Shown here: one piece after another, positions 1 to 64,000 of the stretch | Numbering within the stretch: the first letter of the stretch is position 1 | Layout: each line of letters opens with the position of its first letter | The notes under the pieces: model-generated | Databases searched by the model: none | Seen by the model: the letters and a program-made list of their open reading frames with translations, nothing else | Told to the model about the DNA's origin: nothing | NCBI GenBank assembly: GCA_903893815.1 | Contig: CAITNS010000040.1 | Location: 62,001 to 126,000, forward strand | Length of the DNA: 64,000 bases | Direction of reading: 5' to 3' | Source: an uncultured Bacteroidota bacterium | GTDB taxonomy: Bacteria > Bacteroidota > Bacteroidia > B-17B0 > Aurantibacillaceae | Made by a program: the position numbers and the translations under genes

Positions 1-2
1 AT

Positions 3-3000
3 GACCAAGAAGATGCTGGTTCTGGTGGTGGTGGCGGTGGCGGTGGCGGTTCAACTGCTGGTTTAAACGGCTCAAACGGTTCAGGAAATTTTAATTCAGC
101 AAACAACTGCTCTACAGTGGGTGGAGCTTTTGGAACTGCTGGTTCAACTGGTGGTAATGGAGGAACAGGAGCTTCTGATCCTGATGCATGTGGCTGTTGT
201 AATAATGGCGGCGGCGGTAATGCCGGTGCAATTTCAATAAATTCACAAAGCGGCGGCGGCGGCGGCGGCGGCGGTAGCGGAGGTTCAGAAAGTAGAGTTG
301 GTGGAGCTGGCGGTGCTGGCGGAGGCGTATTTAGTCATTTAGGAGCAAATAATACAGGTGGAACTGGTGGCTCTGGGGGAGATCCAGGAGGAAGTGGTTC
401 GGTAGGAAGCGCTGGAACAAATGGAGCAATTGGCTCAACTGGCACTGTTGGATCTGCTGGTTCGGATGCAACTGGTTTTTGGGCAGTTGGAGGACAAGGC
501 AGCACTGGAGCTAATGGATTTGGTGGACAAGGCGGCAGAGCTGGCGGCGGCGGCGGCGGTCAAGGTTGTACTTTCTGTATAGACGGGGCTGGATCTGGCG
601 GCGGCGGCGGCGGCGGAGGTGGTCAAGGTGGATATGGTGGAAACGGAGGTTTTAGCGGCGGATCTACCTTTGGTATATTTATATTTAGTAATGGAGTAAA
701 TGGTAATATAGTAGATTGTCAAATAATCAACGGTTCGTTTGGAGCTGGAGGAACTGGCGGAAGCGGTTCAGTTGGTGGAAGTGGTGGAAATGGCGGTTTA
801 GGAAGCCCTTATAATTTAGGAGAAGTTGGGGCAGGTGGAAATGGAGGGAGAGGTGGAAATGGAGGACAAGGCGGAACTGGAGGAGCTGGAAGTGCTGGTA
901 TTGCAAATCCAGTAAGAGTTGTGGGAGGTTCCGGATTAACTTCTAATATTTCAACTTTTACTTTATCTACTCAACCAGTTATTGTTGTTGAAAATAAAGC
1001 TTGTTCAAATGTAAATATTGCACATACAACTAGTTTAGGTTCACCGGTATGGTCTTCTTTTGGCATAAGTGCTGCGCCCGCATCTGGTTCTGGGTCGCCA
1101 GTAAATACTAGTTATTCAACATTAGGTCGTAAAACTGTAGTAATGAATACAAGTAATTACACGGATTTTAATAATATTATTGTTAGCGCACCTTCCACAG
1201 GTTCTATTGTAGCCTCTGCTACATCTATTTGTCCTGGTTTTGTAAATTTTGCTAGTACTGCTGTCGGTACTGCTGGATTAAATTATACTTGGTCAGTACT
1301 TCCAGCAGGAGCAACAATTTCTTCTGCCTCAACAAGTACGACGTCTGTTTTATTTCCAAACGCAGTATCTACATCTATTACCTACACAATCACATTATCT
1401 ATTACAACAAATTGTTGTGGAGCATTAGCACCAGTTACCACTACGGTTGTTGTAAACCCTATACCAGTTGCACCTTCTGCTATCGTTAATTCAATTTGTA
1501 TTGGCGGCATTGCAACATATTCAGCTACTGCACCTGCAGGAAGCTCTTTTAATTGGTATAATGCAGCTAGCTCTGGAACCTTATTAGCGTCTGGTAACAC
1601 TTATTCTGTAGCTAATGTTTTAACTCCAATTACTGTTTACTTGCAAGCGACAAATTCTTCAGGATGTTCAAGCACTCTTACTCCTGTAGTTGTAACGCCA
1701 ACGGCCGTTCCTCCTCCAACAGGTATACCTGGCTCTGCATGTGATATTGGAATGGTTCAAGTAGGAATTAACCCAGTGACTGGAATTACAAACTATAATT
1801 GGTATTCGGATGCTGGCGGAACAACATTAGTTCAATCTGGTAACAGTTTAAATTATAGTCAAAACATTGCAACTGCTGGTGGCACTTACATTGTTTATGT
1901 GCAATCTAATATTGCTGGATGTGCGCCAAGCGGTTTAGTGCCAATAACGGCTAGTGTTTCGACAACACCTATTACGCTTGCTCAAACTATTTTACCAAAT
2001 GATACGGTTTGTATTAATACACCCGTTTCAATTTCGTTAAATCCAAGTGGAGGAAATGGATCATATACCTATACATGGTCTCCAATCACTTCAAACCTAA
2101 GCAGCATTTCTCAAACGGTAAGCTTATCAACATCTTATAATGTTTTTGTGAGTAGTAACGGTTGCTCAAAATTATTTTATCTTCCAATTATTGTAAACCC
2201 ATTACCAAAAGATACTATTGGAACTCCTTTAGCAATTTCTTGTACCAATAGTTTAGTAACATTAGATGGTTCATTCTCTGCATCAGGCGCTGGAATTAGC
2301 TATAGTTGGACAACTTCTGGAGGAATAATAGTTTCTTCGGCAATAAACAATACGGTTTCTGTAAGCACAGCTGGAACATACTCCTTATTAGTAACTGATG
2401 GCGTTACAGGTTGTTCGTCAACACAATCAGTTTCTGTTACTGGTAGTTCAAGTTTACCTACATTAACTATAAGCGCTTCGTCTAACACCTTAACATGTGC
2501 AACACCAACTATACAATTAACAGCTTCAAGTTCTACAGGTGGCGTAACTTATTCATGGACAACCATTGGTGGTGCATTAACAAGTGCAACTATCGCTAAC
2601 CCAATTGCTACTTCCAGTGGAACTTATATTGTTGTGGTAACAAATACAGCTACAAGTTGCCAATCAACACAAACCATTAATATTGTTCCTGATACTTCGA
2701 TTCCAACGGTTTCCGTGTCTGCTAATAGTTTAACTATTACATGTACAAATACAACGGTTACAACTGCTTTAACATCCACAAATACTATTTCGAGTTATAG
2801 TTGGAGCCCAATCCCATCAGTTGGTGGTGCCAATCCTGTATTTAACACATCAGGGTTATATAACGCTACTATCACTGCAAGTAATGGATGTTCTATAACT
2901 ACAGCGGTTAATGTAACCACAGATAATTTAGCGCCAAATGTATCTTTAACCTCTGCTGTTAATAGTGGAACCATAACTTGCTTTAGCCCATCAGTAAACA

Positions 3001-5792
3001 TATCTCCAACAATAACACCCAATAGTAGTAATTTAACTTATACTTGGTCTCCTAGTAATGTATCTTCAAGCACTTTATCTGCCGCAACTTTTACAGTAGC
3101 AGGCATCTATACGTTAGCTATTACGAACACGTTAACAGGTTGTGTGACTTCATTAACGAACACAGCAAATACATTTACAGTGATTGCTAATAATGCTCCT
3201 CCTACTTTTACGTTAGGTACATTGCCATCATTAACTACAACATGTTCATCGCCTACTGTTGCACTATCAGCATCAAGTAATGCTGGAGTTAACGGAGTTT
3301 ACACTTGGCTTACTCCTGTGCCATCAACACTAACAGGCAACCCAATCAATGCCTCAGCTGCTGGAATCTATACAGTTTATATTACTGATACCAATAGTGG
3401 ATGTAGCAGTGCTTCTGCTGGACAAAATACAGTTGAGATAGTAGCCGATGCTGGTATACCTACGGTATTATTAACAGCTAATTCATTATCAATTACTTGT
3501 TCAAACACACAACCTACTCTAACGCTTACTACTTCAGCACCAACAAACTCTGTAACCTATGCTTGGACTCCAACTGTTGGTATTATACCAGGAACAGAAA
3601 CAACGGCATCGCCTTCGTTTAGTGCCATAGGAAATTACAGCGTTGTTGTTACAAACACTGGTACAGGTTGTGCTTCAAGTATTTCGTTAAACACAGTAAC
3701 TGTTTCATTGAATAACACCATTCCTACTACAACATTATCATTAGCGGCAAATGATGGGACATTAACGTGTTTAACAACTTCTATTTCATTAACACCAGTG
3801 ATTAGCCCTTTAAGTCCCGATTTAACATACACTTGGTCTCCTAGCGCTGGAATCTTTGGATCGGCAAATCAAGCTAATGTAACCTTTACTGCCTCAGGAA
3901 TATATACTTTAGCTATAACAAATACCTTAACGGGTTGTGCTTCTGTGCTTACTAATACTGCTAATATATTTTCAGTGCAACAAACCATTAATACTCCTAC
4001 TATTACTCTAACAAGTACTGGTGGAAATACAGGTACATTAACGTGTTTAACAATATCAATAGTTGTAACACCAACGGTGATTCCTGCTAACTCTACCTAT
4101 ACATGGACATCTAGTACGGGTACATTTACAAATACCATTGATGCTATATTTACTGCACCTGATAGTTATACTTTAACTGTAACAGATGCTGTTACTGGTT
4201 GTACAACTTCTGCTACTAATCCTGCTAATGTATTTACGGTGTATCAAACGATTGTTACACCTACCATCACTTTAACAAATGCGGGTGTTAATACAGATAC
4301 ATTAACGTGTTTAACGACATCAATTGTAGTTACACCAACTGTTATACCTGCTGGGTCTACTTATACATGGACATCGGGATTAAGTGGTGTGATAGCAAAT
4401 TCATCTTCTATTTCAATAACATCTCCTGATAGTTACACTTTAACTGTGACTGAAGCTGTTTCGGGTTGTACAACTTCTGCTACGAACCCTGCTAATGTAT
4501 TTACGGTATATCAAAATACGGTAGTTCCAACTGCGACATTATCTTCAGTAGGCGCTAACTCTGGAATTATTACTTGTACAAATACATCTGTATCAATAAC
4601 GCCAGTTGTACTTTCAACTGCTAATTTAACCTATACTTGGTCGCCTAGTGGTGTTATTTCTTCTTCTATTAATGATGCAACTTTTACTTCACAAGGTGTT
4701 TATACCTTAGCTATTACAAATACATTAACAGGTTGTGTAAATTCATTAACTAATACAGCTAATATCTATACTGTAACTGATATTAGAACTCCGATAACGG
4801 CATCTATTAGTCCAACATCTACCAATGTAATAATTGGCTGTGGCGCTAGTAATTCTTCTGTTACTTTACAAGGAGGGTCTAATGCAATTACTCCATCATA
4901 TACATGGATGCCGGGTGGCATTAATACTCAAACAGTTGCGGCAATTGCTTCAGGTGACTATACATTAAGTGTTGTAGATGCAACTAATGGATGTACATCT
5001 TTTACTACAATTACTGTAATTGGAAGCACAACAACACCTCAAGGCGTTGATGCTGGAGCATCTGCTAACATTGCTTGTGGCAGTGCAACGGTAAATTTAA
5101 ATGGTGTAACTACTACGCCAAACACTAGTTTTTCTTGGAGTGGGCCTTCTGCTACTAGTATTATATCTGGAAGTAATACTGCAAATCCTATCGTAACAGA
5201 AGTTGGTGATTATACGTTAACAGTAACTGATAACTTAACTGGTTGTTCAAGCTCTGCCATTGTAAATGTTACACAGGCCATAGCAACAGCCACTATCACA
5301 GCAAATCCAACTTCTGGTATATCCCCACTTGTTGTTGCTTTCACTGGTTCTAGTGCAGGAAACCCCAGCTATAACTGGAATTTCGGTGATGGAAGCACAT
5401 CAACTAACCAAAATCCAAATAATGTGTTTAATGCTGGAACGTATACCGTGGTATTAACAACGACATCTGGAACTTGTGTTGCAACAGCAACAGTTGAAAT
5501 TTTAGTAGAAGATGGCTTTACGCTAGAAATACCAAACGTATTTACACCAAATGATGATAAATCAAATGATATATTTAAGATAAAATCAACAGGCGTTAAG
5601 GAAATATCATTGCAAATATTTAACCGTTGGGGACAAAAACTATATGAATTTTCTGGACCAAAAGCTTCATGGGATGGAATAACTCCTAATGGTGTAAAGG
5701 TTCCAGAAGGGACATATTTTTATTTCGTAAAAGCTACAGGTTTTGATGGTCAAGAAATAGAAAAACATGGTACAGTAAATTTATTTAGATAA
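3..5792 (+). CDS. Giant T9SS type-B adhesin-like protein, glycine-rich plus Ig-like repeats (5' partial)
   Basis: The reading frame is open to the left edge, so the true start and signal peptide lie outside the window; 1929 residues are visible. Residues to about 300 form a glycine-rich track of GG, GGA and GGN runs resembling mycobacterial PE_PGRS tracks. Then follow many Ser/Thr-rich Ig-like/PKD-like units of about 80-95 residues, each with a TYTWS-type strand and a YTLxITN-type strand. A PKD domain (NWNFGDGS) lies near residue 1780. The C-terminus is a gliding-motility-type (type B) sorting domain with QIFNRWGQKLYEF and ending GTVNLFR. The family is exported by T9SS and attached to, or released from, the cell surface. 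The usual FTPNGDG motif reads FTPNDDK. An adhesin role is inferred. The closest relative here is the protein at 9888. Confidence 0.85.
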   Translation, partial: DQEDAGSGGGGGGGGGSTAGLNGSNGSGNFNSANNCSTVGGAFGTAGSTGGNGGTGASDPDACGCCNNGGGGNAGAISINSQSGGGGGGGGSGGSESRVGGAGGAGGGVFSHLGANNTGGTGGSGGDPGGSGSVGSAGTNGAIGSTGTVGSAGSDATGFWAVGGQGSTGANGFGGQGGRAGGGGGGQGCTFCIDGAGSGGGGGGGGGQGGYGGNGGFSGGSTFGIFIFSNGVNGNIVDCQIINGSFGAGGTGGSGSVGGSGGNGGLGSPYNLGEVGAGGNGGRGGNGGQGGTGGAGSAGIANPVRVVGGSGLTSNISTFTLSTQPVIVVENKACSNVNIAHTTSLGSPVWSSFGISAAPASGSGSPVNTSYSTLGRKTVVMNTSNYTDFNNIIVSAPSTGSIVASATSICPGFVNFASTAVGTAGLNYTWSVLPAGATISSASTSTTSVLFPNAVSTSITYTITLSITTNCCGALAPVTTTVVVNPIPVAPSAIVNSICIGGIATYSATAPAGSSFNWYNAASSGTLLASGNTYSVANVLTPITVYLQATNSSGCSSTLTPVVVTPTAVPPPTGIPGSACDIGMVQVGINPVTGITNYNWYSDAGGTTLVQSGNSLNYSQNIATAGGTYIVYVQSNIAGCAPSGLVPITASVSTTPITLAQTILPNDTVCINTPVSISLNPSGGNGSYTYTWSPITSNLSSISQTVSLSTSYNVFVSSNGCSKLFYLPIIVNPLPKDTIGTPLAISCTNSLVTLDGSFSASGAGISYSWTTSGGIIVSSAINNTVSVSTAGTYSLLVTDGVTGCSSTQSVSVTGSSSLPTLTISASSNTLTCATPTIQLTASSSTGGVTYSWTTIGGALTSATIANPIATSSGTYIVVVTNTATSCQSTQTINIVPDTSIPTVSVSANSLTITCTNTTVTTALTSTNTISSYSWSPIPSVGGANPVFNTSGLYNATITASNGCSITTAVNVTTDNLAPNVSLTSAVNSGTITCFSPSVNISPTITPNSSNLTYTWSPSNVSSSTLSAATFTVAGIYTLAITNTLTGCVTSLTNTANTFTVIANNAPPTFTLGTLPSLTTTCSSPTVALSASSNAGVNGVYTWLTPVPSTLTGNPINASAAGIYTVYITDTNSGCSSASAGQNTVEIVADAGIPTVLLTANSLSITCSNTQPTLTLTTSAPTNSVTYAWTPTVGIIPGTETTASPSFSAIGNYSVVVTNTGTGCASSISLNTVTVSLNNTIPTTTLSLAANDGTLTCLTTSISLTPVISPLSPDLTYTWSPSAGIFGSANQANVTFTASGIYTLAITNTLTGCASVLTNTANIFSVQQTINTPTITLTSTGGNTGTLTCLTISIVVTPTVIPANSTYTWTSSTGTFTNTIDAIFTAPDSYTLTVTDAVTGCTTSATNPANVFTVYQTIVTPTITLTNAGVNTDTLTCLTTSIVVTPTVIPAGSTYTWTSGLSGVIANSSSISITSPDSYTLTVTEAVSGCTTSATNPANVFTVYQNTVVPTATLSSVGANSGIITCTNTSVSITPVVLSTANLTYTWSPSGVISSSINDATFTSQGVYTLAITNTLTGCVNSLTNTANIYTVTDIRTPITASISPTSTNVIIGCGASNSSVTLQGGSNAITPSYTWMPGGINTQTVAAIASGDYTLSVVDATNGCTSFTTITVIGSTTTPQGVDAGASANIACGSATVNLNGVTTTPNTSFSWSGPSATSIISGSNTANPIVTEVGDYTLTVTDNLTGCSSSAIVNVTQAIATATITANPTSGISPLVVAFTGSSAGNPSYNWNFGDGSTSTNQNPNNVFNAGTYTVVLTTTSGTCVATATVEILVEDGFTLEIPNVFTPNDDKSNDIFKIKSTGVKEISLQIFNRWGQKLYEFSGPKASWDGITPNGVKVPEGTYFYFVKATGFDGQEIEKHGTVNLFR
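251..275 (+). repeat. GGC trinucleotide run coding poly-glycine
   Basis: An almost pure GGC run inside the first adhesin gene, with similar shorter runs near 543-556 and 595-613. All are in phase with the reading frame, so changes in copy number would lengthen or shorten a glycine tract without breaking the frame. They are strikingly GC-rich against an AT-rich gene. Confidence 0.8.
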
Positions 5793-5810
5793 ACCATTTT
5801 CAAACTCATA

Positions 5811-5846
5811 AAAAAAGCCGCCCGCTATTTAGCATAGGGCTTTTTT
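5811..5846 (+). terminator. Rho-independent terminator after the first adhesin gene
   Basis: AAAAAAGCC at 5811-5819 pairs with GGCTTTTTT at 5838-5846, with further inner pairing (GCTA/AGC and CCC/GGG). The T run follows directly. It lies 18 nt after the stop codon and just before the insertion sequence, so it should insulate the two. It is symmetric enough to work in both directions. Confidence 0.8.
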
Positions 5847-5857
5847 ATTTTAGGACG

Positions 5858-5881
5858 TGCCTCGTCCTGAAATGAGTTGAC
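5858..5881 (+). repeat. Left terminal inverted repeat of the IS3 element
   Basis: It begins TGCCTCGTCCTGAAAT and continues with GAGTTGAC. It matches the reverse complement of 7149-7172 at 19 of 24 positions, with the core CGTCCTnAAATnAGTTGAC shared. The preceding flank TTTTAGGACG makes an outer palindrome with this repeat. Confidence 0.85.
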
Positions 5882-5897
5882 ACAAAAGTTGACTTAT

Positions 5898-6287
5898 ATG
5901 AAAAACAAAGGAATTAAAGAGTTTATTAAAAAGACTCAAAAAGATTACAGTCTAGCATTTAAGCTGCAGGTTGTTGATGAGATTGAAAAAGGTCATTTGA
6001 CTTATAAACAATCACAAAAGAAATATGGTATTCAGGGCAGAAGCACTGTTTTGGTTTGGTTACGAAAACATGGTAACTTAGATTGGAAAAGTAAGTTACC
6101 TATGAAGAATAAAAAGCCACCAAAAAGCCAAATTTCAGAATTGGAAAAAAAGATTAAGCGTTTAGAAGCAGAGAAAGAAATTCTCAATCGTGCTATTGAT
6201 ATAGCGGATGAGACCTTAGGTACAGAAATCAGAAAAAAGTATTTGCTCCTGTCATTAAAAGCTTCCAAAAGTCAGGAGCATCAATAA
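5898..6287 (+). CDS. IS3 transposase OrfA (helix-turn-helix protein)
   Basis: A protein of about 129 residues that binds the IS ends and controls transposition. The N-terminal half is a helix-turn-helix domain of the IS3 OrfA type (YSLAFKLQVVDEIEKG, then STVLVWLRKHGNLDW). The C-terminal half is a leucine-zipper-like coiled coil (ISELEKKIKRLEAEKEIL). The ATG at 5898 is preferred over an upstream TTG at 5877, because that TTG lies within the terminal inverted repeat. The frame overlaps the orfB frame, and the A-AAA-AAG heptamer at 6233-6239 should let ribosomes slip by -1 to make the fused OrfAB transposase. Confidence 0.9.
   Translation: MKNKGIKEFIKKTQKDYSLAFKLQVVDEIEKGHLTYKQSQKKYGIQGRSTVLVWLRKHGNLDWKSKLPMKNKKPPKSQISELEKKIKRLEAEKEILNRAIDIADETLGTEIRKKYLLLSLKASKSQEHQ
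6233..6239 (+). promoter_or_regulatory. Slippery heptamer A-AAA-AAG for -1 frameshifting
   Basis: In the orfA frame the codons read AGA AAA AAG, giving the standard A-AAA-AAG slippery heptamer. After slipping back one base the frame reads VFAPVIKSF and then GASIKRSTKL, which is the expected IS3 junction leading into OrfB. Fifteen codons remain in orfA after the site. Confidence 0.85.
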
Positions 6288-7141
6288 AAAGATCTACAAA
6301 ACTAATAGCTGTTACTTTAGGTTATAGCCGTCAATATTATTATAAACAACAAAAAGATATTGCTAAGCAGGAAGCCAAAAAGCGAGAAGTGAAAAGACTT
6401 GTAGATGTTCAAAGGAAGTTATTACCAAGACTTGGCACCAGAAAATTATATTATTTAATTAAAAGTGAATTGGCTGCCAGTCAAATAAAGTTTGGCAGAG
6501 ATAAATTATTTGAATTATTAAAAGAGTATAAGCTTTTAATCTATCCACAACGTCGCTATATCCAAACAACAATGAGTAAACATTGGATGAGAAAATGGCC
6601 AAATATTATTAAAGATAAGAGCATTGTAGAGTCTGATCAAGTATGGGTAAGCGATATCACTTACATTAAAACAGAACAAGGTCATTGCTATCTAAATATG
6701 ATTACAGACGCTTACAGTCGAAAAATTGTAGGATATGCGTTAGATAATACAATGCAAACAGAAAGTATGATTAAAGCTTTAGAAATGGCTACTAAGCAAA
6801 AAGTTAATAACGAAATTCAAACAATACACCATTCAGATAGGGGGCTTCAATATTGCAGTAAAGAATATGTTGAATTGACGGCTAAAAACAATATTATACT
6901 AAGTATGACAGAGAACTCAGACCCGTATGAAAATGCTTTAGCTGAGCGAATGAACAGAACTATAAAAGAAGAATTTGGTATGAACAAAAAACTAAAAAAC
7001 AAAGACCAAGTAGCACAACTATTAAAAGAAAGTATAAATTTGTACAATCGATACAGACCTCATTTAGCTCTAATGATGAGAACACCTGAGGAAATGTATC
7101 AAAAAAAATCCCGACTACCAGAGGCAATCGAGATTAATTAA
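6239..7141 (+). CDS. IS3 transposase OrfB (DDE integrase domain), made by -1 frameshift
   Basis: The catalytic part of the transposase. The frame opens at the heptamer and continues without a stop to 7141; an internal GTG at 6389 is the first start-like codon used by simple ORF callers. The N-terminus has the HTH_21-like segment (LGYSRQYYYKQ, then RLGTRKLYYLI). The integrase core follows with the DDE triad: D in VWVSDITYI, D in IHHSDRGLQY and E in YENALAERMNRTIKEE. The C-terminus YNRYRPHLAL is typical of IS3. No truncation or stop is seen, so the element is probably active or only recently silent. Confidence 0.92.
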   Translation, partial: VFAPVIKSFQKSGASIKRSTKLIAVTLGYSRQYYYKQQKDIAKQEAKKREVKRLVDVQRKLLPRLGTRKLYYLIKSELAASQIKFGRDKLFELLKEYKLLIYPQRRYIQTTMSKHWMRKWPNIIKDKSIVESDQVWVSDITYIKTEQGHCYLNMITDAYSRKIVGYALDNTMQTESMIKALEMATKQKVNNEIQTIHHSDRGLQYCSKEYVELTAKNNIILSMTENSDPYENALAERMNRTIKEEFGMNKKLKNKDQVAQLLKESINLYNRYRPHLALMMRTPEEMYQKKSRLPEAIEIN

Positions 7142-7148
7142 AAAATCC

Positions 7149-7172
7149 GTCAACTTATTTTAGGACGTTACA
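7149..7172 (-). repeat. Right terminal inverted repeat of the IS3 element
   Basis: Read on the minus strand it starts TGTAACGTCCTAAAAT and continues AAGTTGAC. It lies 8 bp after the orfB stop codon. The octamer ACGTTACA at its outer end is repeated directly outside it (7173-7180). Confidence 0.85.
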
Positions 7173-7302
7173 ACGTTACAGGCGCAGAAATAAGATGTGA
7201 TAAAATGATGTAGAATTTAAACAAAATTGAATTATCTATAAAGTTATAAATATAGCCCTTATTATTTATACATTTGTTTATACCAAAAGCTATAATTTGT
7301 CT

Positions 7303-9273
7303 ATGGATTTGAATAACAAAATACAAAGAGATAAAATTTTACTATTAATTCTTGTCTTAACTTTTTTGTTATATGGAAACACTATAAAAAACAAGTATGC
7401 ACTTGACGACAATTATGTAACAATAACAAATCCAGATAGACCAAACAACCCAAAAATAGAAAAGGGTATTCGTGGCATACCAAAAATATTTTCAAGTCAT
7501 TATATAGATTCAAAACAGCAAAGCTTCGAATACAGACCTATCGTTCTAGCAACTTTTGCGATCGAATATCAATTTTTTGGCTGTAATCCTCATATAAATC
7601 ACTTTATAAACCTACTTCTATATGCTTTAACAAATTGCATTTTATTTATGTTGTTAATACGTGTATTAAAAGGTTATAATTATTTATTTCCCATATTAAT
7701 AGTATTGTTATTTATAATTCATCCAATTCATACAGAAGTAGTAGCTAATATAAAGTCAAGAGATGAGTTGCTTAGCTTTCTTTTTGGCATGTGTTCGTTA
7801 TTATTTGCACAAAAGTATATCGAATCAAAAAATATAAAATTCATAATTATTTCTATGTTTTTTATTTTTATTGGCTTATTATGCAAAAAAACAGCAATAT
7901 TATTTATTCCAATAATTCCTTTAACCTACTATTTTTTCAATCCTATAAAAACAAAACAACTGATTTTATTTTCTTTATCCACAACTATAACCTTCGCCTC
8001 CTTTTCTATTCTTAAAAAAATATTGTTAACTGCCGAATCTGGAGCAAGAGTTTTTGCGTTTTTTGAAAACCCCTTGTTTTATGAAACTAATATTTTAAAT
8101 AAAATTTCTTTAGCCTTGTATTCAATAGGTTACTATATAAAATTATTAGTCATTCCCCATCCATTATGCTGCTATTATGGGTATAATACAATTCCGCTTG
8201 CTAAGTTTACATCTCCATTTGTCATCATTTCATTCCTTTTCCATATCTCTATTTTTATTTATGCTCTAATAAAAATAAAAGAAAAAAATATTTTAGCTTT
8301 TGGAATTCTATTTTATTTAATTGGTATTTTCCCTTTTACTAATTTGCTATCGGTGCCAACAGGCATTATAGCTGAAAGATATATTTACTTTGCTACATTT
8401 GGCTACTGTTTATGTATTGCATTCTTTTTATTAAAATTTTTTAAGATTGATTTAAAAGAACAGTCTAAAAAAATCCCCCCTACATTTTATTTAGTTTTAT
8501 TTATAATTTTTATTTTTCATTCATCTATAACTATTTCTAGAAACGCAAAATGGAAAGATGAAATGACATTATTTAAAAATGATTGTAAAAACTTTGAGAA
8601 CTCTTGTAATCTTCAATATATAACTGGTAATAAACTATATTTAGAAATGATAAATACACCATCTGGAGCTAAAAAGGACGCATTAATAACTGAAATGACT
8701 AGTCATTTCAAACGCGCTCTAAAATTAATGGAAGATGGCGTAAAAGAATATCCTAAAGATTATACCACTTTAAACAATATTGGAACTATCTATGTAAATA
8801 TTTTTAACGATGCTAAATCTGCTCAGCCTTATTTTAAAAAATCTCTTTTATTAAAGCCAACAGACGAAGTAACGCAATATAATTATGCTTTTTGTTTTGA
8901 GAAAAAAAACTTAGAAGACTCCGCTATAATATTTTATGAGAAGATGATTACCAATCAAACAAATTATCTACCAGTTTATTCACAGTTAAGAGCATTATAT
9001 TTAAAAAAAATGGATTTTGACAAAACAATTGAATGCGACAAAAAAGCTGTTAATATTAGCCAACAAGATGCTAGACTATATATAAACTTAGGAAACAGCT
9101 ATATATCAAATAAAGATACTTTAAATGGAATTATTCAATTTGAAAAGGCTTTAGAATTGGAACCAAACAATTTTCAATTAAAAAAACAAATAATTGAATT
9201 TTTAGACTCAGCAGGATTTGCAGAAAGGTCGAAAAACATAAAAAACGCTTCACTCACTAAAGAGGCTCCTTAG
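7303..9273 (+). CDS. TMTC-like membrane GT-C protein with C-terminal TPR repeats, putative O-glycosyltransferase
   Basis: A 656-residue multipass inner-membrane protein. The ATG at 7303 is preferred over an upstream TTG at 7297. The first membrane helix (about 12-28) is followed by an acidic loop motif ALDDNYVT (Asp35, Asp36), as in GT-C glycosyltransferases using lipid-linked sugars. HPIHTEVVANIKSRDELL at about 140-157 and GLLCKKTA at about 192-199 closely match conserved motifs of the TMTC family. A DUF1736-like stretch (NPLFYET to IPL) follows. Residues about 480-640 form TPR repeats. Known animal TMTC proteins O-mannosylate cadherin domains. The gene lies between two Ser/Thr-rich Ig-like adhesins, which suggests but does not prove that these are substrates. 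It could also be a general TPR/GT-C protein of Bacteroidota. Confidence 0.75.
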   Translation: MDLNNKIQRDKILLLILVLTFLLYGNTIKNKYALDDNYVTITNPDRPNNPKIEKGIRGIPKIFSSHYIDSKQQSFEYRPIVLATFAIEYQFFGCNPHINHFINLLLYALTNCILFMLLIRVLKGYNYLFPILIVLLFIIHPIHTEVVANIKSRDELLSFLFGMCSLLFAQKYIESKNIKFIIISMFFIFIGLLCKKTAILFIPIIPLTYYFFNPIKTKQLILFSLSTTITFASFSILKKILLTAESGARVFAFFENPLFYETNILNKISLALYSIGYYIKLLVIPHPLCCYYGYNTIPLAKFTSPFVIISFLFHISIFIYALIKIKEKNILAFGILFYLIGIFPFTNLLSVPTGIIAERYIYFATFGYCLCIAFFLLKFFKIDLKEQSKKIPPTFYLVLFIIFIFHSSITISRNAKWKDEMTLFKNDCKNFENSCNLQYITGNKLYLEMINTPSGAKKDALITEMTSHFKRALKLMEDGVKEYPKDYTTLNNIGTIYVNIFNDAKSAQPYFKKSLLLKPTDEVTQYNYAFCFEKKNLEDSAIIFYEKMITNQTNYLPVYSQLRALYLKKMDFDKTIECDKKAVNISQQDARLYINLGNSYISNKDTLNGIIQFEKALELEPNNFQLKKQIIEFLDSAGFAERSKNIKNASLTKEAP

Positions 9274-9393
9274 CCGAGTAAAACAAAATTTTAATTCATT
9301 AAAATCAATATATTACAAATATTTGTTAAAAATGGTATAAATTTTGTAGTATTGTTATAAATAATTCACGTAAATTTATTAAAAAAAAATCCC

Positions 9394-9843
9394 ATGAAAT
9401 CATATTTATTTTCACTAACTATTACATTGCTATTTTTTTCGGTTTTTTTAAATGCTCAAAATATAGTGTATAAAGAAGCTACTGTATCAAGACCAGCAGA
9501 GTTTTGGAAACCTATAACTTTATTAAATGGGACAAATACTCAAAATGGAGTAAGCTTTTATATGACTAAAGCGGAATGTAATTCAACTAATATTAAATTA
9601 CTAAAACTAATCAACGAAAACCCTTATGCTGTAATATTTAGTTATCAATTAACTGCTTCTGATCCAATTGTAAACGTTATGGTGCCAGCCTCTGTTTCTA
9701 TTGAAGGTTCATGTAACCCTTCTGATGAAAATGCGTCAAAATTAATTCTCCTTTCAAAAGAAAACAAAATCAAAACAGAAGAAAAAACAAAAGAAAATAA
9801 AGAGTTTTTATTATCGCATATTTCTGTCTCTAGATTTCAATAG
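9394..9843 (+). CDS. Small secreted protein of unknown function
   Basis: A protein of 149 residues with a clear signal peptide (MKSYLFSLTITLLFF, then FLNAQ), predicting export to the periplasm or beyond. The mature part has a short beta-rich region (FSYQLTASDPIVNVMVP), two cysteines (in KAECNS and EGSCNP) that could form a disulfide, and a lysine/glutamate-rich tail. No T9SS sorting domain is seen. It starts 44 bp before the second adhesin and is in the same direction, so the two may be one transcript. I do not recognise the family. An accessory or chaperone role for the adhesin is only a guess from position. Confidence 0.7.
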   Translation: MKSYLFSLTITLLFFSVFLNAQNIVYKEATVSRPAEFWKPITLLNGTNTQNGVSFYMTKAECNSTNIKLLKLINENPYAVIFSYQLTASDPIVNVMVPASVSIEGSCNPSDENASKLILLSKENKIKTEEKTKENKEFLLSHISVSRFQ

Positions 9844-9887
9844 TAGTATTAATAAAACAAAAATCTTTAAAATTTAAAACAACCAAC

Positions 9888-12800
9888 ATGAGGAAAAATT
9901 TATTTTTAATTTTAACTGTATTTTCATTAATTATTAATTTCGGTATTGATAATAAACTTCAAGCACAAACAGCGACAACAACTATTAACTATACTGGATT
10001 TTTAGGTTGCGGTGGCTGTGTTGTATGTGGGGGAGATTATTATTGTTTTAATACTTTAAGCAGCTATTGTGGTAACACAGCAGCATGTAATACTTCAACT
10101 TTTGTTAATCCTGTACCAGCCGGAAATATTGTTACAGGTGTAAATATTGGATATTTTAGTGCAGGATGTAATGGCGGATCCCTTTCTGCCAATATTAATG
10201 GGCAAGCTGTTCCTGCCGTAAACGAAGGTAGTTCAGGTTGTTTATGCTCTTCTGCTCCTTGTGTCCAAAGCGCATCATCGTCGAGTGTATTTCCTTGTGG
10301 TTTACCTGCATATAATAATGCTGCAGGAGGCATTAACTCACTTCAATTATGCACAGGAGCTGATGTTTGTATCAATCGGCTAGTTATTACACTAACCTAT
10401 GCCCCCGCAAATCAAGCATCACCTGCCAATCAGCCAACAAGCGTCTTAGGAGCAACGAATGTTTGTCCTGTCGCTGCCCAAACATTTTCTTGTCCCGCCG
10501 TTGCTAATGCGTCCTCATATAATTGGACTTTCCCAGCTGGCTGGACGATCAATTCAGGAGCAGGAACAAACGTGATTACTGCCACGCCAGGTTCTGCAGG
10601 TAACGTCTGTGTGATGGCTCAAAATTTATGCGGAAATAGTGCATACACATGTTTGTCAGTAGGATTATTAACAGCATCAACCCCGCCTACCAGCGCTAAC
10701 GCTAGTCCAAATCCTGTTTGTGCAAGTGCATCAACAACTACACTTAGTTTATCAGGCGGTTCTTTAGGATCAGCAGCATCCTGGAATTGGTATTCTGGAA
10801 GTTGCGGCGGCACATTAGTAGGTAGTGGGAGCTCCATTACCGTTGCTCCATCTTCAACAACCACATATTATGTAAGTGCGTCTGGAACATGTAATACAAC
10901 AGCATGCGCTTCATTAGTATTTACTGTAAATCCAGCTCCAACAGCTAATGCAGGAGCTACTCAAGCATTAAATTGTACTATAACAAATACAGTATTATCT
11001 GGCTCTGGAGGTGGAACATACTCTTGGTCAGGGCCTGGGGTTGTATCAGGAGGAACAACTGCAAATCCAACGGTAAATCTACCAGGCACTTACAGTTTAA
11101 TTGTAACAAGTGCGGGCTGTCCGTCTGCCGTATCAACTGTATTAGTTACACAAGACATAACGCCTCCTACTGCTACTGCATCAAATACCGCAACTTTAAC
11201 TTGTGCTACTACTACGGCAGCTTTAACGGCTACTGGTGGTGGAACTTATAACTGGTCGGGAATAGGAATCGTTTCTGGTGGAACAACAGCTAATCCAATT
11301 GTTAATGGAACTGGACCTTATGTTGTGACAGTTACTGCTGCTAACGGTTGCACTGCTACCGCTAATACTTCTGTTGCTCAAAATCTTACACCTCCAACTC
11401 CTTCAGCATCTAATACGGCAACATTAACTTGTGCTACAACTACTGCTGCTTTAACAGCTTCTGGAGGTGGAACTTATAGCTGGTCAGGAACCGGCATCGT
11501 TTCTGGTGGAACTACTGCTAATCCTATTGTTAACGGAACGGGGCCTTATCTTGTAACAGTAACTGCTGCTAACGGTTGTACAGCTACCGCAAATACTTCT
11601 GTTGCTCAAAATATTACGCCTCCTACTCCTTCAGCATCTAACACGGCAACATTAACTTGTGCTACAACTACAGCTGCTTTAACAGCTACTGGTGGTGGAA
11701 CTTATAATTGGTCGGGAACAGGAATCGTTTCTGGTGGAACTACGGATAACCCTATTGTTAATGGAACTGGGCCTTATGTTGTAACAGTTACGGCAGCTAA
11801 TGGTTGCACTGCTGCAGCTAATACTTCAGTTGCTCAAAATATTGCGCCTCCCGCTCCTACTGCTTCTAATTCAGGATCTTTAACTTGTACAACTACTTCT
11901 GTTACTTTGACTGGAACAAACGGTGGAACATACAACTGGAGTGGCCCAGGCATTTTAAGCGGGGCTAGTACTGCAAATCCTGTTGTTAATCTAATCGGTT
12001 CTTATGTAGTAACAGTAACAGCTGCAAACGGTTGTACAGCTACCGCAAATACCACTGTTTCTCAAAATACAACCGTGCCAACTGCAAATGCAGGTACAAC
12101 TCAAACATTAGTTTGTGGTGTTTCATCAGTTACATTAACTGGTTCTGGAAGCGCTGGTTCTAATGCCACTTGGCTAGGAGGCGTTTGTGGTTCCGCATCA
12201 AGTTTCACAACAACAGCATGTGCTCCAGGCACATATACATTAATAGCTACTGATGCTGTATCTACTTGTACAAATTCATCAACTGTATCTGTGAGTTCTT
12301 CTACTAATGTACCTCAAGCAACTGTAAATGCAATTACAAACTCTATAACATGTACAAATAGTGTTGTAGCAATTGGAGTAACATATAGCGGTACAGATCC
12401 TGTAACTTATATATGGTCTGGTCCTGGAATAACAGGAAGTACTACAAGTTCTGTAACAACAGCTAACTTGTCGGGAACATACAATGTTACTATTACAAAT
12501 ACATCTTCTAACTGCCAATCAGTTTATTCAGCTGTTGTTCCAACAAATACAACACCTGTAAGTGCAAATATTGCTCCATCAACATTATTAACTTGTATTA
12601 CAAATACAGTTAATTTATCCGTAACAACTGTTCCAACAGGCACTAACTATGCATATAGCTGGTCAGGTCCTGGAACAATAACAAATGGTACTACGGATAG
12701 CCCAACAGTTAATGCCGATGGTAGTTATGTAGTAACAATAACAGATAATATAAATGGTTGTGTAGGAAACTTTACAACGACAGTAGGATCAAATACAATT

Positions 12801-14534
12801 GCACCTACATTAAGTTTAACTGCTAATTCATTAACAACAACTTGTAGCACTCCAACCGTTACATTAAACGCGTCAAGTAATGCTGATCCTAATTCAACAT
12901 ACAGTTGGAGTGTTTCGGCAGGTGGCACATTAAATAATATAAATACAAGTAACCCTATTGCAGGTAGTGGTGGAGTTTATGATGTAGCTGTAACTAATAC
13001 GGTCAATGGTTGTGTATCTGCTCCTCAATCTGTAACAGTTAGTGCTGATGCTAATATTCCAACGTTTACATTAACATCTACTAGCGTATCGTTAACTTGT
13101 CTTTCATCTTCTGAAACAGTAACGTTAACTTCTACTTCTCCTGATTTAACTTACTCGTGGTCTCCAGCACCAATTGCAGGAGGAAACTCTGCTACACCTA
13201 CATTTAATACCCTTGGCACATATGTATGTGTTATTACAAATACTGTAAATAACTGTAGTACAGGAGCGGCACAAGTAACTGTTACTAGTAACACTAACGC
13301 TCCTACAATGGTTATTCCAGCGGGAGTATTAAATTGTACTTTTACAACTACTACTTTAGGTGGTGTTTCTACTCCAACAATAGGTTTGTCATATTCTTGG
13401 AGTGGTCCTGGCATCATTGGTTCTACTACAAGCTCATCAGTTAACGTGAACGTAGCAGGAAACTATGATGTTACTCTTTTAGATGCAGCAAATGGTTGTA
13501 CAAACACTATTAGCACTAGTGTAACTACAAATACAACGCCTCCAACGTTAAATGTTACAGCTACGAGTACTTTATTAAGCTGTGCAATTTCTTCAAGTAC
13601 ACTATCTGCTAGTACAAATGTAAGTTCAACACCTACATGGTCTACTCCTTCTGGTCCAGCCAGTAACCCTGTTATTGCTGGAATTGCAGGCAACTATATA
13701 GCAACAGTGACAGATGCAACTAATGGTTGTACCACGTCTTATACATTACTTGTTAGTGGAAGTACAGTTGCACCAACTGCTGATGCTGGAATTAGTACTG
13801 CTATTCCTTGTGGAACACCAACTGTTGCGTTAAATGGAACAACAACTTCTACAAATGTTGTAACCTATAATTGGTCGGGACCAAATTCCGGAAGTATTGT
13901 TTCAGGAAATTCATCTTCAAATCCAATTGTAATGGATCCAGGAGTATATACATTAACAGTAACAAATACTATAAGCGGATGTTCTGCAACTGCTACTATT
14001 AATGTTACTCAAGCAAATGTGAATGCAGCATTTACTGCAAATCTAAATAATGGTTTAACTCCTTTAGATGTTAATTTTACAGATGCAAGTACCGGAGTAA
14101 TAAACAACTATAATTGGGATTTTGGAGATGGCAGTAGTACTTCTCCAGCAACAAACCCTAACCATACATTTACAACAGGAACATATACAGTTACATTAAC
14201 TGTATCATCTGGACCATGTGTATCAATTGCAACTACTATTATTGTTGTAGAAGATGGATTAACTATAGAAATTCCAAACGTATTTACTCCTAACGGAGAT
14301 GGATCAAATGATATTTTACACATTAAATCATCAGGAGTTCAAGAAATATCTTTACAAATATTTAACCGCTGGGGACAAAAATTATATGAATTTGCTGGAC
14401 CAAAAGCATCTTGGGATGGATTAGCTCCCAGTGGTTCAGAAGTGCCAGAAGGAACTTATTTTTACTTTGTTAAAGCCAATGGTTTTGATGGACAGGAAAT
14501 AGAGAAACATGGTACGGTAAATTTATTTAGATAA
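9888..14534 (+). CDS. Giant T9SS type-B adhesin-like protein with tandem Ig-like repeats
   Basis: A 1548-residue secreted protein. Residues 1-27 are a signal peptide ending LQAQ. A cysteine-rich head (GCGGCVVCGGDYYC) follows. Then come Ig-like, SprB-type repeats rich in Ser, Thr and Gly with TYNWSGPG-type strands. Residues about 431-725 hold nearly identical 76-residue tandem units. A PKD domain (NWDFGDGS) lies near residue 1405, and a type-B (gliding-motility) sorting domain occupies about 1455-1548 with the canonical FTPNGDGSND and the end GTVNLFR. The C-terminal 90 residues are almost identical to the protein at 3-5792, so the two are paralogues exported by the same system. A role in adhesion or gliding is inferred from the family. 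No PorP/SprF gene follows it. Confidence 0.88.
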   Translation: MRKNLFLILTVFSLIINFGIDNKLQAQTATTTINYTGFLGCGGCVVCGGDYYCFNTLSSYCGNTAACNTSTFVNPVPAGNIVTGVNIGYFSAGCNGGSLSANINGQAVPAVNEGSSGCLCSSAPCVQSASSSSVFPCGLPAYNNAAGGINSLQLCTGADVCINRLVITLTYAPANQASPANQPTSVLGATNVCPVAAQTFSCPAVANASSYNWTFPAGWTINSGAGTNVITATPGSAGNVCVMAQNLCGNSAYTCLSVGLLTASTPPTSANASPNPVCASASTTTLSLSGGSLGSAASWNWYSGSCGGTLVGSGSSITVAPSSTTTYYVSASGTCNTTACASLVFTVNPAPTANAGATQALNCTITNTVLSGSGGGTYSWSGPGVVSGGTTANPTVNLPGTYSLIVTSAGCPSAVSTVLVTQDITPPTATASNTATLTCATTTAALTATGGGTYNWSGIGIVSGGTTANPIVNGTGPYVVTVTAANGCTATANTSVAQNLTPPTPSASNTATLTCATTTAALTASGGGTYSWSGTGIVSGGTTANPIVNGTGPYLVTVTAANGCTATANTSVAQNITPPTPSASNTATLTCATTTAALTATGGGTYNWSGTGIVSGGTTDNPIVNGTGPYVVTVTAANGCTAAANTSVAQNIAPPAPTASNSGSLTCTTTSVTLTGTNGGTYNWSGPGILSGASTANPVVNLIGSYVVTVTAANGCTATANTTVSQNTTVPTANAGTTQTLVCGVSSVTLTGSGSAGSNATWLGGVCGSASSFTTTACAPGTYTLIATDAVSTCTNSSTVSVSSSTNVPQATVNAITNSITCTNSVVAIGVTYSGTDPVTYIWSGPGITGSTTSSVTTANLSGTYNVTITNTSSNCQSVYSAVVPTNTTPVSANIAPSTLLTCITNTVNLSVTTVPTGTNYAYSWSGPGTITNGTTDSPTVNADGSYVVTITDNINGCVGNFTTTVGSNTIAPTLSLTANSLTTTCSTPTVTLNASSNADPNSTYSWSVSAGGTLNNINTSNPIAGSGGVYDVAVTNTVNGCVSAPQSVTVSADANIPTFTLTSTSVSLTCLSSSETVTLTSTSPDLTYSWSPAPIAGGNSATPTFNTLGTYVCVITNTVNNCSTGAAQVTVTSNTNAPTMVIPAGVLNCTFTTTTLGGVSTPTIGLSYSWSGPGIIGSTTSSSVNVNVAGNYDVTLLDAANGCTNTISTSVTTNTTPPTLNVTATSTLLSCAISSSTLSASTNVSSTPTWSTPSGPASNPVIAGIAGNYIATVTDATNGCTTSYTLLVSGSTVAPTADAGISTAIPCGTPTVALNGTTTSTNVVTYNWSGPNSGSIVSGNSSSNPIVMDPGVYTLTVTNTISGCSATATINVTQANVNAAFTANLNNGLTPLDVNFTDASTGVINNYNWDFGDGSSTSPATNPNHTFTTGTYTVTLTVSSGPCVSIATTIIVVEDGLTIEIPNVFTPNGDGSNDILHIKSSGVQEISLQIFNRWGQKLYEFAGPKASWDGLAPSGSEVPEGTYFYFVKANGFDGQEIEKHGTVNLFR
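11178..12061 (+). repeat. Tandem 228-bp coding repeats, about four copies
   Basis: Units begin at 11178, 11406, 11634 and 11862. Each codes for 76 residues starting ASNTATLTC (the fourth starts ASNSGSLTC). The first three are nearly identical in protein, but their DNA differs at many synonymous sites. The array could expand or contract by recombination without changing the frame. Confidence 0.88.
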
Positions 14535-14549
14535 AATTTTCACGTGTAA

Positions 14550-14588
14550 CTAAAAAATCCCGTCAAATTTGACAGGATTTTTTAGTTT
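14550..14588 (+). terminator. Terminator after the second adhesin gene
   Basis: CTAAAAAATCC at 14550-14560 pairs with GGATTTTTTAG at 14575-14585 around the palindrome GTCAAATTTGAC. It ends in a T run, 16 nt after the stop codon. It separates the adhesin island from the ribosomal cluster. Confidence 0.85.
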
Positions 14589-14761
14589 AATGCTTATTGG
14601 TATTAGACTACAGGTAATTTTCAATAAACTTTTGCCCTGAAAAAAGATTCAAAAAAATCTCAAATTGAACAAGAAATTTTGCCAGTTTGAACCCGTAATA
14701 TGTAAATTTAGTCTATTCATACAAAAAAATCAAAGAAACTTTAATATTTTTCAACAATTTT

Positions 14762-14792
14762 TTTGTTGATGAAGAAAATAATTCTATCTTTG
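14762..14792 (+). promoter_or_regulatory. Promoter of the str-S10-spc-alpha cluster
   Basis: TTTG at 14762-14765, then 19 nt, then TATCTTTG at 14785-14792. This is an exact fit to the Bacteroidota sigma-70 consensus (TTTG, 17-23 nt, TAnnTTTG). The start of transcription should be near 14797-14800, about 56-59 nt before rpsL. Confidence 0.85.
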
Positions 14793-14796
14793 CCGT

Positions 14797-14809
14797 CCCC
14801 AAAATGGGG
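14797..14809 (+). promoter_or_regulatory. Small hairpin at the 5' end of the rpsL leader
   Basis: CCCC at 14797-14800 and GGGG at 14806-14809 pair around AAAAT. The hairpin lies at the predicted transcript start, where it could protect the mRNA 5' end. It is short, and no ligand or protein site is recognised. Confidence 0.45.
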
Positions 14810-14855
14810 AGAAAGCGTAAATTATAGTAAAATCAAGTAATACCAAGGATTTAAG

Positions 14856-15266
14856 ATGCCTACGATATCGCAATTAGTAAGAAAAGGTCGCTTTAAAGCA
14901 CCTAACAAAAGTAAATCGGCCGCTTTGGACTCATGTCCACAACGCCGTGGTGTATGTACACGTGTGTATACTACAACCCCTAAAAAACCTAACTCAGCTA
15001 TGCGTAAAGTAGCGAAGGTGCGTTTAACAAATAAGCAAGAGGTTATTGCTTATATCCCTGGTGAGGGTCATAACTTGCAAGAGCACAGTATCGTTTTGGT
15101 ACGTGGTGGTCGTGTTAAGGATTTACCGGGTGTTCGTTATCACATCGTTCGTGGATCTTTAGATACTGCGGGTGTAGAAGGTAGAAAACAACAACGTTCT
15201 AAATACGGAACTAAACGTCCTAAGGCAGGTGCTGTTGCAGCTCCAGCAAAAGGGAAGAAAAAATAA
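14856..15266 (+). CDS. rpsL: 30S ribosomal protein S12
   Basis: uS12, 136 residues, part of the decoding centre of the 30S subunit. The N-terminus [12 protein letters not shown] and the core [17 protein letters not shown] are diagnostic, as is [11 protein letters not shown]. The lysines that mutate in streptomycin resistance in other bacteria (in PKKPNS and GGRVKDLP) are both wild type. A lysine-rich tail ends in KGKKK. It is the first gene of the 32-gene cluster, about 64 nt after the promoter. AAGGA lies upstream of the ATG but is only a weak Shine-Dalgarno sequence. Confidence 0.98.
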
Positions 15267-15296
15267 TATTAAGAAAATTTAAGTAGATTTCAAGAA

Positions 15297-15764
15297 ATGA
15301 GAAAATCAACCGCTAAAAAAAGAATTCTGTTACCAGATCCAATTTATAACGATATTTTGGTAACACGTTTTTTAAACAGTTTAATGTATGACGGTAAGAA
15401 AAATACCGCTTCAAAAATATTCCATGAGTGTTTGGAAATCGTTGCAAAACGTACTAACGAAGATGGATTAGAAGTATTCAAAAAAGGTTTAGGTAATGTT
15501 ACGCCACAAGTTGAGGTTCGTTCTCGTCGTGTTGGTGGAGCAACTTTCCAAATTCCTTCTGAGGTTCGTCCAGAAAGAAAATTAGCTTTAGCTATAAAGT
15601 GGTTAATTACTTACGCTCGTAAACGTAACGAAAAGTCAATGGCTCAAAAACTAGCTGGTGAAATAGTTTCTGCTTCTAAAGAAGAAGGTGCTGCTTTCAA
15701 AAAGAAGGAAGACGTTCATAAAATGGCTGAAGCCAACAAAGCATTCTCACACTTTAGATTCTAA
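15297..15764 (+). CDS. rpsG: 30S ribosomal protein S7
   Basis: uS7, 155 residues, the usual length. It starts assembly of the 30S head by binding the 3' major domain of 16S rRNA and lies at the E site. Diagnostic segments are [15 protein letters not shown], the [10 protein letters not shown] helix and [16 protein letters not shown]. It sits 30 nt after rpsL and 6 nt before fusA. In other bacteria S7 represses translation of the str operon; the leader here shows no site I can recognise. Confidence 0.98.
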
Positions 15765-15770
15765 TTAGAA

Positions 15771-17885
15771 ATGGCTGACTTAAGATATACAAGAAATATT
15801 GGGATTGCTGCTCATATTGATGCAGGTAAAACTACAACAACTGAGCGTATCCTTTACTATACAGGTGTTAACCATAAAATAGGTGAAGTTCACGAAGGTG
15901 CAGCTACTATGGATTGGATGGCGCAAGAACAAGAACGTGGTATTACTATTACTTCTGCTGCAACAACTTGTTTTTGGAAATACCGTGATAATAATTACAA
16001 AATTAACATCATTGATACACCAGGACACGTTGACTTTACAGTTGAGGTGAACCGTTCATTACGTGTATTAGATGGCTTAGTGTTTTTGTTTTCAGCAGTT
16101 GATGGTGTTGAGCCTCAATCTGAAACTAATTGGCGTTTAGCTGATAACTACAATGTTACTCGTTTAGGTTTCGTTAATAAAATGGACCGTCAAGGAGCTG
16201 ACTTCTTAAAAGTAGTTAAACAAACAAGAGAAATTTTAGGTGGTAATGCAGTTCCTCTTCAAATCCCAATCGGTGCTGAAGAAAACTTTATTGGTGTTGT
16301 TGATTTAATTAACTTCCGTGGTATTGTTTGGAATGAGCATGATAAAGGAATGACTTTTAAAGAAGTTCCAATTCCTGCAGATTTATTAGAAGAAGCAACT
16401 GAGTGGAGAGAAAAAATGTTGGAAGCTGTTTCTGAATTTGATGATAAAATTATGGAGAAGTTTTTTGACGCTCCAGAAACTATAACTGAAAGAGAAGTAT
16501 TAGACGCATTGCGTAAAGCTTGTGTTGCAAATAAAATTGTTCCAATGGTATGTGGTTCATCTTTCAAAAACAAAGGTGTTCAAACAATGTTGGATTTGGT
16601 TATGGAATTAATGCCATCTCCATTAGATAAGCCTGAAACAATGGGAACACATCCTGATACGGGAGCAGAAATTTCTCGTAAACCAGATGTTAAAGAACCA
16701 TTTACAGCATTAGCATTTAAAATTGCAACTGATCCATTCGTAGGTCGTTTGTGTTTCTTCCGTGCTTATTCTGGTCGTTTAGATGCAGGTTCTTATGTAT
16801 TGAACACGCGTTCAGGAAATAAAGAACGTATCTCTCGTATTTTCCAAATGCATGCTAACAAACAAAACCCTGTTGAATTTTTAGAAGCAGGTGATATTGG
16901 AGCAGCAGTAGGATTCAAAGATATTAAAACTGGTGATACTTTATGTGATGAAAAACATCCAATTGTATTAGAAGCCATGAATTTCCCTGAGCCTGTAATC
17001 GGTATTGCTATTGAGCCAAAAACTCAAGGTGATTTAGATCGTTTAGGGGTGGGATTACATAAATTAGCTGAAGAAGATCCAACTTTCCGTGTTCATACGG
17101 ATGAGGATTCTGGCCAAACTATTATCTCAGGTATGGGAGAGTTACACTTAGAAATTATTGTTGACCGTTTAAAACGTGAGTTTAAGGTTGAAGTAAATCA
17201 AGGTGAACCTCAAGTATCTTATAAAGAATCTATTTCTGCAACTTACGATCACCGTGAAGTTTACAAAAAACAAACTGGTGGACGTGGTAAATTTGCTGAT
17301 ATTAAAATTGTATTAGGTCCTGTAGATTCTGATTTCGATAGAACAAAAGGAGATTTACAATTTGTTAATGAAATTTCTGGTGGTTCAATTCCTCGTGAAT
17401 TTATCCCTTCTATTGAAAAAGGATTCAAAGCGTCTATGTTAAACGGTGTATTAGCTGGTTACCCATTAGATAACTTAAAAGTTCGTTTAATTGATGGATC
17501 TTTCCATGCTGTCGATTCAGATTCATTATCTTTTGAGATTTGTGCTCGTTCTGCATACCGTGAAGCATTGCCTAAATGTAAGCCAGTATTATTGGAGCCT
17601 ATCATGAAAATTGAAGTATTAACTCCGGAGCAGAACATGGGTGATGTTGTAGGTGACTTAAACCGTCGTCGTGGCATGATTGAAGGAATGGATACAAAAA
17701 ATAACTCTCAAGTTATTAAAGCTAAAGTTCCTTTATCTGAAATGTTTGGTTACGTAACTCAATTACGTACTTTAACTTCAGGCCGTGCAACATCAACAAT
17801 GGAATTCTCTCACTATGCTGATGCACCTGCAAACGTTGCGGCTGATGTAATAGCGAAAGTAAAAGGTAATAAAGAAAAAGTATAA
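15771..17885 (+). CDS. fusA: Translation elongation factor G
   Basis: A GTPase of 704 residues that drives translocation of tRNA and mRNA on the ribosome. The GTP-binding motifs are all present: P-loop [13 protein letters not shown] at about 15-27, DTPGH near 84 and NKMD near 138. Switch-I residues RGITITSAA are intact. Domains II to V follow at normal length ([10 protein letters not shown] in domain [16 protein letters not shown] in domain V). It lies between rpsG and rpsJ, where many bacteria also have tuf; tuf is absent here. This is the canonical EF-G rather than a paralogue, judging by its place in the str operon. Confidence 0.98.
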
Positions 17886-17903
17886 TAGTATTATAAATAT
17901 CAC

Positions 17904-18209
17904 ATGAGCCAAAGAATTAGAATCAAATTAAAATCTTACGATTACAACTTAGTTGATAAATCCGCTGAGAAAATCGTTAAAACTGTGAAAATGACAGGAG
18001 CTGTAGTTAATGGTCCAATTCCATTACCTACTAACAAAAGAATCTTCACTGTTTTACGTTCACCACACGTTAACAAAAAAGCGCGTGAGCAATTCCAAGT
18101 TTGTGCATACAAACGTTTATTGGATATCTACAGTTCTTCTTCGAAAACAGTAGATGCTTTAATGAAATTAGAATTGCCTTCAGGAGTTGAAGTTGAAATT
18201 AAAGTTTAA
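17904..18209 (+). CDS. rpsJ: 30S ribosomal protein S10 (NusE)
   Basis: uS10, 101 residues. It is part of the 30S head and also acts as NusE with NusB in antitermination. The N-terminus [23 protein letters not shown] and the motif [28 protein letters not shown] are diagnostic, and the length is typical. It opens the S10 part of the cluster 18 nt after fusA, with no separate promoter seen. A 72-nt spacer before rplC is longer than most in the cluster. Confidence 0.98.
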
Positions 18210-18281
18210 CCCTCTGTTTTTTAAAGGAAACTCGGGAATCAAAAAAATAAAATAAGTAAATAACAAAAAATAAAAAGTAAA

Positions 18282-18899
18282 ATGTCTGGAATTATTGGTA
18301 AAAAAATAGGAATGACTAGCTTCTTCGATGCCAATGGCAAGTATGTGCCATGCACAGTAATAGAAGCAGGTCCTTGCGTGGTTACGCAAGTAAAAACCAA
18401 TGAAAAAGACGGTTACACAGCTTTACAGTTAGCTTACGATGAGAAGAAAGAAAAACACACATCGTCTGCTATGAAAGGTCATTTTGAATTAGCAAAAACT
18501 ACCCCAAAACGTAAAATTGTTGAGTTCCGTTCTTTTGAGGAAACAAAAAATTTAGGTGATATCGTAACATTAGATATGTTTGCAGAAGGCGACTTCGTAG
18601 ATATCGTTGGTACATCAAAAGGAAAAGGTTTTCAAGGTGTAGTAAAACGTCACGGTTTTGGTGGTGTTGGTGGTTCAACTCACGGTCAGCATGATCGTTC
18701 TAGAGCGCCAGGATCATTAGGAGCTTCTTCAGATCCTTCTCGTGTATTTAAAGGTATGCGTATGGCTGGAAGAATGGGTGGAGATAGAAAGAAAATCCAA
18801 AATTTGGTAGTAGTTAAAATAATGGCAGAAAAGAACGTTCTTTTAATCAAAGGATCTGTTCCGGGTGCTAAAGGGTCTTACGTTATAATCGAGAAGTAA
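18282..18899 (+). CDS. rplC: 50S ribosomal protein L3
   Basis: uL3, 205 residues, an early-assembling 50S protein near the peptidyl transferase centre. It starts [16 protein letters not shown] and has the long extension with [20 protein letters not shown], followed by [21 protein letters not shown]. The conserved glutamine in STHGQ, which PrmB methylates in other bacteria, is present. It is separated from rplD by only two bases. Confidence 0.98.
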
Positions 18900-18901
18900 T
18901 C

Positions 18902-19531
18902 ATGCAAGTAGAAGTATTAAACATAAGCGGAAAAAAGACTGCTAAAAAAGTAGATTTAGTAGATGGGATTTTTGGTGTAGAGCCAAGTGATCACAGTATA
19001 TATTTAGATGTTAAGCATTATTTAGCTGCTCAACGTCAAGGAACACACAAATCAAAAGAGCGTGCTGAGATTTCAAGAACGACTAAAAAATTAAAAAAAC
19101 AAAAAGGATCAGGTGGAGCTCGTGCGGGTTCTATGAAGTCTCCATTGTTTATTGGTGGTGGTCGTGCATTTGGTCCTCGTCCTCGTGATTACTCTTTCAA
19201 ATTGAACAAGAAAACTAAAGTGGTAGCTCGTTTATCAGCTTTAACTTATAAAGCTAAAGAAAATGCAATTACTGTATTAGAAGACTTTACATTTGAAGCT
19301 CCAAAAACAAGTAATTATGTTGATTTGATTAAAAATTTAAACTTAGCTGATAAAAAAACATTATTAGTGTTGGGTGAGTCAAATAATAATGTATATTTGT
19401 CGTCCCGAAATTTAAAGGGTGCGAAAGTTATAAACGCCTCAGATTTAAACACTTATGATATCGTTAATGCAGAAAAATTAATTTTATTAGAAAGTTCGGT
19501 AAAAGTATTAGAATCATTATTAAACAAATAA
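18902..19531 (+). CDS. rplD: 50S ribosomal protein L4
   Basis: uL4, 209 residues, whose extended loop lines the peptide exit tunnel. The loop is visible as [16 protein letters not shown], then [18 protein letters not shown]. The C-terminal globular domain is of normal length. In gamma-proteobacteria L4 represses the S10 operon, but no similar leader structure is seen here. It starts two bases after rplC and ends one base before rplW, consistent with translational coupling. Confidence 0.98.
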
Positions 19532-19532
19532 A

Positions 19533-19823
19533 ATGGAAATATTAATTAAACCAATCATCACCGAAAAGATGACTTCTTTGGCAGAGAAGTTGAATCGCTA
19601 TGGTTTTGTGGTTGATAGAAGCGCCAACAAAGTACAAATTAGACAAGCTGTTGAAAAAATGTACGGTGTAAAAGTTGAATCTGTTAACACTCAACAATAC
19701 GTAGGGAAAGTTAAAACTCGTAACACCACTCGTGGTATTGCAGTTGGCCGCGTAAACCGTTCAAAAAGAGCTTTTGTCACATTAAAGAATGGCGAAGCAA
19801 TTGATTTTTACGCTAATATTTAA
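19533..19823 (+). CDS. rplW: 50S ribosomal protein L23
   Basis: uL23, 96 residues, at the tunnel exit. It forms the docking site for trigger factor and the signal recognition particle. IIKPIITEKMT-type N-terminus (here MEILIKPIITEKMTSL), then NKVQIRQAVEKMYGVKVESVNT, are diagnostic. The length is normal. It begins one base after the rplD stop codon and is followed after 20 nt by rplB. Confidence 0.97.
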   Translation: MEILIKPIITEKMTSLAEKLNRYGFVVDRSANKVQIRQAVEKMYGVKVESVNTQQYVGKVKTRNTTRGIAVGRVNRSKRAFVTLKNGEAIDFYANI

Positions 19824-19843
19824 TTTGATAAAAAGTAATAGAA

Positions 19844-20668
19844 ATGGCATTAAAAAAATTCAGACCGTTGACTCCAAGTCAACGTTTCAAAATAGCAACT
19901 GATAATTCAGATATCACAACAAGTACTCCAGAAAAAAGCTTATTAACTTCGGTTAAAAACAGCGGTGGACGTGATAATACTGGTAAAATGACAATCCGTA
20001 ACATCGGTGGTGGTCATAAAAAACAATACCGTATCATAGATTTCAAACGTAACAAAGATGGTATCGAAGGAACAGTAGCTTCAATCGAATACGATCCAAA
20101 CCGTACTTCTCGTATTGCTTTAATTCATTATAAAGATGGAGAAAAGCGTTACATCCTTGCTCCAGCAGGTTTAGAAGTTGGTAAAAAAGTTATGTCAGGA
20201 GCAACAGCATTACCTGAAGTTGGTAACTGTATGTTCTTATCAGATATTCCATTAGGAACTGTTATTCATAATATCGAATTACGTCCAGGGCAAGGTGGAG
20301 CAATGGCACGTAGTGCTGGAACTTACGCTCAGTTAACTGCTCGTGATGGTAAATATGCGATCTTACGTATGCCTTCAAGTGAGGTTCGTATGATTTTAAT
20401 TACTTGTAAAGCAACTATCGGAGCAACTTCTAATCCTGATCACTCTTTAGAGATTTCTGGAAAAGCAGGTCGTTCTCGTTGGTTAGGTCGTCGTTCTCGT
20501 ACTCGTCCAGTAGCAATGAATCCAGTGGATCATCCAATGGGTGGAGGTGAAGGACGTGCATCAGGTGGTCAACCTCGTTCTCGTAATGGTATTCCATCTA
20601 AAGGTTACAAAACTCGTTATAAAGCGAAATCTTCTAACCAACATATCATTAAAAAAAGAAGTAAATAA
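19844..20668 (+). CDS. rplB: 50S ribosomal protein L2
   Basis: uL2, 274 residues, needed for subunit joining and peptidyl transferase function. The N-terminal [15 protein letters not shown], the core [19 protein letters not shown] and the C-terminal [14 protein letters not shown] are diagnostic. The last contains the conserved histidine of the catalytic-centre loop. It ends in the basic tail HIIKKRSK. A 56-nt spacer to rpsS contains a short overlapping ORF (see findings). Confidence 0.98.
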
Positions 20669-20724
20669 TAATTAATGTTTAATGGCTCGTCGTGAGATGG
20701 GTTTCAAAACTAAAAAAATAAACA

Positions 20725-20994
20725 ATGGCAAGATCATTAAAAAAAGGTCCTTTTATTGACCACAACTTAGAGAAAAAAGTTACTCAAATGAATGAGAGTA
20801 ACAAAAAGATAGTACTAAAAACATGGGCTCGTCGTTCTGTTATTTATCCTGAAATGGTTGGACATACATTTGCAGTTCATAACGGACAAAAATTTATTCC
20901 AGTTTACTGTACTGAAAATATGGTAGGTCATAAATTAGGTGAATTTTCTGCAACACGTCAATTCAAAGGTCATTCAGGTAATAACAAGAAATAA
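20725..20994 (+). CDS. rpsS: 30S ribosomal protein S19
   Basis: uS19, 89 residues, in the 30S head near the A-site tRNA, partner of S13. [12 protein letters not shown] and [30 protein letters not shown] are diagnostic and the length is typical. An out-of-frame ATG (20682) upstream opens a 25-codon ORF that overlaps the rpsS start. The true start is set by the conserved [10 protein letters not shown]. Confidence 0.97.
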
Positions 20995-21017
20995 TCAGCT
21001 GATAAAGAAATTTAGTC

Positions 21018-21473
21018 ATGGGTAAAAGAAAAAGATTAGTAGCAGAGGCACGCAAAGAAGCAAATAAGAGTACTTATTTCGCTAAATTAAATAGCTGCCC
21101 AACTTCACCTCGTAAAATGCGCCAAGTAGCGGATTTAGTAAGAGGTATGGAAGCATATAAAGCATTAAATGTATTAAAATTTAATACACGTGAAGCATCA
21201 GGACGTTTAGAAAAATTATTAAAATCTGCGATAGCTAATTACGAAGCTAAAACAGGAGCTCGCCCCGAAGAAAATACATTATTTGTAACTTCACTAATGG
21301 TGGATAGTGCTTTAATGGCAAAACGTTTACGTACTGCCCCTCAAGGTCGCGGATACAGAATCAGAAAACGTTCTAACCACGTAACATTAGAAGTAGGTAC
21401 TGCAGTTGTTAGTACTAAAAAAGCTGAAAGAAAAGCAGCTGCAATAACTAAATCAGAAGATAAAAAAAATTAA
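21018..21473 (+). CDS. rplV: 50S ribosomal protein L22
   Basis: uL22, 151 residues, whose beta-hairpin reaches into the exit tunnel near the macrolide site. The conserved core is [22 protein letters not shown]-like (here [20 protein letters not shown]), and the hairpin is [17 protein letters not shown]. It is longer than the 110-residue E. coli protein: it has about 20 extra N-terminal residues ([17 protein letters not shown]) and a lysine-rich C-terminal tail, as is common in Bacteroidota. Confidence 0.97.
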
Positions 21474-21482
21474 TATAAGGAA

Positions 21483-22229
21483 ATGGGACAAAAAGCAAAT
21501 CCAATAGGTTTACGTTTAGGTATTGTTAAAGGTTGGGATTCTAACTGGTACGGTGGAAGAGACTATGCTGATAAATTAGTAGAAGATTATCAAATTCGTA
21601 ATTATTTAAAAGTTCGTTTACCAAAAGGAAGTATTTCTAAAATAGTAATCGAAAGAACATTAAAATTAATTACAGTTACAATCAATACTGCACGTCCGGG
21701 TATTATTATCGGAAAAGGTGGTAAAGAAGTAGATAAATTAAAAGAAGAGTTAAAAAAAGTAACTAAAAAAGAAATTCAAATCAATATATTTGAAATTAAA
21801 CGTCCAGAATTAGACGCACGTTTAGTATCTGATTCTATTGCTCGTCAAATTGAAGGACGTATTTCTTTCCGTAGAGCAGCAAAAATGTCTATCGCATCAA
21901 CGATGCGTATGGGTGCTGAAGGAATCAAAATATTAGTTTCTGGTCGTTTAGGTGGTGCTGAGATGGCACGTTCTGAAGGATACAAAGAAGGACGTACTCC
22001 ATTACAAACATTACGTGCGGATATTGATTATGCAGTTGCGGAAGCTCACACAACTTATGGCCGTATTGGTATCAAAGTTTGGATCTGTAAAGGTGAAATC
22101 TACGGAAAACGTGATTTGTCTCCTAACTTTGGTTTAGATAAAGAGAAAAAAGGTCCAAACACAACTCCTGCTCCTAAATTTGCAGGTCGTGGTCCAAAAA
22201 GAGACGATAAAAAAAGAAACGACAAATAA
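21483..22229 (+). CDS. rpsC: 30S ribosomal protein S3
   Basis: uS3, 248 residues, at the mRNA entry channel of the 30S subunit. It starts [15 protein letters not shown] type II KH domain contains [14 protein letters not shown], and the C-terminal S3 domain has [18 protein letters not shown]. It ends in a basic tail ([10 protein letters not shown]). It begins 9 nt after rplV and ends 42 nt before rplP. Confidence 0.98.
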
Positions 22230-22271
22230 TAAAAGATAGAAAAACTTATTAGTTAAAGATATAATCAAGTC

Positions 22272-22703
22272 ATGATACAGCCAAAAAGAACGAAATATAG
22301 AAAAATGCACAAAATGAAAATGAAAGGCAACGCAAAACGCGGTGATCAATTAGCCTTTGGTTCATTTGGAATAAAAGCATTAGATGAAAGTTGGATAACT
22401 TCACGTCAAATAGAAGCAGCACGTATTGCTATTACACGTTTTATGAAACGTGAAGGACAAGTGTGGATTCGTATTTTCCCTGACAAACCTATTACTAAAA
22501 AACCAGCAGAGGTTCGTATGGGTAAAGGTAAAGGTGCTCCTGAATATTGGGTTGCTCCAGTTAAAAAGGGACGTATGTTATTTGAAGCTGAAGGTGTTCC
22601 TTTGGAAACAGCAAAAGAAGCTTTACGTTTAGCGGCTCAAAAATTACCAATCGTTACAAAATTCGTTATTCGTAGAGATTACGTAGAAGAAGTAACTGTT
22701 TAA
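22272..22703 (+). CDS. rplP: 50S ribosomal protein L16
   Basis: uL16, 143 residues, near the A-site of the peptidyl transferase centre. It starts [14 protein letters not shown] and contains [20 protein letters not shown], followed by [20 protein letters not shown]. The position of the conserved arginine hydroxylated in some bacteria falls in the FPDKP-to-GKGKG region. Length is normal (136-144 in most bacteria). Confidence 0.98.
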
Positions 22704-22723
22704 TCATAATACGATTTAAGAAA

Positions 22724-22921
22724 ATGAAAAATACAGATATAGTTGCATTGTCAACAGCAGAATTGCAAGGTAAATTAAAAGAAGAGAAAGACGGTTTAAA
22801 CAAATTGAAATTAAACCATTCAATTTCTCCTTTAGAGAACCCAATTAAAATCCGCGATAGCCGCAAAGCAGTTGCTCGCATGAGCACTGAATTAACAAAA
22901 AGAAACAATACTTCTAAATAA
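22724..22921 (+). CDS. rpmC: 50S ribosomal protein L29
   Basis: uL29, 65 residues, beside L23 at the tunnel exit. A helical hairpin is visible, with [20 protein letters not shown], then [15 protein letters not shown] and TELTKR. The length is normal. It is 20 nt after rplP and 8 nt before rpsQ, as in the standard S10 order. Confidence 0.95.
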
Positions 22922-22929
22922 TAATAGTA

Positions 22930-23187
22930 ATGGAAGAAAGAAATTTAAGAAAAGAAAAAGTTGGTATCGTAAAAAGCAACAAGATGGAAAAATCTATTGT
23001 TGTAGCTGTGATGCGTAAAGTAAAACATCCAAAATACGGTAAGTTCGTTAACAAAACTTCAACTTTCGTAGCACATGATGAAAAAAACGAATGCAGTATC
23101 GGCGATACAGTTAAAATTAGCGAAACTCGCCCTTTGAGCAAAACAAAGAACTGGCGTTTAGTTGAGGTTTTAGAGAAAGTGAAATAA
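22930..23187 (+). CDS. rpsQ: 30S ribosomal protein S17
   Basis: uS17, 85 residues, an early-binding OB-fold protein of the 30S body. [20 protein letters not shown] and the later [18 protein letters not shown] are diagnostic. It is the last gene of the S10 part and runs on into rplN of the spc part with a 23-nt spacer and no terminator. Confidence 0.97.
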
Positions 23188-23210
23188 TACTTATATAAAG
23201 TTAAGAAGAA

Positions 23211-23579
23211 ATGGTACAAAACGAGTCAAGATTAGCAGTAGCAGATAACAGCGGAGCAAAAACTGTTCTAGTTATCCGTGTGTTAGGCGGTACAAAAAAA
23301 CGCTACGCATCTGTAGGAGATAAAATAGTTGTTACAATAAAAAGTGCTTTACCTTCAGGTAACGTAAAAAAAGGAACAGTGCATAAAGCTGTTGTAGTTA
23401 GAGTTAAAAAAGAAATTCGTCGTGCAGATGGTTCTTATATTCGCTTTGATGACAATGCTTGTGTAATATTAAATCAAGGTGATGAAATTCGTGGAACCCG
23501 TATTTTTGGGCCAGTAGCTCGTGAGTTACGCGATAAATCATTCATGAAAATCATTTCATTAGCACCAGAAGTGCTTTAA
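23211..23579 (+). CDS. rplN: 50S ribosomal protein L14
   Basis: uL14, 122 residues, on the 50S face, forming bridges to 16S rRNA with L19. It starts [17 protein letters not shown] and contains [18 protein letters not shown], then [13 protein letters not shown]. The length is exactly typical. It opens the spc part of the cluster without a separate promoter. Confidence 0.98.
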
Positions 23580-23598
23580 TAAATAATAGCGAAAAGAA

Positions 23599-23916
23599 AT
23601 GTCAAAATTAAAATTAAAAAAAGGCGATACTGTAAAAGTAATATCTGGCGAATCCAGAGGCCAAGAAGGTAAAATTGTAACGATCAACACCAAAAACGAA
23701 CGTGTAGTAGTTGAAGGGGTGAATATGATCAGCAAACACACAAAACCAAGTGCGAAAAACGCAAATGGTGGTATTGTTAAACAAGAAGGTACAATTCATA
23801 TCTCAAACTTAATGTTTGTGGAAGGTGGTAAAACAGTTAGAATTGGTCGCGTTGTGAATGCAACTACTAACAAAATTGAGCGTATTTCTAAAAAAACTAA
23901 AGCAGTAATTAAATAA
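23599..23916 (+). CDS. rplX: 50S ribosomal protein L24
   Basis: uL24, 105 residues, an assembly-initiator protein near the tunnel exit. The KOW motif is [20 protein letters not shown], followed by [14 protein letters not shown] and [17 protein letters not shown]. Its stop codon TAA shares its last base with the ATG of rplE (TAATG), which suggests coupled translation. Confidence 0.97.
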
Positions 23917-24473
23917 TGGCAGCAACTTATTCTCCTAGATTAAAGGACAAATATAAAGCAGAGATTGTAGATAATTTAAAAAAACAATTTCAGTACACTT
24001 CAGCAATGCAAGTGCCTAAATTAGAAAAAATCTGTATTAACCAAGGTATTGGTGATGCTGTTTCTGATAAGAAAATGATTGAAACTGCTGTAAAAGAAAT
24101 GACTACCATTACAGGTCAAAAAGCAGTTCCAACGTATTCAACTAAAGATATCTCTAACTTTAAATTACGTAAAGGTGTAGCTATTGGTGTTCGTGTAACA
24201 TTACGTGGCGACAAAATGTATGAGTTTTTAGACCGTTTAGTAGCGTCTTCATTACCTCGTATTCGTGACTTTAAAGGAGTTAATGATAAAGGATTTGATG
24301 GTCGTGGTAACTATACATTAGGTATTACTGAGCAAATCATTTTCCCTGAAATCGATATTGATAAAGTGAGTAAAATCTCTGGTATGGACATTACTTTTGT
24401 AACTTCTGCACCAACAGATAAAGAAGCTCATGCATTATTAACAGAATTTGGTATTCCTTTCAAAAAGAAATAG
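23916..24473 (+). CDS. rplE: 50S ribosomal protein L5
   Basis: uL5, 185 residues, part of the 5S rRNA complex in the central protuberance, touching P-site t[20 protein letters not shown], then [20 protein letters not shown] and [19 protein letters not shown] are diagnostic. It overlaps the rplX stop codon by one base. rpsN follows 29 nt later. Confidence 0.98.
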
Positions 24474-24502
24474 TATATTTACAGCCCTGAAAAAAAGATA
24501 AA

Positions 24503-24772
24503 ATGGCAAAAACAAACATGATAGCACGTGATGCTAAAAGAAAAAAACTAGTTGATACGTACGCAGCTAAACGCGCAGAGTTAAAAAAAGCAGGTGATTC
24601 AATGGGTTTACAAAAGCTACCAAAAAACTCTTGTAAAGTGAGAATGCGTAACCGTTGCAAATTAACTGGCCGTCCTCGTGGATACATGAGAGATTTCGGT
24701 ATCAGCCGTGTGACTTTCCGTGAGATGGTATTATTCGGTTTAATTCCGGGTGTTACCAAATCAAGCTTCTAA
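24503..24772 (+). CDS. rpsN: 30S ribosomal protein S14 (zinc-independent form)
   Basis: uS14, 89 residues, in the 30S head. It is the long C-minus form: the CxxC pairs of the 61-residue zinc form are missing, and [21 protein letters not shown] follows a long N-terminal part starting [15 protein letters not shown]. This form needs no zinc. A hairpin lies in the 60-nt spacer before rpsH. Confidence 0.97.
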
Positions 24773-24793
24773 AATAAGAGTATTAATGTATAA

Positions 24794-24814
24794 TTATCCT
24801 GAAAGTCAGGATAA
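24794..24814 (+). promoter_or_regulatory. Perfect hairpin in the rpsN-rpsH spacer
   Basis: TTATCCTG at 24794-24801 and CAGGATAA at 24807-24814 form an 8-bp stem around AAAGT. It ends 18 nt before the rpsH ATG and has no T run, so it is not a normal terminator. It could be a translational control site or an mRNA processing site; S8 is a known autoregulator of the spc operon in E. coli. Confidence 0.5.
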
Positions 24815-24832
24815 CATATAAAAACAAATAAA

Positions 24833-25231
24833 ATGACAGATACAGTATCAGATTACCTTACGCGAGTAAGAAACGCCATCAGCGCAAACCACAGAATCGT
24901 TGAGATTCCAGCTTCAAACCTTAAAAAAGAAATCACTAAGATTCTTTTTGAAAAAGGGTATATCTTAAACTACAAGTTTGAAGAGAACGAGAAAAAACAA
25001 GGAACTATTAAAATAGCCTTGAAATATAGTTCAACTAACAAATTATCAGCAATCCGTACATTAGACAGAGTTTCTAAGCCAGGTTTACGTAAGTATGCTG
25101 GTGTTGATACAATGCCTAAAGTATTAAACGGTTTAGGTATTGCTATTATCTCTACATCAAAAGGTGTAATGACTGACAAAGAAGCTAAAAAGCTTAATGT
25201 TGGTGGAGAAGTTTTATGTTACATTTCATAA
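24833..25231 (+). CDS. rpsH: 30S ribosomal protein S8
   Basis: uS8, 132 residues, binds helix 21 of 16S rRNA in the platform. [14 protein letters not shown] and the C-terminal [19 protein letters not shown], then [10 protein letters not shown], are diagnostic. In E. coli S8 represses the spc operon by binding its mRNA. A perfect hairpin just upstream of this gene is the only candidate for a local control element. Confidence 0.98.
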
Positions 25232-25234
25232 TTT

Positions 25235-25242
25235 AGAGGAGG
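25235..25242 (+). promoter_or_regulatory. Strong Shine-Dalgarno sequence for rplF
   Basis: AGAGGAGG with the core GGAGG 7 nt before the ATG at 25250. Perfect spacing and full complementarity to the anti-Shine-Dalgarno core CCTCC. No other gene of the cluster has more than a weak AAGGA. Confidence 0.85.
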
Positions 25243-25249
25243 AAAAAAC

Positions 25250-25804
25250 ATGTCACGTATAGGAAAATTACCAATTACAGTACCTGCAGGTGTAGAAGTA
25301 AACATCGCTGGAGCAAAAATTTCAGTTAAAGGGAAATTAGGTTCATTATCAGAGACTATTGATCCTGATATGATCGTAAAATTAGAAGACGGTGTTATTA
25401 ACGTATCTCGTCCAACAGATCAAAAACGTCACAGAGCATTACACGGTTTATACCGTTCTTTGATCGCCAATATGGTTACAGGTGTTTCTGAAGGATATAA
25501 AACAGAACAAGAGTTAGTAGGTGTAGGTTACCGTGCTACTAACAAAGGTCAATTATTAGAATTAGCTTTAGGTTATTCTCACAACGTTGTGTTTGAATTA
25601 CCTGACGAAATTAAAATTACGACAACTTCTGAAAAAGGACAAAATCCTAAAGTAATATTAGAAAGTTCTGATAAACAATTAATCGGAATGGTTGCAGCTA
25701 AAATACGTAGTTTACGTAAACCTGAGCCCTACAAAGGTAAAGGTATCAAATTTTCTGGCGAAATTTTACGCCGTAAAGCTGGTAAATCTGCAAGCAAAAA
25801 ATAA
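25250..25804 (+). CDS. rplF: 50S ribosomal protein L6
   Basis: uL6, 184 residues, near the sarcin-ricin loop and the factor-binding site. MSRIGKLPITVPAGVEV and the C-terminal RKPEPYKGKGIKFSGE are diagnostic, with two L6 domains of normal size. It is unusual in having a perfect Shine-Dalgarno sequence, in a phylum where most genes have none. This suggests that its translation is set differently from its neighbours. Confidence 0.98.
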   Translation: MSRIGKLPITVPAGVEVNIAGAKISVKGKLGSLSETIDPDMIVKLEDGVINVSRPTDQKRHRALHGLYRSLIANMVTGVSEGYKTEQELVGVGYRATNKGQLLELALGYSHNVVFELPDEIKITTTSEKGQNPKVILESSDKQLIGMVAAKIRSLRKPEPYKGKGIKFSGEILRRKAGKSASKK

Positions 25805-25846
25805 CATAATTCAATTAGTATTAATCATCTTCAAAAAACTGGAAAG

Positions 25847-26203
25847 ATGGCACTGAATAAAAAACAAAGAAGAGAACGCATTAAACTTAAAATCCGTAAA
25901 ACTGTAAACGGAACTGCAACTACACCTAGATTAAGTGTATTCAGAAGTAACTCAGGTATATTCGCACAATTAGTGGATGATTTAGCAGGTAAAACAATTT
26001 TAGCAGCTGGTTCTGATGATAAAACTATCAAAGGTTCAAAAGCAAACAAAGTTGATCAAGCTAAAGCAGTAGGTAAATTAATTGCTGAAAGAGCTACAAC
26101 TGCTGGAATCAGCTCAGTAGTATTTGACAGAAATGGTTACTTATACCATGGTCGTATTAAATCGTTAGCTGAAGGAGCTCGCGAAGCAGGTTTAAAATTT
26201 TAA
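25847..26203 (+). CDS. rplR: 50S ribosomal protein L18
   Basis: uL18, 118 residues, binds 5S rRNA with L5 in the central protuberance. The basic N-terminus ([20 protein letters not shown]), [18 protein letters not shown] and the C-terminal [20 protein letters not shown] are diagnostic. The spacer of 42 nt before it is among the longer ones. Order rplF-rplR-rpsE is standard. Confidence 0.98.
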
Positions 26204-26228
26204 TTAGTATAAAAAGAACATACATAAC

Positions 26229-26747
26229 ATGTCAAAAGAAGTTGTAAAAAAAGTAAAGTCAACAGACATCGAACTAAAAGATAAATTAGTTGCGATACAA
26301 CGTGTAACCAAAGTTACAAAAGGTGGTCGTCACTTTAGTTTCGCTGCTATCGTTGTTGTTGGTGATGAGAAAGGTGTTGTAGGATACGGATTAGGAAAAG
26401 CAAATGAAGTTACAGATGCTATCACTAAAGGTATTGATGATGCTAAGAAAAATTTAGTGAAAGTTTCTGTATTGAAAGGTACAGTTCCTCACTCAGAAAA
26501 TGGTAAGTTTGGTGGTTCAAGAGTTTTCTTAAAACCAGCTGCTCACGGTACTGGTGTAATTGCTGGTGGTGCGATGCGTGCAGTTTTAGAAAGCGTTGGT
26601 ATTACTGATGTATTAGCTAAATCAAAAGGTTCTTCAAACCCACACAACGTGGTAAAAGCAACTATTGATGCTTTAGCTAAAATGCGTGATCCATTAGCGA
26701 TTTCAAGACAAAGAGGAATTAATTTAGACAAAGTATTTAACGGATAA
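26229..26747 (+). CDS. rpsE: 30S ribosomal protein S5
   Basis: uS5, 172 residues, at the mRNA entry side, important for accuracy and helicase activity. The double-stranded-RNA-binding-like N-domain has [19 protein letters not shown] and [10 protein letters not shown]; the C-domain has [20 protein letters not shown], then [11 protein letters not shown]. It ends 11 nt before the small gene rpmD. Confidence 0.98.
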
Positions 26748-26758
26748 TAACATAAGAA

Positions 26759-26938
26759 ATGGCACAAGTTAAGGTAACATTATCTAAAAGTCCTATCAAA
26801 AGGAACGCTAGACAAAAAGCAACAGTTCAGGCTTTAGGTTTAAGGAAATTAAACCATAGCATTATTAAAGAAGCAACTCCTCAAGTTCAAGGGATGATTA
26901 ATGCAGTTGCTCATTTATTGACAATCGAAAAAATTTAA
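26759..26938 (+). CDS. rpmD: 50S ribosomal protein L30
   Basis: uL30, 59 residues, a small 50S protein. The ATG at 26759 is 11 nt after the rpsE stop codon. The protein begins MAQVKVTLSKSPIKR, has the conserved ATVQALGLRKLNHS segment and ends LLTIEKI. Its size and its position between rpsE and rplO fix the identity. It is short enough to be missed by ORF callers with a 60-residue cut-off. Confidence 0.95.
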   Translation: MAQVKVTLSKSPIKRNARQKATVQALGLRKLNHSIIKEATPQVQGMINAVAHLLTIEKI

Positions 26939-26957
26939 TTAATAAAAGGAAATTCAG

Positions 26958-27404
26958 ATGAAATTAAATTCATTAACACCTGCAGAAGGTTCAGTAAAAA
27001 ATAACTTTAGAAGAGGTCGCGGACAAGGTTCTGGTGGTGGCGGTACAGCTACACAAGGTCACAAAGGTGCTCAATCTCGTTCTGGTAACAAAAAGAAACG
27101 TGGTTTTGAAGGTGGTCAAATGCCTTTACAACGTCGTGTTCCTAAATTTGGTTTCAAAAACATCAACCGTATTAACCACACTGGTGTAAACTTAGATGCG
27201 ATCCAAAAATTAGTTGATACAAAAAACATTACTGATATTACACGTGATGTATTATTAGAAAATGGTTTAGCTTCTAAAAATAGTTTAATCAAAATTATGG
27301 GTAGAGGTGAATTAAAAGCAAAAGTAAATATTACAGTTCACGCATTTACAGCAACAGCTAAAGCAGCTATTGAATCAAAAGGCGGTGTAGCAACAGAAAT
27401 CTAA
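26958..27404 (+). CDS. rplO: 50S ribosomal protein L15
   Basis: uL15, 148 residues, with a long basic extension into 23S rRNA. MKLNSLTPAEGSVKNNFRRG, then GTATQGHKGAQSRSG and GGQMPLQRRVPKFGFKN are diagnostic. AAGGA lies 8-12 nt before the ATG and is a weak Shine-Dalgarno match. secY follows after 28 nt. Confidence 0.98.
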   Translation: MKLNSLTPAEGSVKNNFRRGRGQGSGGGGTATQGHKGAQSRSGNKKKRGFEGGQMPLQRRVPKFGFKNINRINHTGVNLDAIQKLVDTKNITDITRDVLLENGLASKNSLIKIMGRGELKAKVNITVHAFTATAKAAIESKGGVATEI

Positions 27405-27432
27405 TATTACAAAGGAATACTAAAAAAGATAT

Positions 27433-28767
27433 ATGAAACGTTTTATAGAGACCTTCCAAAATATATGGAAGATAGAAGAGCTAAAGCAAAGGATTTTAAC
27501 AACCCTTGGCCTTATCCTGATCTATCGTTTAGGTTCTTATGTTGTATTACCAGGTATTGATACTGACGTATTGACGCAAGCTAATGCTAATGCTGATGAC
27601 GGAGGTATTATTGCTTTAATTAATGCTTTCGCTGGTGGTGCATTCTCAAGAGCTTCTATCTTTGGACTAGGTATTATGCCTTACATCACAGCTTCCATTA
27701 TTATTCAATTATTGGGTATGGCAGTTCCATATTTCCAAAAAATGCAAAAAGAAGGAGAAAGTGGTCGTAAGAAAATTAATCAATATACTCGTTTCTTAAC
27801 AGTAGCAGTTACTGCTGTTCAAGCTCCAGGTTATTTAGCAGCACAAGTTTATTCGAAACCAGGTGTTGTAGCTATTGATCACGCATGGTTTGGTATTCAA
27901 GCAACTTTAATTTTAGTTGCAGGCACCATGTTTATCATGTGGTTAGGAGAAAGAATTACAGATAAAGGTATTGGAAATGGTATTTCTGTATTAATTATGA
28001 TTGGTATCATCTCTCGCCTACCCTTTGCAATCACTTCTGAATTCGGTTCCCGTTTACAAAGTGCTGGTGGTGGTTTAATTATGTTCTTATTAGAAATTGT
28101 GTTCTTATTATTTATCATCGTGAGTTGTATTTTATTAGTACAAGGAACAAGAAGAATACCAGTACAATACGCTAAAAAAATAGTTGGAGATAAACAAATC
28201 GGTGGTGTTCGTCAGTATTTACCTTTAAAAGTTAATGCAGCAGGTGTAATGCCAATTATCTTTGCTCAAGCTATTATGTTTATCCCAGCCGCCGTTTCTG
28301 GTTTTTCTGGAGGTACTGGTGGTGTATTTGCTGATAGATATGGTTTTTGGTATAACTTTATCTTTGCTACATTGATTATTGCATTTACTTATTTCTACAC
28401 GGCTATTATGATTAATCCTAATCAATTAGCAGATGACATGAAGAAAAATGGTGGTTTTGTACCAGGTGTTAAACCAGGTAAAACAACAGCAGAGTTTATT
28501 GATGCAGTAATGTCTCGTATTACTTTGCCAGGAGCAGTTTTCTTAGCATTTGTAGCGATTTTACCTTCTATTGCAATTAAATTAGGAATTAATAGTGCTT
28601 TTGCCGATTTCTTTGGTGGAACATCATTATTAATCTTAGTAGGTGTAGTATTAGATACTTTACAACAAATTGAGACATATTTATTAAATCGCCATTATGA
28701 TGGTTTAATGAAAAACGGAAGAATAAAAGGTCGTAGTAATAACCAAATGACAATGCAACAAGCTTAA
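27433..28767 (+). CDS. secY: Preprotein translocase subunit SecY
   Basis: The channel-forming subunit of the Sec translocase, 444 residues with ten membrane helices; works with SecE, SecG and SecA. It is the general export route that T9SS cargo in this window must use first. GLGIMPYITASIIIQLL (plug and helix 2), ITDKGIGNGISVLIMIGI and the cytoplasmic loop with GFVPGVKPGKTTAEFID are diagnostic. It starts MKRFIETFQNIWKIEELKQR. It is followed directly by infA (3 nt), with no map or adk between them. Confidence 0.98.
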   Translation: MKRFIETFQNIWKIEELKQRILTTLGLILIYRLGSYVVLPGIDTDVLTQANANADDGGIIALINAFAGGAFSRASIFGLGIMPYITASIIIQLLGMAVPYFQKMQKEGESGRKKINQYTRFLTVAVTAVQAPGYLAAQVYSKPGVVAIDHAWFGIQATLILVAGTMFIMWLGERITDKGIGNGISVLIMIGIISRLPFAITSEFGSRLQSAGGGLIMFLLEIVFLLFIIVSCILLVQGTRRIPVQYAKKIVGDKQIGGVRQYLPLKVNAAGVMPIIFAQAIMFIPAAVSGFSGGTGGVFADRYGFWYNFIFATLIIAFTYFYTAIMINPNQLADDMKKNGGFVPGVKPGKTTAEFIDAVMSRITLPGAVFLAFVAILPSIAIKLGINSAFADFFGGTSLLILVGVVLDTLQQIETYLLNRHYDGLMKNGRIKGRSNNQMTMQQA

Positions 28768-28770
28768 TAG

Positions 28771-28989
28771 ATGGCAAAACAAGCAAATATTGAGTTAGAT
28801 GGAGTTATTTTGGAATCGTTAAGTAATGCGATGTTCAGAGTAGAATTGGAAAATGGACATGTAGTAATTGCCCATATTTCAGGAAAAATGAGAATGCACT
28901 ACATTAAAATATTAACTGGCGATAAAGTAAAATTGGAAATGAGCCCTTACGATCTTTCAAAAGGACGCATAACATACAGATATAAGTAA
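28771..28989 (+). CDS. infA: Translation initiation factor IF-1
   Basis: A 72-residue S1-like OB-fold protein that binds the A site of the 30S subunit during initiation. [20 protein letters not shown], then [20 protein letters not shown] and [11 protein letters not shown] are diagnostic and the length is exact. It lies between secY and rpmJ, as in Flavobacteria. Confidence 0.98.
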
Positions 28990-29018
28990 TTAAAGAAAAA
29001 AATAAATAACCTAAGGAA

Positions 29019-29135
29019 ATGAAAGTTAGAGCATCCATAAAAAAGAGAAGCGTAGATTGCAAAATCGTACGTCGTAAAGGAAAGTTGTATATAATCAACA
29101 AAAAAAACCCAAAGTTTAAACAAAGACAAAAATAA
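29019..29135 (+). CDS. rpmJ: 50S ribosomal protein L36 (zinc ligands lost)
   Basis: bL36, 38 residues, too short for most ORF callers. It starts [15 protein letters not shown] and ends FKQRQK. The normal zinc ligands are Cys11, Cys14, Cys27 and His33; here they are Ser11, Cys14, Asn27 and Phe33, so zinc cannot be held. This is a C-minus form, like the S14 of this cluster. It lies 29 nt after infA and 42 nt before rpsM. Confidence 0.95.
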
Positions 29136-29177
29136 TTGCGTATTTTCGCGAACTTTTAAAACCAAAGTATATAAATA

Positions 29178-29555
29178 ATGGCACGTATTGCAGGTATAGA
29201 TTTACCAAAAAATAAAAGAGGAGAAATAGGATTAACCTACATTTTTGGTATTGGACGTAGCAGAGCTCAACGTATTTTAACTGAAGCTGGAATTGACTTT
29301 AACAAAAAAGTGAATGAGTGGAATGATGACGAGCAAAACGCTATTCGTAAAATTGTTAATGACAATTTTAAAGTAGAAGGTGGACTTCGTTCAGAAGTTG
29401 CTTTACACATCAAACGTTTAACAGACATCGGTTCTTACCGTGGTATCCGTCACCGTAATGGATTACCAGTTCGTGGACAACGTACTAAAACCAACGCTCG
29501 TATCCGTAAAGGAAAACGTAAAACCGTTGCAAACAAGAAAAAAGTTACTAAGTAA
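29178..29555 (+). CDS. rpsM: 30S ribosomal protein S13
   Basis: uS13, 125 residues, in the 30S head, bridging to L5 and touching P-site t[23 protein letters not shown], then [13 protein letters not shown] and the C-terminal [18 protein letters not shown] are diagnostic. It opens the alpha part of the cluster (rpsM-rpsK-rpsD-rpoA-rplQ). Confidence 0.98.
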
Positions 29556-29579
29556 TAAATAAATAAGCATTTAATTAAA

Positions 29580-29990
29580 ATGGCTAAACAACAATCATCA
29601 GTAGCAGCAGCAAAAGCTAACGCGAAGAAAAGAGTAGTAAAGGTAGAGGCAGTTGGAGAAGCTCACTTAAACGCTACATTCAACAACATCATTATCTCTT
29701 TAACTAACTCTGCAGGTCAAGTTATTTCTTGGTCTAGTGCTGGTAAAATGGGATTCCGTGGTTCTAAGAAAAATACTCCTTACGCAGCACAGTTAGCTGC
29801 AGCAGATTGCTCTAAAGTAGCAGCTGACTTAGGTTTACGTAAAGTAAAAGTATATGTAAAAGGTCCAGGCGCAGGAAGAGAGTCTGCTATCAGAACAATT
29901 TCAACTTCAGGAATTGAAGTAACTGAAATCATTGATATCACTCCAATGCCACACAATGGTTGTCGTCCTCCTAAAAAACGTCGTTGCTAG
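29580..29990 (+). CDS. rpsK: 30S ribosomal protein S11
   Basis: uS11, 136 residues, in the platform of the 30S subunit near E-site m[23 protein letters not shown], then [34 protein letters not shown] and [17 protein letters not shown] are diagnostic. The N-terminus is slightly long and basic. A 62-nt spacer precedes rpsD. Confidence 0.98.
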
Positions 29991-30052
29991 TCAATTACGC
30001 TTAGGCTGACACACAAAATAAAAATTAATAATAGAAGAAATAAAACAGAGAA

Positions 30053-30658
30053 ATGGCAAGATATACAGGTCCTAAATCTAAGATTGCAAGAAAATTCAGA
30101 GAGCCAATTTTTGGCCCAGATAAAGCATTAGAGAAAAAAAATTACCCTCCTGGGCAACACGGAAATACTAAGAAAAAAGGTAAGAAATCAGAATATGCTA
30201 TTCAGTTAATGGAAAAGCAAAAAGCTAAATATACTTACGGTATCTTAGAAAAACAATTCGCGAGAACGTTTGATAGAGCTGCACGTGCACACGGTATTAC
30301 TGGTGAGGTGTTATTACAATTAATCGAATCTCGTTTAGATAACGTAGTTTATCGTTTAGGAATTGCACCTTCTCGTAGAGCTGCTCGTCAATTAGTTTCT
30401 CACGCTCACATTACAGTAAACGGTAACGTAGTAAATATCGCTTCTTATACATTAAAAGCTGGTGATGTTGTAGGTGTTCGTGAAAAATCTCAAACTTTAG
30501 AAGCAATTACTCATTCTTTATCAGGATCTGTAAATAAATTTTCTTGGTTAGATTTTGACAAAAACTCTTTTACAGGTAAATTCATTTCTGTACCAGAGCG
30601 TTCTCAAATCCCAGAAAATATTAAGGAACAACTAATCGTCGAGTTGTACTCTAAATAA
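30053..30658 (+). CDS. rpsD: 30S ribosomal protein S4
   Basis: uS4, 201 residues, starts 30S assembly and lies at the mRNA entry channel. [20 protein letters not shown] and the S4 RNA-binding domain [20 protein letters not shown], then [16 protein letters not shown], are diagnostic. There are no zinc cysteines. In E. coli S4 represses the alpha operon; no matching leader was found here. Confidence 0.98.
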
Positions 30659-30699
30659 TCCTAATTAGCATTTTTTTTTAACCTATATAAATTAATAAA

Positions 30700-31692
30700 A
30701 TGGCAATATTAAATTTCGTAAAACCAGATAAGGTTGTTATGATTAACTCTACCGAAACTGAAGGACAATTTGAATTCCGTCCGTTAGAACCAGGTTTCGG
30801 TATCACTATAGGTAACTCTTTACGTCGTATTTTATTATCTTCATTAGAAGGGCACGCTATTACTAGCGTAAGAATTGAAGGCGTAGATCACGAATTTTCA
30901 ACTATCAAAGGTGTTGTTGAAGACGTTACTGAAATTATCTTAAACTTAAAACAAGTTCGTTTCAAGAAACAATTAGATAATCATGATGTAGAAAAAATCG
31001 TTATTCACTTTGCTGGAAACGAAAAATTTACTGCTGGTGAAATTGGTAAGTTTGCTAATGGGTTCCAAATTTTAAACCCAGATTTAGTAATTTTTAATTG
31101 CGAAAGTAATGTAAAATTAAAAATCGAATTAACTATTGATAAAGGTCGTGGATATGTGCCTGCAGAAGAAAACAAAACTAACTCTGCACCTCAAGGAACT
31201 ATCTTCATCGATTCTATCTATACTCCGATTAAAAATGTAAAATACACGATTGAAAACTACCGTGTTGAACAAAAAACGGATTACGAAAAATTAATTTTAG
31301 ATATCGTTTCTGATGGATCTATCCACCCGAAAGAAGCTTTAAAAGAAGCAGCTAAAATTTTAATTCACCATTTCATGTTGTTTTCTGATGAGAAAATCAC
31401 ATTGGATTCTGAAGAGAAAAAATCTGAAGAAGAATTTGATGAAACATCATTACACATGCGTCAATTATTAAAAACTAAATTAGTTGACATGGATTTATCT
31501 GTACGTGCTTTAAATTGCTTAAAAGCTGCAGATGTTGAGACATTAGGAGAACTTGTATCATTCAATAAAAATGACCTTTTAAAATTCCGTAATTTTGGTA
31601 AGAAATCTTTAACTGAACTTGAAGACTTAGTATCAACAAAAGGGTTACAATTTGGAATGAACGTAGTAAAATATAAATTAGACAAAGATTAA
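30700..31692 (+). CDS. rpoA: DNA-directed RNA polymerase subunit alpha
   Basis: 330 residues. The N-terminal domain assembles RNA polymerase ([20 protein letters not shown], then [10 protein letters not shown]-like [17 protein letters not shown]). The C-terminal domain (residues about 245-325) binds DNA and activators ([19 protein letters not shown], then [16 protein letters not shown]). The length is normal. It is 41 nt after rpsD and followed by rplQ, which is the universal order. Confidence 0.98.
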
Positions 31693-31755
31693 TAACTAAA
31701 ATTAAACGTTAAAGATTTTGAATCTTAAACCTTCAATTTTGAACCAAGAAATAAA

Positions 31756-32235
31756 ATGAGACACGGAGATAAAATAAATAATTTAGGTAGAACAGCTTCT
31801 CACCGTAAGGCGTTAATGAGCAATATGGCTTGTTCTTTAATCGAGCACAAACGTATTTTCACAACTTTAGCTAAAGCTAAAGCGTTAAGAACTTATGTTG
31901 AGCCAATCATTAACAGAAGTAAAGACGATTCTACTCACAGCCGTAGAACAGTATTTGCTTACTTAAAAAGTAAAGAAATCGTTTCTTTATTATTTAAAGA
32001 AGTATCTGTTAAAGTTGCTGAAAGAAACGGTGGTTACACTCGTATCATCAAAACTGGAAACAGACAAGGTGATGCAGCTGAAATGGCGTTAATTGAATTA
32101 GTTGATTTCAACGAAATTTATTCAAACGGTAAAACTACTAAAGTTGAAAAAGCTAAAACTACTCGTCGTAGCCGTGCTAAAAAAACAACTGATGCTGCTG
32201 GTACTACTGAAACTAAATCAGAAGGAGCAGAATAA
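31756..32235 (+). CDS. rplQ: 50S ribosomal protein L17
   Basis: bL17, 159 residues, near the tunnel exit. [20 protein letters not shown], then [12 protein letters not shown]-like [20 protein letters not shown] and [14 protein letters not shown] are diagnostic. It is longer than the 127-residue E. coli protein because of a Lys/Thr-rich C-terminal tail, as in other Bacteroidota. It is the last gene of the cluster, closed by a strong bidirectional terminator. Confidence 0.98.
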
Positions 32236-32257
32236 TTATACAATTTTAATTTTATAG

Positions 32258-32290
32258 AAATCCCCAATTACATTGTAGTTGGGGATTTTT
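32258..32290. terminator. Bidirectional terminator between rplQ and the beta-propeller gene
   Basis: AAATCCCCAA at 32258-32267 pairs with TTGGGGATTT at 32279-32288, followed by T. The two flanking genes converge on it, so it should serve both. Confidence 0.85.
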
Positions 32291-32311
32291 GTTTAGTGAT
32301 AAAGCAATTTG

Positions 32312-34972
32312 CTATTCCACAATCATCTTCTTCACTCCCAATAAATGATTGCTGGTAGTGCGCACAAAATAAGTTCCTGAACTTAAATTTAATTTCAATT
32401 CCAGTTTCTCAGAATTTGTTGTTTGAGCGTGTACAATTTTTCCCATCACGTCAATTACTTCAATGGTTTTTTCGTGTGTATCATTCTCGAACTCTAAAGT
32501 AAAATTACCAGCGTTAACCGTTGGAAATAATTGATAGTTATAAATTGTTTCCTCGCTATTTTTAATCCCTGTTACAATGCTATTAATCGTAGTTTCCCAA
32601 ATACCACGCCCAAAGGTAGAAACATACACTTTATTTAGTGCTGGATTAAATTCGATATCGCTTACAATCACGTTAGGTAAACCAAAACTATTATTTACCC
32701 AAGTTGTTGAGCCAGCATTCAACGTATAAACGCCAATATCGGTGGCAATTATTAAATCATTGGTTCCCGGAATTTGTTTAATGCAATTAACTGGTAAGTT
32801 TGGCAAATTATAAGTGATGTTTTGCCAAGTGGTTCCGCCATTTGTTGTAGTAAATACTTTATCAGTTGCACTAAAACCAGCCATACTTACATAAGCAATA
32901 TTGGCGTTGCTTGCATTAATCTCTATACCTGTATAGTAAAGGCTATCTGGCAAATTATTAGTCACGTTGGTAAAAGAGGTACCTCCATTAGTGGTTTTAA
33001 TAATTACACCATTTACTCCGTTTTCATACCTCACTCTTCTTGCAGCGTAAATAACCTGACTGTTAGAATTAGAAACAGCTAAAGCAGAAATTTCGGAGCT
33101 TTGACCTGTTAATGTATTAGATGCAATTGATGCTAAAGGCGACCATGAATTTCCATAATTTGTTGATTTTACAACATTTTCATTTCCAATATAAACTGTG
33201 CCAGGGTTATTGTAATTGGCAACAATTGGCGTTACCCATTCCGCTTGCTCTCCATTTATATTTGAAGACGCAATATTACTACTCGCACCATTATTTGAAC
33301 TAACCCACATGTTACCATATTGACTACTTCCTAAAACATTTGTTGCGCTTGTTGGAAACAAACAATTATCCATACCATCTCCACCAAAAATAGTTGACCA
33401 ACTACCTGCATTATAATACATAGAGGCGTTATCTTGTGCACCTGCAATTAATTGCCCATTGGTATTTTTAGAACTTGATAATCTATAAAACGAAGAAATT
33501 TGCATGTTGTTCATTTTAGTCCATAGGGTTGGCCAAGCGCTCGTACTCCATGAATCGCCAATCATAGCTGATGTTTGATACACACCTCCATCACTACATA
33601 CAAAATAATTACCAGTTAATGGACTTCTACTAATATCATGAATATCGCCATGCAAGGTTGCGCCATACTGTGTTGTCCAATGCGACATTGGCATAAAAGA
33701 ATTTGCGCCATCGTAAGATGCCCACATATTAACGCCACCCACATAAACTGTATTAGCATCAGTCGCATCAACTAACAATCCTAAATCATAGTTACCTTGT
33801 CCACCAGGGCCACTTCCTGTTCCTCCATCTAAAACATTATCCGCTGGGGGAATAAAATTCCAATTCAAACCAGCATCTGTTGATTGGTATATCCCATATA
33901 AACCACCAACTAAATCAACGCATAGAGCATAAATATAATTGTTGTTTGATGGAGCAATGGAAATTTTCACACGTTGTATATTTCCTGTTAATGGCATATT
34001 GGTGTTTAGCATCGTCCAAGTATTACCAAAATCAGTTGATTTATAAACGCCTGCATTTCCAATATTTGAGTTCATAACCCAACCAGTAGCTGCATAAATA
34101 ATATTTGGATTGATAGGATCTTGGTGCATATCCCAAAACAAAGAATCTAATTTTTTTGTCCAAGTAGCGCCAGCGTTAGAAGACTTGTACATCCCAGTAA
34201 CACCGCAAGCTACAATATCATTGGTGTTTGAAGGATTAATTAAAATTTTACGAATCAACGAAGCATCTCCATTCGTTAAATTATAAGTTAAGCCAGTTGG
34301 AGTCCAAGTTAAACCTCCATCTAAGGTTTTATAAACTCCTATACCATAATGCGTGTGTCGCTTTCTTCCACTTAAAAATAAACTGATACCAATGTATTCA
34401 AAATCACAAACCGAAATATACATTTCGTTTGGATTTGTGGGATTGATAGAAATATCGCTAATACGAGTGATAGGTAAATTATCTGTTAAAGGCGTCCACG
34501 TTGCGCCATTATTAGTTGTTTTCCAAACACCTCCTTGCGCCACCCCAACGAAAAAAGTATTAGGATTTGTTGGATGGAAAGCAATACAATTAATACGTCC
34601 TATACCATTTTCCATATAACCAGTTTGGTTAACAGGCGTAGCATTAGGCCCAAAAGGCGACCATGCAGCAGAGACACTGTTTTGAGTTTGCTGCTGCTTA
34701 TAATTTGCCATATCGATAGTGGCATTAATATATTCATCAAAACCAGCGGGTTCACCTTTGGTATTGGTGTGTAACTCCATTTCTTGTTCCCAACGTTTAT
34801 AGTTTTTCCAATGCTTTTGCTTTGTTAAATCATTGCTATTTTTAAAATCATTGAACTGAGATTTTAACTCCTTAAAAGTTAAAGCTCGATTGGTTTTATT
34901 TTTATAAAATGTTTGTCCGAAAAATAATTGAACACAAAACAAAAAAGAAATGCTTAAAAAAAGATACTTCAT
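32312..34972 (-). CDS. Secreted VPS10/BNR-type beta-propeller protein with T9SS type-A sorting domain
   Basis: 886 residues. A signal peptide (LFLSISFLFCVQLFFGQ) is followed by a propeller made of repeated sortilin/BNR-like blades with TTNNGATWTPL, SSNAGATWTKKL, STDFGNTWTML and TTNGGTTWQNI. The last 80 residues are a type-A sorting domain (NYQLFPTVNAGNFTLEF, ending GVKKMIVE). Such proteins go through Sec and then T9SS to the cell surface. Some relatives are glycoside hydrolases, but no catalytic motif is recognised here, so enzyme activity is not claimed. It is convergent with rplQ. Confidence 0.85.
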   Translation of the reverse strand: MKYLFLSISFLFCVQLFFGQTFYKNKTNRALTFKELKSQFNDFKNSNDLTKQKHWKNYKRWEQEMELHTNTKGEPAGFDEYINATIDMANYKQQQTQNSVSAAWSPFGPNATPVNQTGYMENGIGRINCIAFHPTNPNTFFVGVAQGGVWKTTNNGATWTPLTDNLPITRISDISINPTNPNEMYISVCDFEYIGISLFLSGRKRHTHYGIGVYKTLDGGLTWTPTGLTYNLTNGDASLIRKILINPSNTNDIVACGVTGMYKSSNAGATWTKKLDSLFWDMHQDPINPNIIYAATGWVMNSNIGNAGVYKSTDFGNTWTMLNTNMPLTGNIQRVKISIAPSNNNYIYALCVDLVGGLYGIYQSTDAGLNWNFIPPADNVLDGGTGSGPGGQGNYDLGLLVDATDANTVYVGGVNMWASYDGANSFMPMSHWTTQYGATLHGDIHDISRSPLTGNYFVCSDGGVYQTSAMIGDSWSTSAWPTLWTKMNNMQISSFYRLSSSKNTNGQLIAGAQDNASMYYNAGSWSTIFGGDGMDNCLFPTSATNVLGSSQYGNMWVSSNNGASSNIASSNINGEQAEWVTPIVANYNNPGTVYIGNENVVKSTNYGNSWSPLASIASNTLTGQSSEISALAVSNSNSQVIYAARRVRYENGVNGVIIKTTNGGTSFTNVTNNLPDSLYYTGIEINASNANIAYVSMAGFSATDKVFTTTNGGTTWQNITYNLPNLPVNCIKQIPGTNDLIIATDIGVYTLNAGSTTWVNNSFGLPNVIVSDIEFNPALNKVYVSTFGRGIWETTINSIVTGIKNSEETIYNYQLFPTVNAGNFTLEFENDTHEKTIEVIDVMGKIVHAQTTNSEKLELKLNLSSGTYFVRTTSNHLLGVKKMIVE

Positions 34973-35055
34973 GAAAATTTTAATTTAAAATCTGAAATTA
35001 AAGTTAATGAAAAAACAGGTAACTTCAACTATTACCAATAGTTTACAAAATTAGA

Positions 35056-35993
35056 TTACAATTCCTCTAACCCCACTCCTACTCTTCTTTTATTCAAATT
35101 TTCGGGATCAATTACAGGAAACATGGTAAATTTATATCTATCATCATAATTCCCTTGCGTACCATATACTTGTTTTTCGCCTTTGGCTACTTTAAGTTTA
35201 TCAATAAAAAACGCTAAGGATTTCCAACTAATATAACCTCTATCTGCTGCTAAGATAAATTGATTTACATATTTTTCTTTTATGGTCAATGGCGCAAAAC
35301 TTAAAATATAAAAAGGAATACCTGATGATTCGCCTGCAATTTCTTTAGATGGGTATCCAAACCTATCTAAAATTTTAGAAATGTTCTCAAATGACAAACT
35401 ATCCAAATGCCTCAATTGAGTTTCAAAAATATTTCTTTTAAAGAGATTTTTAAAAGTCGTATTAATACTATCTGCCAACGTATTATTATGCGAAGCGAAT
35501 TCTTGATCAATAACATTTAAGGCTTCAATTAACGAATCATTAGTTTTAATATTCTTATTTACATATTCTGTTTTAATGAGTTTACCTTGCTCGTAATACA
35601 TGTTTTTTACCAACAAGCCACTATCGTTATATGATTTCCATTTTCCATAAAAAAATAATGTACTCTGTCTGGTAAATTTTCGAGGCGTGCATTGCCTTTT
35701 AATTTTACTTTTCCATTGGGATAGTAAAAAGTCGTTTTCATTTTTTTGAAGCGATTAATTTCTCTTCTATCTAAAACACCCTCATTGTTATAGAAATAAC
35801 ATTTACCTGATGAAATACCATTTTTAAAACGTCCTTCAAACGATTTTATTTTTTTGGCATCATCTATAAATGTAATCCATTTTCCAGTTCGCTCGCCATG
35901 TTTATTTAAACGGTTTAACTTTTGAGAAAAAGAGTGATAAGGATTTATTGAAAAGAGAACAAGAACAAGAAAAATATAAAGGATTGTTTTCAT
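35056..35993 (-). pseudogene. Frameshifted secreted MORN-like repeat protein
   Basis: Two minus-strand ORFs, 35607-35993 and 35056-35616, are two pieces of one gene. The first has a signal peptide (LVLFSINPYHSFSQ) and MORN-like strands (GERTGKWITFID, FYYPNGKVKLKGNA) and ends in a nonsense tail NGNHITIVACW. The other frame continues the pattern as LFFYGKWKSYNDSGLLVKNM and then YYEQGKLIKTEYV. One extra T in the T run near 35650 would restore a single protein of 312 residues. The C-terminal piece (residues about 130-312) has no recognised domain. It is a true pseudogene, a phase-variable gene or a sequencing error. The gene lies 12 nt after dapF in the same direction. Confidence 0.8.
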
Positions 35994-36005
35994 CGAGCAA
36001 ACAAA

Positions 36006-36803
36006 TTAAACTTTGTTTTCGTCTTGTACTTCGATGGTAGTTTTAAAAACAAAATTAGCAGGGCCTTCTAACCAAATATTATAAAATGTGTTTTCTAAAA
36101 CCTTTTCAAATTTCACATTTAAATTTCCTCCTAATGTTTTGATAGCGCAATTATTTTTATCAGAACTAACACCTTTTAAAGCAGCTACTAAAGCTGCTGC
36201 TGTAACGCCTGTGCCACAAGATAAAGTTTCGTCTTCTACTCCACGCTCGTAGGTACGAACAAATAACTCATTATCTTTTTTCTCAATAAAATTAACGTTA
36301 GTTCCTTCAAATACAAAACGGTCGTTATTCCTTATTTTTTTTCCTTCTGTAAATACATCAAAATTTTCAATACCATTTACAAATTTCACATAATGTGGTG
36401 AGCCGGTGTTCAAATAAAAATAGCCTTCTCCGGCTTCAACTTCTCTCACATCATTCATTTTTAAAGAAACCCAATCATTATCAATTTTAGCTTCATGTAT
36501 GCCATCAATTGCCAAAAACTTAGCGTGAGTAGTTACAATACGAAAATATTTTGCAAAAGCTGTAATGCATCTTCCGCCATTGCCACACATGCTACTTTCG
36601 TTTCCATCGCTATTAAAATAAACCATTTTAAAATCAATACCTGGCTCTAATTCCAATAGCATTAAGCCATCTGCACCAATACCAAAGCGGCGGTCGCATA
36701 ACCATTTAATTTGTTCGGTTGTTAACGAAATTGTTTTTTCACGATTATCTATCAGTACAAAATCATTACCTGTACCTTGATATTTGTAGCATTGCAACTG
36801 CAT
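36006..36803 (-). CDS. dapF: Diaminopimelate epimerase
   Basis: 265 residues, a cytoplasmic enzyme that converts LL- to meso-diaminopimelate for lysine and peptidoglycan. The two catalytic cysteines are in SSMCGNGGRC (near residue 72) and ETLSCGTGVTA (near residue 198). The start MQLQCYKYQGTGNDFVLIDN is conserved. It begins 5 nt after the small membrane-protein gene at 36809 and is followed by the frameshifted gene, suggesting a short operon. Confidence 0.96.
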   Translation of the reverse strand: MQLQCYKYQGTGNDFVLIDNREKTISLTTEQIKWLCDRRFGIGADGLMLLELEPGIDFKMVYFNSDGNESSMCGNGGRCITAFAKYFRIVTTHAKFLAIDGIHEAKIDNDWVSLKMNDVREVEAGEGYFYLNTGSPHYVKFVNGIENFDVFTEGKKIRNNDRFVFEGTNVNFIEKKDNELFVRTYERGVEDETLSCGTGVTAAALVAALKGVSSDKNNCAIKTLGGNLNVKFEKVLENTFYNIWLEGPANFVFKTTIEVQDENKV

Positions 36804-36808
36804 AATAA

Positions 36809-37438
36809 TTAATTAATTTTAGCTAATAACTGAGAATCGTTAACTAGTTCCATAGGTTTAAACTCGGTACCCGAAGATATTTTATAAACCACATCATCAT
36901 TTTTTAAATAGTAATTATCGTCTACTTTGTAAATCGTAATACTACTAAAATCTGACAAGCCATATAAAATAACTCTGTTACGAGTCATGCGGTAACCTTT
37001 AGAGTTTAGTGGAGTTTTCCAAAATTCCACAAAAAATAAATTAGGATAATCCGCATTTGTAACGCCTGCCAACTGCCCAGTTAATGTATCACGTTTCGAA
37101 TCTGTATCTAAATTAATAACCTTAATATTTTTAACTGATAGTAATTCTTCCTGCGCCACATTTACATCCTCCTCATTTAATAAAGCATCTACTTCGCTGT
37201 AATTAATGTTTGGAGAATTTTTAGTATTTATATTTTTCTTTTTATCTGATTTACTTTCTTCTTTATTTTCAGATTTATCGGTAGATACAGATTGCTCAAC
37301 AATTTTAATATTATCAATATTCGGTTTGTTGAACTTCTTTAAATAATCGTCGATTTTAAAAATAAAAAAAGCCACGCCAGCTAACAAGCCAATAGAAACT
37401 CCGAAAACAAAAGGTGGTATTTTATATTTAAATCTCAT
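36809..37438 (-). CDS. Membrane-anchored protein of unknown function
   Basis: 209 residues. A positively charged start (MRFKYKIPP) and one membrane helix at about 10-28 predict an inner-membrane anchor with the rest outside the cytoplasm. A Lys/Ser/Asp-rich linker (about 45-75) leads to a globular C-terminal domain with FFVEFWKTPLNSKGYRMT, then VILYGLSDFSSITIYKVDD. I do not recognise the family. It is 5 nt upstream of dapF and probably co-transcribed; a role in the envelope is possible. Confidence 0.75.
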   Translation of the reverse strand: MRFKYKIPPFVFGVSIGLLAGVAFFIFKIDDYLKKFNKPNIDNIKIVEQSVSTDKSENKEESKSDKKKNINTKNSPNINYSEVDALLNEEDVNVAQEELLSVKNIKVINLDTDSKRDTLTGQLAGVTNADYPNLFFVEFWKTPLNSKGYRMTRNRVILYGLSDFSSITIYKVDDNYYLKNDDVVYKISSGTEFKPMELVNDSQLLAKIN

Positions 37439-37641
37439 GATTTTTGCGAAATTAAATTTACATAATTTTCTGAAAGGGTTTTCAACTATTTAACTATAGT
37501 TTTAACCATTTCGTCTACATATTAAAATTGCAATGTAAGACAAATGACTAATTATTTTAACAAAATTTTACCTTAAAATCCCCAAAATCCTCGCTGCCGT
37601 TAAGTATTGTTAAAAACAGAATAGAACTATAACTTCTGATG

Positions 37642-37649
37642 TAATTTTG
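37642..37649 (+). promoter_or_regulatory. Possible -7 element upstream of the HtrA gene
   Basis: TAATTTTG fits TAnnTTTG and lies 55 nt before the ATG. No TTTG or TTG is found at the proper distance upstream, so this is a weak call. Confidence 0.35.
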
Positions 37650-37703
37650 CGTTATGCATTTAAGAAATCAATTTTTAATTAACATAAATAAAAATAAAAC
37701 CAT

Positions 37704-39173
37704 ATGAAAAAAGTAATCTCATCTCTGTTTGTAGGCGCATTAGGTGGCGCTTTTGCGTTAGTTGGCAATTATTACTTTAATCAAAATAATACTAGTCAAG
37801 CAACTAATTATAATCCATACGCTACACCTACTCAGTTAGCAAGCTATAATAGTTTTGCTACAGCTGCAAATACGCCTGATTTTGTTATGTCGGCCGAAAA
37901 AACAGTCAATTCAGTAGTTCATATAAAAACAATTGTTGAACATAAAAACAATTTAGCCTACGATCCTTTTCAAGACTGGTTTTTTGGTGGGAGACAACGT
38001 CAACCAAATATGATGCAAGGAAGTGGTAGCGGTGTTATAATTAGTCAGGATGGTTATATTGTAACAAACAACCACGTGATTAATGAAGCTACAAAAATAG
38101 AAGTAGTATTAAATGATAAACGCACTTATGTTGCAGAAGTTATTGGCACAGATCCAAATACTGATTTAGCATTATTACGTATCAAAGAAAATAGTTTACC
38201 TTTTGTAAATTATGGAAACTCTGACGATGTAAAAGTTGGGGAATGGGTATTAGCAGTTGGAAATCCATTTAACTTAAACTCAACCGTAACAGCAGGTATT
38301 GTAAGCGCAAAAGGCCGTAATATCAATATTTTAGAACACAATGCACAAGGCGGAAGTTTAGCACCAATTGAATCTTTCATTCAAACAGATGCCGCTGTAA
38401 ACCCCGGTAACAGTGGAGGCGCCTTAGTTAGCACTACTGGTGATTTAGTAGGTATTAATACAGCTATTGCTTCTAATAATGGTTCTTATCAAGGCTATTC
38501 ATTTGCAATACCAGTTAACTTAGTAAAAAAAGTAGTGTCAGATTTAATTGAATACGGAACAGTACAACGTGCCTTTATTGGATTAAGTATTCAAGATATT
38601 GACTCGAAATTTGCTGAAGAAAAACGTATTAAACAATTAAAAGGTGTTTATGTAAATGGCTTAACTGAAAACGGTGCTGGCGAAGAAGCAGGAATTAAAA
38701 TTGGTGATATTGTAACGAAAGTAGAAAACGTTGCTGTAAAAAGTACTTCTGAGTTATTAGAACAAATAGGTAAATTCAGACCAAGCGATAAGGTTAATGT
38801 AACCGTTGTAAGAAATGAGAAAGAAGTGATTATGCCTGTTGTTTTAAAAAATAAAGAAAATAGTTTAGGCATTATTAAAAAGCCAGAAATTTTCAGAACA
38901 GCTGTTAACTCTTTAGGTGCTGAGTTTGAGGAATTAAATACCGAAGATTTATCGAAGCTAAATATTCCATCGGGTGTAAAAATCGCCAAATTACAAGCAG
39001 GTAAATTAGCAAACGCTGGCATTAAAGAAGGCTTCATTATCACATCAGTTGATAAGAAAAAAGTATCTAACATAAAAGATATTCAAAACATGTTGGAGAA
39101 TAAAACTGGCGGCGTTTTAATTGAAGGCATGTATCCAAATGGCATGAGAGCTTATTATGGTTTTGGATTATAA
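37704..39173 (+). CDS. HtrA/DegP-family periplasmic serine protease with two PDZ domains
   Basis: 489 residues. An N-terminal hydrophobic segment (VISSLFVGALGGAFALVG) exports or anchors it. The trypsin-like domain has the triad His in TNNHVIN (near 124), Asp in NTDLALLRI (near 153) and Ser in NPGNSGGAL (near 237). Two PDZ domains follow (GVYVNGLTENGAGEEAGIKI near 315-400 and a second one at about 400-489, KLQAGKLANAGIKEGFII). The family degrades or refolds misfolded envelope proteins. With so many secreted proteins nearby this is a fitting housekeeping function. It is divergent from the dapF operon. Confidence 0.93.
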   Translation: MKKVISSLFVGALGGAFALVGNYYFNQNNTSQATNYNPYATPTQLASYNSFATAANTPDFVMSAEKTVNSVVHIKTIVEHKNNLAYDPFQDWFFGGRQRQPNMMQGSGSGVIISQDGYIVTNNHVINEATKIEVVLNDKRTYVAEVIGTDPNTDLALLRIKENSLPFVNYGNSDDVKVGEWVLAVGNPFNLNSTVTAGIVSAKGRNINILEHNAQGGSLAPIESFIQTDAAVNPGNSGGALVSTTGDLVGINTAIASNNGSYQGYSFAIPVNLVKKVVSDLIEYGTVQRAFIGLSIQDIDSKFAEEKRIKQLKGVYVNGLTENGAGEEAGIKIGDIVTKVENVAVKSTSELLEQIGKFRPSDKVNVTVVRNEKEVIMPVVLKNKENSLGIIKKPEIFRTAVNSLGAEFEELNTEDLSKLNIPSGVKIAKLQAGKLANAGIKEGFIITSVDKKKVSNIKDIQNMLENKTGGVLIEGMYPNGMRAYYGFGL

Positions 39174-39180
39174 AAAAAAT

Positions 39181-39234
39181 TTAAATTATCACTTTTCAAT
39201 GTTCAATTATAAATATTGAAAAGTGATAATTTAA
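39181..39234 (+). terminator. Long perfect hairpin after the HtrA gene
   Basis: TTAAATTATCACTTTTCAAT at 39181-39200 is the exact reverse complement of 39215-39234, giving a 20-bp stem with a 14-nt loop. It begins 7 nt after the stop codon. No T run follows, so it may act as a 3' mRNA stabiliser or a weak terminator. Confidence 0.65.
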
Positions 39235-39381
39235 AAATGAACATTTATTATTTAAATTTACATTAATCATTTGAGAAAGCGTTTATATATTTATTGATTA
39301 GGTATAAGTCTAAAAACTCAATTTTAAAATGTTAAAAACATAACAAAAACCTAATCATTTAATAATCAAAGCGATACAGAC

Positions 39382-39412
39382 TTGGAAAAACGCCTTTTTT
39401 TTTCTATCTTTG
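39382..39412 (+). promoter_or_regulatory. Promoter of the primary sigma factor gene
   Basis: TTG at 39382-39384, 20 nt, then TATCTTTG at 39405-39412, the same -7 octamer as the ribosomal promoter. It lies 26 nt before the ATG, so the leader is very short. Confidence 0.8.
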
Positions 39413-39438
39413 TTGGCTTATAAAACCAAATTAATACC

Positions 39439-40302
39439 ATGAGACAGCTAAAAATAACCAAATCGATTACTAATCGCGAGAGTGCATCTTTAGATAAATA
39501 CCTTCAAGAAATTGGTAGAGAAGAATTAATTACCGCAGAAGAGGAAGTTGTTTTAGCCAAGAAGATTAGAGATGGGGACCAAGACGCTTTAGAAAAATTA
39601 ACCCGTGCTAACTTACGTTTCGTTGTATCTGTAGCAAAACAATATCAAAATCAAGGTTTAAGTTTACCAGATTTAATTAATGAAGGAAACTTAGGTTTAA
39701 TTAAAGCAGCTCGTCGTTTTGATGAGACTCGTGGATTTAAATTTATCTCTTATGCTGTATGGTGGATTCGTCAATCAATTTTACAAGCATTAGCAGAACA
39801 ATCTCGTATCGTTCGTTTACCATTAAACCAAGTAGGTTCATTAAATAAAATCAATAAAGCTTATTCTAAATTAGAACAAGAATTTGAGCGTGAACCAACA
39901 GCAGATGAAATTGCAACCTTATTGGATTTACCAATTGATAAGGTTTCTGATACTATGAAAGTATCTGGTCGTCACGTAAGTATGGACGCGCCATTTGCTA
40001 ACGGTGAAGAAAGTTCTTTATTAGATGTATTAGTAAACCATGATTCATTGAAAGCAGATGCTGGTTTAATTATGGAATCTTTATCGAAAGAAATTGATAG
40101 AGCTTTATCGACATTAACTGAAAGAGAAAGAGACGTAGTTAAATTATTTTTCGGAATAGGTTTAAACCACGGTTTAACTTTAGAAGAAATTGGTGATAAA
40201 TTTGATTTAACTCGCGAACGTGTTCGTCAAATTAAAGAAAAAGCGATTCGCCGTTTACGTCATAGTTCAAGAAGTAAATTGTTACAACAATACTTAGGAT
40301 AA
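39439..40302 (+). CDS. rpoD: Primary sigma factor (RpoD/SigA, Bacteroidota short form)
   Basis: 287 residues. Region 1.2 is [20 protein letters not shown]. Regions 2.1-2.4 include [37 protein letters not shown] and [13 protein letters not shown]. Region 3 follows ([15 protein letters not shown]), and region 4.2 is [20 protein letters not shown]. Region 1.1 is missing, as in all primary sigma factors of the phylum. It should recognise the TTTG/TAnnTTTG promoters seen in this window, including its own. A strong terminator follows and runs into a convergent gene. Confidence 0.97.
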
Positions 40303-40312
40303 TCTTTATTTA

Positions 40313-40768
40313 TTACTTTCCCCAATTAAAGCAAACATCAACTAGATGTTTGCTTTTTTTATGCAATGTCAGTTTTCCATAAAGGTTACGGTTAAATTTA
40401 GTCAGTTTTTTATGGAATGTGTGCTTGTGTATTTTTTTATTTGAAGAAGAACTTGTACTTGTTGAAGAAAAATTAAAAGATAGCTCTAAGCCTTTTCTAT
40501 TATTACTTACAGCGCTATTAGTTTGAATGTTTGAATTTATGTTTCGCTGTGATTGATTAATATTTGAAATATTATCATTTATAAAATTAAGCTGCTGATG
40601 CTCTATAGGATTGTTATCATTATTGTCATTATTCAAATAATAATCAGTTTGGATACTTTGAATAGGTAAATTAATATTATTTTGAACAAATAAATTTCCA
40701 GTTTGTTGTACTTGTGACAACGTACTTAAAAATGCTATTAGAAAAATAATAAGATATGTAACTTTCAT
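40313..40768 (-). CDS. Asn/Gln-rich secreted protein of unknown function
   Basis: 151 residues. A signal peptide (MKVTYLIIFLIAFLSTLSQ) precedes a low-complexity part rich in Asn and Gln (YYLNNDNNDNNPIEHQQLN), a Ser/Thr run (STSTSSSSN) and a Lys/His-rich basic tail. No domain is recognised. The last codons overlap the rpoD terminator hairpin on the opposite strand. The signal peptide favours a real gene, but the low-complexity content leaves doubt. Confidence 0.6.
   Translation of the reverse strand: MKVTYLIIFLIAFLSTLSQVQQTGNLFVQNNINLPIQSIQTDYYLNNDNNDNNPIEHQQLNFINDNISNINQSQRNINSNIQTNSAVSNNRKGLELSFNFSSTSTSSSSNKKIHKHTFHKKLTKFNRNLYGKLTLHKKSKHLVDVCFNWGK
40331..40360 (+). terminator. Terminator of the sigma factor gene
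   Basis: GCAAACATC at 40331-40339 and GATGTTTGC at 40345-40353 form a perfect 9-bp stem with a five-base loop and seven T after it. It lies inside the 3' end of the convergent gene at 40313-40768. Confidence 0.9.
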
Positions 40769-41020
40769 TGAATATATATTTATTCAAATATCAAAAGATA
40801 AACTTTAACCACCGATTTTGACTTGTTAACGAAACTTAAAAAGAAACTTCTTTAACTAATTTTAGGAGCTAATTCTTATAGAAATTCTGAAAAGGGCTAA
40901 TGAAATTTGGAAAATCATTGTAGAATTAAAGATTTAACGAATAATTGAGCAAATATATTATGAGTGGTTAAAAAACAAGATATAATTAACATACATTTAT
41001 AAAAACCTAAAATAACTAAC

Positions 41021-43999
41021 ATGAAATTTATTACTTATTCTTTATTAGGATTAATGTCCATTTCGCAGTTCACTACTTCTGCGCAAGGCCAATTATCTCA
41101 GCCATTAAAGGCTAGAAAGCAATTTATAATGCCATCTAATCTTACCATTAATGATTACACATCAAAGACCATTGTGTTTAAAGTTAAACCTCAATATAGA
41201 AGTTTGACAAGCAATACTAAAATTAATAATCTTCTATTGGATCAAGTATTAGCTTACGTTGGAGTAAATAAATTAAGTAAAAAATTCCCAAATCATGCGC
41301 CTCCTGAAAGAGCTAAAAACGAATTAGGTCAGGCTTACGCTGATTTATCTTTAGTATATGAATTAAAGTATACAAACAACATTGCACTAGAAGATGCTAT
41401 TAACCAAATTTTAGCTACTAATCTTGTTGAATTTGCTGAGCCTCATTACAATTATCAAATGCATAATGTTACACCTAACGATCCTTCTATTGGAAGTCAA
41501 AATGGATTCTTAACTCGTATTAGAGCTTATGCTGCTTGGGATTTAGCAATAGGTGGTTCTCAAGGTACAGCTTCAGTTGTTATTGGGATTGTTGATTCAG
41601 GTACAGATACAGATCATCCAGATTTAGTAACACAATTTGCAATTAATACAGCTGATCCAATTAACGGAGTAGATGACGACGGAGATAGTTATATTGATAA
41701 TAATAGAGGTTATGATTTAGCAGGTGCAGATTATAACAATGTAGTTGGAGATAATAACCCAAATATTATGGGTAATAATAACAATCATGGTTCTCATGTA
41801 TCCGGCTGTGCTTCTGCTGCAACTAACAATACAGTAGGCGTAGCAGGTATTGGTTGGAACTGTAAATTATTACCTATTAAATGCTCGGCTGATAACGATA
41901 CAAGAGGAGCTGGTGGAGTTGGATATGTTATTGCTGGATACGAAGGAATAACGTATGCTGCAGATCATGGCGCTAAAATCATTAATTGCTCTTGGGGTGG
42001 TCCCGGCGGAGGCTCATTTGGACAATTAATTGTTGATTATGCTACTACCAACAAAAACTGTTTAGTTGTTGCTTCAGCTGGTAATTCAGGTATCGACGAA
42101 CAAAATTTCCCTGCATCATATAATTATGTATTATCTGTTGCAGCTACAAAATCTACTAGTGATACAAGAGCAAGTTTTACAACCTATCATTATGATGTAG
42201 ATATTAGTACACCAGGTGAAAATATTTATACCACATTATATAATAATTCATATGGTAACATGAGTGGAACTTCTATGTCTTCTCCTATTACTGCAGGTGG
42301 AGCTGGTTTAGTTCAATCAAAATACAATTACACAAATGCTTTACAAATTGGACAACGTTTAAAACAAACCTCTGACAATCATTATGCACCAGGAGCAAAT
42401 ATTTCAGGAGTTGGTAATACACAAGTTCAAGTTCAAAATAAGCTTGGAAAAGGTCGTATGAATTTGCAACGCGCTTTAAATGATCCAGCTTCACCATCAG
42501 TAGTTTTTGATAACGAAATAATTACAGACCGAAATGATAATGCTATTATTGTTGGTGATAGTTTATTTATTACTGGAGATTTCATTAATTACCTTGCTCC
42601 TACAAGTAATTTAAATGCTACCATAACTGCAGTTTACAATGCCACTTGTGTTACCACAATTGATAATAGTACTAACCTTGGAGTAATTAATACGTTAGCT
42701 TTAACTAACAATAATGCAGATCCTTTTAAGTTTAAAATAAATGCAGGAACAGGAAATAACAGTTTAATTACCTTTAAAGTAACTGTATATGATGGAACTT
42801 ATGTAGACAACTACTTTTTTGATGTAACCGTTAATGTTGATTACATTAATATCGCCATTAATGATGTAGCTACCACAATAACTAGTAAAGGGAAAATTGG
42901 TTACAATGCTGATGGACAATTACAAGGCTTAGGTTTTAAGTATTTAGGCACAAATTTATTATATGAAGCATCTGTTATGTTTGGATCTTCAAGTACGAAA
43001 GTTTCTGACTCCTTTAGAGGAGCAACAGCTGGAACAGCTGATGCTGATTTTCAATCAGTAGTAAAAGCAAATAAAACAGTACCGGGTGTGTTTTCTGAAT
43101 TTGATGTACACGGACGATTTAATGATGCAGTTGCTACCCCAGTGCAAAATTTATTAGTATCACATAGTGCTTATGCTTGGACAACACCTGGTAATAGAAA
43201 ATATGTAATTGTAGAGTATGTAATGAAAAATAGCGGTACAACTCCTATTAATACTTTATATGCAGGTATTGCAGCCGATTGGGATATTGATGCAGCTACT
43301 GCTTCTCAAAATAAATCAAATTATGATGCCGCTACCAAAATGGGATATATTTATTCAACAGCAACTGGCGGTAAATTTGCAGGTATTAAATTATTAACAA
43401 ATACAGCTGCTCCAATATGCTACAATATTGATAATATTGCTGGCGGCGGCGGCGGTGTTGATATCAATGATGCCACTGACTATTTTGGAACAGGAAACAA
43501 ATACACAACATTATCTACAAATAGGTATATAGCAGGTGCTGCTGATGCTGATGGAGAAGATATTGTTGGAGTTATGAGTTCAGGTCCTTTTACAATTGCT
43601 GCAGGCGATAGCGCTAAAGTTGCCTTTGCATTAATTGCAGGAGATGATTTAACTGACATTAAAAATAGTGCCGATAGTGCTCAAGTTCATTATGATGGAC
43701 CTCCATCAATTGTTACAGGAATTAAGAACAATGGAAATAATGAGCTAAACGCTGTTGTATTCCCAAATCCAACTAACAGTGATTTAAATTTTATGATTAA
43801 TACTGCAAAATCTGAAAATGTAGATATTCTTTTAGTAAATACTTTAGGCCAAACGATGAAACATCTTATTAAAACCAACATGAACTCTGGATTTAACCAA
43901 ATCACAACAGATGTGAGTCAGCTGCCAGCAGGTACTTACTTTTATCAAATTAAAACCGACAATGCTTCTTTAAAAGGAAAAGTGATTATAACAAAATAA
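41021..43999 (+). CDS. Secreted subtilisin-like serine protease (S8) with T9SS type-A sorting domain
   Basis: 992 residues. A signal peptide (LLGLMSISQFTTSAQG) is followed by a propeptide (about 25-160). The S8 domain has Asp in IGIVDSGTDTDHPDL (near 192), His in NHGSHVSGC (near 256) and Ser in SGTSMSSPITAG (near 418). A long beta-rich C-terminal region follows and ends in a type-A sorting domain (VVFPNPTNSDLNFMI, then LKGKVIITK). It is an extracellular protease exported by Sec and T9SS, probably for feeding on protein or for processing surface proteins. Both neighbours are convergent or divergent, so it is a single-gene transcript. Confidence 0.93.
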   Translation: MKFITYSLLGLMSISQFTTSAQGQLSQPLKARKQFIMPSNLTINDYTSKTIVFKVKPQYRSLTSNTKINNLLLDQVLAYVGVNKLSKKFPNHAPPERAKNELGQAYADLSLVYELKYTNNIALEDAINQILATNLVEFAEPHYNYQMHNVTPNDPSIGSQNGFLTRIRAYAAWDLAIGGSQGTASVVIGIVDSGTDTDHPDLVTQFAINTADPINGVDDDGDSYIDNNRGYDLAGADYNNVVGDNNPNIMGNNNNHGSHVSGCASAATNNTVGVAGIGWNCKLLPIKCSADNDTRGAGGVGYVIAGYEGITYAADHGAKIINCSWGGPGGGSFGQLIVDYATTNKNCLVVASAGNSGIDEQNFPASYNYVLSVAATKSTSDTRASFTTYHYDVDISTPGENIYTTLYNNSYGNMSGTSMSSPITAGGAGLVQSKYNYTNALQIGQRLKQTSDNHYAPGANISGVGNTQVQVQNKLGKGRMNLQRALNDPASPSVVFDNEIITDRNDNAIIVGDSLFITGDFINYLAPTSNLNATITAVYNATCVTTIDNSTNLGVINTLALTNNNADPFKFKINAGTGNNSLITFKVTVYDGTYVDNYFFDVTVNVDYINIAINDVATTITSKGKIGYNADGQLQGLGFKYLGTNLLYEASVMFGSSSTKVSDSFRGATAGTADADFQSVVKANKTVPGVFSEFDVHGRFNDAVATPVQNLLVSHSAYAWTTPGNRKYVIVEYVMKNSGTTPINTLYAGIAADWDIDAATASQNKSNYDAATKMGYIYSTATGGKFAGIKLLTNTAAPICYNIDNIAGGGGGVDINDATDYFGTGNKYTTLSTNRYIAGAADADGEDIVGVMSSGPFTIAAGDSAKVAFALIAGDDLTDIKNSADSAQVHYDGPPSIVTGIKNNGNNELNAVVFPNPTNSDLNFMINTAKSENVDILLVNTLGQTMKHLIKTNMNSGFNQITTDVSQLPAGTYFYQIKTDNASLKGKVIITK

Positions 44000-44015
44000 T
44001 AGTTACTCTAAGAAT

Positions 44016-44051
44016 AAAAAAAAGCGTTCACAAGTTTGTGAACGTTTTTTT
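44016..44051. terminator. Bidirectional terminator between the subtilase and phosphodiesterase genes
   Basis: CGTTCAC at 44025-44031 and GTGAACG at 44038-44044 pair, extended by A and T runs on both sides. It lies between convergent genes and abuts the stop codon of the minus-strand gene. Confidence 0.88.
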
Positions 44052-44052
44052 A

Positions 44053-44553
44053 TTAGGCTTTTTTTCCCAATTCAATAACAGCTAAATCTTTAATTTCGTC
44101 TCTATCAATTACAAAACGTAATACTGTTTTAATTTGATGAAAACCATGAACTCCGCATGCACCAGGATTCATATGCAAAACATCAAATTGCTGCTGATAC
44201 ATCACTTTTAAAATGTGTGAATGACCACATATAAACAACTTAGGTTTTTCTGCAACTATGATATCTTTTACTTCTTTTAAATAATTAGTTGACGAGCCGC
44301 AAATATGAGTGATAAAAACCTTTACTTCTTCGCAACTGAAAATTAAATTTTTAGGAAACTCTTTTCTTGCATCAGCATCGTCAATATTACCGTAAACAGC
44401 CTTGAGAGGTTTTATTTTTTTGATAACATCTGTAACTGAATTTAAATTACCAATATCGCCTGCATGCCATACTTCATCAGTAGCCTCAATATGCTTTAAC
44501 AAAGCATTGTCTAAATGACTGTGGGTATCCGATATTAATAAAATGTTTTTCAA
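44053..44553 (-). CDS. YfcE-family metallophosphoesterase
   Basis: 166 residues, a small cytoplasmic phosphodiesterase of the MJ0936/YfcE type. Metal-binding motifs are in order: LLISDTHSHLD (6-16), VWHAGDIGN (near 30), AVYGNIDD (near 53), THICG (near 82) and ICGHSHILK (near 109). The physiological substrate of this family is unknown. It is downstream of the amidase gene in the same direction but a terminator separates them. Confidence 0.92.
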   Translation of the reverse strand: MKNILLISDTHSHLDNALLKHIEATDEVWHAGDIGNLNSVTDVIKKIKPLKAVYGNIDDADARKEFPKNLIFSCEEVKVFITHICGSSTNYLKEVKDIIVAEKPKLFICGHSHILKVMYQQQFDVLHMNPGACGVHGFHQIKTVLRFVIDRDEIKDLAVIELGKKA

Positions 44554-44591
44554 GAAATAAAATTTAAGTAATAATACTAGTTTTATCCAAA

Positions 44592-44627
44592 ATAAAAAAG
44601 CGCTGAATAAATAGATTCAACGCTTTG
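44592..44627 (-). terminator. Terminator after the amidase gene
   Basis: Read on the minus strand, AAAGCG-TTGAAT pairs with ATTCA-GCGCTTT with one mismatch and a T run follows. It lies in the 91-nt spacer before the phosphodiesterase gene. Confidence 0.8.
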
Positions 44628-44644
44628 TTAAATTAAATTTCAAT

Positions 44645-47600
44645 TTACTGCTTAACCAACTTCTTACAAAGCTCTTGATTATTGTATCTAATCTTAACCC
44701 AATACATGCCATTACTTAAGTTTAAAGAATTTGCATCAATGGTTTTTGAATAAGTTCCTGCACTTTCTTTTGATTGGTAAGTTATAATTTCTCTACCCGA
44801 AGCATCAATTAATGTCATATTAATTTCGCTATCGTTTTGTAAATCTAACGACACCACAAATGAGTTATTGAAAGGATTTGGATAAATGTTCACCAAATTA
44901 CTTTCTGTTAATTCTTTTACTCCAGTTGGAATTGTAACCGTTTGTCCGTTAGTACTAATTACATTACTGTATAAACCAGCACCATTTTCTGACTTCACAT
45001 TAAAGTAATAAGTAGTACCGGTAGTTAATACCAAATTTTTTGCAGTCACTGCTGTATCTGCCCAATTGCTTGTCCATGTTAATGTATTAACCGCACCAGG
45101 ACTTGTACCAATAGAATACCAATATTCTGCAATAGCTGAATTTGGATCGTTAGATGATGACCAATTTGCTGATAAAGAATCGCTCGTTACAACGACATTA
45201 ATATCTGATGTTTTCCCATCATTAATTGTGGTCACATTTGAAGGATTCGTCCAATCAATATTTAAATCATGATAATCAATGGATGATAAATTTCCTGCTA
45301 CATCATTCACAATCGATTTTACTTTTGCTGCAAAGGTTGTAGGATTTGGATTTTGATAACGAATATCATTTGCATTACTAGCACCAACCGAAACTGAAAC
45401 AGAAGCTGTTGGACGAGAACGATAAATTTTTATTTCATCTAAACTCCATTTACAATTTCCACTTCTAAACGATACGTGTGTTCCACTTGCTAGTGGCGAA
45501 GGATCTGTACAAGTTGCTATTAATGAATTATCTTTAAACACATCCATCTTTCCTGAAATACGATCATAAATGACTTTAAAATCGTACCACTGGCCCGCTA
45601 CTAAATTAACAGCAGCTGTGTAAGTTGGAGTGCCAAATGTATTTACTCCTCCTGAATAAGATGTTTTATATAATTGTACCGATTGGTTATCTAATCTAAA
45701 CCAAACAAAATAACTATTTCCTCTATTCACACTATCAGGCGCGTCTGCAAAAAAGTGTAACCCTGCTCTACGATTAGTTCCGGTCCCTTCAATTTTTCCC
45801 TTAAAATTATATAAATAACGATTAGATAAGGTTTGTGTTAAAGCGGCGTAAATATTTGTGTTTGCCGCTGCTGTGCTTAATTCATCTGTTTGCTGTAAGG
45901 CATTATTATTAATTCCCCAAGTCCCTACTTTTTGTGTCCATTCGGGATGAATAGCGACATCAAAATTATCAGATAAAAAACCGTGCGTATAATTTCCTCG
46001 CCACTCTGTTCCGTTATAATCTATTACTTGATAGTAACTTTTTTCTAAACCAGAGCCTCCAACATTATCAGCATCATTAAACGTTGCTGTAAAATTAGCA
46101 GTTTTCCATGCTCCCACCGAATTAATGGTTGTTGTTGGCAGGGTAACATCTGCTGTGGTTGTTGGTGTTCCTACTCCATTGGTTGTATAAGTTGCTACCC
46201 AACCTGATGCAGCAGTAGCGCAATCAGAACGAAACTCCACTAATAAATTAGCCCCTGTTGAATTGATATTTCCGGGCGATACAGTACTTGTGTATTTTCC
46301 AATTAATGGAGCGTTTACATTATTACCATCGTAAATAAATAAATAATCGTAAGCATTCTCTAAACTAAAAGATGTAAAGTTCATACTTACTGAAGTTGCA
46401 CCGCTAGAAGGTTGAAACAACCATAATTTACGTTCGTCGTTTGCATAATTTGCTGCAGCTAAACCAGAATCATAAAAAGTACCGCTTGTTGCTGTTACAG
46501 TAGTTACAACTGGTGTATTATTAATGAGTTTATAAAACTTTTCCCAATTCCATAACGGACCAGGATCGCTGTGTGTTTGACTAGCAAACATTTGATGTCC
46601 TTTTATTTTTACACAATTTCCTTGCTCGCATTGTGCAGTAGTTCCACTACAACCCGGACCAAAATAACAACGTAAAGGATTAATAGAATTACTTGAACAC
46701 ATATCTCTAGTTAAATCGGCACTCGATTGATACATGGCATTGGTAAACCAAGAGGCATTATTAATATAACCTTCGTGCTCTGTACCTAATGTGTAAGGAT
46801 TTGCAGAAGCGGCATGCCAAGCTTTATCACTTTCATAAACCATTTGTGTACACTGTCCATCAGAGCTACGAACTACATAATGAGAAGACGCTGATGCACT
46901 ACAGTTTTTAAACCACGAGATACAACCAGCATAAGAGCCTTGAACAAAGTGTATAGCAACCGCTGTAATGGCAGTACCACTTCTTGAACTATAATTACAA
47001 GTCGTTGGATTCCAAATTCCGGCAGGATAATCTGGTGAAGAAAGAACACTATTAACACCTGATGTTTTGTAAGCAGCGCCGTTAGTGTTAGTAATGCCTG
47101 TTGTGCCAATAATTGTTTTTGAAGAACTTAAAACTTCACAGTTAACTCCAAACACAACTTGCATATTTATTAAGTAATCCGGGAAACCATAAAAATCTTG
47201 GAACTCTCCATTTGATAAAAACCAATACAATTGATATAAATGCGAATTCATCGCATAATCATTTTGTAAATCATTATTTAATGGCAATTCACTTAAAGCC
47301 ACAAAAATGGGTTGATAGATCTTTAAATCATTCCCTAAAATGGATAATTGATTTTGCAAAACCGAAAATGCTTTAGCATAAGCCAAAATGTGTTTTTCGG
47401 GATTCGTTTTAATATCCTCAACCGAATAGCCTGATAATTGAGAAACATATACCAAATTATTTCTAAAGTAATTCTGACCGTTTTCAATTAATCCCATCAC
47501 ACCATGTGTTGCTGGGTAACCAATACAACTCGATTCTTCGTTGGCTAAATGCGCAAAACGACTTTGTGAAAACGCCACCGATTCTAAAACACCTTTTGGA

Positions 47601-47731
47601 ATTGAAGGATTTAAACTATAAGCCTTTTTGAAAAAAGCGTCATAAGGATTAATAATTAAGTGCTCTCCTACTGAGTTTGAGAATGCTTGTAAAGAAAAGA
47701 TGGAAGCGATAATAAGTAATAATTTCTTCAT
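44645..47731 (-). CDS. Secreted N-acetylmuramoyl-L-alanine amidase with CUB, lectin-like and FN3 domains, T9SS type A
   Basis: 1028 residues. A signal peptide (LLLIIASIFSLQAFS) is followed by a helical region with a putative lysozyme-like look (GVLESVAFSQSRFAHL). The amidase_2 domain (about 240-390) has AIHFVQGSYAGCISWFKN, HYVVRSSDGQ, WHAASANPYTLGTEHEGYI and KGHQMFASQTHSDPGP, with the expected zinc ligands. A CUB-like domain (about 405-520, with YDYLFIYDGNN) comes next, then a concanavalin-like domain (about 590-770), an FN3 domain and a type-A sorting domain (VNIYPNPFNNSFVVSL). It should cut the stem peptide from peptidoglycan outside the cell, perhaps of other bacteria or debris. A cell-wall recycling gene (anmK) lies 12 kb away. 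Confidence 0.9.
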   Translation of the reverse strand: MKKLLLIIASIFSLQAFSNSVGEHLIINPYDAFFKKAYSLNPSIPKGVLESVAFSQSRFAHLANEESSCIGYPATHGVMGLIENGQNYFRNNLVYVSQLSGYSVEDIKTNPEKHILAYAKAFSVLQNQLSILGNDLKIYQPIFVALSELPLNNDLQNDYAMNSHLYQLYWFLSNGEFQDFYGFPDYLINMQVVFGVNCEVLSSSKTIIGTTGITNTNGAAYKTSGVNSVLSSPDYPAGIWNPTTCNYSSRSGTAITAVAIHFVQGSYAGCISWFKNCSASASSHYVVRSSDGQCTQMVYESDKAWHAASANPYTLGTEHEGYINNASWFTNAMYQSSADLTRDMCSSNSINPLRCYFGPGCSGTTAQCEQGNCVKIKGHQMFASQTHSDPGPLWNWEKFYKLINNTPVVTTVTATSGTFYDSGLAAANYANDERKLWLFQPSSGATSVSMNFTSFSLENAYDYLFIYDGNNVNAPLIGKYTSTVSPGNINSTGANLLVEFRSDCATAASGWVATYTTNGVGTPTTTADVTLPTTTINSVGAWKTANFTATFNDADNVGGSGLEKSYYQVIDYNGTEWRGNYTHGFLSDNFDVAIHPEWTQKVGTWGINNNALQQTDELSTAAANTNIYAALTQTLSNRYLYNFKGKIEGTGTNRRAGLHFFADAPDSVNRGNSYFVWFRLDNQSVQLYKTSYSGGVNTFGTPTYTAAVNLVAGQWYDFKVIYDRISGKMDVFKDNSLIATCTDPSPLASGTHVSFRSGNCKWSLDEIKIYRSRPTASVSVSVGASNANDIRYQNPNPTTFAAKVKSIVNDVAGNLSSIDYHDLNIDWTNPSNVTTINDGKTSDINVVVTSDSLSANWSSSNDPNSAIAEYWYSIGTSPGAVNTLTWTSNWADTAVTAKNLVLTTGTTYYFNVKSENGAGLYSNVISTNGQTVTIPTGVKELTESNLVNIYPNPFNNSFVVSLDLQNDSEINMTLIDASGREIITYQSKESAGTYSKTIDANSLNLSNGMYWVKIRYNNQELCKKLVKQ

Positions 47732-47824
47732 GTATAGATTTTAGTTCCCATAAATCTATACAAAATCAAATAGACTAAAAAGTTAATTTTTTTCTAAACA
47801 GTTTTAGTGCGGAAAAAATAAAAA

Positions 47825-47920
47825 AAATTGAACGCTGATAACGCTGACTTTTTTAAGATTTTAAAAGATTTATTCTAATCATTTTCAACATAACCATCTG
47901 TGTCATCTGCGTTCCATTAA
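47825..47920. repeat. Dispersed intergenic repeat, AACGCTGATAACGCTGA type
   Basis: The spacer upstream of the amidase and downstream of the ABC transporter holds AACGCTGATAACGCTGACTT at its left and ATCTGTGTCATCTGCGTTCC at its right, with AT-rich sequence between. Similar words occur near 60566-60650. I have seen such sequences in intergenic regions of Bacteroidota genomes. No function is known to me. Confidence 0.45.
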
Positions 47921-47924
47921 GTTA

Positions 47925-49721
47925 TCAATTATATTCAAGCATCTTCTTATAAACACCATCCACTTTATCTTTCAAGTCTTTGGTTTCACCTTGTTCTATG
48001 ATTTCGCCTTTATCCATGACAATAATTCGATTAGCATGATGGATAGTAGAAAGGCGATGCGCGATAATAATGGACGTTCTATTTTTTGCTAATTCAACAG
48101 AAGCAATTTGAATTAATTTTTCAGTTTCTAAATCAATAGACGACGTTGCCTCATCTAATACAAAAATTGGTGGATTATACACATAAGCTCTTACAAAGGC
48201 TACTAATTGTCGCTGACCAGCAGATAACATCGCTCCACGTTCTTTCACATTGTAATGATAACCACCAGGTAAGCTTGCAATAAATTCGTGAATACCAATT
48301 CGCTTAGCCGCCTCTACTACCTGCTCTTCTGTTATAGCAGGATTATGAAGGGAAATGTTATTTAAAATACTATCACTAAATAAAAACACATCTTGTAACA
48401 CTACACCAACTGATTCGCGTAATTCATTTAATTGATATTCGGAAACATCCACATCATCAATTAAAATTTGTCCCTTATTAATTTCATAAAAACGACTCAA
48501 TAAATTGATAATGCTTGATTTGCCTGCTCCTGTAGCACCAATAATAGCAACCGTTTCGCCATGGTTAATTTTAAAAGAAATTCCTTTAATCACATAATTA
48601 TCTTCCTTATAAGCAAACCACACATTTTTAAATTCAACTTTGCCTTTCATGTCTTTGGCAGACACCGTTCCTGTTTCCGAAATAATTTCGTTAGTATCAA
48701 TTACTTTAAACACACGTTCTGAAGCCACAATTCCCATTTGTAATGTATTTAAACGATCTGCTAACATTCTGATAGGTCGAAACACCATATTAATTAACAT
48801 GATAAAAAACGTAATGTCACCTAACTGAATATTATAAGTGTTTGATTTTACGCCCGCAAACCAAATAAACAAAGCAATAGACACTGCTGATAAAATTTCG
48901 ACTACCGGAAAAAATACCGAGTAGTACCAAATAGAACGAATGTTAGCGACTTTATGTTTTTCATTAATTTCTTTAAATTTCTCGTACTCAATATTTTCAC
49001 GGTTAAATAATTGAACGATACGCATCCCTGTTAAATGCTCATTCGTAAATGTATTCAAAGATGCTACTGCATTACGAACTTCTGTAAATGTTTTTTTAAC
49101 GCCATTCTTAAATAAGTTAGTGGCAATTATTAATAAAGGCAAGGTACTAAGCGATACTAATGCCAAAATCCAATTAGTGTGTAACATCACTGATACAAAA
49201 ATAATAATGGTTAAAATATCTCCACATATAACAATAAAGCCCTGCGAAAATACATCACTCAAACTTTCAATATCCGATATGGCTCTGGTAACCAGCATAC
49301 CCACAGGCGTATTATCAAAATAGGTGTTTTTTAATTTTAAAATGTGCCGATAAACTTGCAAACGTAAATCCTTCACAATGTTTTGCCCTAATAAATTAGT
49401 CACATAAATATTAGTGAATTGCAATAAAGCTTCAATTACTAATACGCCTAACAATAATAAACCCATGTGATTTATAAAATCAATTTTATCGGGAGACGAC
49501 AAAAAACCTTTTTCATTTGAATCAACAATGGCAATGGTGTTAAGCGTTTGTTTAATTAATAAAGGACGAACAATGCTTAAAGAAGAAAGAGTTAGTGTGA
49601 TGATAATCGCAGCTGCAAACAAATTCTTGTAAGGTTTACTATAAGAAAGAATTCGTTTTAAAAGCGTAAAGCTAAAATTTTGGGCCCTGAGAGGAGTCGA
49701 AGGGTGTTTTGTTTTAGCCAT
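47925..49721 (-). CDS. ABC exporter, fused permease and ATPase (MsbA/MdlB type)
   Basis: 598 residues. The N-terminal membrane domain (about 30-320) has six predicted helices. The ATPase domain (about 350-590) has Walker A IIGATGAGKSSI, Q-loop VGVVLQDVFLFS, signature MLSAGQRQLVAF, Walker B PIFVLDEATSSIDLE and the H-loop IIAHRLST. It probably works as a homodimer or heterodimer exporting lipid, peptide or drug; the substrate cannot be told from sequence. The N-terminus HPSTPLRAQ is the translation of a dispersed repeat. The start overlaps the truA stop codon by 8 bp, so truA and this gene are coupled. Confidence 0.93.
   Translation of the reverse strand: MAKTKHPSTPLRAQNFSFTLLKRILSYSKPYKNLFAAAIIITLTLSSLSIVRPLLIKQTLNTIAIVDSNEKGFLSSPDKIDFINHMGLLLLGVLVIEALLQFTNIYVTNLLGQNIVKDLRLQVYRHILKLKNTYFDNTPVGMLVTRAISDIESLSDVFSQGFIVICGDILTIIIFVSVMLHTNWILALVSLSTLPLLIIATNLFKNGVKKTFTEVRNAVASLNTFTNEHLTGMRIVQLFNRENIEYEKFKEINEKHKVANIRSIWYYSVFFPVVEILSAVSIALFIWFAGVKSNTYNIQLGDITFFIMLINMVFRPIRMLADRLNTLQMGIVASERVFKVIDTNEIISETGTVSAKDMKGKVEFKNVWFAYKEDNYVIKGISFKINHGETVAIIGATGAGKSSIINLLSRFYEINKGQILIDDVDVSEYQLNELRESVGVVLQDVFLFSDSILNNISLHNPAITEEQVVEAAKRIGIHEFIASLPGGYHYNVKERGAMLSAGQRQLVAFVRAYVYNPPIFVLDEATSSIDLETEKLIQIASVELAKNRTSIIIAHRLSTIHHANRIIVMDKGEIIEQGETKDLKDKVDGVYKKMLEYN
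49685..49704. repeat. Dispersed repeat CCCTGAGAGGAGTCGAAGGG inside the ABC transporter gene
   Basis: This 20-mer is one base from the widespread intergenic repeat with core GAGCGGAGTCGAAGGG. Read on the minus strand it encodes PSTPLR near the N-terminus of the ABC transporter. A degraded relative (CCCTTCGGTTCTCGACT) lies at 57059-57075. Confidence 0.7.
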
Positions 49722-50478
49722 TAAAAATAGAGCTTGGATATTGTATGTCGGTTAAATATAAGGCATGCCCAGCTACCGACATACCAGCATCCGAACGATT
49801 TTTGTTATTGACGATTGTTTTAAATTCTTCCAAAGTTATTTTTCCTTTACCGACTTCCAACAAAGTTCCTACAATAGCACGCACCATATTTTGCAAAAAA
49901 CGATTAGCGGTTATTTTAAAAACAAACTGCGTGTCGTTTAGTTTAGTCCATTTAGCAAAAGTAACGTTACAATTATTGGTTTTAGTTTGTGTATTGACTT
50001 TACTGAAACTTGTAAAATCTGTTACCGTTAATAAATAAGCGGCTGCTTCGTTCATGGCATCTATATTCAAATCGCCATAATGTAACAATGAAGTAGTCGT
50101 TAAAAAAGGATCTTTATACGAATGTAAAAAGTATTCGTAGCTTCTAAATTCAGCGTCAAATCTAGCACTAGCCTCGTCTTTTACAGAATAGATTTTTTTA
50201 ACCGCTATTTCATAAGGCAATACTTTATTCAATTTATAAACGCAGTTGGACTCCTCTAAATGTAAATTGGTTTTTGTAGAATCGAAATGTGCATAGTAAT
50301 CTTTAGCGCTCACGCCTGTATCGGTTCTACCACAACCTACTACTTCAATAGTTTCTGATAAAATCATCGAGAGTTTATCCTGTAGCACTTGTTGTATGGT
50401 ATTTGGGGTATTATCCTGAATTTGCCAACCGTTGAAATTGACACCATTATAGGCTAACTGAATAAAATAGCGAGGCAT
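49714..50478 (-). CDS. truA: tRNA pseudouridine synthase A
   Basis: 254 residues, a cytoplasmic enzyme making pseudouridine at positions 38-40 of the tRNA anticodon arm. The catalytic Asp lies in VGCGRTDTGVSAKDYYAHFD (near residue 53). The start RYFIQLAYNGVNFNGWQIQ, RSYEYFLHSY and FLQNMVRAIVGTLLEVGKG are diagnostic. The length is normal. Its 3' end overlaps the start of the ABC transporter gene. Confidence 0.96.
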   Translation of the reverse strand: MPRYFIQLAYNGVNFNGWQIQDNTPNTIQQVLQDKLSMILSETIEVVGCGRTDTGVSAKDYYAHFDSTKTNLHLEESNCVYKLNKVLPYEIAVKKIYSVKDEASARFDAEFRSYEYFLHSYKDPFLTTTSLLHYGDLNIDAMNEAAAYLLTVTDFTSFSKVNTQTKTNNCNVTFAKWTKLNDTQFVFKITANRFLQNMVRAIVGTLLEVGKGKITLEEFKTIVNNKNRSDAGMSVAGHALYLTDIQYPSSIFNG

Positions 50479-50514
50479 GGCGCAAAGATACTAATTGTTT
50501 TGGCAAACAAAATA

Positions 50515-51348
50515 CTACTTCAAATCTAAAATATCTGGTTTATTAGTAATAATTCCATCTACACCACGTTTAGCTAATTTTCGGGCTTTTCGGGGTTTGT
50601 TAACAGTCCATACATAAACCGTTTTTCCTAGTTTATGTATTTTTTTAATCACGCGTTTGCTACAAAACTTGTAATACACATTTACGCCCTCCCAATTTTT
50701 AAAATCATCTTTATTAAAATGTTTATCAAAATTAAAACTCACCAAAGGCAAATTAAACACAATCAATTTTTGTAAATTAATACTACTATCTCTTTTAGCA
50801 AAATTAATTAACGGCTCTTTTTCAAACGAATGAATCGTGCTAATCCAGTTTTGTGCATTGTATTTGGCGATTAAATCTACAATGTGCTTTTCGATATTGG
50901 GATAATACGAGTTCCCTTTTTTGAGTTCGATTAACAATTTACACCTTCCGTTTATTGCAATAATAGCCTCCTCTAAGGTTGGAGGATTTTCTTTGAGTAC
51001 CGTTTTTTGCTGTTTGATAGAAAGTTGTTTGAAGTCACTTGAAGATATATCTTTAATTAATCCTTCGCCATTTGTTGTTCTATCCACACTTAAATCATGC
51101 ATAATCACGACTACGCTATCTTTAGTTTGATGCACGTCAGTTTCGATAATCAAAGCTTTCATATCAATCGCTTTTTCAAAAGCAGAAATGGTGTTTTCTG
51201 GCGCGTAAGCGCTAGCGCCGCGGTGAGCAATGATGATTGGGTTTTGAGAGAAAGAGGCAAAAGAGAGAAGGAGAAAAAATTTAACCGCAAAGAACGCTAA
51301 GTTTTTTCGCAGAGGTCGCAAGAGAAAATATATTATGTTTTTATTCAA
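50515..51348 (-). CDS. Glycerophosphodiester phosphodiesterase
   Basis: 277 residues. The GDPD domain begins IIIAHRGASAYAPENTISAF (near 37-56) and has IETDVHQTKDSVVVIMHD, with the catalytic His and metal-binding Glu/Asp; the C-terminus has VYVWTVNKP and GVDGIITNKPD. It splits glycerophosphodiesters from phospholipid turnover. The N-terminus (LRPLRKNLAFFAVKFFLLLS) works as a signal peptide but is encoded by a dispersed repeat. The start codon overlaps the mutS2 stop by 4 bp. A shorter protein starting later would lose the export signal. Confidence 0.93.
   Translation of the reverse strand: MNKNIIYFLLRPLRKNLAFFAVKFFLLLSFASFSQNPIIIAHRGASAYAPENTISAFEKAIDMKALIIETDVHQTKDSVVVIMHDLSVDRTTNGEGLIKDISSSDFKQLSIKQQKTVLKENPPTLEEAIIAINGRCKLLIELKKGNSYYPNIEKHIVDLIAKYNAQNWISTIHSFEKEPLINFAKRDSSINLQKLIVFNLPLVSFNFDKHFNKDDFKNWEGVNVYYKFCSKRVIKKIHKLGKTVYVWTVNKPRKARKLAKRGVDGIITNKPDILDLK
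51282..51330. repeat. Dispersed repeat used as signal-peptide coding sequence
   Basis: On the plus strand TTAACCGCAAAGAACGCTAA followed by TTTTTTCGCAGAGGTCGCAA. This is like the CGCAAAGA/CGCAGAGG repeats often found between genes in Bacteroidota and other bacteria. Here it encodes the basic and hydrophobic start of the glycerophosphodiesterase. Confidence 0.55.
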
Positions 51349-53426
51349 TCTTTAACTAATTCAAGGTTTTCCATATTGACCGTCATTTTTAAAATGCCGA
51401 AAGTGATACTCACTTTCTCATCTTTCATTGACTCAACGATTCCTATTTCTGTACTATTTAAAATTTTGACTTTACTACCAATTTTTAATAATGGCTTTAA
51501 GCGCGCCACTTTTTTCTCTGCAAAATTATCACGCTTGTTTTGTTTAGCGAGTTCCTTACGCTTGTTAGTTTCCGCAGTAATGCCATCAATAAAGCGCTTA
51601 ATCACCATTTTACGATCTTCGTTTTTATTCCACTCCTCCATCAAACGTAAATACTTCTGACCGAAATCTGCTAAACGCGCTAATTCTATTTTCCGTTCTC
51701 GCTCACGCTCTATCTTGTCTCTAAAATTAGTAGACAATACTTCATATTTTTCTTTAGAAATTTTTCTTAAAAATTCTTCGTGCTCTGTTCGTTCAACTGC
51801 TTCTGCTAATTTTGTTTTTTGTTGCTGAACTTCTGCCAATAAAGCATTCAAATCTACTTTTTCTGTATCAATTCTTTGTTTAGCTCTTTCAATCAAATCT
51901 TTCGGAAACCCTACTCTTTCTGCTACTTCAAAGGTATAACTGCTTCCTGGTTCACCAACCGTTAAAATATATTTTGGATCTAAGGTTTCTAAATCAAACA
52001 ACATACTGCCGTTTAAAACACCATCTAATTTATTGGCCAATAATTTTACATTCGGAAAATGCGTGGTGATAATTCCGAATGTTTTTGATTTCACTAATTC
52101 TTCTAATACCACTTCTGCCATCGCACCTCCTAATTCAGGATCGGTACCACTTCCAAATTCATCCATCAACACTAAGGTTTTTGAATTGACTTGTTTTAAA
52201 ATGGCAATCATGTTTTTTAAACGGGCACTGTAAGTACTTAATTCATGTTCGATGCTTTGCGTATCTCCTATATCAATTAAAATATGTTTAAAGTAACTCA
52301 TCACCGAGTTTTCTGCAACACTCACCAATAAACCAGATTGTAACATAGTTTGTAGTAAACCCACTGTTTTTAAGGTGATGGATTTCCCTCCTGCATTCGG
52401 ACCCGAAATCACTACTAAATGATTTTTTGAATTCAAATGAATGTTTAAAGGAACAGTGTTCTTTTTGAGTTCTTTGTTCTGTAAAAATAAAATAGGGTGA
52501 AATGCTTTATTTAATTTCAATTCCGAATTAGCAGAAATAACAGGCAAAGTCGCATTAATCAATTGCGCATGTTTTGCTTTCGCTCTTAAAAAATCTAATT
52601 CAATTAATAAATCATTGTATTGTTTTAATTGAACAGCAAAAGGTCTTAACGTATCCGTTAGTTCTCTTAAAATGCGATTGATTTCTCTACGTTCATCAAT
52701 TTCTAGCTCAGCAATATCATTGTTAATACTTATAGTTGAGCCCGGTTCAATAAAAATAGTTTTTCCCGTTTCGCTTTTATTGTGCACAAATCCACTGACT
52801 TCCGATTTGTATTCTACCAAAACAGCTAAGGTTCTTCGTCCGTTAAAAAAGCTTTCTTCGTTATCTCTGATAAAACCAAGTTTTCGTAATTCATTCACTT
52901 GTCTATCAAACTTAATATCGCTTTCTCGTTTTTTTTCAGATAACTCTTTTCTGATTTTCTGAAGCTCTTTGGAGGCCGAATTTTTAACCTTAGCGTCAAA
53001 ATCAATGATGCGATCAATCTCTACAACAATAACTTTATTATCTTCTAATTCATCTGCTAACTGAGATAAATTTGGTAAATCTTGTTTTCTGTTCTTCAAA
53101 AAACGAATGGCCGTATTACTAATTTCGGTAGACTCTTTAACTAATAAAAACTGTTCTTCGGTGAGCATACTTCCTTCCAAACTCAATAAGGAAGCTTCTT
53201 TTCTGAAGTCTTCAAATTGAATATCAGGAAAAAAAGAATTACCACTTAAGGTGTTCTTTAATTCATCAACACGATTTAATTCTACAATTAAATTTTCGTG
53301 ATTTTCAAAAACAGAAATGTGTGAGGCTTTTTGTTTAGCACCATTACTGTAACATAATTCAGTAAGGTATTTTTTTATTTTATAGAACTCTAATAATTCG
53401 AGGGCTTCAGATTCAATGATATTCAT
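51345..53426 (-). CDS. mutS2: MutS2-type DNA mismatch/recombination ATPase without Smr domain
   Basis: 693 residues. The core and lever domains (about 1-310) start MNIIESEALELLEFYKIKKY. The ATPase domain has Walker A ISGPNAGGKSITLKT (near 341) and Walker B LVLMDEFGSGTDPELGGAM (near 418). A coiled-coil arm (about 515-620) and a KOW-like segment (IGSKVKILNSTEIGIVESM) follow. The protein ends at ENLELVKD, where the Smr nuclease domain would begin in full-length MutS2 (about 780-800 residues). It probably acts in recombination or ribosome rescue as a clamp without its own nuclease. It is followed by the glycerophosphodiesterase gene with a 4-bp overlap. Confidence 0.92.
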   Translation of the reverse strand: MNIIESEALELLEFYKIKKYLTELCYSNGAKQKASHISVFENHENLIVELNRVDELKNTLSGNSFFPDIQFEDFRKEASLLSLEGSMLTEEQFLLVKESTEISNTAIRFLKNRKQDLPNLSQLADELEDNKVIVVEIDRIIDFDAKVKNSASKELQKIRKELSEKKRESDIKFDRQVNELRKLGFIRDNEESFFNGRRTLAVLVEYKSEVSGFVHNKSETGKTIFIEPGSTISINNDIAELEIDERREINRILRELTDTLRPFAVQLKQYNDLLIELDFLRAKAKHAQLINATLPVISANSELKLNKAFHPILFLQNKELKKNTVPLNIHLNSKNHLVVISGPNAGGKSITLKTVGLLQTMLQSGLLVSVAENSVMSYFKHILIDIGDTQSIEHELSTYSARLKNMIAILKQVNSKTLVLMDEFGSGTDPELGGAMAEVVLEELVKSKTFGIITTHFPNVKLLANKLDGVLNGSMLFDLETLDPKYILTVGEPGSSYTFEVAERVGFPKDLIERAKQRIDTEKVDLNALLAEVQQQKTKLAEAVERTEHEEFLRKISKEKYEVLSTNFRDKIERERERKIELARLADFGQKYLRLMEEWNKNEDRKMVIKRFIDGITAETNKRKELAKQNKRDNFAEKKVARLKPLLKIGSKVKILNSTEIGIVESMKDEKVSITFGILKMTVNMENLELVKD

Positions 53427-53645
53427 TTGCGACTTTAAGTAACTGTTTAAAATTTATCTGATTTTTTTGTTATGTGTTTTTTTAGTTTATACGTCGTTAG
53501 ATTTTTTCGAGATAATCAGTCCCGTTATCCCTACAAAACCTGCCTCGTCTAAACTAAAAAAGCTATCATAACAAATTCATGATATAAAATTTAAACAGCT
53601 ACTAAATTTACTGCTATTTATTTACTTAAAAAAACCCTTAATTGT

Positions 53646-53675
53646 TTTGTAAACTAAAATTTTACATTATTTTTG
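53646..53675 (+). promoter_or_regulatory. Promoter of the DUF349 gene
   Basis: TTTG at 53646-53649, 18 nt, then TATTTTTG at 53668-53675. It fits the Bacteroidota consensus and lies 50 nt before the ATG. Confidence 0.8.
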
Positions 53676-53724
53676 ATAGGTTAAATAAATTAAAACAAAA
53701 CCCTAAAGAAAGGTTTATTACAAA

Positions 53725-55458
53725 ATGAAAAACGTAATTATTACAAAACTGGAAGAAATGCTTCAGCAACCTGAAGCTAGTGCTGTTGCTCACCAAATGC
53801 GCACTCTGCAAAAAGAGTATCAAAAATTGTGGACAGCCGAATTTGAAACAGCCAAACAACAATTTGTTGACGAAGGCGGCAAAGCAAAAGAATTTGAATA
53901 TGCCAAATCGCCCGAAGATGTTAAAATTTCGGAGCTGATTGACAAAATAGAAAAAAAGAAAAAAGAAGAAGATAATAAGCTAGCTGTTGAGCAAGCTAAA
54001 AACTTAGTGATTCGTAACGAGATTATTGCTAAAATAAACGACTTAAGTCAGGTAAGCGATAATATTGGAGCTGCTATTAAAAAATTAGTAGAGTTACAAG
54101 GTCAGTGGAAAGTGACTGGCGCTGTATCTCCTCACAAATACAAAGAAAATCAAGCAGATTATAGTAAAGCCATTGAAGAATTTAATTACAAATTAAGTCT
54201 TTCAAAACAATTGCAAGAGCATGATTTGAAACGTAACTACGAAATGAAAACGGAGTTATTGGAGAAAATTAAAGGCATTAAAGACCAAACCAATATTAAG
54301 GAAGCAGAGCGCTTAATTAAAATTTACCGTAACGATTGGGAAGAGATTGGGCCTGTGCCTAACGATAAATGGGATGAATTAAAAGGTAGCTTTAGAGCCG
54401 CGTTAGAAGAAGCGTACTCGAAATTAAAAGCGCACTATAATTCTGTTGAAGAAGAAAAAGAAGCGAATTTGAATAGCAAAAAAGAATTGCTAGAAAAAAT
54501 TAAAGCCATCATCACTAAATCGGAAACAGCAAGCGGACAGGTTTGGAATAATTTAACCAACGAGTTAGTAGCTTTACAAACCGAATGGAAAGGTATTGGC
54601 AGAGCTAACGCTAAAGAAAACGATAAAGTGTGGGCTGAATTTAGAGAATTATGCGATTCGTTTTTTGAAAAGAAAAAAGCCTTTTTTAGTGTAGTGCACG
54701 AAAAAATGGGCGTCATAAAAACTCAAAAACAAGAATTAATTGCTAAAGCAAATGCCTTGAAAGAAAGCACTGATTGGCAAAAAACAGGTTTAGCGTTGAT
54801 TAAGTTACAAGACGCTTGGAAAAAAGTACCTCACGCTGGTGGCGACGAAACCAAATTATTTAATCAGTTCCGTGCGGCTTGCAATCACTTTTTTGATGCA
54901 AAGAAAGCACACTTTGGCGCAGTTGACGCTAGCTTTGATGCGAACTTAGTAGCTAAAGAAGAACTATTAAAAAAATTACAAGACTTTAATTTATCAGAAG
55001 ATTTAACAGCTAACCACACCGCTTTAAAACAATTCTCTGCTGACTGGAATGCAGCAGGTATGGTACCAATGAAAGATAAAAAACGTGTGAACGATGCGTT
55101 TTATAATCGCTTAGATGAATTGTATGATAAAATGAATGTGAGCGCTTCTGAAAAATTCATGATGCAATTTAAAACAAAATTAGAGCGTTTATCTAATGGA
55201 GAAAGCCCTGAATTAGCATTAAGAAAAGAAGCCGATTATTTCAAAAAACAAATGGATGAAATCCAAGGACGTATTAAAACCTATGATAACAATTTAGGTT
55301 TCTTTAAATCAAGCAGCAAAGGCGTAAATCCTTTTATGAAAGAAATAGAAGATAAGATTAACGCAGAGAAACAAAAAATTGCTGAGTTAAACGAGAAACG
55401 CAAAATGGTAATGGCAGAGTTAAATAAACTCAAACCAGCCGAAATGGAAGCGAAGTAA
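53725..55458 (+). CDS. DUF349-repeat protein
   Basis: 577 residues, mostly alpha-helical and highly charged, with no signal peptide. At least four DUF349 repeats are visible as short helical units marked by WKVTGAVSPHKYKE, WEEIGPVPNDKWDELKG, WKGIGRANAKENDKVW, WKKVPHAGGDETKLF and WNAAGMVPMKDKKRVND, about 70-75 residues apart between 105 and 500. The C-terminus is a coiled coil (KINAEKQKIAELNEKRKM). DUF349 proteins are widespread in Bacteroidota and of unknown function. It has its own promoter and terminator. Confidence 0.9.
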   Translation: MKNVIITKLEEMLQQPEASAVAHQMRTLQKEYQKLWTAEFETAKQQFVDEGGKAKEFEYAKSPEDVKISELIDKIEKKKKEEDNKLAVEQAKNLVIRNEIIAKINDLSQVSDNIGAAIKKLVELQGQWKVTGAVSPHKYKENQADYSKAIEEFNYKLSLSKQLQEHDLKRNYEMKTELLEKIKGIKDQTNIKEAERLIKIYRNDWEEIGPVPNDKWDELKGSFRAALEEAYSKLKAHYNSVEEEKEANLNSKKELLEKIKAIITKSETASGQVWNNLTNELVALQTEWKGIGRANAKENDKVWAEFRELCDSFFEKKKAFFSVVHEKMGVIKTQKQELIAKANALKESTDWQKTGLALIKLQDAWKKVPHAGGDETKLFNQFRAACNHFFDAKKAHFGAVDASFDANLVAKEELLKKLQDFNLSEDLTANHTALKQFSADWNAAGMVPMKDKKRVNDAFYNRLDELYDKMNVSASEKFMMQFKTKLERLSNGESPELALRKEADYFKKQMDEIQGRIKTYDNNLGFFKSSSKGVNPFMKEIEDKINAEKQKIAELNEKRKMVMAELNKLKPAEMEAK

Positions 55459-55461
55459 AAT

Positions 55462-55494
55462 AAAAAGCTATCACAAATGTGGTAGCTTTTTTTT
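55462..55494 (+). terminator. Terminator after the DUF349 gene
   Basis: AAAAAGCTA-CAC pairs with GTG-TAGCTTTTT around AAAT, with a T run of eight. It begins a few bases after the stop codon. Confidence 0.85.
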
Positions 55495-55531
55495 CCTAGA
55501 AAAGTTATTCAAAATCTGGTTAATTAATAAA

Positions 55532-56986
55532 TTGAAAAAGGAGATAAACGAAAAAGCTAACTGGACAATTTGCCCTGAATGTAATGGACGAGGTAAAAAA
55601 AGCCAAAGGCTTCGCAAAAAAGTGCGACTCCATTACCAAAATTCAATTGCTGAATTTGAAAAAACAAAGGGAGGAGGCCTTGCTCCTATTCCTCCTAAAA
55701 GTCCTTTAGTTTCTTGCTTAAATTGCCACGGAACTGGATTAGTCCATTCTAGTAATCCTCCAATAGCTGATACCGTAAATTACCCGCACGTTGCTATTAT
55801 TGGCGCGGGTATTGGAGGCGTAGCTTTGGCGTTGGCTTGTATGCATCGCGGCATTCCTTTTACATTATATGAACGTGATAATAACTTCGATGCCCGCTCA
55901 CAGGGTTATGGACTCACCTTACAGCAAGCTACTAAAGCTATTGAAGCATTGGGTATTTTATCTTTAGAAAAAGGTATCATTTCAACACGGCACGCCGTTC
56001 ATACCACTGAAGGAAAAATAGTGGGTGAATGGGGCATGAGAAAGTGGCTACAATCAAACGCGAAAACTTTAACGAGACGAACTAATATGCATATTGCAAG
56101 GCAGTCTTTACGCTTAGCAATTCTTAAGCAACTCGATGAACGTTATGAAGTGCAATGGGGACATCAGTTAATTGACATGAAAGAAAATGAGGATAGTATT
56201 AATTTAAGTTTTCAAGTAAACGGAGAAATAAAAAACGTCAAAGCTGATTTAGTGGTTGGAGCAGATGGCATTCGTAGCGCTGTTCGAAACTTACTAATTG
56301 GTGAAGATAGTAGTCCTTTACGTTATTTAGATTGTATCGTGATATTAGGTATTTGTCCTTTAGCAGACCTCAAAGATGTTGATAGTGAATTGCTAGATTC
56401 AGCAACGGTATTTCAAACGGCGAATGGTATTGAACGAATTTATATCATGCCTTATGATGCAGATTCGGTGATGTGGCAATTGAGTTTTCCGATGTCTGAA
56501 AAAGAAGCCAAGGAATTGAGTGCTAAAGGGGCTAAATTTTTGAAGGAAGAAGCCTGTCGTAGAACCCAATGGCACAATCCAATTCCACAAATTTTAGGGG
56601 CCACCAAGGAAGATTTAATTTCTGGCTATCCCGTGTATGATAGAGAATTATTGACACCTGAAATATTAGAGAAATGTGGGAAAGCTACATTGATAGGAGA
56701 TGCAGCTCATCCCATGAGTCCGTTTAAAGGACAAGGAGCAAATCAAGCGCTACTAGATGCACTGGCATTAGCTAGAGGAATATCAAAAAATTGCGCTCCC
56801 TTATCTAAATGGAAAGAAGTTGGAATTAGAAAAAGTGTATTAACGGAGTTCGAAGCAGAAATGCTGGAACGCAGCGCCACAAAAGTAAAAGATTCAGCAG
56901 AAGCTGCGCAATTTCTTCATTCCGATATTGTACTACAAGAGGGCAATCAACCGAGAGGAAGCTGTGTAAAGAAAAAAAAGACATAA
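55532..56986 (+). CDS. FAD-dependent monooxygenase with N-terminal zinc-ribbon
   Basis: 484 residues. The N-terminus has two DnaJ-like CxxCxGxG motifs, CPECNGRG (Cys14, Cys17) and CLNCHGTG (Cys62, Cys65), which should bind one zinc. The FAD domain follows: IIGAGIGGVALA (near 90), VVGADGIRSAVRNLL and LIGDAAHPMSPFKGQGANQA. It resembles TetX/UbiH-type flavin hydroxylases; the substrate is unknown. The TTG start is chosen because a stop lies just upstream and the first zinc motif would otherwise be lost; the next in-frame ATG is at about residue 104, inside the FAD fold. The gene follows the DUF349 terminator. Confidence 0.85.
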   Translation: MKKEINEKANWTICPECNGRGKKSQRLRKKVRLHYQNSIAEFEKTKGGGLAPIPPKSPLVSCLNCHGTGLVHSSNPPIADTVNYPHVAIIGAGIGGVALALACMHRGIPFTLYERDNNFDARSQGYGLTLQQATKAIEALGILSLEKGIISTRHAVHTTEGKIVGEWGMRKWLQSNAKTLTRRTNMHIARQSLRLAILKQLDERYEVQWGHQLIDMKENEDSINLSFQVNGEIKNVKADLVVGADGIRSAVRNLLIGEDSSPLRYLDCIVILGICPLADLKDVDSELLDSATVFQTANGIERIYIMPYDADSVMWQLSFPMSEKEAKELSAKGAKFLKEEACRRTQWHNPIPQILGATKEDLISGYPVYDRELLTPEILEKCGKATLIGDAAHPMSPFKGQGANQALLDALALARGISKNCAPLSKWKEVGIRKSVLTEFEAEMLERSATKVKDSAEAAQFLHSDIVLQEGNQPRGSCVKKKKT

Positions 56987-57009
56987 AGATTTCCTAAAGT
57001 ATAGTGGCG

Positions 57010-57040
57010 TTGTGAAAATAGGATACATTGTATACCTTTG
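57010..57040 (+). promoter_or_regulatory. Promoter of the DsbA-like gene
   Basis: TTG at 57010-57012, 20 nt, then TACCTTTG at 57033-57040. It lies 100 nt before the ATG. The leader contains a 15-bp direct repeat. Confidence 0.75.
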
Positions 57041-57058
57041 TAATTAATTAATAAAAAG

Positions 57059-57120
57059 CCCTTCGGTTCTCGACTAGGCTCGAACTGACAAACTCTGATG
57101 AGATTTCGAACTGACAAACT
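57059..57120 (+). repeat. Repeat-rich 5' leader of the DsbA-like gene
   Basis: TCGAACTGACAAACT occurs twice, at 57080-57094 and 57106-57120. The preceding CCCTTCGGTTCTCGACTAGG resembles a decayed copy of the dispersed repeat whose better copy lies at 49685. All of it lies between promoter and start codon. Confidence 0.6.
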
Positions 57121-57140
57121 GAAGATAAAAACAAAATAAC

Positions 57141-57842
57141 ATGAATGTAGAAATTTGGAGTGATGTGATGTGTCCGTTTTGCTATATAGGCAAACGCAAA
57201 TTTGAAAATGCCTTAGCAAAATTTCCTCACAAAGATAAGATCAATATCATCTGGAAAAGTTTTCAGTTAGACCCAACAACTGTAACTGACCCAAGCTTAA
57301 ATACTATAGATAACTTAGCAGAAAAGAAAGGCTGGAGCAAACAACAAGCGCAAGAAACTACTGCACAGGTTACTAACATTGCTAAACAAGTAGGTTTGGA
57401 TTTTCATTTCGAAAAAGCTGTGGTGGCAAATTCATTTAATGCACATCGTTTATCACACTTAGCAAAAAAGTATGGTAAACAAAACGACCTAGAAGAAAAA
57501 TTATTCTTAGCGTATTTTACCGAAGGTAAAAACACTGCCGACCACCCTACTCTATTACAAATTGGTAAAGACTTAGGCATACCTGAACAAGAAATTACAG
57601 CTGTTTTAAATAGCAATACATACGCAAACGACGTTGAACAAGATATTACGGAAGCACAACAAATTGGGGTGCGTGGCGTTCCCTTTTTTGTATTGGATAG
57701 AAAATATGCAGTTTCTGGCGCTCAAGAATCTGAAACTTTTTTAGGTGCTTTAACTAAAGCCTACGAAGAACATGCAAATGGTATCATAGAACCAATTGCT
57801 AATAATTCTTCTTGTGGTTGCGGGCCAGAGGGGTGTAACTAA
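57141..57842 (+). CDS. DsbA-family oxidoreductase (FrnE-like)
   Basis: 233 residues, thioredoxin fold with a helical insertion. The active-site motif is DVMCPFCYIGKRKFE (Cys-Pro-Phe-Cys near 11-14), and the cis-proline loop is GVRGVPFFVLDRKYAVSG (near 172-189). There is no signal peptide, so it is probably cytoplasmic, like FrnE (2-hydroxychromene isomerase/DsbA superfamily). The C-terminus SSCGCGPEGCN has three more cysteines that could bind metal or take part in thiol exchange. The family has roles in oxidative stress and polyketide biosynthesis; the role here is not known. Confidence 0.9.
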   Translation: MNVEIWSDVMCPFCYIGKRKFENALAKFPHKDKINIIWKSFQLDPTTVTDPSLNTIDNLAEKKGWSKQQAQETTAQVTNIAKQVGLDFHFEKAVVANSFNAHRLSHLAKKYGKQNDLEEKLFLAYFTEGKNTADHPTLLQIGKDLGIPEQEITAVLNSNTYANDVEQDITEAQQIGVRGVPFFVLDRKYAVSGAQESETFLGALTKAYEEHANGIIEPIANNSSCGCGPEGCN

Positions 57843-57980
57843 CTTTTTGTGCCTCGTTACTTTTTTACTTAGTTAATTTTAAAGGATGGGGTCCTACCAT
57901 CAACGCTTATATCCAAACTGGAAAAGTAAACGTTTGTATTTAATTTAGTTGGACTATTAATATTGAGCGTGAAAATCAAG

Positions 57981-58136
57981 TAGTATCAAATACGCTGTTA
58001 TGTGTGGAGATGATTTTGGGCTGTTCGCGCAGTGCTTCAAATCATCTGTTTGATACTATGCAGATTTTAGCAAAATTTTAATAAGCCTTGTTACGCCAAG
58101 GCGTGATTGCAACTTTTTGTATCAAGACAAAAAGTT
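57981..58136. other. Hairpin-rich intergenic segment, possible structured RNA or decayed mobile element
   Basis: The 361-bp gap (57843-58203) has no gene. Nested inverted repeats form an extended fold: TAGTATCAAA (57981-57990) with TTTGATACTA (58049-58058), and inside it GATGATTT (58009-58016) with AAATCATC (58039-58046). Next come GCCTTG/CAAGGC (58085-58102) and AACTTTTTG/CAAAAAGTT (58111-58136). AACTTTTTGT is also found at 57841-57850. The segment ends in a terminator. Confidence 0.5.
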
Positions 58137-58150
58137 TTAAGAATATCAGG

Positions 58151-58190
58151 AAAAGAAAAACCCTCATAAATGTGAGGGCTTTTCTTTTTA
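58151..58190. terminator. Bidirectional terminator before the acyl-CoA dehydrogenase gene
   Basis: CCCTCA at 58161-58166 pairs with TGAGGG at 58173-58178, with A-rich and T-rich flanks. The acyl-CoA dehydrogenase gene on the minus strand ends at 58204, and the segment upstream runs towards it. Confidence 0.8.
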
Positions 58191-58203
58191 GTTTATTTAA
58201 ATA

Positions 58204-59346
58204 CTAATCTGCTAAAAGAGCTCTAGAAATAACAATACGTTGTACCTCGCTAGTACCTTCGTAAATTTGAGTAATTTTTGCATCACGCATTAAACGCTCC
58301 ACATGGTATTCTTTAACGTAACCATAACCACCATGAATTTGAACGGCTTCAGTAGTTACCCACATAGCTGTTTCTGATGCAAAAACTTTTGCTTGCGCGC
58401 CTTCTTTTTCGCAAGGTAAACCTTGGTCTTTTAACCAAGCCGCACGGTAAATTAATAAACGAGCTGCTTCAATACGAGTAGCCATATCAGCTAATTTAAA
58501 TTGAATAGCTTGATGCTGAGAAATTAATTTACCAAATGCTTTACGCTCTTTTGAATAAGCCAATGCTAATTCATAAGCACCACTCGCAATTCCCAATGCT
58601 TGTGAAGCGATACCGATACGGCCACCGCCTAAAGTTTTCATCGCGAATTTGAAACCAAATCCTTCTTCACCAATACGATTTGCTTTTGGAACCTTTACAT
58701 CTGTAAACATTAAAGAGTGAGTATCACTTCCGCGAATACCCATTTTATTTTCTTTAGGACCTACCACAAATCCTGGCATTCCTTTTTCAATAATTAAACA
58801 GTTAATTCCTTTGTGCCCTAATTCCACATTAGTTTGAACCATTACTAAATAAATAGAAGCACTGCTTCCGTTAGTAATCCAATTTTTTGTACCATTTACT
58901 AAATAATGGTCGCCTTGATCGATAGCCGTAGTGCGTTGAGATGTAGCATCACTACCTGCTTCTGGTTCTGACAAGCAAAATGCACCTATCACTTCACCTT
59001 TAGCCAAAGGCACTAAATATTTTTGTTTTTGTTCTTCGTTACCAAAATGCTCTAATCCCCAACATACTAATGAGTTATTTACACTCATTACCACACTAAC
59101 CGAAGCATCTATTTTAGAAATTTCTTCCATTGCTAGCACATATGAAATAGCATCCATACCGCCACCGCTGTATTTCGGGTCAACCATCATTCCTAAAAAA
59201 CCCAATTCTCCAAGTTTTTTAACTTGTTCTGCTGGAAATTTTTGGTGTTCATCTCTCTCAATTACTCCTGGTTTGCAGTCGTTTTGAGCGAAATCTCTTG
59301 CTGCTGCTTGAATCATCAATTGCTCTTCTGTTAGTTGAAATTGCAT
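58204..59346 (-). CDS. Acyl-CoA dehydrogenase
   Basis: 380 residues, a FAD enzyme for the first step of beta-oxidation (short- or medium-chain or butyryl type). The start at 59346 gives MQFQLTEEQLMIQAAARDFA. A longer reading to 59412 would place 22 extra residues in the promoter region, so it is rejected. Signature segments are GAFCLSEPEAGSDATSQRTT, GIASQALGIASGAYELALAY and the catalytic Glu in QIYEGTSEVQRIVISRALL. The length is typical. It lies alone on the minus strand with its own promoter. Confidence 0.95.
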   Translation of the reverse strand: MQFQLTEEQLMIQAAARDFAQNDCKPGVIERDEHQKFPAEQVKKLGELGFLGMMVDPKYSGGGMDAISYVLAMEEISKIDASVSVVMSVNNSLVCWGLEHFGNEEQKQKYLVPLAKGEVIGAFCLSEPEAGSDATSQRTTAIDQGDHYLVNGTKNWITNGSSASIYLVMVQTNVELGHKGINCLIIEKGMPGFVVGPKENKMGIRGSDTHSLMFTDVKVPKANRIGEEGFGFKFAMKTLGGGRIGIASQALGIASGAYELALAYSKERKAFGKLISQHQAIQFKLADMATRIEAARLLIYRAAWLKDQGLPCEKEGAQAKVFASETAMWVTTEAVQIHGGYGYVKEYHVERLMRDAKITQIYEGTSEVQRIVISRALLAD

Positions 59347-59383
59347 GGTTGTATGTTTTAAATAGTTGAACGAATTATACTCA

Positions 59384-59412
59384 CAAAAATAGAAGATATT
59401 TCCAATTATCAA
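59384..59412 (-). promoter_or_regulatory. Promoter of the acyl-CoA dehydrogenase gene
   Basis: On the minus strand TTG (59412-59410), 18 nt, then TATTTTTG (59391-59384). It ends 38 nt before the ATG at 59346 and proves that the longer reading frame above is not used. Confidence 0.8.
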
Positions 59413-59504
59413 GTCTAAATCGTCGATTTGTTAAAATTATTTTGTTGAGAGAATTTCAATAATTGTCCCAAAAAAGAAACAATTCTAAGTAATTTTAGTT
59501 TAAA

Positions 59505-60563
59505 ATGGAGCAAAAAAAATTAAAAATACTAGGTTTAATGAGCGGCACATCTTTGGATGGGCTCGATTTAGCTTTATGTGAATTTAGTGAGCAAAATAAG
59601 ACGGTATCGTTTAAATTACTAGCCTCCAAAACCATTGCCTACGAAGCAGTATGGAAAGAACGTCTGCAAAATGCCTTTGATTGTAGTGCCGAACAATACT
59701 TTAAACTCCACAGTTTGTATGGCGAATTTATAGCCGAAAAAGTGAACGATTTTTTAAAGGAAAATAACCAAACAGCCAATTACATTGCTTCTCACGGCCA
59801 TACCATTTTTCACAGACCTCAACTTGGCTTTACGACTCAAATGGGCTGCGGAGCAACGATAGCAGCAAAAGCAGGCGTTAATACCGTTTGCGATTTTAGA
59901 AGTATAGATGTGGCGTTAAACGGACAAGGTGCGCCATTAGTTCCTATTGGTGATAGAGATTTATTCCCTGAATCAGAGTCTTGCTTAAACATTGGTGGTA
60001 TTGCTAATATTTCCTTTACCAAAAATGGTAATACAACGGCTTTTGATATTTGCATTGCTAATATGGCTTTAAATTATTTAACCGAAAGCATTGGCAAGTC
60101 TTATGACGATGGCGGTGCTTTAGCCGCATCTGGAAAAAGCAATGGAGAATTATTACAATACTTATTAGATTTAAATACACATCAACAATCGCTTGGAAGA
60201 GAATGGTTTGAGCAGCATTTTTTACCAATTTTAAATTCCTCAACTATTTCGTTAAATGATAAACTAGCAACTTGCGTGGAATATATGATGTTTCATATCA
60301 GCTCCATTTTAAAGCATGAACATTTAAATTCGGTTTTAATAACAGGTGGAGGTGCTTACAATACATTTTTTATTGATAGATTAAAAGCAAACTATAATGG
60401 CGAGATTCATATTCCGCCAGATGATGTGATACAATTTAAAGAAGCCATTATATTTGCGTACTTAGGATATTTAAGAGTGAATGAAACTATTAATACTTTA
60501 AGTTCAGTAACAAAAGCTAGCAAAGACAGTATTGGGGGAGCTGTGTACATAGGTAAACAATAG
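59505..60563 (+). CDS. anmK: Anhydro-N-acetylmuramic acid kinase
   Basis: 352 residues. It phosphorylates and opens anhydro-MurNAc, a peptidoglycan recycling product, to MurNAc-6-phosphate in the cytoplasm. The conserved start is GLMSGTSLDGLDLALC (near 9-24). Others are SHGHTIFHRP, CDFRSIDVALNGQGAPLVPI, NIGGIANISF and LITGGGAYNTF. The length is normal (350-380). The catalytic Asp lies in the DFRSIDVALNGQGAPL segment. Confidence 0.96.
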   Translation: MEQKKLKILGLMSGTSLDGLDLALCEFSEQNKTVSFKLLASKTIAYEAVWKERLQNAFDCSAEQYFKLHSLYGEFIAEKVNDFLKENNQTANYIASHGHTIFHRPQLGFTTQMGCGATIAAKAGVNTVCDFRSIDVALNGQGAPLVPIGDRDLFPESESCLNIGGIANISFTKNGNTTAFDICIANMALNYLTESIGKSYDDGGALAASGKSNGELLQYLLDLNTHQQSLGREWFEQHFLPILNSSTISLNDKLATCVEYMMFHISSILKHEHLNSVLITGGGAYNTFFIDRLKANYNGEIHIPPDDVIQFKEAIIFAYLGYLRVNETINTLSSVTKASKDSIGGAVYIGKQ

Positions 60564-60565
60564 TG

Positions 60566-60650
60566 TCCCGCGGATAAAGCAGATTAACGCAGAAAAAAAA
60601 TTAAACCACATAGAGAAATAAAATCTGCGGTCATCAGTGAGATTTGCGGG
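60566..60650. repeat. Dispersed intergenic repeat between anmK and crcB
   Basis: The gap holds CCCGCGGATAAAGCAGATTA, then AACGCAG, and later AAATCTGCGG and GATTTGCGGG. CCCGC and GCGGG at its two ends are inverted. The words CAGATTAACGCAG and ATCTGCG are like those at 47825-47920. No gene or riboswitch is seen. Confidence 0.5.
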
Positions 60651-60668
60651 AAATAAAAAACAAAACAA

Positions 60669-61022
60669 ATGAATTATCTATTAGTATTTATTGGCGGCGG
60701 ACTAGGAAGCTTAGTACGGTTTATAATAGCCATATTATTTGGTAAAACTACCTTATCACTTCCTTTGGCAACCTTATCATCTAATATATTGAGTTGCCTT
60801 ATTTTTGGAACTATTATTTATATGTATCAAGAAAAAAATTTAATTCCCGATAACTATAAGCACTTAGTATTAATTGGCATATGTGGTGGACTAAGCACCT
60901 TCTCAACCTTTAGTTACGAAACCTTTGAATTAATAAAACAAGGTATGACTGTTTGGGCTATAATAAATATTGCTGTAAGTTGTATTCTTTGCACAGGTAT
61001 ATTTTTTATGTTTGCAAAGTGA
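60669..61022 (+). CDS. crcB: Fluoride channel CrcB/Fluc
   Basis: 117 residues, four membrane helices, an inner-membrane fluoride-specific channel that works as a dual-topology dimer. The start NYLLVFIGGGLGSLVRFI, the conserved Asn/Ser segment LATLSSNILSCLIFG, and GICGGLSTFSTFSYETFEL with the central Phe box and TFS motif are diagnostic. A fluoride riboswitch is not seen upstream. It lies 106 nt after anmK with a repeat between. Confidence 0.93.
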   Translation: MNYLLVFIGGGLGSLVRFIIAILFGKTTLSLPLATLSSNILSCLIFGTIIYMYQEKNLIPDNYKHLVLIGICGGLSTFSTFSYETFELIKQGMTVWAIINIAVSCILCTGIFFMFAK

Positions 61023-61023
61023 T

Positions 61024-61057
61024 AAAAAAAAGCCGCTCGTTGAGCGGCTTTTTTTTT
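61024..61057. terminator. Bidirectional terminator after crcB
   Basis: AGCCGCTC at 61031-61038 pairs with GAGCGGCT at 61042-61049 with A and T runs on either side. It serves crcB and the convergent thioredoxin-like gene. Confidence 0.9.
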
Positions 61058-61070
61058 CAAATTCAAAAGT

Positions 61071-62588
61071 CTATTTTTTCTCTGCTTTATATTCTTTTTC
61101 CATTTGCTTCACAATATCTTTCACTTGCTCTGTTCCAATACGTTTAGCTTTAATACGTTTATTCCTATCCAACATATAAATAACAGGGGTAGAATAAATA
61201 TCATATTTTTCTTTAATATTATTGATATGAACACCATCATATACATTTATCCAATCTAATTTATTTTCAATTATATATTTTCTGTATTTTTCATATTCTT
61301 GTTGCGTGTAAACGCTAAAAACTTTAATGTCATAACCTTCTTTTTTTAAAGTATGGTATTCTTCAATTAACTTAGGGATTTCTGTTTTACAATGTCCGCA
61401 ATCTACATCCCAAAATACTAACATAACATAATCAGCTTTTACTCCGTAAAGTGGTACAAATAATTGCGCTAAATTTTGAGCATTATCGTAATATAATTTT
61501 GTTGCGCCAGCACTTGTTTTTACTGTATCAAAACCCATCTTTGCAATTTGTTTATGACCAATTGTATCAATCATTAATAAATCAGGAGCTTGACTGCCTA
61601 ACAATAAAGGTTTTAAAATATCGCCACGCTCTTTAATTTTGGCAATCGTTGCTTCATCATAAACCTCTTTTGCCATACCAGTTCTAATGTACTTATCAAT
61701 CACATGCACAAACACTTTATCAAAACCCATTAGTTTAGATGACTCTGAAGTAAACAAGAAATGAGCAATTAATAATTTTTGCATCATGGTTCCCGCTTTA
61801 GTTTTGGCCATAAATCTATCAATTTCAGCGCTCATCGTATCTGGATGCTGAACAATCACATTATTAAAATATTTCTTTAAACGATCTGAGAAAAATGGGG
61901 TACGCATAATACCATCATCTTGAAGATTAACACCATCCCAATAGTGATTTTTATAGTAATTATAAATGTACATACTATCTGGTCTTCCGTTTGAAGCTTT
62001 AGGAATATCCTTTGCTTCTTTTTCCATTTTTAAATTAATAACATCTCCTACAAAAGTTCCTTTATGTGACTCCAAAAATGCATTTTCATAAGCAATCACT
62101 GTTTCGTTTAATACTTTTCCTTTTTCCATCATAAAGGCAGCTGAATCTTTTGCGTTCATACCTTTTGTTTTACTTTTTACATCAGCATACTCTTTGTTTT
62201 TAGCTGTAATAAATTTGATGTAAGCAAAAAAATCATCATTTTCCTTATGAGTTACACATTTTAAATTTTTAACCAAATCAGCCGTATCTGTACTCATCGT
62301 CATCTTTTGATTATTGTCGCTAATAAAAAAATCGAAATAACGAGCCTTATCCTGACTCACCAAATAGTAAATACCTTTCTCTAATGTTTTTGGACCTTTA
62401 AATACGATATTACCTTTTACTACTTTTTTACAAGTATCAGCTAAATAGGATTTATCAAATTGATAAAAAGCCAAATACATCACTGAATCTTTACAATTTT
62501 TAAAATTGATTCGGATATCGTGCCCAGACTGAGCATAAGTTGATGTGATAATGGATAATAAACTAAAACTTAATAGTAACTTTTTCAT
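61071..62588 (-). CDS. Secreted thioredoxin-like (TlpA/DUF5106) protein
   Basis: 505 residues with a signal peptide (MKKLLLSFSLLSIITSTYAQ). A DUF4369-like N-terminal domain (about 20-125) is followed by a DUF5106-like helical middle part and a thioredoxin domain (about 345-500) with the active site VFWDVDCGHCKTEIPKLIEE (Cys-Gly-His-Cys). It should act as a thiol-disulfide reductase in the periplasm. It starts at the second of two close ATG codons (62588, the other is 62594); the choice does not change the protein much. It is convergent with crcB. Confidence 0.88.
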   Translation of the reverse strand: MKKLLLSFSLLSIITSTYAQSGHDIRINFKNCKDSVMYLAFYQFDKSYLADTCKKVVKGNIVFKGPKTLEKGIYYLVSQDKARYFDFFISDNNQKMTMSTDTADLVKNLKCVTHKENDDFFAYIKFITAKNKEYADVKSKTKGMNAKDSAAFMMEKGKVLNETVIAYENAFLESHKGTFVGDVINLKMEKEAKDIPKASNGRPDSMYIYNYYKNHYWDGVNLQDDGIMRTPFFSDRLKKYFNNVIVQHPDTMSAEIDRFMAKTKAGTMMQKLLIAHFLFTSESSKLMGFDKVFVHVIDKYIRTGMAKEVYDEATIAKIKERGDILKPLLLGSQAPDLLMIDTIGHKQIAKMGFDTVKTSAGATKLYYDNAQNLAQLFVPLYGVKADYVMLVFWDVDCGHCKTEIPKLIEEYHTLKKEGYDIKVFSVYTQQEYEKYRKYIIENKLDWINVYDGVHINNIKEKYDIYSTPVIYMLDRNKRIKAKRIGTEQVKDIVKQMEKEYKAEKK

Positions 62589-62752
62589 AGACATTAGTTA
62601 AATAGTATTCAAAAATAAGGATTTTATTGAGTTATCTGCTTTCAAATTTAAATCCAATAACTATTACAATATATTTAAAATTTGTTAAATGAGTGAAATA
62701 GGTAAAAGTAGTAAGTGACAGGTGAATATTGGATAGTAAACTGATCAAAATT

Positions 62753-64000
62753 TTAATCGATTGATTTTTTATTATAAATCATATACCCAAAATGGAAGAA
62801 AAACGAGAAACTATTATCATTTCTATCATAATAATTTACACCCACGCTTATGGGACCAATAGGGGTGTGATAAACTAAGGAACCCATTCCCAGAAAGTGC
62901 CTATATAAAAATGGTGTACTATAAGTTGCCTTATTATCTGAAGTTTTTAAAATAGATAATACCGGTTGAAATAAATAGCCTTCAAATCGTATATCTAAAT
63001 TTTTATAGGGTGTAGCAATAGCTTTTAATCCGCCTGCTAAATACTGATGGGCTCGATAATCATCTATAAATAATGTTTGACTCTCTGGAATTGGATTAAA
63101 AGAAGGAGCAGATAAAATAGAGGCCTGATAATTTCTAAAAAAATCTTGAGATGAATAAACACCTTCTGCAAAAACACCAATTTTAAAATATTTAATGGGT
63201 TTAATGTATTCATCGATCGTAATTTTAAAATTAAACCAATCATGCCCCGGTCCATTTATCATTTGAACCGTATCAACTGTAGTAGAACCGGGATAATAAC
63301 TCTCAACTCCACTCACTATCTTTGCTCTCACTAAAATATTGGTCCCTTCAGATGCATACTGCTTTCTGTTTAAAGTATTAATTTGATAAGATAATTGTCC
63401 GTAACCAAAATCAAATATACTCACGTCGCTTGTATCTAATCTCTTAAATTGATCTGATTGGTAATACTTATTTATCCACTCACTCCCACCTCCTGTTAAA
63501 ACTATTTTACCTATATTACCAACTGGTGCTCCAATATTTAATTCTCCAAATATATCTTCCTGAACTAAATAAGCAGGTTTTTCAAAATCATAAAACAAAG
63601 CGCTACTTTTATAATAATCCCATCTTGAAATAGTAAAAGATGGCTCTATATAAAACGGCACTTTAGTTGGAAATTCAAGTCTAATTTTAGTTAAAGAACT
63701 TGAATTTAATTTACCTAAATAACCATTAGCATAGGCTGTAAACCCAATTTTTCCAATATGATTATATTGGACTGCTAAAAAAAAGTTACTAATAGGACGA
63801 TTAGATAAATTGCCTCCAATGTCAAAAAACAAATGCTTATCCCTTTTAGTGTTTAAAGTTAGGGTATACTTTCCTGAAGTTGTATCTAGTTTAGTGGTAG
63901 GGTAAGCCGACTTAATTTTTTCATCCGCCATTAATCTAAAATACTGGCGCTTTAACTGTTTAAATGTAATAGGCTTTCCTTTGTTAGAAATACTTTTAGA
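62753..64000 (-). CDS. Patatin-like phospholipase/outer-membrane barrel protein, C-terminal part (5' partial)
   Basis: The frame stays open to the right edge and 415 residues are visible. The part seen is a beta-barrel of the BamA/Omp85 surface-antigen type, with aromatic beta-strands (LFFDIGGNLSNRPISNFFL, IGKIGFTAYANGYLGKLNSS, IGPISVGVNYYDRNDNSFS and FFFHFGYMIYN at the end). Just before it a POTRA-like linker is seen (ITFKQLKRQYFRLMADEKIK). In Bacteroidota this C-terminal combination is typical of patatin phospholipases with a barrel, whose N-terminal lipase domain would lie outside the window. A plain Omp85-family protein is the alternative. Confidence 0.75.
   Translation of the reverse strand, partial: SKSISNKGKPITFKQLKRQYFRLMADEKIKSAYPTTKLDTTSGKYTLTLNTKRDKHLFFDIGGNLSNRPISNFFLAVQYNHIGKIGFTAYANGYLGKLNSSSLTKIRLEFPTKVPFYIEPSFTISRWDYYKSSALFYDFEKPAYLVQEDIFGELNIGAPVGNIGKIVLTGGGSEWINKYYQSDQFKRLDTSDVSIFDFGYGQLSYQINTLNRKQYASEGTNILVRAKIVSGVESYYPGSTTVDTVQMINGPGHDWFNFKITIDEYIKPIKYFKIGVFAEGVYSSQDFFRNYQASILSAPSFNPIPESQTLFIDDYRAHQYLAGGLKAIATPYKNLDIRFEGYLFQPVLSILKTSDNKATYSTPFLYRHFLGMGSLVYHTPIGPISVGVNYYDRNDNSFSFFFHFGYMIYNKKSID

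Follow-up and report, generated by a model that had tools for sequence, protein, structure and literature searches.

Known systems for comparison

The animal proteins TMTC1-4 are O-mannosyltransferases that act on cadherins and form CAZy family GT105 (PMC7801869). A paper of 2021 noted that full-length homologues exist in prokaryotes (PMC7801869); in the literature we found no assignment of their function. Surface adhesins are also modified in Streptococcus mutans, where the GT2 protein PgfS and the PMT-family protein PgfM1 (PMT-2 family) are needed for the modification of Cnm and WapA (PMC5856776). A third point of comparison is the wfpC-wfpG gene set of Flavobacterium psychrophilum, whose predicted product is the 3,5-dihydroxyhexanoyl group carried by the 4-amino sugar Qui4N (PMC6519341). 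Bacteroidota additionally O-glycosylate proteins at D(S/T)X motifs (PMC8729774, PMC12871550), by an OTase that was described as undiscovered in 2025 (PMC12871550).

Here we describe a locus at the start of a 64,000-nucleotide stretch (the window) of an uncultured Bacteroidota bacterium. A preliminary description had proposed it as an adhesin-modification island in which a TMTC-like enzyme decorates two giant Ig-like adhesins, and this designation is well supported by the comparative genomics below. We give about an even chance to the reading that the island encodes a system dedicated to the O-glycosylation of giant T9SS type-B adhesins. As in the D(S/T)X system, O-glycosylation would take place in the periplasm of a member of the same phylum, the island case being predicted from genes.

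Organisation of the island

The relevant region (Table 1) ends at position 14534, directly ahead of the ribosomal str operon (rpsG, fusA). Adhesin 1 measures 2619 aa in full; its start, at G000:C40:59933, lies 2068 bp ahead of the window. Directly upstream of it, outside the window, lies a second TMTC-like copy (35% identical to the 7303-9273 product), so that the unit of TMTC-like gene and adhesin is present twice; the genome holds seven TMTC-like genes altogether. The island thus reads small secreted protein, TMTC-like, adhesin 1, IS3, TMTC-like, small secreted protein, adhesin 2. Gaps of 120 bp between the TMTC-like gene and the 149-aa gene, and of 44 bp between the latter and adhesin 2, suggest that these three genes form one operon. 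The family of the 149-aa protein comprises 12 distinct sequences found, 10 of them encoded directly downstream of a TMTC-like gene.

Table 1. Positions of the island's features in the window
Feature	Position	Strand	Basis or detail
Adhesin 1, C-terminal part	1..5792	+	TIGR04131/CHU_C match and domain reading
IS3-family insertion sequence	5863..7167	+	orfA 5877-6287, orfB 6389-7141
TMTC-like GT-C glycosyltransferase, 656 aa	7303..9273	+	Pfam, motifs, model
149-aa secreted protein	9394..9843	+	no Pfam match
Adhesin 2, 1548 aa	9888..14534	+	TIGR04131/CHU_C match and Ig/PKD domains

The IS3 element, of about 1.3 kb, sits between adhesin 1 and the TMTC-like gene. Its transposase match (206 bits) exceeds the cut-off, and imperfect terminal inverted repeats were read by eye (CGTCCTgAAATgAGTTGAC / GTCAACTTATTTTAGGACG). 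It has inserted between the two units and is an outsider to the adhesin/enzyme system. The insertion may have cut the second unit, from the TMTC-like gene onward, off from an upstream promoter.

Linkage of enzyme and adhesin genes in relatives

The preliminary description had asked for co-localisation in other genomes, and this was found. The fetched loci contain 128 non-redundant TMTC-like genes, 89 of which could be scored, having more than 6 kb downstream. A gene was counted as linked when a CHU_C/T9SS or Ser/Thr-rich giant protein was encoded at most two co-directional genes downstream, and the controls came from 20 stretches of 20 kb each, picked arbitrarily in the same genomes and holding 185 genes. 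Linkage was seen for 28/89 TMTC-like genes (31%) versus 7/185 controls (4%), with a Fisher p of 7e-10; as the genes lack phylogenetic independence, this value is descriptive. In the enzyme tree the window copy is represented by its closest fetched relative (59% identical); the clade containing this relative (SH-aLRT 99) shows an adjoining adhesin in 7/7 scoreable loci. On this and the overall linkage, we reject the view that the TMTC-like gene came to lie between two adhesins by chance.

Enzymes and adhesins alternate in tandem in the window's genome (G000) and in three relatives, with four enzymes and four adhesins in G006, three and three in G024, and two and two in G008. This amounts to about one enzyme per adhesin in the tandem units, which supports the earlier argument for a dedicated enzyme and suggests that each giant adhesin has its own sugar-decorating enzyme. 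At one locus of G008 (L091), a 95-aa TMTC-like fragment lies just upstream of the intact TMTC-like gene at 10307 and is probably a decayed duplicate.

The same arrangement could also arise if a genuine GT-C enzyme acted on another acceptor, such as the secreted proteins of 128-149 aa or other periplasmic proteins, or if the adhesin linkage were functionless inherited synteny. The small secreted proteins are linked at least as tightly as the adhesins, and the counts are inflated by synteny among related genomes. Against this, linkage extends across several genera and to enzyme pairs of only 31-60% identity, and although the adhesin-linked label is clustered on the tree, several independent changes are required, at least nine of them forced by strong branches. 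We consider this explanation quite unlikely.

The linked adhesins

Both flanking proteins match TIGR04131 (55.4 and 52.6 bits, cut-off 35) and carry Ig_7/PKD domains, which marks them as predicted T9SS type-B cargo. The enzyme gene does lie between two secreted adhesins, as first described, with the amendments that the IS3 element and the 149-aa gene intervene and that adhesin 1 starts outside the window. Within the window, adhesin 1 comprises a Gly-rich segment, about 17 Ser/Thr-rich Ig/PKD-like domains and a CHU_C/T9SS type-B C-terminal domain; adhesin 2 comprises about 14 Ig/PKD-like domains and the same type of C-terminal domain, with Ser and Thr making up 32% of its residues outside that domain. 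Counted by a core-Trp pattern and including the C-terminal domain, this suggests about 18 and about 15 beta-sandwich domains, fewer than the dozens initially ascribed to each protein. An unusual stretch of more than 40% glycine occupies residues ~700-1000 of adhesin 1 (window positions 1 to ~900), ahead of the Ig-like array.

Adhesins linked to TMTC-like genes are set apart from other type-B proteins in two respects. Their median Ser+Thr fraction is 0.322, versus 0.247 for other type-B proteins in the loci and 0.262 for those of the window's genome (p=4.5e-7). Their C-terminal domains also form a subfamily of their own, in which 24/25 nearest neighbours are likewise linked. The median pairwise score is 95.5 bits between loci, against about 60 when other type-B domains are compared with them. 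Shared locus ancestry contributes to this clustering, and the C-terminal domains of the two window adhesins had served as seeds for the search model.

The adhesins are poor in the Bacteroidota glycosylation motif, as had been noticed early on. D(S/T)(AILVMT) sites number 3 in full adhesin 1 and 0 in adhesin 2, where composition predicts 7.7 and 4.0. This scarcity is not specific to the island, because several other Ser/Thr-rich type-B proteins of the same genome are similarly depleted, and T9SS cargo reportedly avoids the motif, which is lacking in the gingipains that make up the main such cargo in P. gingivalis (PMC8729774). For these reasons we dropped it as an argument for a dedicated enzyme. 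The poverty in motifs nevertheless distinguishes the island from the D(S/T)X system, as does the occurrence of the TMTC-like subfamily in only part of the class.

A TMTC-like enzyme with an altered predicted metal site

The enzyme's reading frame opens with ATG at 7303, with TTG at 7297 as an alternative. Its product contains 11 TM helices (residues 6-416) followed by a periplasmic TPR domain (420-651), with DD35/36 in the first periplasmic loop, Y77R78P79, H143/E145, R153 and E358R359. The AlphaFold2 model (pLDDT 91, pTM 0.87) shows a TPR solenoid after the 11 helices, together with the DD loop and a long EL4. Since the 11 helices begin with the N-terminus inside, the TPR domain is predicted to face the outer, periplasmic side. 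Across a 48-member alignment, the catalytic DD, D35 included, and the donor-phosphate Arg are invariant.

Foldseek on the whole model gave overwhelmingly TPR matches, and the GT-C part was thus folded separately. Searched alone, it retrieved PglB with Foldseek (E=3e-5), and with VIA-align STT3, AglB, Pmt4 and ArnT at Z 16-19 (rmsd 4-6 over ~320-355 residues). Most of the proteins that VIA-align ranks highest are protein glycosyltransferases (OST/STT3, AglB, Pmt4), with ALG12 and ArnT close, and AftA/AftB/AftD (arabinan) are among the structural matches as well. A TMTC structure was not seen among the fold matches listed, an absence that excludes nothing. The modelled fold and the catalytic Asp in the first periplasmic loop place the protein in the GT-C superfamily. 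At the sequence level, a PDB search with the GT-C profile gave no match, and phmmer with the whole enzyme recovered TPR proteins only. Several TPR families exceed their Pfam cut-offs, whereas the result for PF08409 (TMTC_DUF1736), the check originally proposed, depends on the search: 23.1 bits (E=7e-5) in hmmscan, under the cut-off of 27, and 28.5 bits, over it, in a six-frame genome search.

The GT-C and TPR features and the TMTC homology first read from the sequence are borne out, and the motifs HPIHTEVVA, SRDELL and GLLCKKTA are present. We made the comparison with TMTC through the seven motifs of PMC7801869, leaving human TMTC sequences out of the trees and alignments. Like TMTC1-4, the island enzyme combines an 11-TM GT-C part with a following TPR part, with a borderline DUF1736 loop match, and its gene adjoins those of beta-sandwich adhesion proteins, which here are T9SS cargo and not cadherins. 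Motifs M1 (DD in EL1: D35 D36) and M7 (ERxxY: E358 R359 Y362) are kept. M2 (SHKSYRP) reads SFEYRP, so that YRP is retained while SHKS, with its HK, is not; M3 and M6 are kept in part, the M3 Asp being shifted. In contrast to TMTC1-4, M4 KE and M5 DW, the predicted metal ligands, are missing in the enzyme, which has KK and YY instead. Among 129 aligned proteins, the Glu of KE and the Asp of DW occur jointly in 0/106 members of the main clade, the window's included, versus 20/23 canonical-type members, at residue positions that depend on the alignment. In the main clade the Asp position holds Tyr, rarely Phe or Ile, and the Lys mostly precedes a non-Glu residue. By this alignment, the window's subfamily has lost both metal-site motifs proposed for TMTC, and catalysis by the TMTC scheme is consequently not a given. 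Arrays of six and four TMTC-like genes of the canonical-type (KE...D) clade occur at two further loci (L166, 2079-20291; L167, 1-7720), with no adhesin alongside.

A linked gene block suggests a donor sugar

A conserved block encoding KASIII, ACP, KASIII, ketoreductase, GT2 and GNAT proteins stands divergent from or beside the enzyme/adhesin unit; in the window's genome it lies upstream of the window (L009:2558-7133). The GT2 protein matches ArnC (E=2e-35) and PgfS (E=1e-32) near full length, both far under the curated cut-offs; against the PgfS-type model NF047588 it scores 113 bits and does not reach the cut-off of 500. The GNAT protein matches PseH with 55 bits (cut-off 93). The small protein between the KAS genes was identified as an acyl carrier protein by a PDB profile search, with a PP-binding (phosphopantetheine) match in 6/10 members (best E 1e-4) and a W-x-S-M signature (35 intergenic matches). 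The predicted product of the block is probably an N-hydroxyacyl amino sugar linked to polyprenyl phosphate, and not mannose.

KAS and GT2 genes lie within 11 kb of 37/104 TMTC-like genes versus 0/185 control genes. Among 197 genomes of the class, 45 carry the ACP and 83 carry TMTC-like genes (threshold E<=1e-70), the latter being present in 33/45 ACP genomes versus 50/152 others (p=2e-6). The ACP is present in all 13 genomes whose TMTC-like proteins reach 440 bits or more, a line drawn post hoc (p=1e-9). In a class-wide draw, no TMTC-like gene was found within 10 kb of 16/20 ACP loci, and the block's sugar may therefore serve other acceptors.

Two side observations concern the surroundings of the block. 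Three Asp/Arg hydroxylase genes (PF05118, LpxO/OlsC-like; L009:365-2589), of a kind often near the donor block, could possibly hydroxylate the acyl chain or a lipid. Judged by gene lengths and order, in several distant genomes (L068, L212, L214, L218, L219) the block also seems to adjoin the ribosomal str operon, as does the island in the window's genome.

The block recalls both bacterial systems introduced above. With Pgf it shares a GT2 gene that neighbours genes for a PMT-like membrane protein and for a surface adhesin, and the near full-length match to the PgfS model. However, the score of its GT2 protein is far under the PgfS cut-off, and Pgf comprises no KAS/ACP kit, serves Gram-positive cell-wall adhesins and has not been described in enzyme/adhesin arrays. 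With wfpC-wfpG it shares two ketoacyl-ACP synthases, an ACP, a ketoreductase and an N-acyltransferase in a single locus, but the wfp acyltransferase is PglD-type where that of the island is GNAT/PseH-like, and the wfp product goes to LPS.

The linked donor kit, a further difference from TMTC1-4, bears directly on whether the enzyme could be a true bacterial O-mannosyltransferase that transfers mannose from polyprenyl phosphate to Ser/Thr of Ig domains, as animal TMTC do on cadherins. Homology across the GT-C and TPR parts, the borderline DUF1736 match and the retention of M1, M7 and part of M2 agree with such an activity. The joint loss of the KE and DW acids and donor genes that fit an N-acylated amino sugar speak against it, and the canonical-type paralogues of the window's genome (C12, C16) have no adjoining adhesin. 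Of the readings weighed here this one has the least support, and we regard it as very unlikely. The idea of a bacterial counterpart of cadherin O-mannosylation is supported only in part: the island enzyme is homologous and perhaps analogous, but differs in its predicted donor sugar and in its active site.

The main rival is that the TMTC-like enzyme adds the same acylated sugar to lipid A, O-antigen, capsule or another such lipid or polysaccharide, and that the adhesins lie nearby only because the locus is a hotspot of surface variation. Structural matches to ArnT (lipid A) and to the arabinan enzymes would fit, as would the KAS-ACP-KAS set of an O-antigen locus (PMC6519341), the acylated amino sugars of this kind known from O-antigen, the hydroxylases resembling lipid-modifying LpxO/OlsC, and the many donor blocks without a nearby TMTC-like gene. 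It accounts less readily for a periplasmic TPR domain, for roughly one enzyme per adhesin, for a small intervening protein almost confined to the enzyme/adhesin arrangement, and for linked adhesins that are Ser/Thr-enriched and have their own C-terminal subfamily; the best VIA-align matches, moreover, are mostly protein glycosyltransferases. On balance it seems unlikely.

A proposed pathway and its significance

If the island does encode a system dedicated to protein O-glycosylation, its genes suggest the following order of events. The two KASIII enzymes, with the dedicated ACP and the ketoreductase, would build a short hydroxyacyl chain, which the PseH-like GNAT would attach to the amino group of a nucleotide 4-amino sugar. 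The ArnC/PgfS-like GT2 protein would transfer this sugar to polyprenyl phosphate and, after flipping, the periplasmic TMTC-like GT-C enzyme would modify Ser/Thr of the adjacent adhesin. The periplasmic TPR domain may hold the adhesin meanwhile, with modification preceding T9SS export. The analysis shows gene content and linkage, homology, a predicted fold, the conserved DD and Arg, the pairing of enzymes with adhesins and the Ser/Thr enrichment; from these we infer the sugar, the acceptor residues, the role of the TPR domain, the timing and the order of steps. The more specific proposal, that a distinct subfamily of TMTC relatives, altered at the metal site and each paired with its own giant T9SS adhesin, O-glycosylates Ig-domain Ser/Thr with a polyprenyl-phosphate-linked N-hydroxyacyl amino sugar, is tentative and has somewhat less than an even chance of being right.

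As far as we searched the literature, three things are new: the tandem unit of enzyme, adhesin and small protein, the association of this unit with the KAS-ACP sugar kit, and the loss of both metal-site motifs together. If the proposal is true, this would be a bacterial form of beta-sandwich O-glycosylation with one enzyme per substrate and a sugar other than that of the animal system. With enzyme and substrate genes so tightly paired, the selection of beta-sandwich domains by TMTC-like enzymes could be tested in a bacterium with simple genetics, and TMTC-like enzymes would be a candidate enzyme class for protein O-glycosylation in Bacteroidota (PMC12871550).

Follow-up and report, generated by a model that had tools for sequence, protein, structure and literature searches.

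A dispersed hairpin repeat with a pseudoknot-like tail, probably a non-autonomous mobile element, downstream of a dsbA-like gene in Bacteroidota

The 361-bp gap between two convergent genes at 57843-58203 of the window (the whole 64,000-nucleotide stretch of DNA analysed here) contains, at 57951-58136, what is probably one copy of a small, gene-free dispersed repeat, inserted downstream of the stop codon of a dsbA-like gene and spreading in trans by way of a folded strand. This repeat is best read as a non-autonomous mobile element of the ERIC/REP/MITE kind with an unusual tail, and neither as a stand-alone RNA gene nor as something simply decayed. It recurs in many copies, is dispersed mostly between genes, is absent at orthologous sites and keeps its shape by compensatory change, which bears out the mobile repeat that a preliminary description of this gap had offered as one of two readings. 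Beyond that, we infer mobility in trans and the recognition of one folded strand.

The intergenic gap and its parts

Upstream of the gap lies a gene of 233 aa on the + strand (57141-57842), which is presumably DsbA/FrnE-like; the preliminary description calls it DsbA-like. The convergent neighbour on the - strand (58204-59412), drawn like the former from the ORF listing and also the neighbour in relatives, is presumably an acyl-CoA dehydrogenase-like gene. The gap has no ORF of at least 60 aa in that listing, in agreement with its earlier description as gene-free, and it holds three things: a left part without recognisable origin (57843-57950), the repeat (57951-58136) and a predicted intrinsic terminator (58151-58188). 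The + strand fold of the gap has an energy of -99.8 kcal/mol against -72.4 +/- 4.6 for shuffled sequences (z -5.94, with none of 100 shuffles as good), and the - strand fold a z of -5.30. Promoter-like sites in 57500-58500 are not above chance (2 found, 3.0 expected), and Rfam gave no match in the window at the gathering threshold, 29 weaker matches all being below gathering scores.

The stems reported earlier lie where they had been placed, and the hairpins are real. The outer nested arms (57981-57990/58049-58058) have the 10 bp announced and, with the part that they enclose (57981-58058, + strand), make up the helix with the strongest compensatory changes, while the inner arms (58008-58016/58039-58047) have 9 bp and not 8. 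The pairing extends further than the stacked set that had been proposed, to a main hairpin at 57951-58087 (+ strand), which is predicted from the consensus structure, the compensatory changes and a model match of 130 bits (E 1.6e-25). A 6-bp stem, GCCTTG/CAAGGC, can be seen in the sequence near 58085-58103, and a 10-bp hairpin, AACTTTTTGT-ATCAAG-ACAAAAAGTT, at 58111-58136. The tail of the repeat (58087-58136, + strand) is a candidate H-type pseudoknot, in which S1 (58087-58092) would pair with the loop at 58121-58126, and S2 is formed by 58111-58120 with 58127-58136. The tail linker contains a small palindrome, TTACGCCAAGGCGTGA (58091-58106, + strand), that is common to some relatives. This palindrome (and TCACGCCAAGGCGTGA) recurs in or beside repeats in the window, L022, L017, L055 and the tails of genomes G013 and G010, and may be a tiny nested element.

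Judging by its counterparts, the terminator (arms 58151-58166/58173-58188) is the host's own terminator of the convergent gene pair and no part of the repeat, because such counterparts stand in relatives' gaps without the repeat. In five of the 16 relatives' dsbA-like loci (L059, L060, L064, L065, L070), the fetched stretch includes the convergent acyl-CoA dehydrogenase-like neighbour as well. In all four gaps read (L059, L060, L065, L070) a stem followed by T lies between the two genes, and the hairpin repeat is in none of them; a very similar terminator also stands behind another gene of the same genome. The terminator thus drops out of the stacked set, and the suggestion of a non-coding RNA having its own terminator is not supported.

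The left part (57843-57950) is not recognisable as repeat and is possibly a degraded spacer of the element. In the 20 genus genomes it has no unit-length copy and gives scattered matches of a few tens of bases, and two copies elsewhere (L010 and L022) carry similarity leftward to 57908/57919. The best tail-like alignment in 57838-57950, at 57857-57870, is marginal, 0.026 of 500 shuffles being as high. As had been reported, AACTTTTTGT occurs twice, at 57841 and again at 58111, with a spacing of 270 bp. The left one (57841-57850, + strand), an inverted match to 58127-58136, is a possible left-end remnant, but it is weak evidence of a second element end, given its overlap with the dsbA stop region and the position of the best tail-like alignment elsewhere. 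As to decay, which had been proposed too, the left third of the gap is indeed unrecognisable and S1 is imperfect, but the hairpin still scores 130 bits against the family model.

Copies, orthologous sites and genomic placement

The search for copies elsewhere that the preliminary description had recommended gave a clear answer. A second copy stands elsewhere in the window's own genome, with 80% identity over 57951-58136, between what are presumably a DUF5606-like gene and an M3-like peptidase gene. Own genome counted, DNA matches to the repeat are found in 13 of the 20 genus genomes and in 22 of the 87 family genomes. With a covariance model of the hairpin alone, at least 32 of 65 genomes of the order (4 of 10 genera) have matches, the richest with at least 24 copies; the order sample consists of genomes at >=90% completeness scanned with stricter filters, which makes these counts lower bounds. 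In the class sample the hairpin model matches at least 12 of 396 genomes, 11 of this family and 1 of another, again a lower bound under stricter filters and with 8 candidates per genome scored. The exact pattern of the hairpin tip, sought in 84,980 species genomes, occurs in 61 stretches: 54 loci match the profile, all titled Bacteroidota, and the remaining seven, from other phyla, have no profile match. In the sampled genomes, the repeat hardly occurs outside a single Bacteroidota family. Phage records have no match to it, plasmids have one 35-base match, to a full-length relative, and no IMG/VR contig has the exact hairpin tip. We found no description of the repeat in the open-access literature, a coverage that leaves most subscription journals outside.

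Nearly all the long matches listed share 70-86% identity with the window copy and so give no evidence of recent movement; the exception is a pair of copies in genome G019 that are 96% identical over a stretch running beyond the module. Some copies in G019 contain about 165 nt further between hairpin and tail (L038:4694-4858), a stretch that is very numerous there (55 matches). In one frame this stretch reads like a protein C-terminus, and a protein-coding origin was considered and rejected: Pfam gave nothing credible, and we read the stretch as repeat and not as gene because stop codons are present in many of the related stretches in the family.

The repeat is in none of the 16 relatives' dsbA-like loci (L059-L074), lenient scan included. 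The dsbA-like gene was matched in 17 of the 20 genomes of the genus search, own genome counted, the seventeenth locus (L058) being that of the window's own genome and not counted among the 16. On this comparison the window copy is a lineage-specific insertion downstream of the dsbA-like stop codon, because none of those 16 loci has it. L059, the nearest relative, has a gap of about 106 bp, compared with the 361 bp of the window. This short gap has a marginal tail-like stretch at the insertion site, and the insertion could therefore predate the split and have been mostly lost there. For the marginal stretch of this kind in the relative G006, 0.048 of shuffles score as high, with 0.18 to 0.92 in the other four gaps tested, so that its gap may hold an old remnant instead of being truly empty. 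At the locus of the second copy, nine relatives keep both flanking genes together, and none of the nine has the repeat there. Other structured intergenic repeats stand at that place in L194, L196-L199, L201 and L205 (GGGCGTG...CACGCCC; CATCCTCCGTCCTGCGGACACCTCC; GTCCCTACGGGAC).

The placement of the copies was described from 92 distinct core sequences among 175 non-overlapping matches of 189 rows, some of which perhaps come from one genome under two names, and the genes around them are longest-ORF calls made without annotation. Three of the 92 lie within an ORF of at least 200 aa, each in its first 4-64 codons, and the rest outside such ORFs; the true start of the three may be further on. In three copies (L222:976-1752 and 2963-3922, L077:488-1618) a long frame runs open through the repeat at its upstream end, and the repeat might there be translated as an N-terminal extension. 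Thirteen of the 92 copies are overlapped by an ORF of at least 90 aa in some frame. Where neighbours were called on both sides (n = 72), 29 pairs are convergent and 12 divergent, a convergent excess that is expected if insertions near promoters are lost, and the repeat is found in both orientations relative to its neighbours. No convincing case of a recurring partner gene emerged at 54 loci: the commonest ORF clusters (13 and 8 loci) stand at varying distances and look, by eye, like common large protein types, and the two after these (7 and 5 loci) are reading frames that fall within the repeat. Genes with C-termini resembling type IX secretion sorting domains stand immediately upstream of several copies (L222 on contig 31 of G040, L010, L023, L027, L081, L242).

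The hairpin and its tail

The structure was derived from an alignment (A2) of 40 copies, kept out of 44 candidates of 180-200 nt; the 44 came from 48 distinct sequences, and these from 115 matches. L025, the second copy of L041, L057 and L039 were left out, their tails being different or of the longer G019 type. The 40 copies share a consensus of a single long hairpin, in which 41 pairs are predicted and 22 of these are changed on both sides. If 40 pairs are taken as the fixed structure, 95.8% of the cells pair, against 82.8% in shuffles, and when one side is slid by 1-3 columns, pairing falls to 35-49%. Double changes are present in 21 of the 40 pairs, a number that none of 500 shuffles reaches and that compares with 7-12 in the slid controls. 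In helix 3, 8 of 10 pairs are changed on both sides, and six neighbouring pairs (columns 35-40 with 114-119) show four to six pair types each. The covariation analysis called for in the preliminary description, which had counted a lack of such changes among relatives as refuting, finds them in abundance.

The hairpin begins with GGA in the window copy and with GGC in most copies and closes with GCC, its base reading GGC...GCC and then TTGA in most of them. The tip is nearly invariant (GGCTGTTCGCGAAGCGC in most copies), all 40 copies keep an internal loop that is one-sided, with 18-20 nt facing 3-4 nt, and the minimum-energy fold of the copy's own sequence closes both ends in 39 of 40. Mispairs on the + strand are unequally distributed, with 59 G.T against 12 A.C over the 40 pairs (82 and 36.5 in shuffles), or 59 against 20 (87 and 50 in shuffles) when the ambiguous pair 32/124, which has eight A.C cells, is added; neither ratio was reached in 500 shuffles. 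The imbalance is strongest in the window's genus, with 31 G.T to 2 A.C, and less marked in the others, with 28 to 10. This excess of G.T points to one folded strand over a double-stranded cruciform, and RNA and single-stranded DNA would fit it alike; the A.C excess in pair 32/124 lowers the strand signal somewhat.

The tail follows in this order: hairpin, CTTGAN, a T-rich linker, then a hairpin with the loop N'TCAAG. S1 is fully complementary to its own S2 loop in 32 of the 40 copies (shuffled mean 19.3, maximum 27 in 1000), the tail hairpin having been picked without reference to CTTGAN and an independent scan having also been made. In most copies S1 is CTTGAT, CTTGAA or CTTGAC, the matched loops including CTTGAA/TTCAAG and CTTGAC/GTCAAG, and the arms of the S2 stem change in step (TTTTTG/CAAAAA, TTTCTGT/ACAGAAA, TCCACTTTTT/AAAAAGTGGA). 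The window copy is outside the 32: its S1, CTTGTT, matches the loop ATCAAG at 5 of 6 positions, and the small palindrome is inserted there. We propose an H-type pseudoknot as the candidate arrangement of the tail.

A second hairpin module with an opposite-pointing tail precedes four copies in genome G008 (L012, L044, L045, L055), which have inverted tails at both ends, and in G010 and G013 a similar second module stands before a tail of this type. One tail design is therefore common to two hairpin bodies or more, which can be arranged head to head, and the full unit may consist of two hairpin-tail modules in that arrangement with their tails outward, the window keeping the right module only. 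No target-site duplication was seen, and the 96% pair in G019 defined neither a duplication nor an exact mobile unit. In the second hairpin family, several copies of which have CATACGTTGGTAATNGTGCGGC close to the start, the tail is likewise of this type; the family comprises L055, L045, L044, L033 and L024 (G008 and relatives), L021, L030 and L037 (G013) and L020 (G010), and by eye the outer stems are wholly different from copy to copy but pair nonetheless.

Possible modes of spread and known systems

How could such a repeat spread? On the reading that we prefer, it would do so in trans through an enzyme that reads one folded strand by its hairpin tip, one-sided bulge and tail, with a mode of movement as for REP, IS200/IS605 or attC substrates. 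Single-stranded DNA would be the likelier substrate, and an RNA intermediate less likely. A more far-reaching proposal, which we consider rather unlikely, is that the repeat represents a new type of non-autonomous element moved via a folded single strand, possibly of RNA as in SINE-like retro-mobilization, whose signals would be the 3' pseudoknot tail and the fixed bulge instead of a terminal sequence, several hairpin bodies sharing the tail.

The repeat is unlikely to be a REP-type element moved by a Y1 transposase of the TnpA-REP (RAYT) kind, such as those of the Bacteroidetes subclass 2.6. The GT[AG]G foot that marks the canonical REP/RAYT classes is not expected for this subclass. Some Y1 genes carry NHLH or NHFH and YIHQNP or YIHNNP (L127, L131), which would suit such a partner. 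Subclass 2.6 is the closest case described in the phylum: its genes occur chiefly in Bacteroidetes, and the atypical secondary structures on their flanks recur at other places in the genome (excerpt of PMC6006769); TnpA-REP moreover acts on folded single strands, strand-specifically (excerpt of PMC8266576). However, membership fails here. Eight of the 12 genomes searched have Y1 matches, 23 loci in all, and neither the hairpin nor the tail was found at any of them in flanks of up to 1.5 kb (shorter at contig ends). The other four genomes (G007, G008, G012 and G017) have copies of the repeat but no Y1 match. Many Y1 genes are instead flanked by other, short palindromes (GTCCCTACGGGAC, GCTCCGTAGGAGC, CAAGCCCGCAGGGCTTG, ACCTGACAGGTGTT; L110-L112, L115, L117, L118, L120, L124, L127, L129, L130), which suggests several REP-like families with their own partners.

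Just as unlikely, in our view, is a host-useful RNA element, a 3' UTR structure or a small RNA acting on transcript stability or processing and repeated by chance. The predominance of G.T over A.C on the + strand, the strong compensatory changes, the pseudoknot-like tail and the excess between convergent genes would all agree with it, as would the ERIC of Yersinia, which are co-transcribed and appear to affect mRNA stability (excerpt of PMC2229807). Orthologous sites without the repeat, its two orientations to neighbours, its patchy presence over genomes and the absence of an Rfam match at the gathering threshold speak against it.

The compensatory changes could also partly come from arm-to-arm repair and not from selection. 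Inverted repeats are prone to such correction, and the stems of the sister family, which differ wholesale but still pair by eye, would agree with it. That the repeat is altogether a neutral fossil shaped by this templated repair (quasi-palindrome correction) is nevertheless distinctly improbable: the one-sided internal loop is kept in every aligned copy, G.T is tolerated above A.C, the tip hardly varies, and the partner with which S1 covaries is a loop and not a neighbouring arm.

An integron attC-like recombination site is very improbable and largely refuted: attC sites are likewise folded strands recognised through their structure and unpaired bases (excerpt of PMC8266576), and G019 has clusters of copies a few hundred bp apart, but R-box motifs (RYYYAAC / GTTRRRY) stand near the base in 1 of 92 copies on the 5' side, 1 of 92 on the 3' side and on both sides in none, the copies in the clusters examined lie between ordinary genes or without a convincing gene between them, and none of 13 genomes has an integron integrase above the TIGR02249 cut-off, nor has any of 14 control genomes. 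Weaker tyrosine-recombinase matches exist in all 13 genomes; most have a tyrosine recombinase that measures about 370-385 aa and shows weak similarity to integron integrases. The version in the window's genome (L264) has 538 aa, and similar genes are found in L256 and L260-L262. In one of the 12 regions fetched for tyrosine recombinases (G034:C3, L255:3608-4723 and 4914-5052), a copy lies about 480 bp from the match to an IntI-like gene. We considered such a recombinase as partner and read this single case as coincidence.

The copy number varies from 0 to at least 24 per genome and orthologous sites lack the repeat, and the mobilizer of the element could therefore be sought by correlation over genomes. 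Furthermore, compensatory changes of this strength make the repeat a suitable test bed for asking which feature a mobilizing enzyme recognises, whether shape, tip, bulge or tail. More widely, the repeat points to intergenic DNA in these genomes that contains several families of hairpin repeats.

Compared with known systems, the repeat shares with integron attC sites a large imperfect hairpin, unpaired bases and a shape kept while letters change. It differs from them in having neither R boxes nor visible cassettes, nor an integrase above the cut-off. With REP/REPIN sequences it has in common imperfect palindromes, many intergenic copies, a favoured strand and some head-to-head pairs (excerpt of PMC6006769), but it is much larger, with a hairpin of about 140 nt and a tail of about 50 nt, and flanks none of the 23 Y1 loci. 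It may perhaps behave like REP elements in being cut as a folded single strand, strand-specifically (by analogy with the excerpt of PMC8266576). The likeness to ERIC/IRU, small MITE-like repeats, lies in a size of about 100-200 bp, a long stem-loop formed by pairing of the 5' and 3' ends, a spread over related genera and a mobilizer likewise not shown (excerpt of PMC2229807). Unlike these, the repeat has no sequence relation that we could see (no Rfam or text match), belongs to Bacteroidota and not to enterobacteria, has stems that diverge with compensatory changes and a pseudoknot-like tail after the hairpin, and its terminal inverted repeats and target duplication are not established. Non-autonomous repeats are also said to exist in Bacteroidota as the MITEs of Porphyromonas gingivalis. 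The repeat resembles them, and the MITE of Cardinium, in being non-autonomous and in its phylum, but has no parental IS that we could find, whereas that of Cardinium derives from an IS982-family element (excerpt of PMC9769881). In conclusion, the repeat is multi-copy, mostly intergenic, without coding capacity of its own, folded into a long stem-loop and present or absent at orthologous sites, all traits of the ERIC/MITE type, and it appears to behave like the small bacterial mobile repeats, ERIC, Correia and others, treated in the excerpt of PMC2229807.
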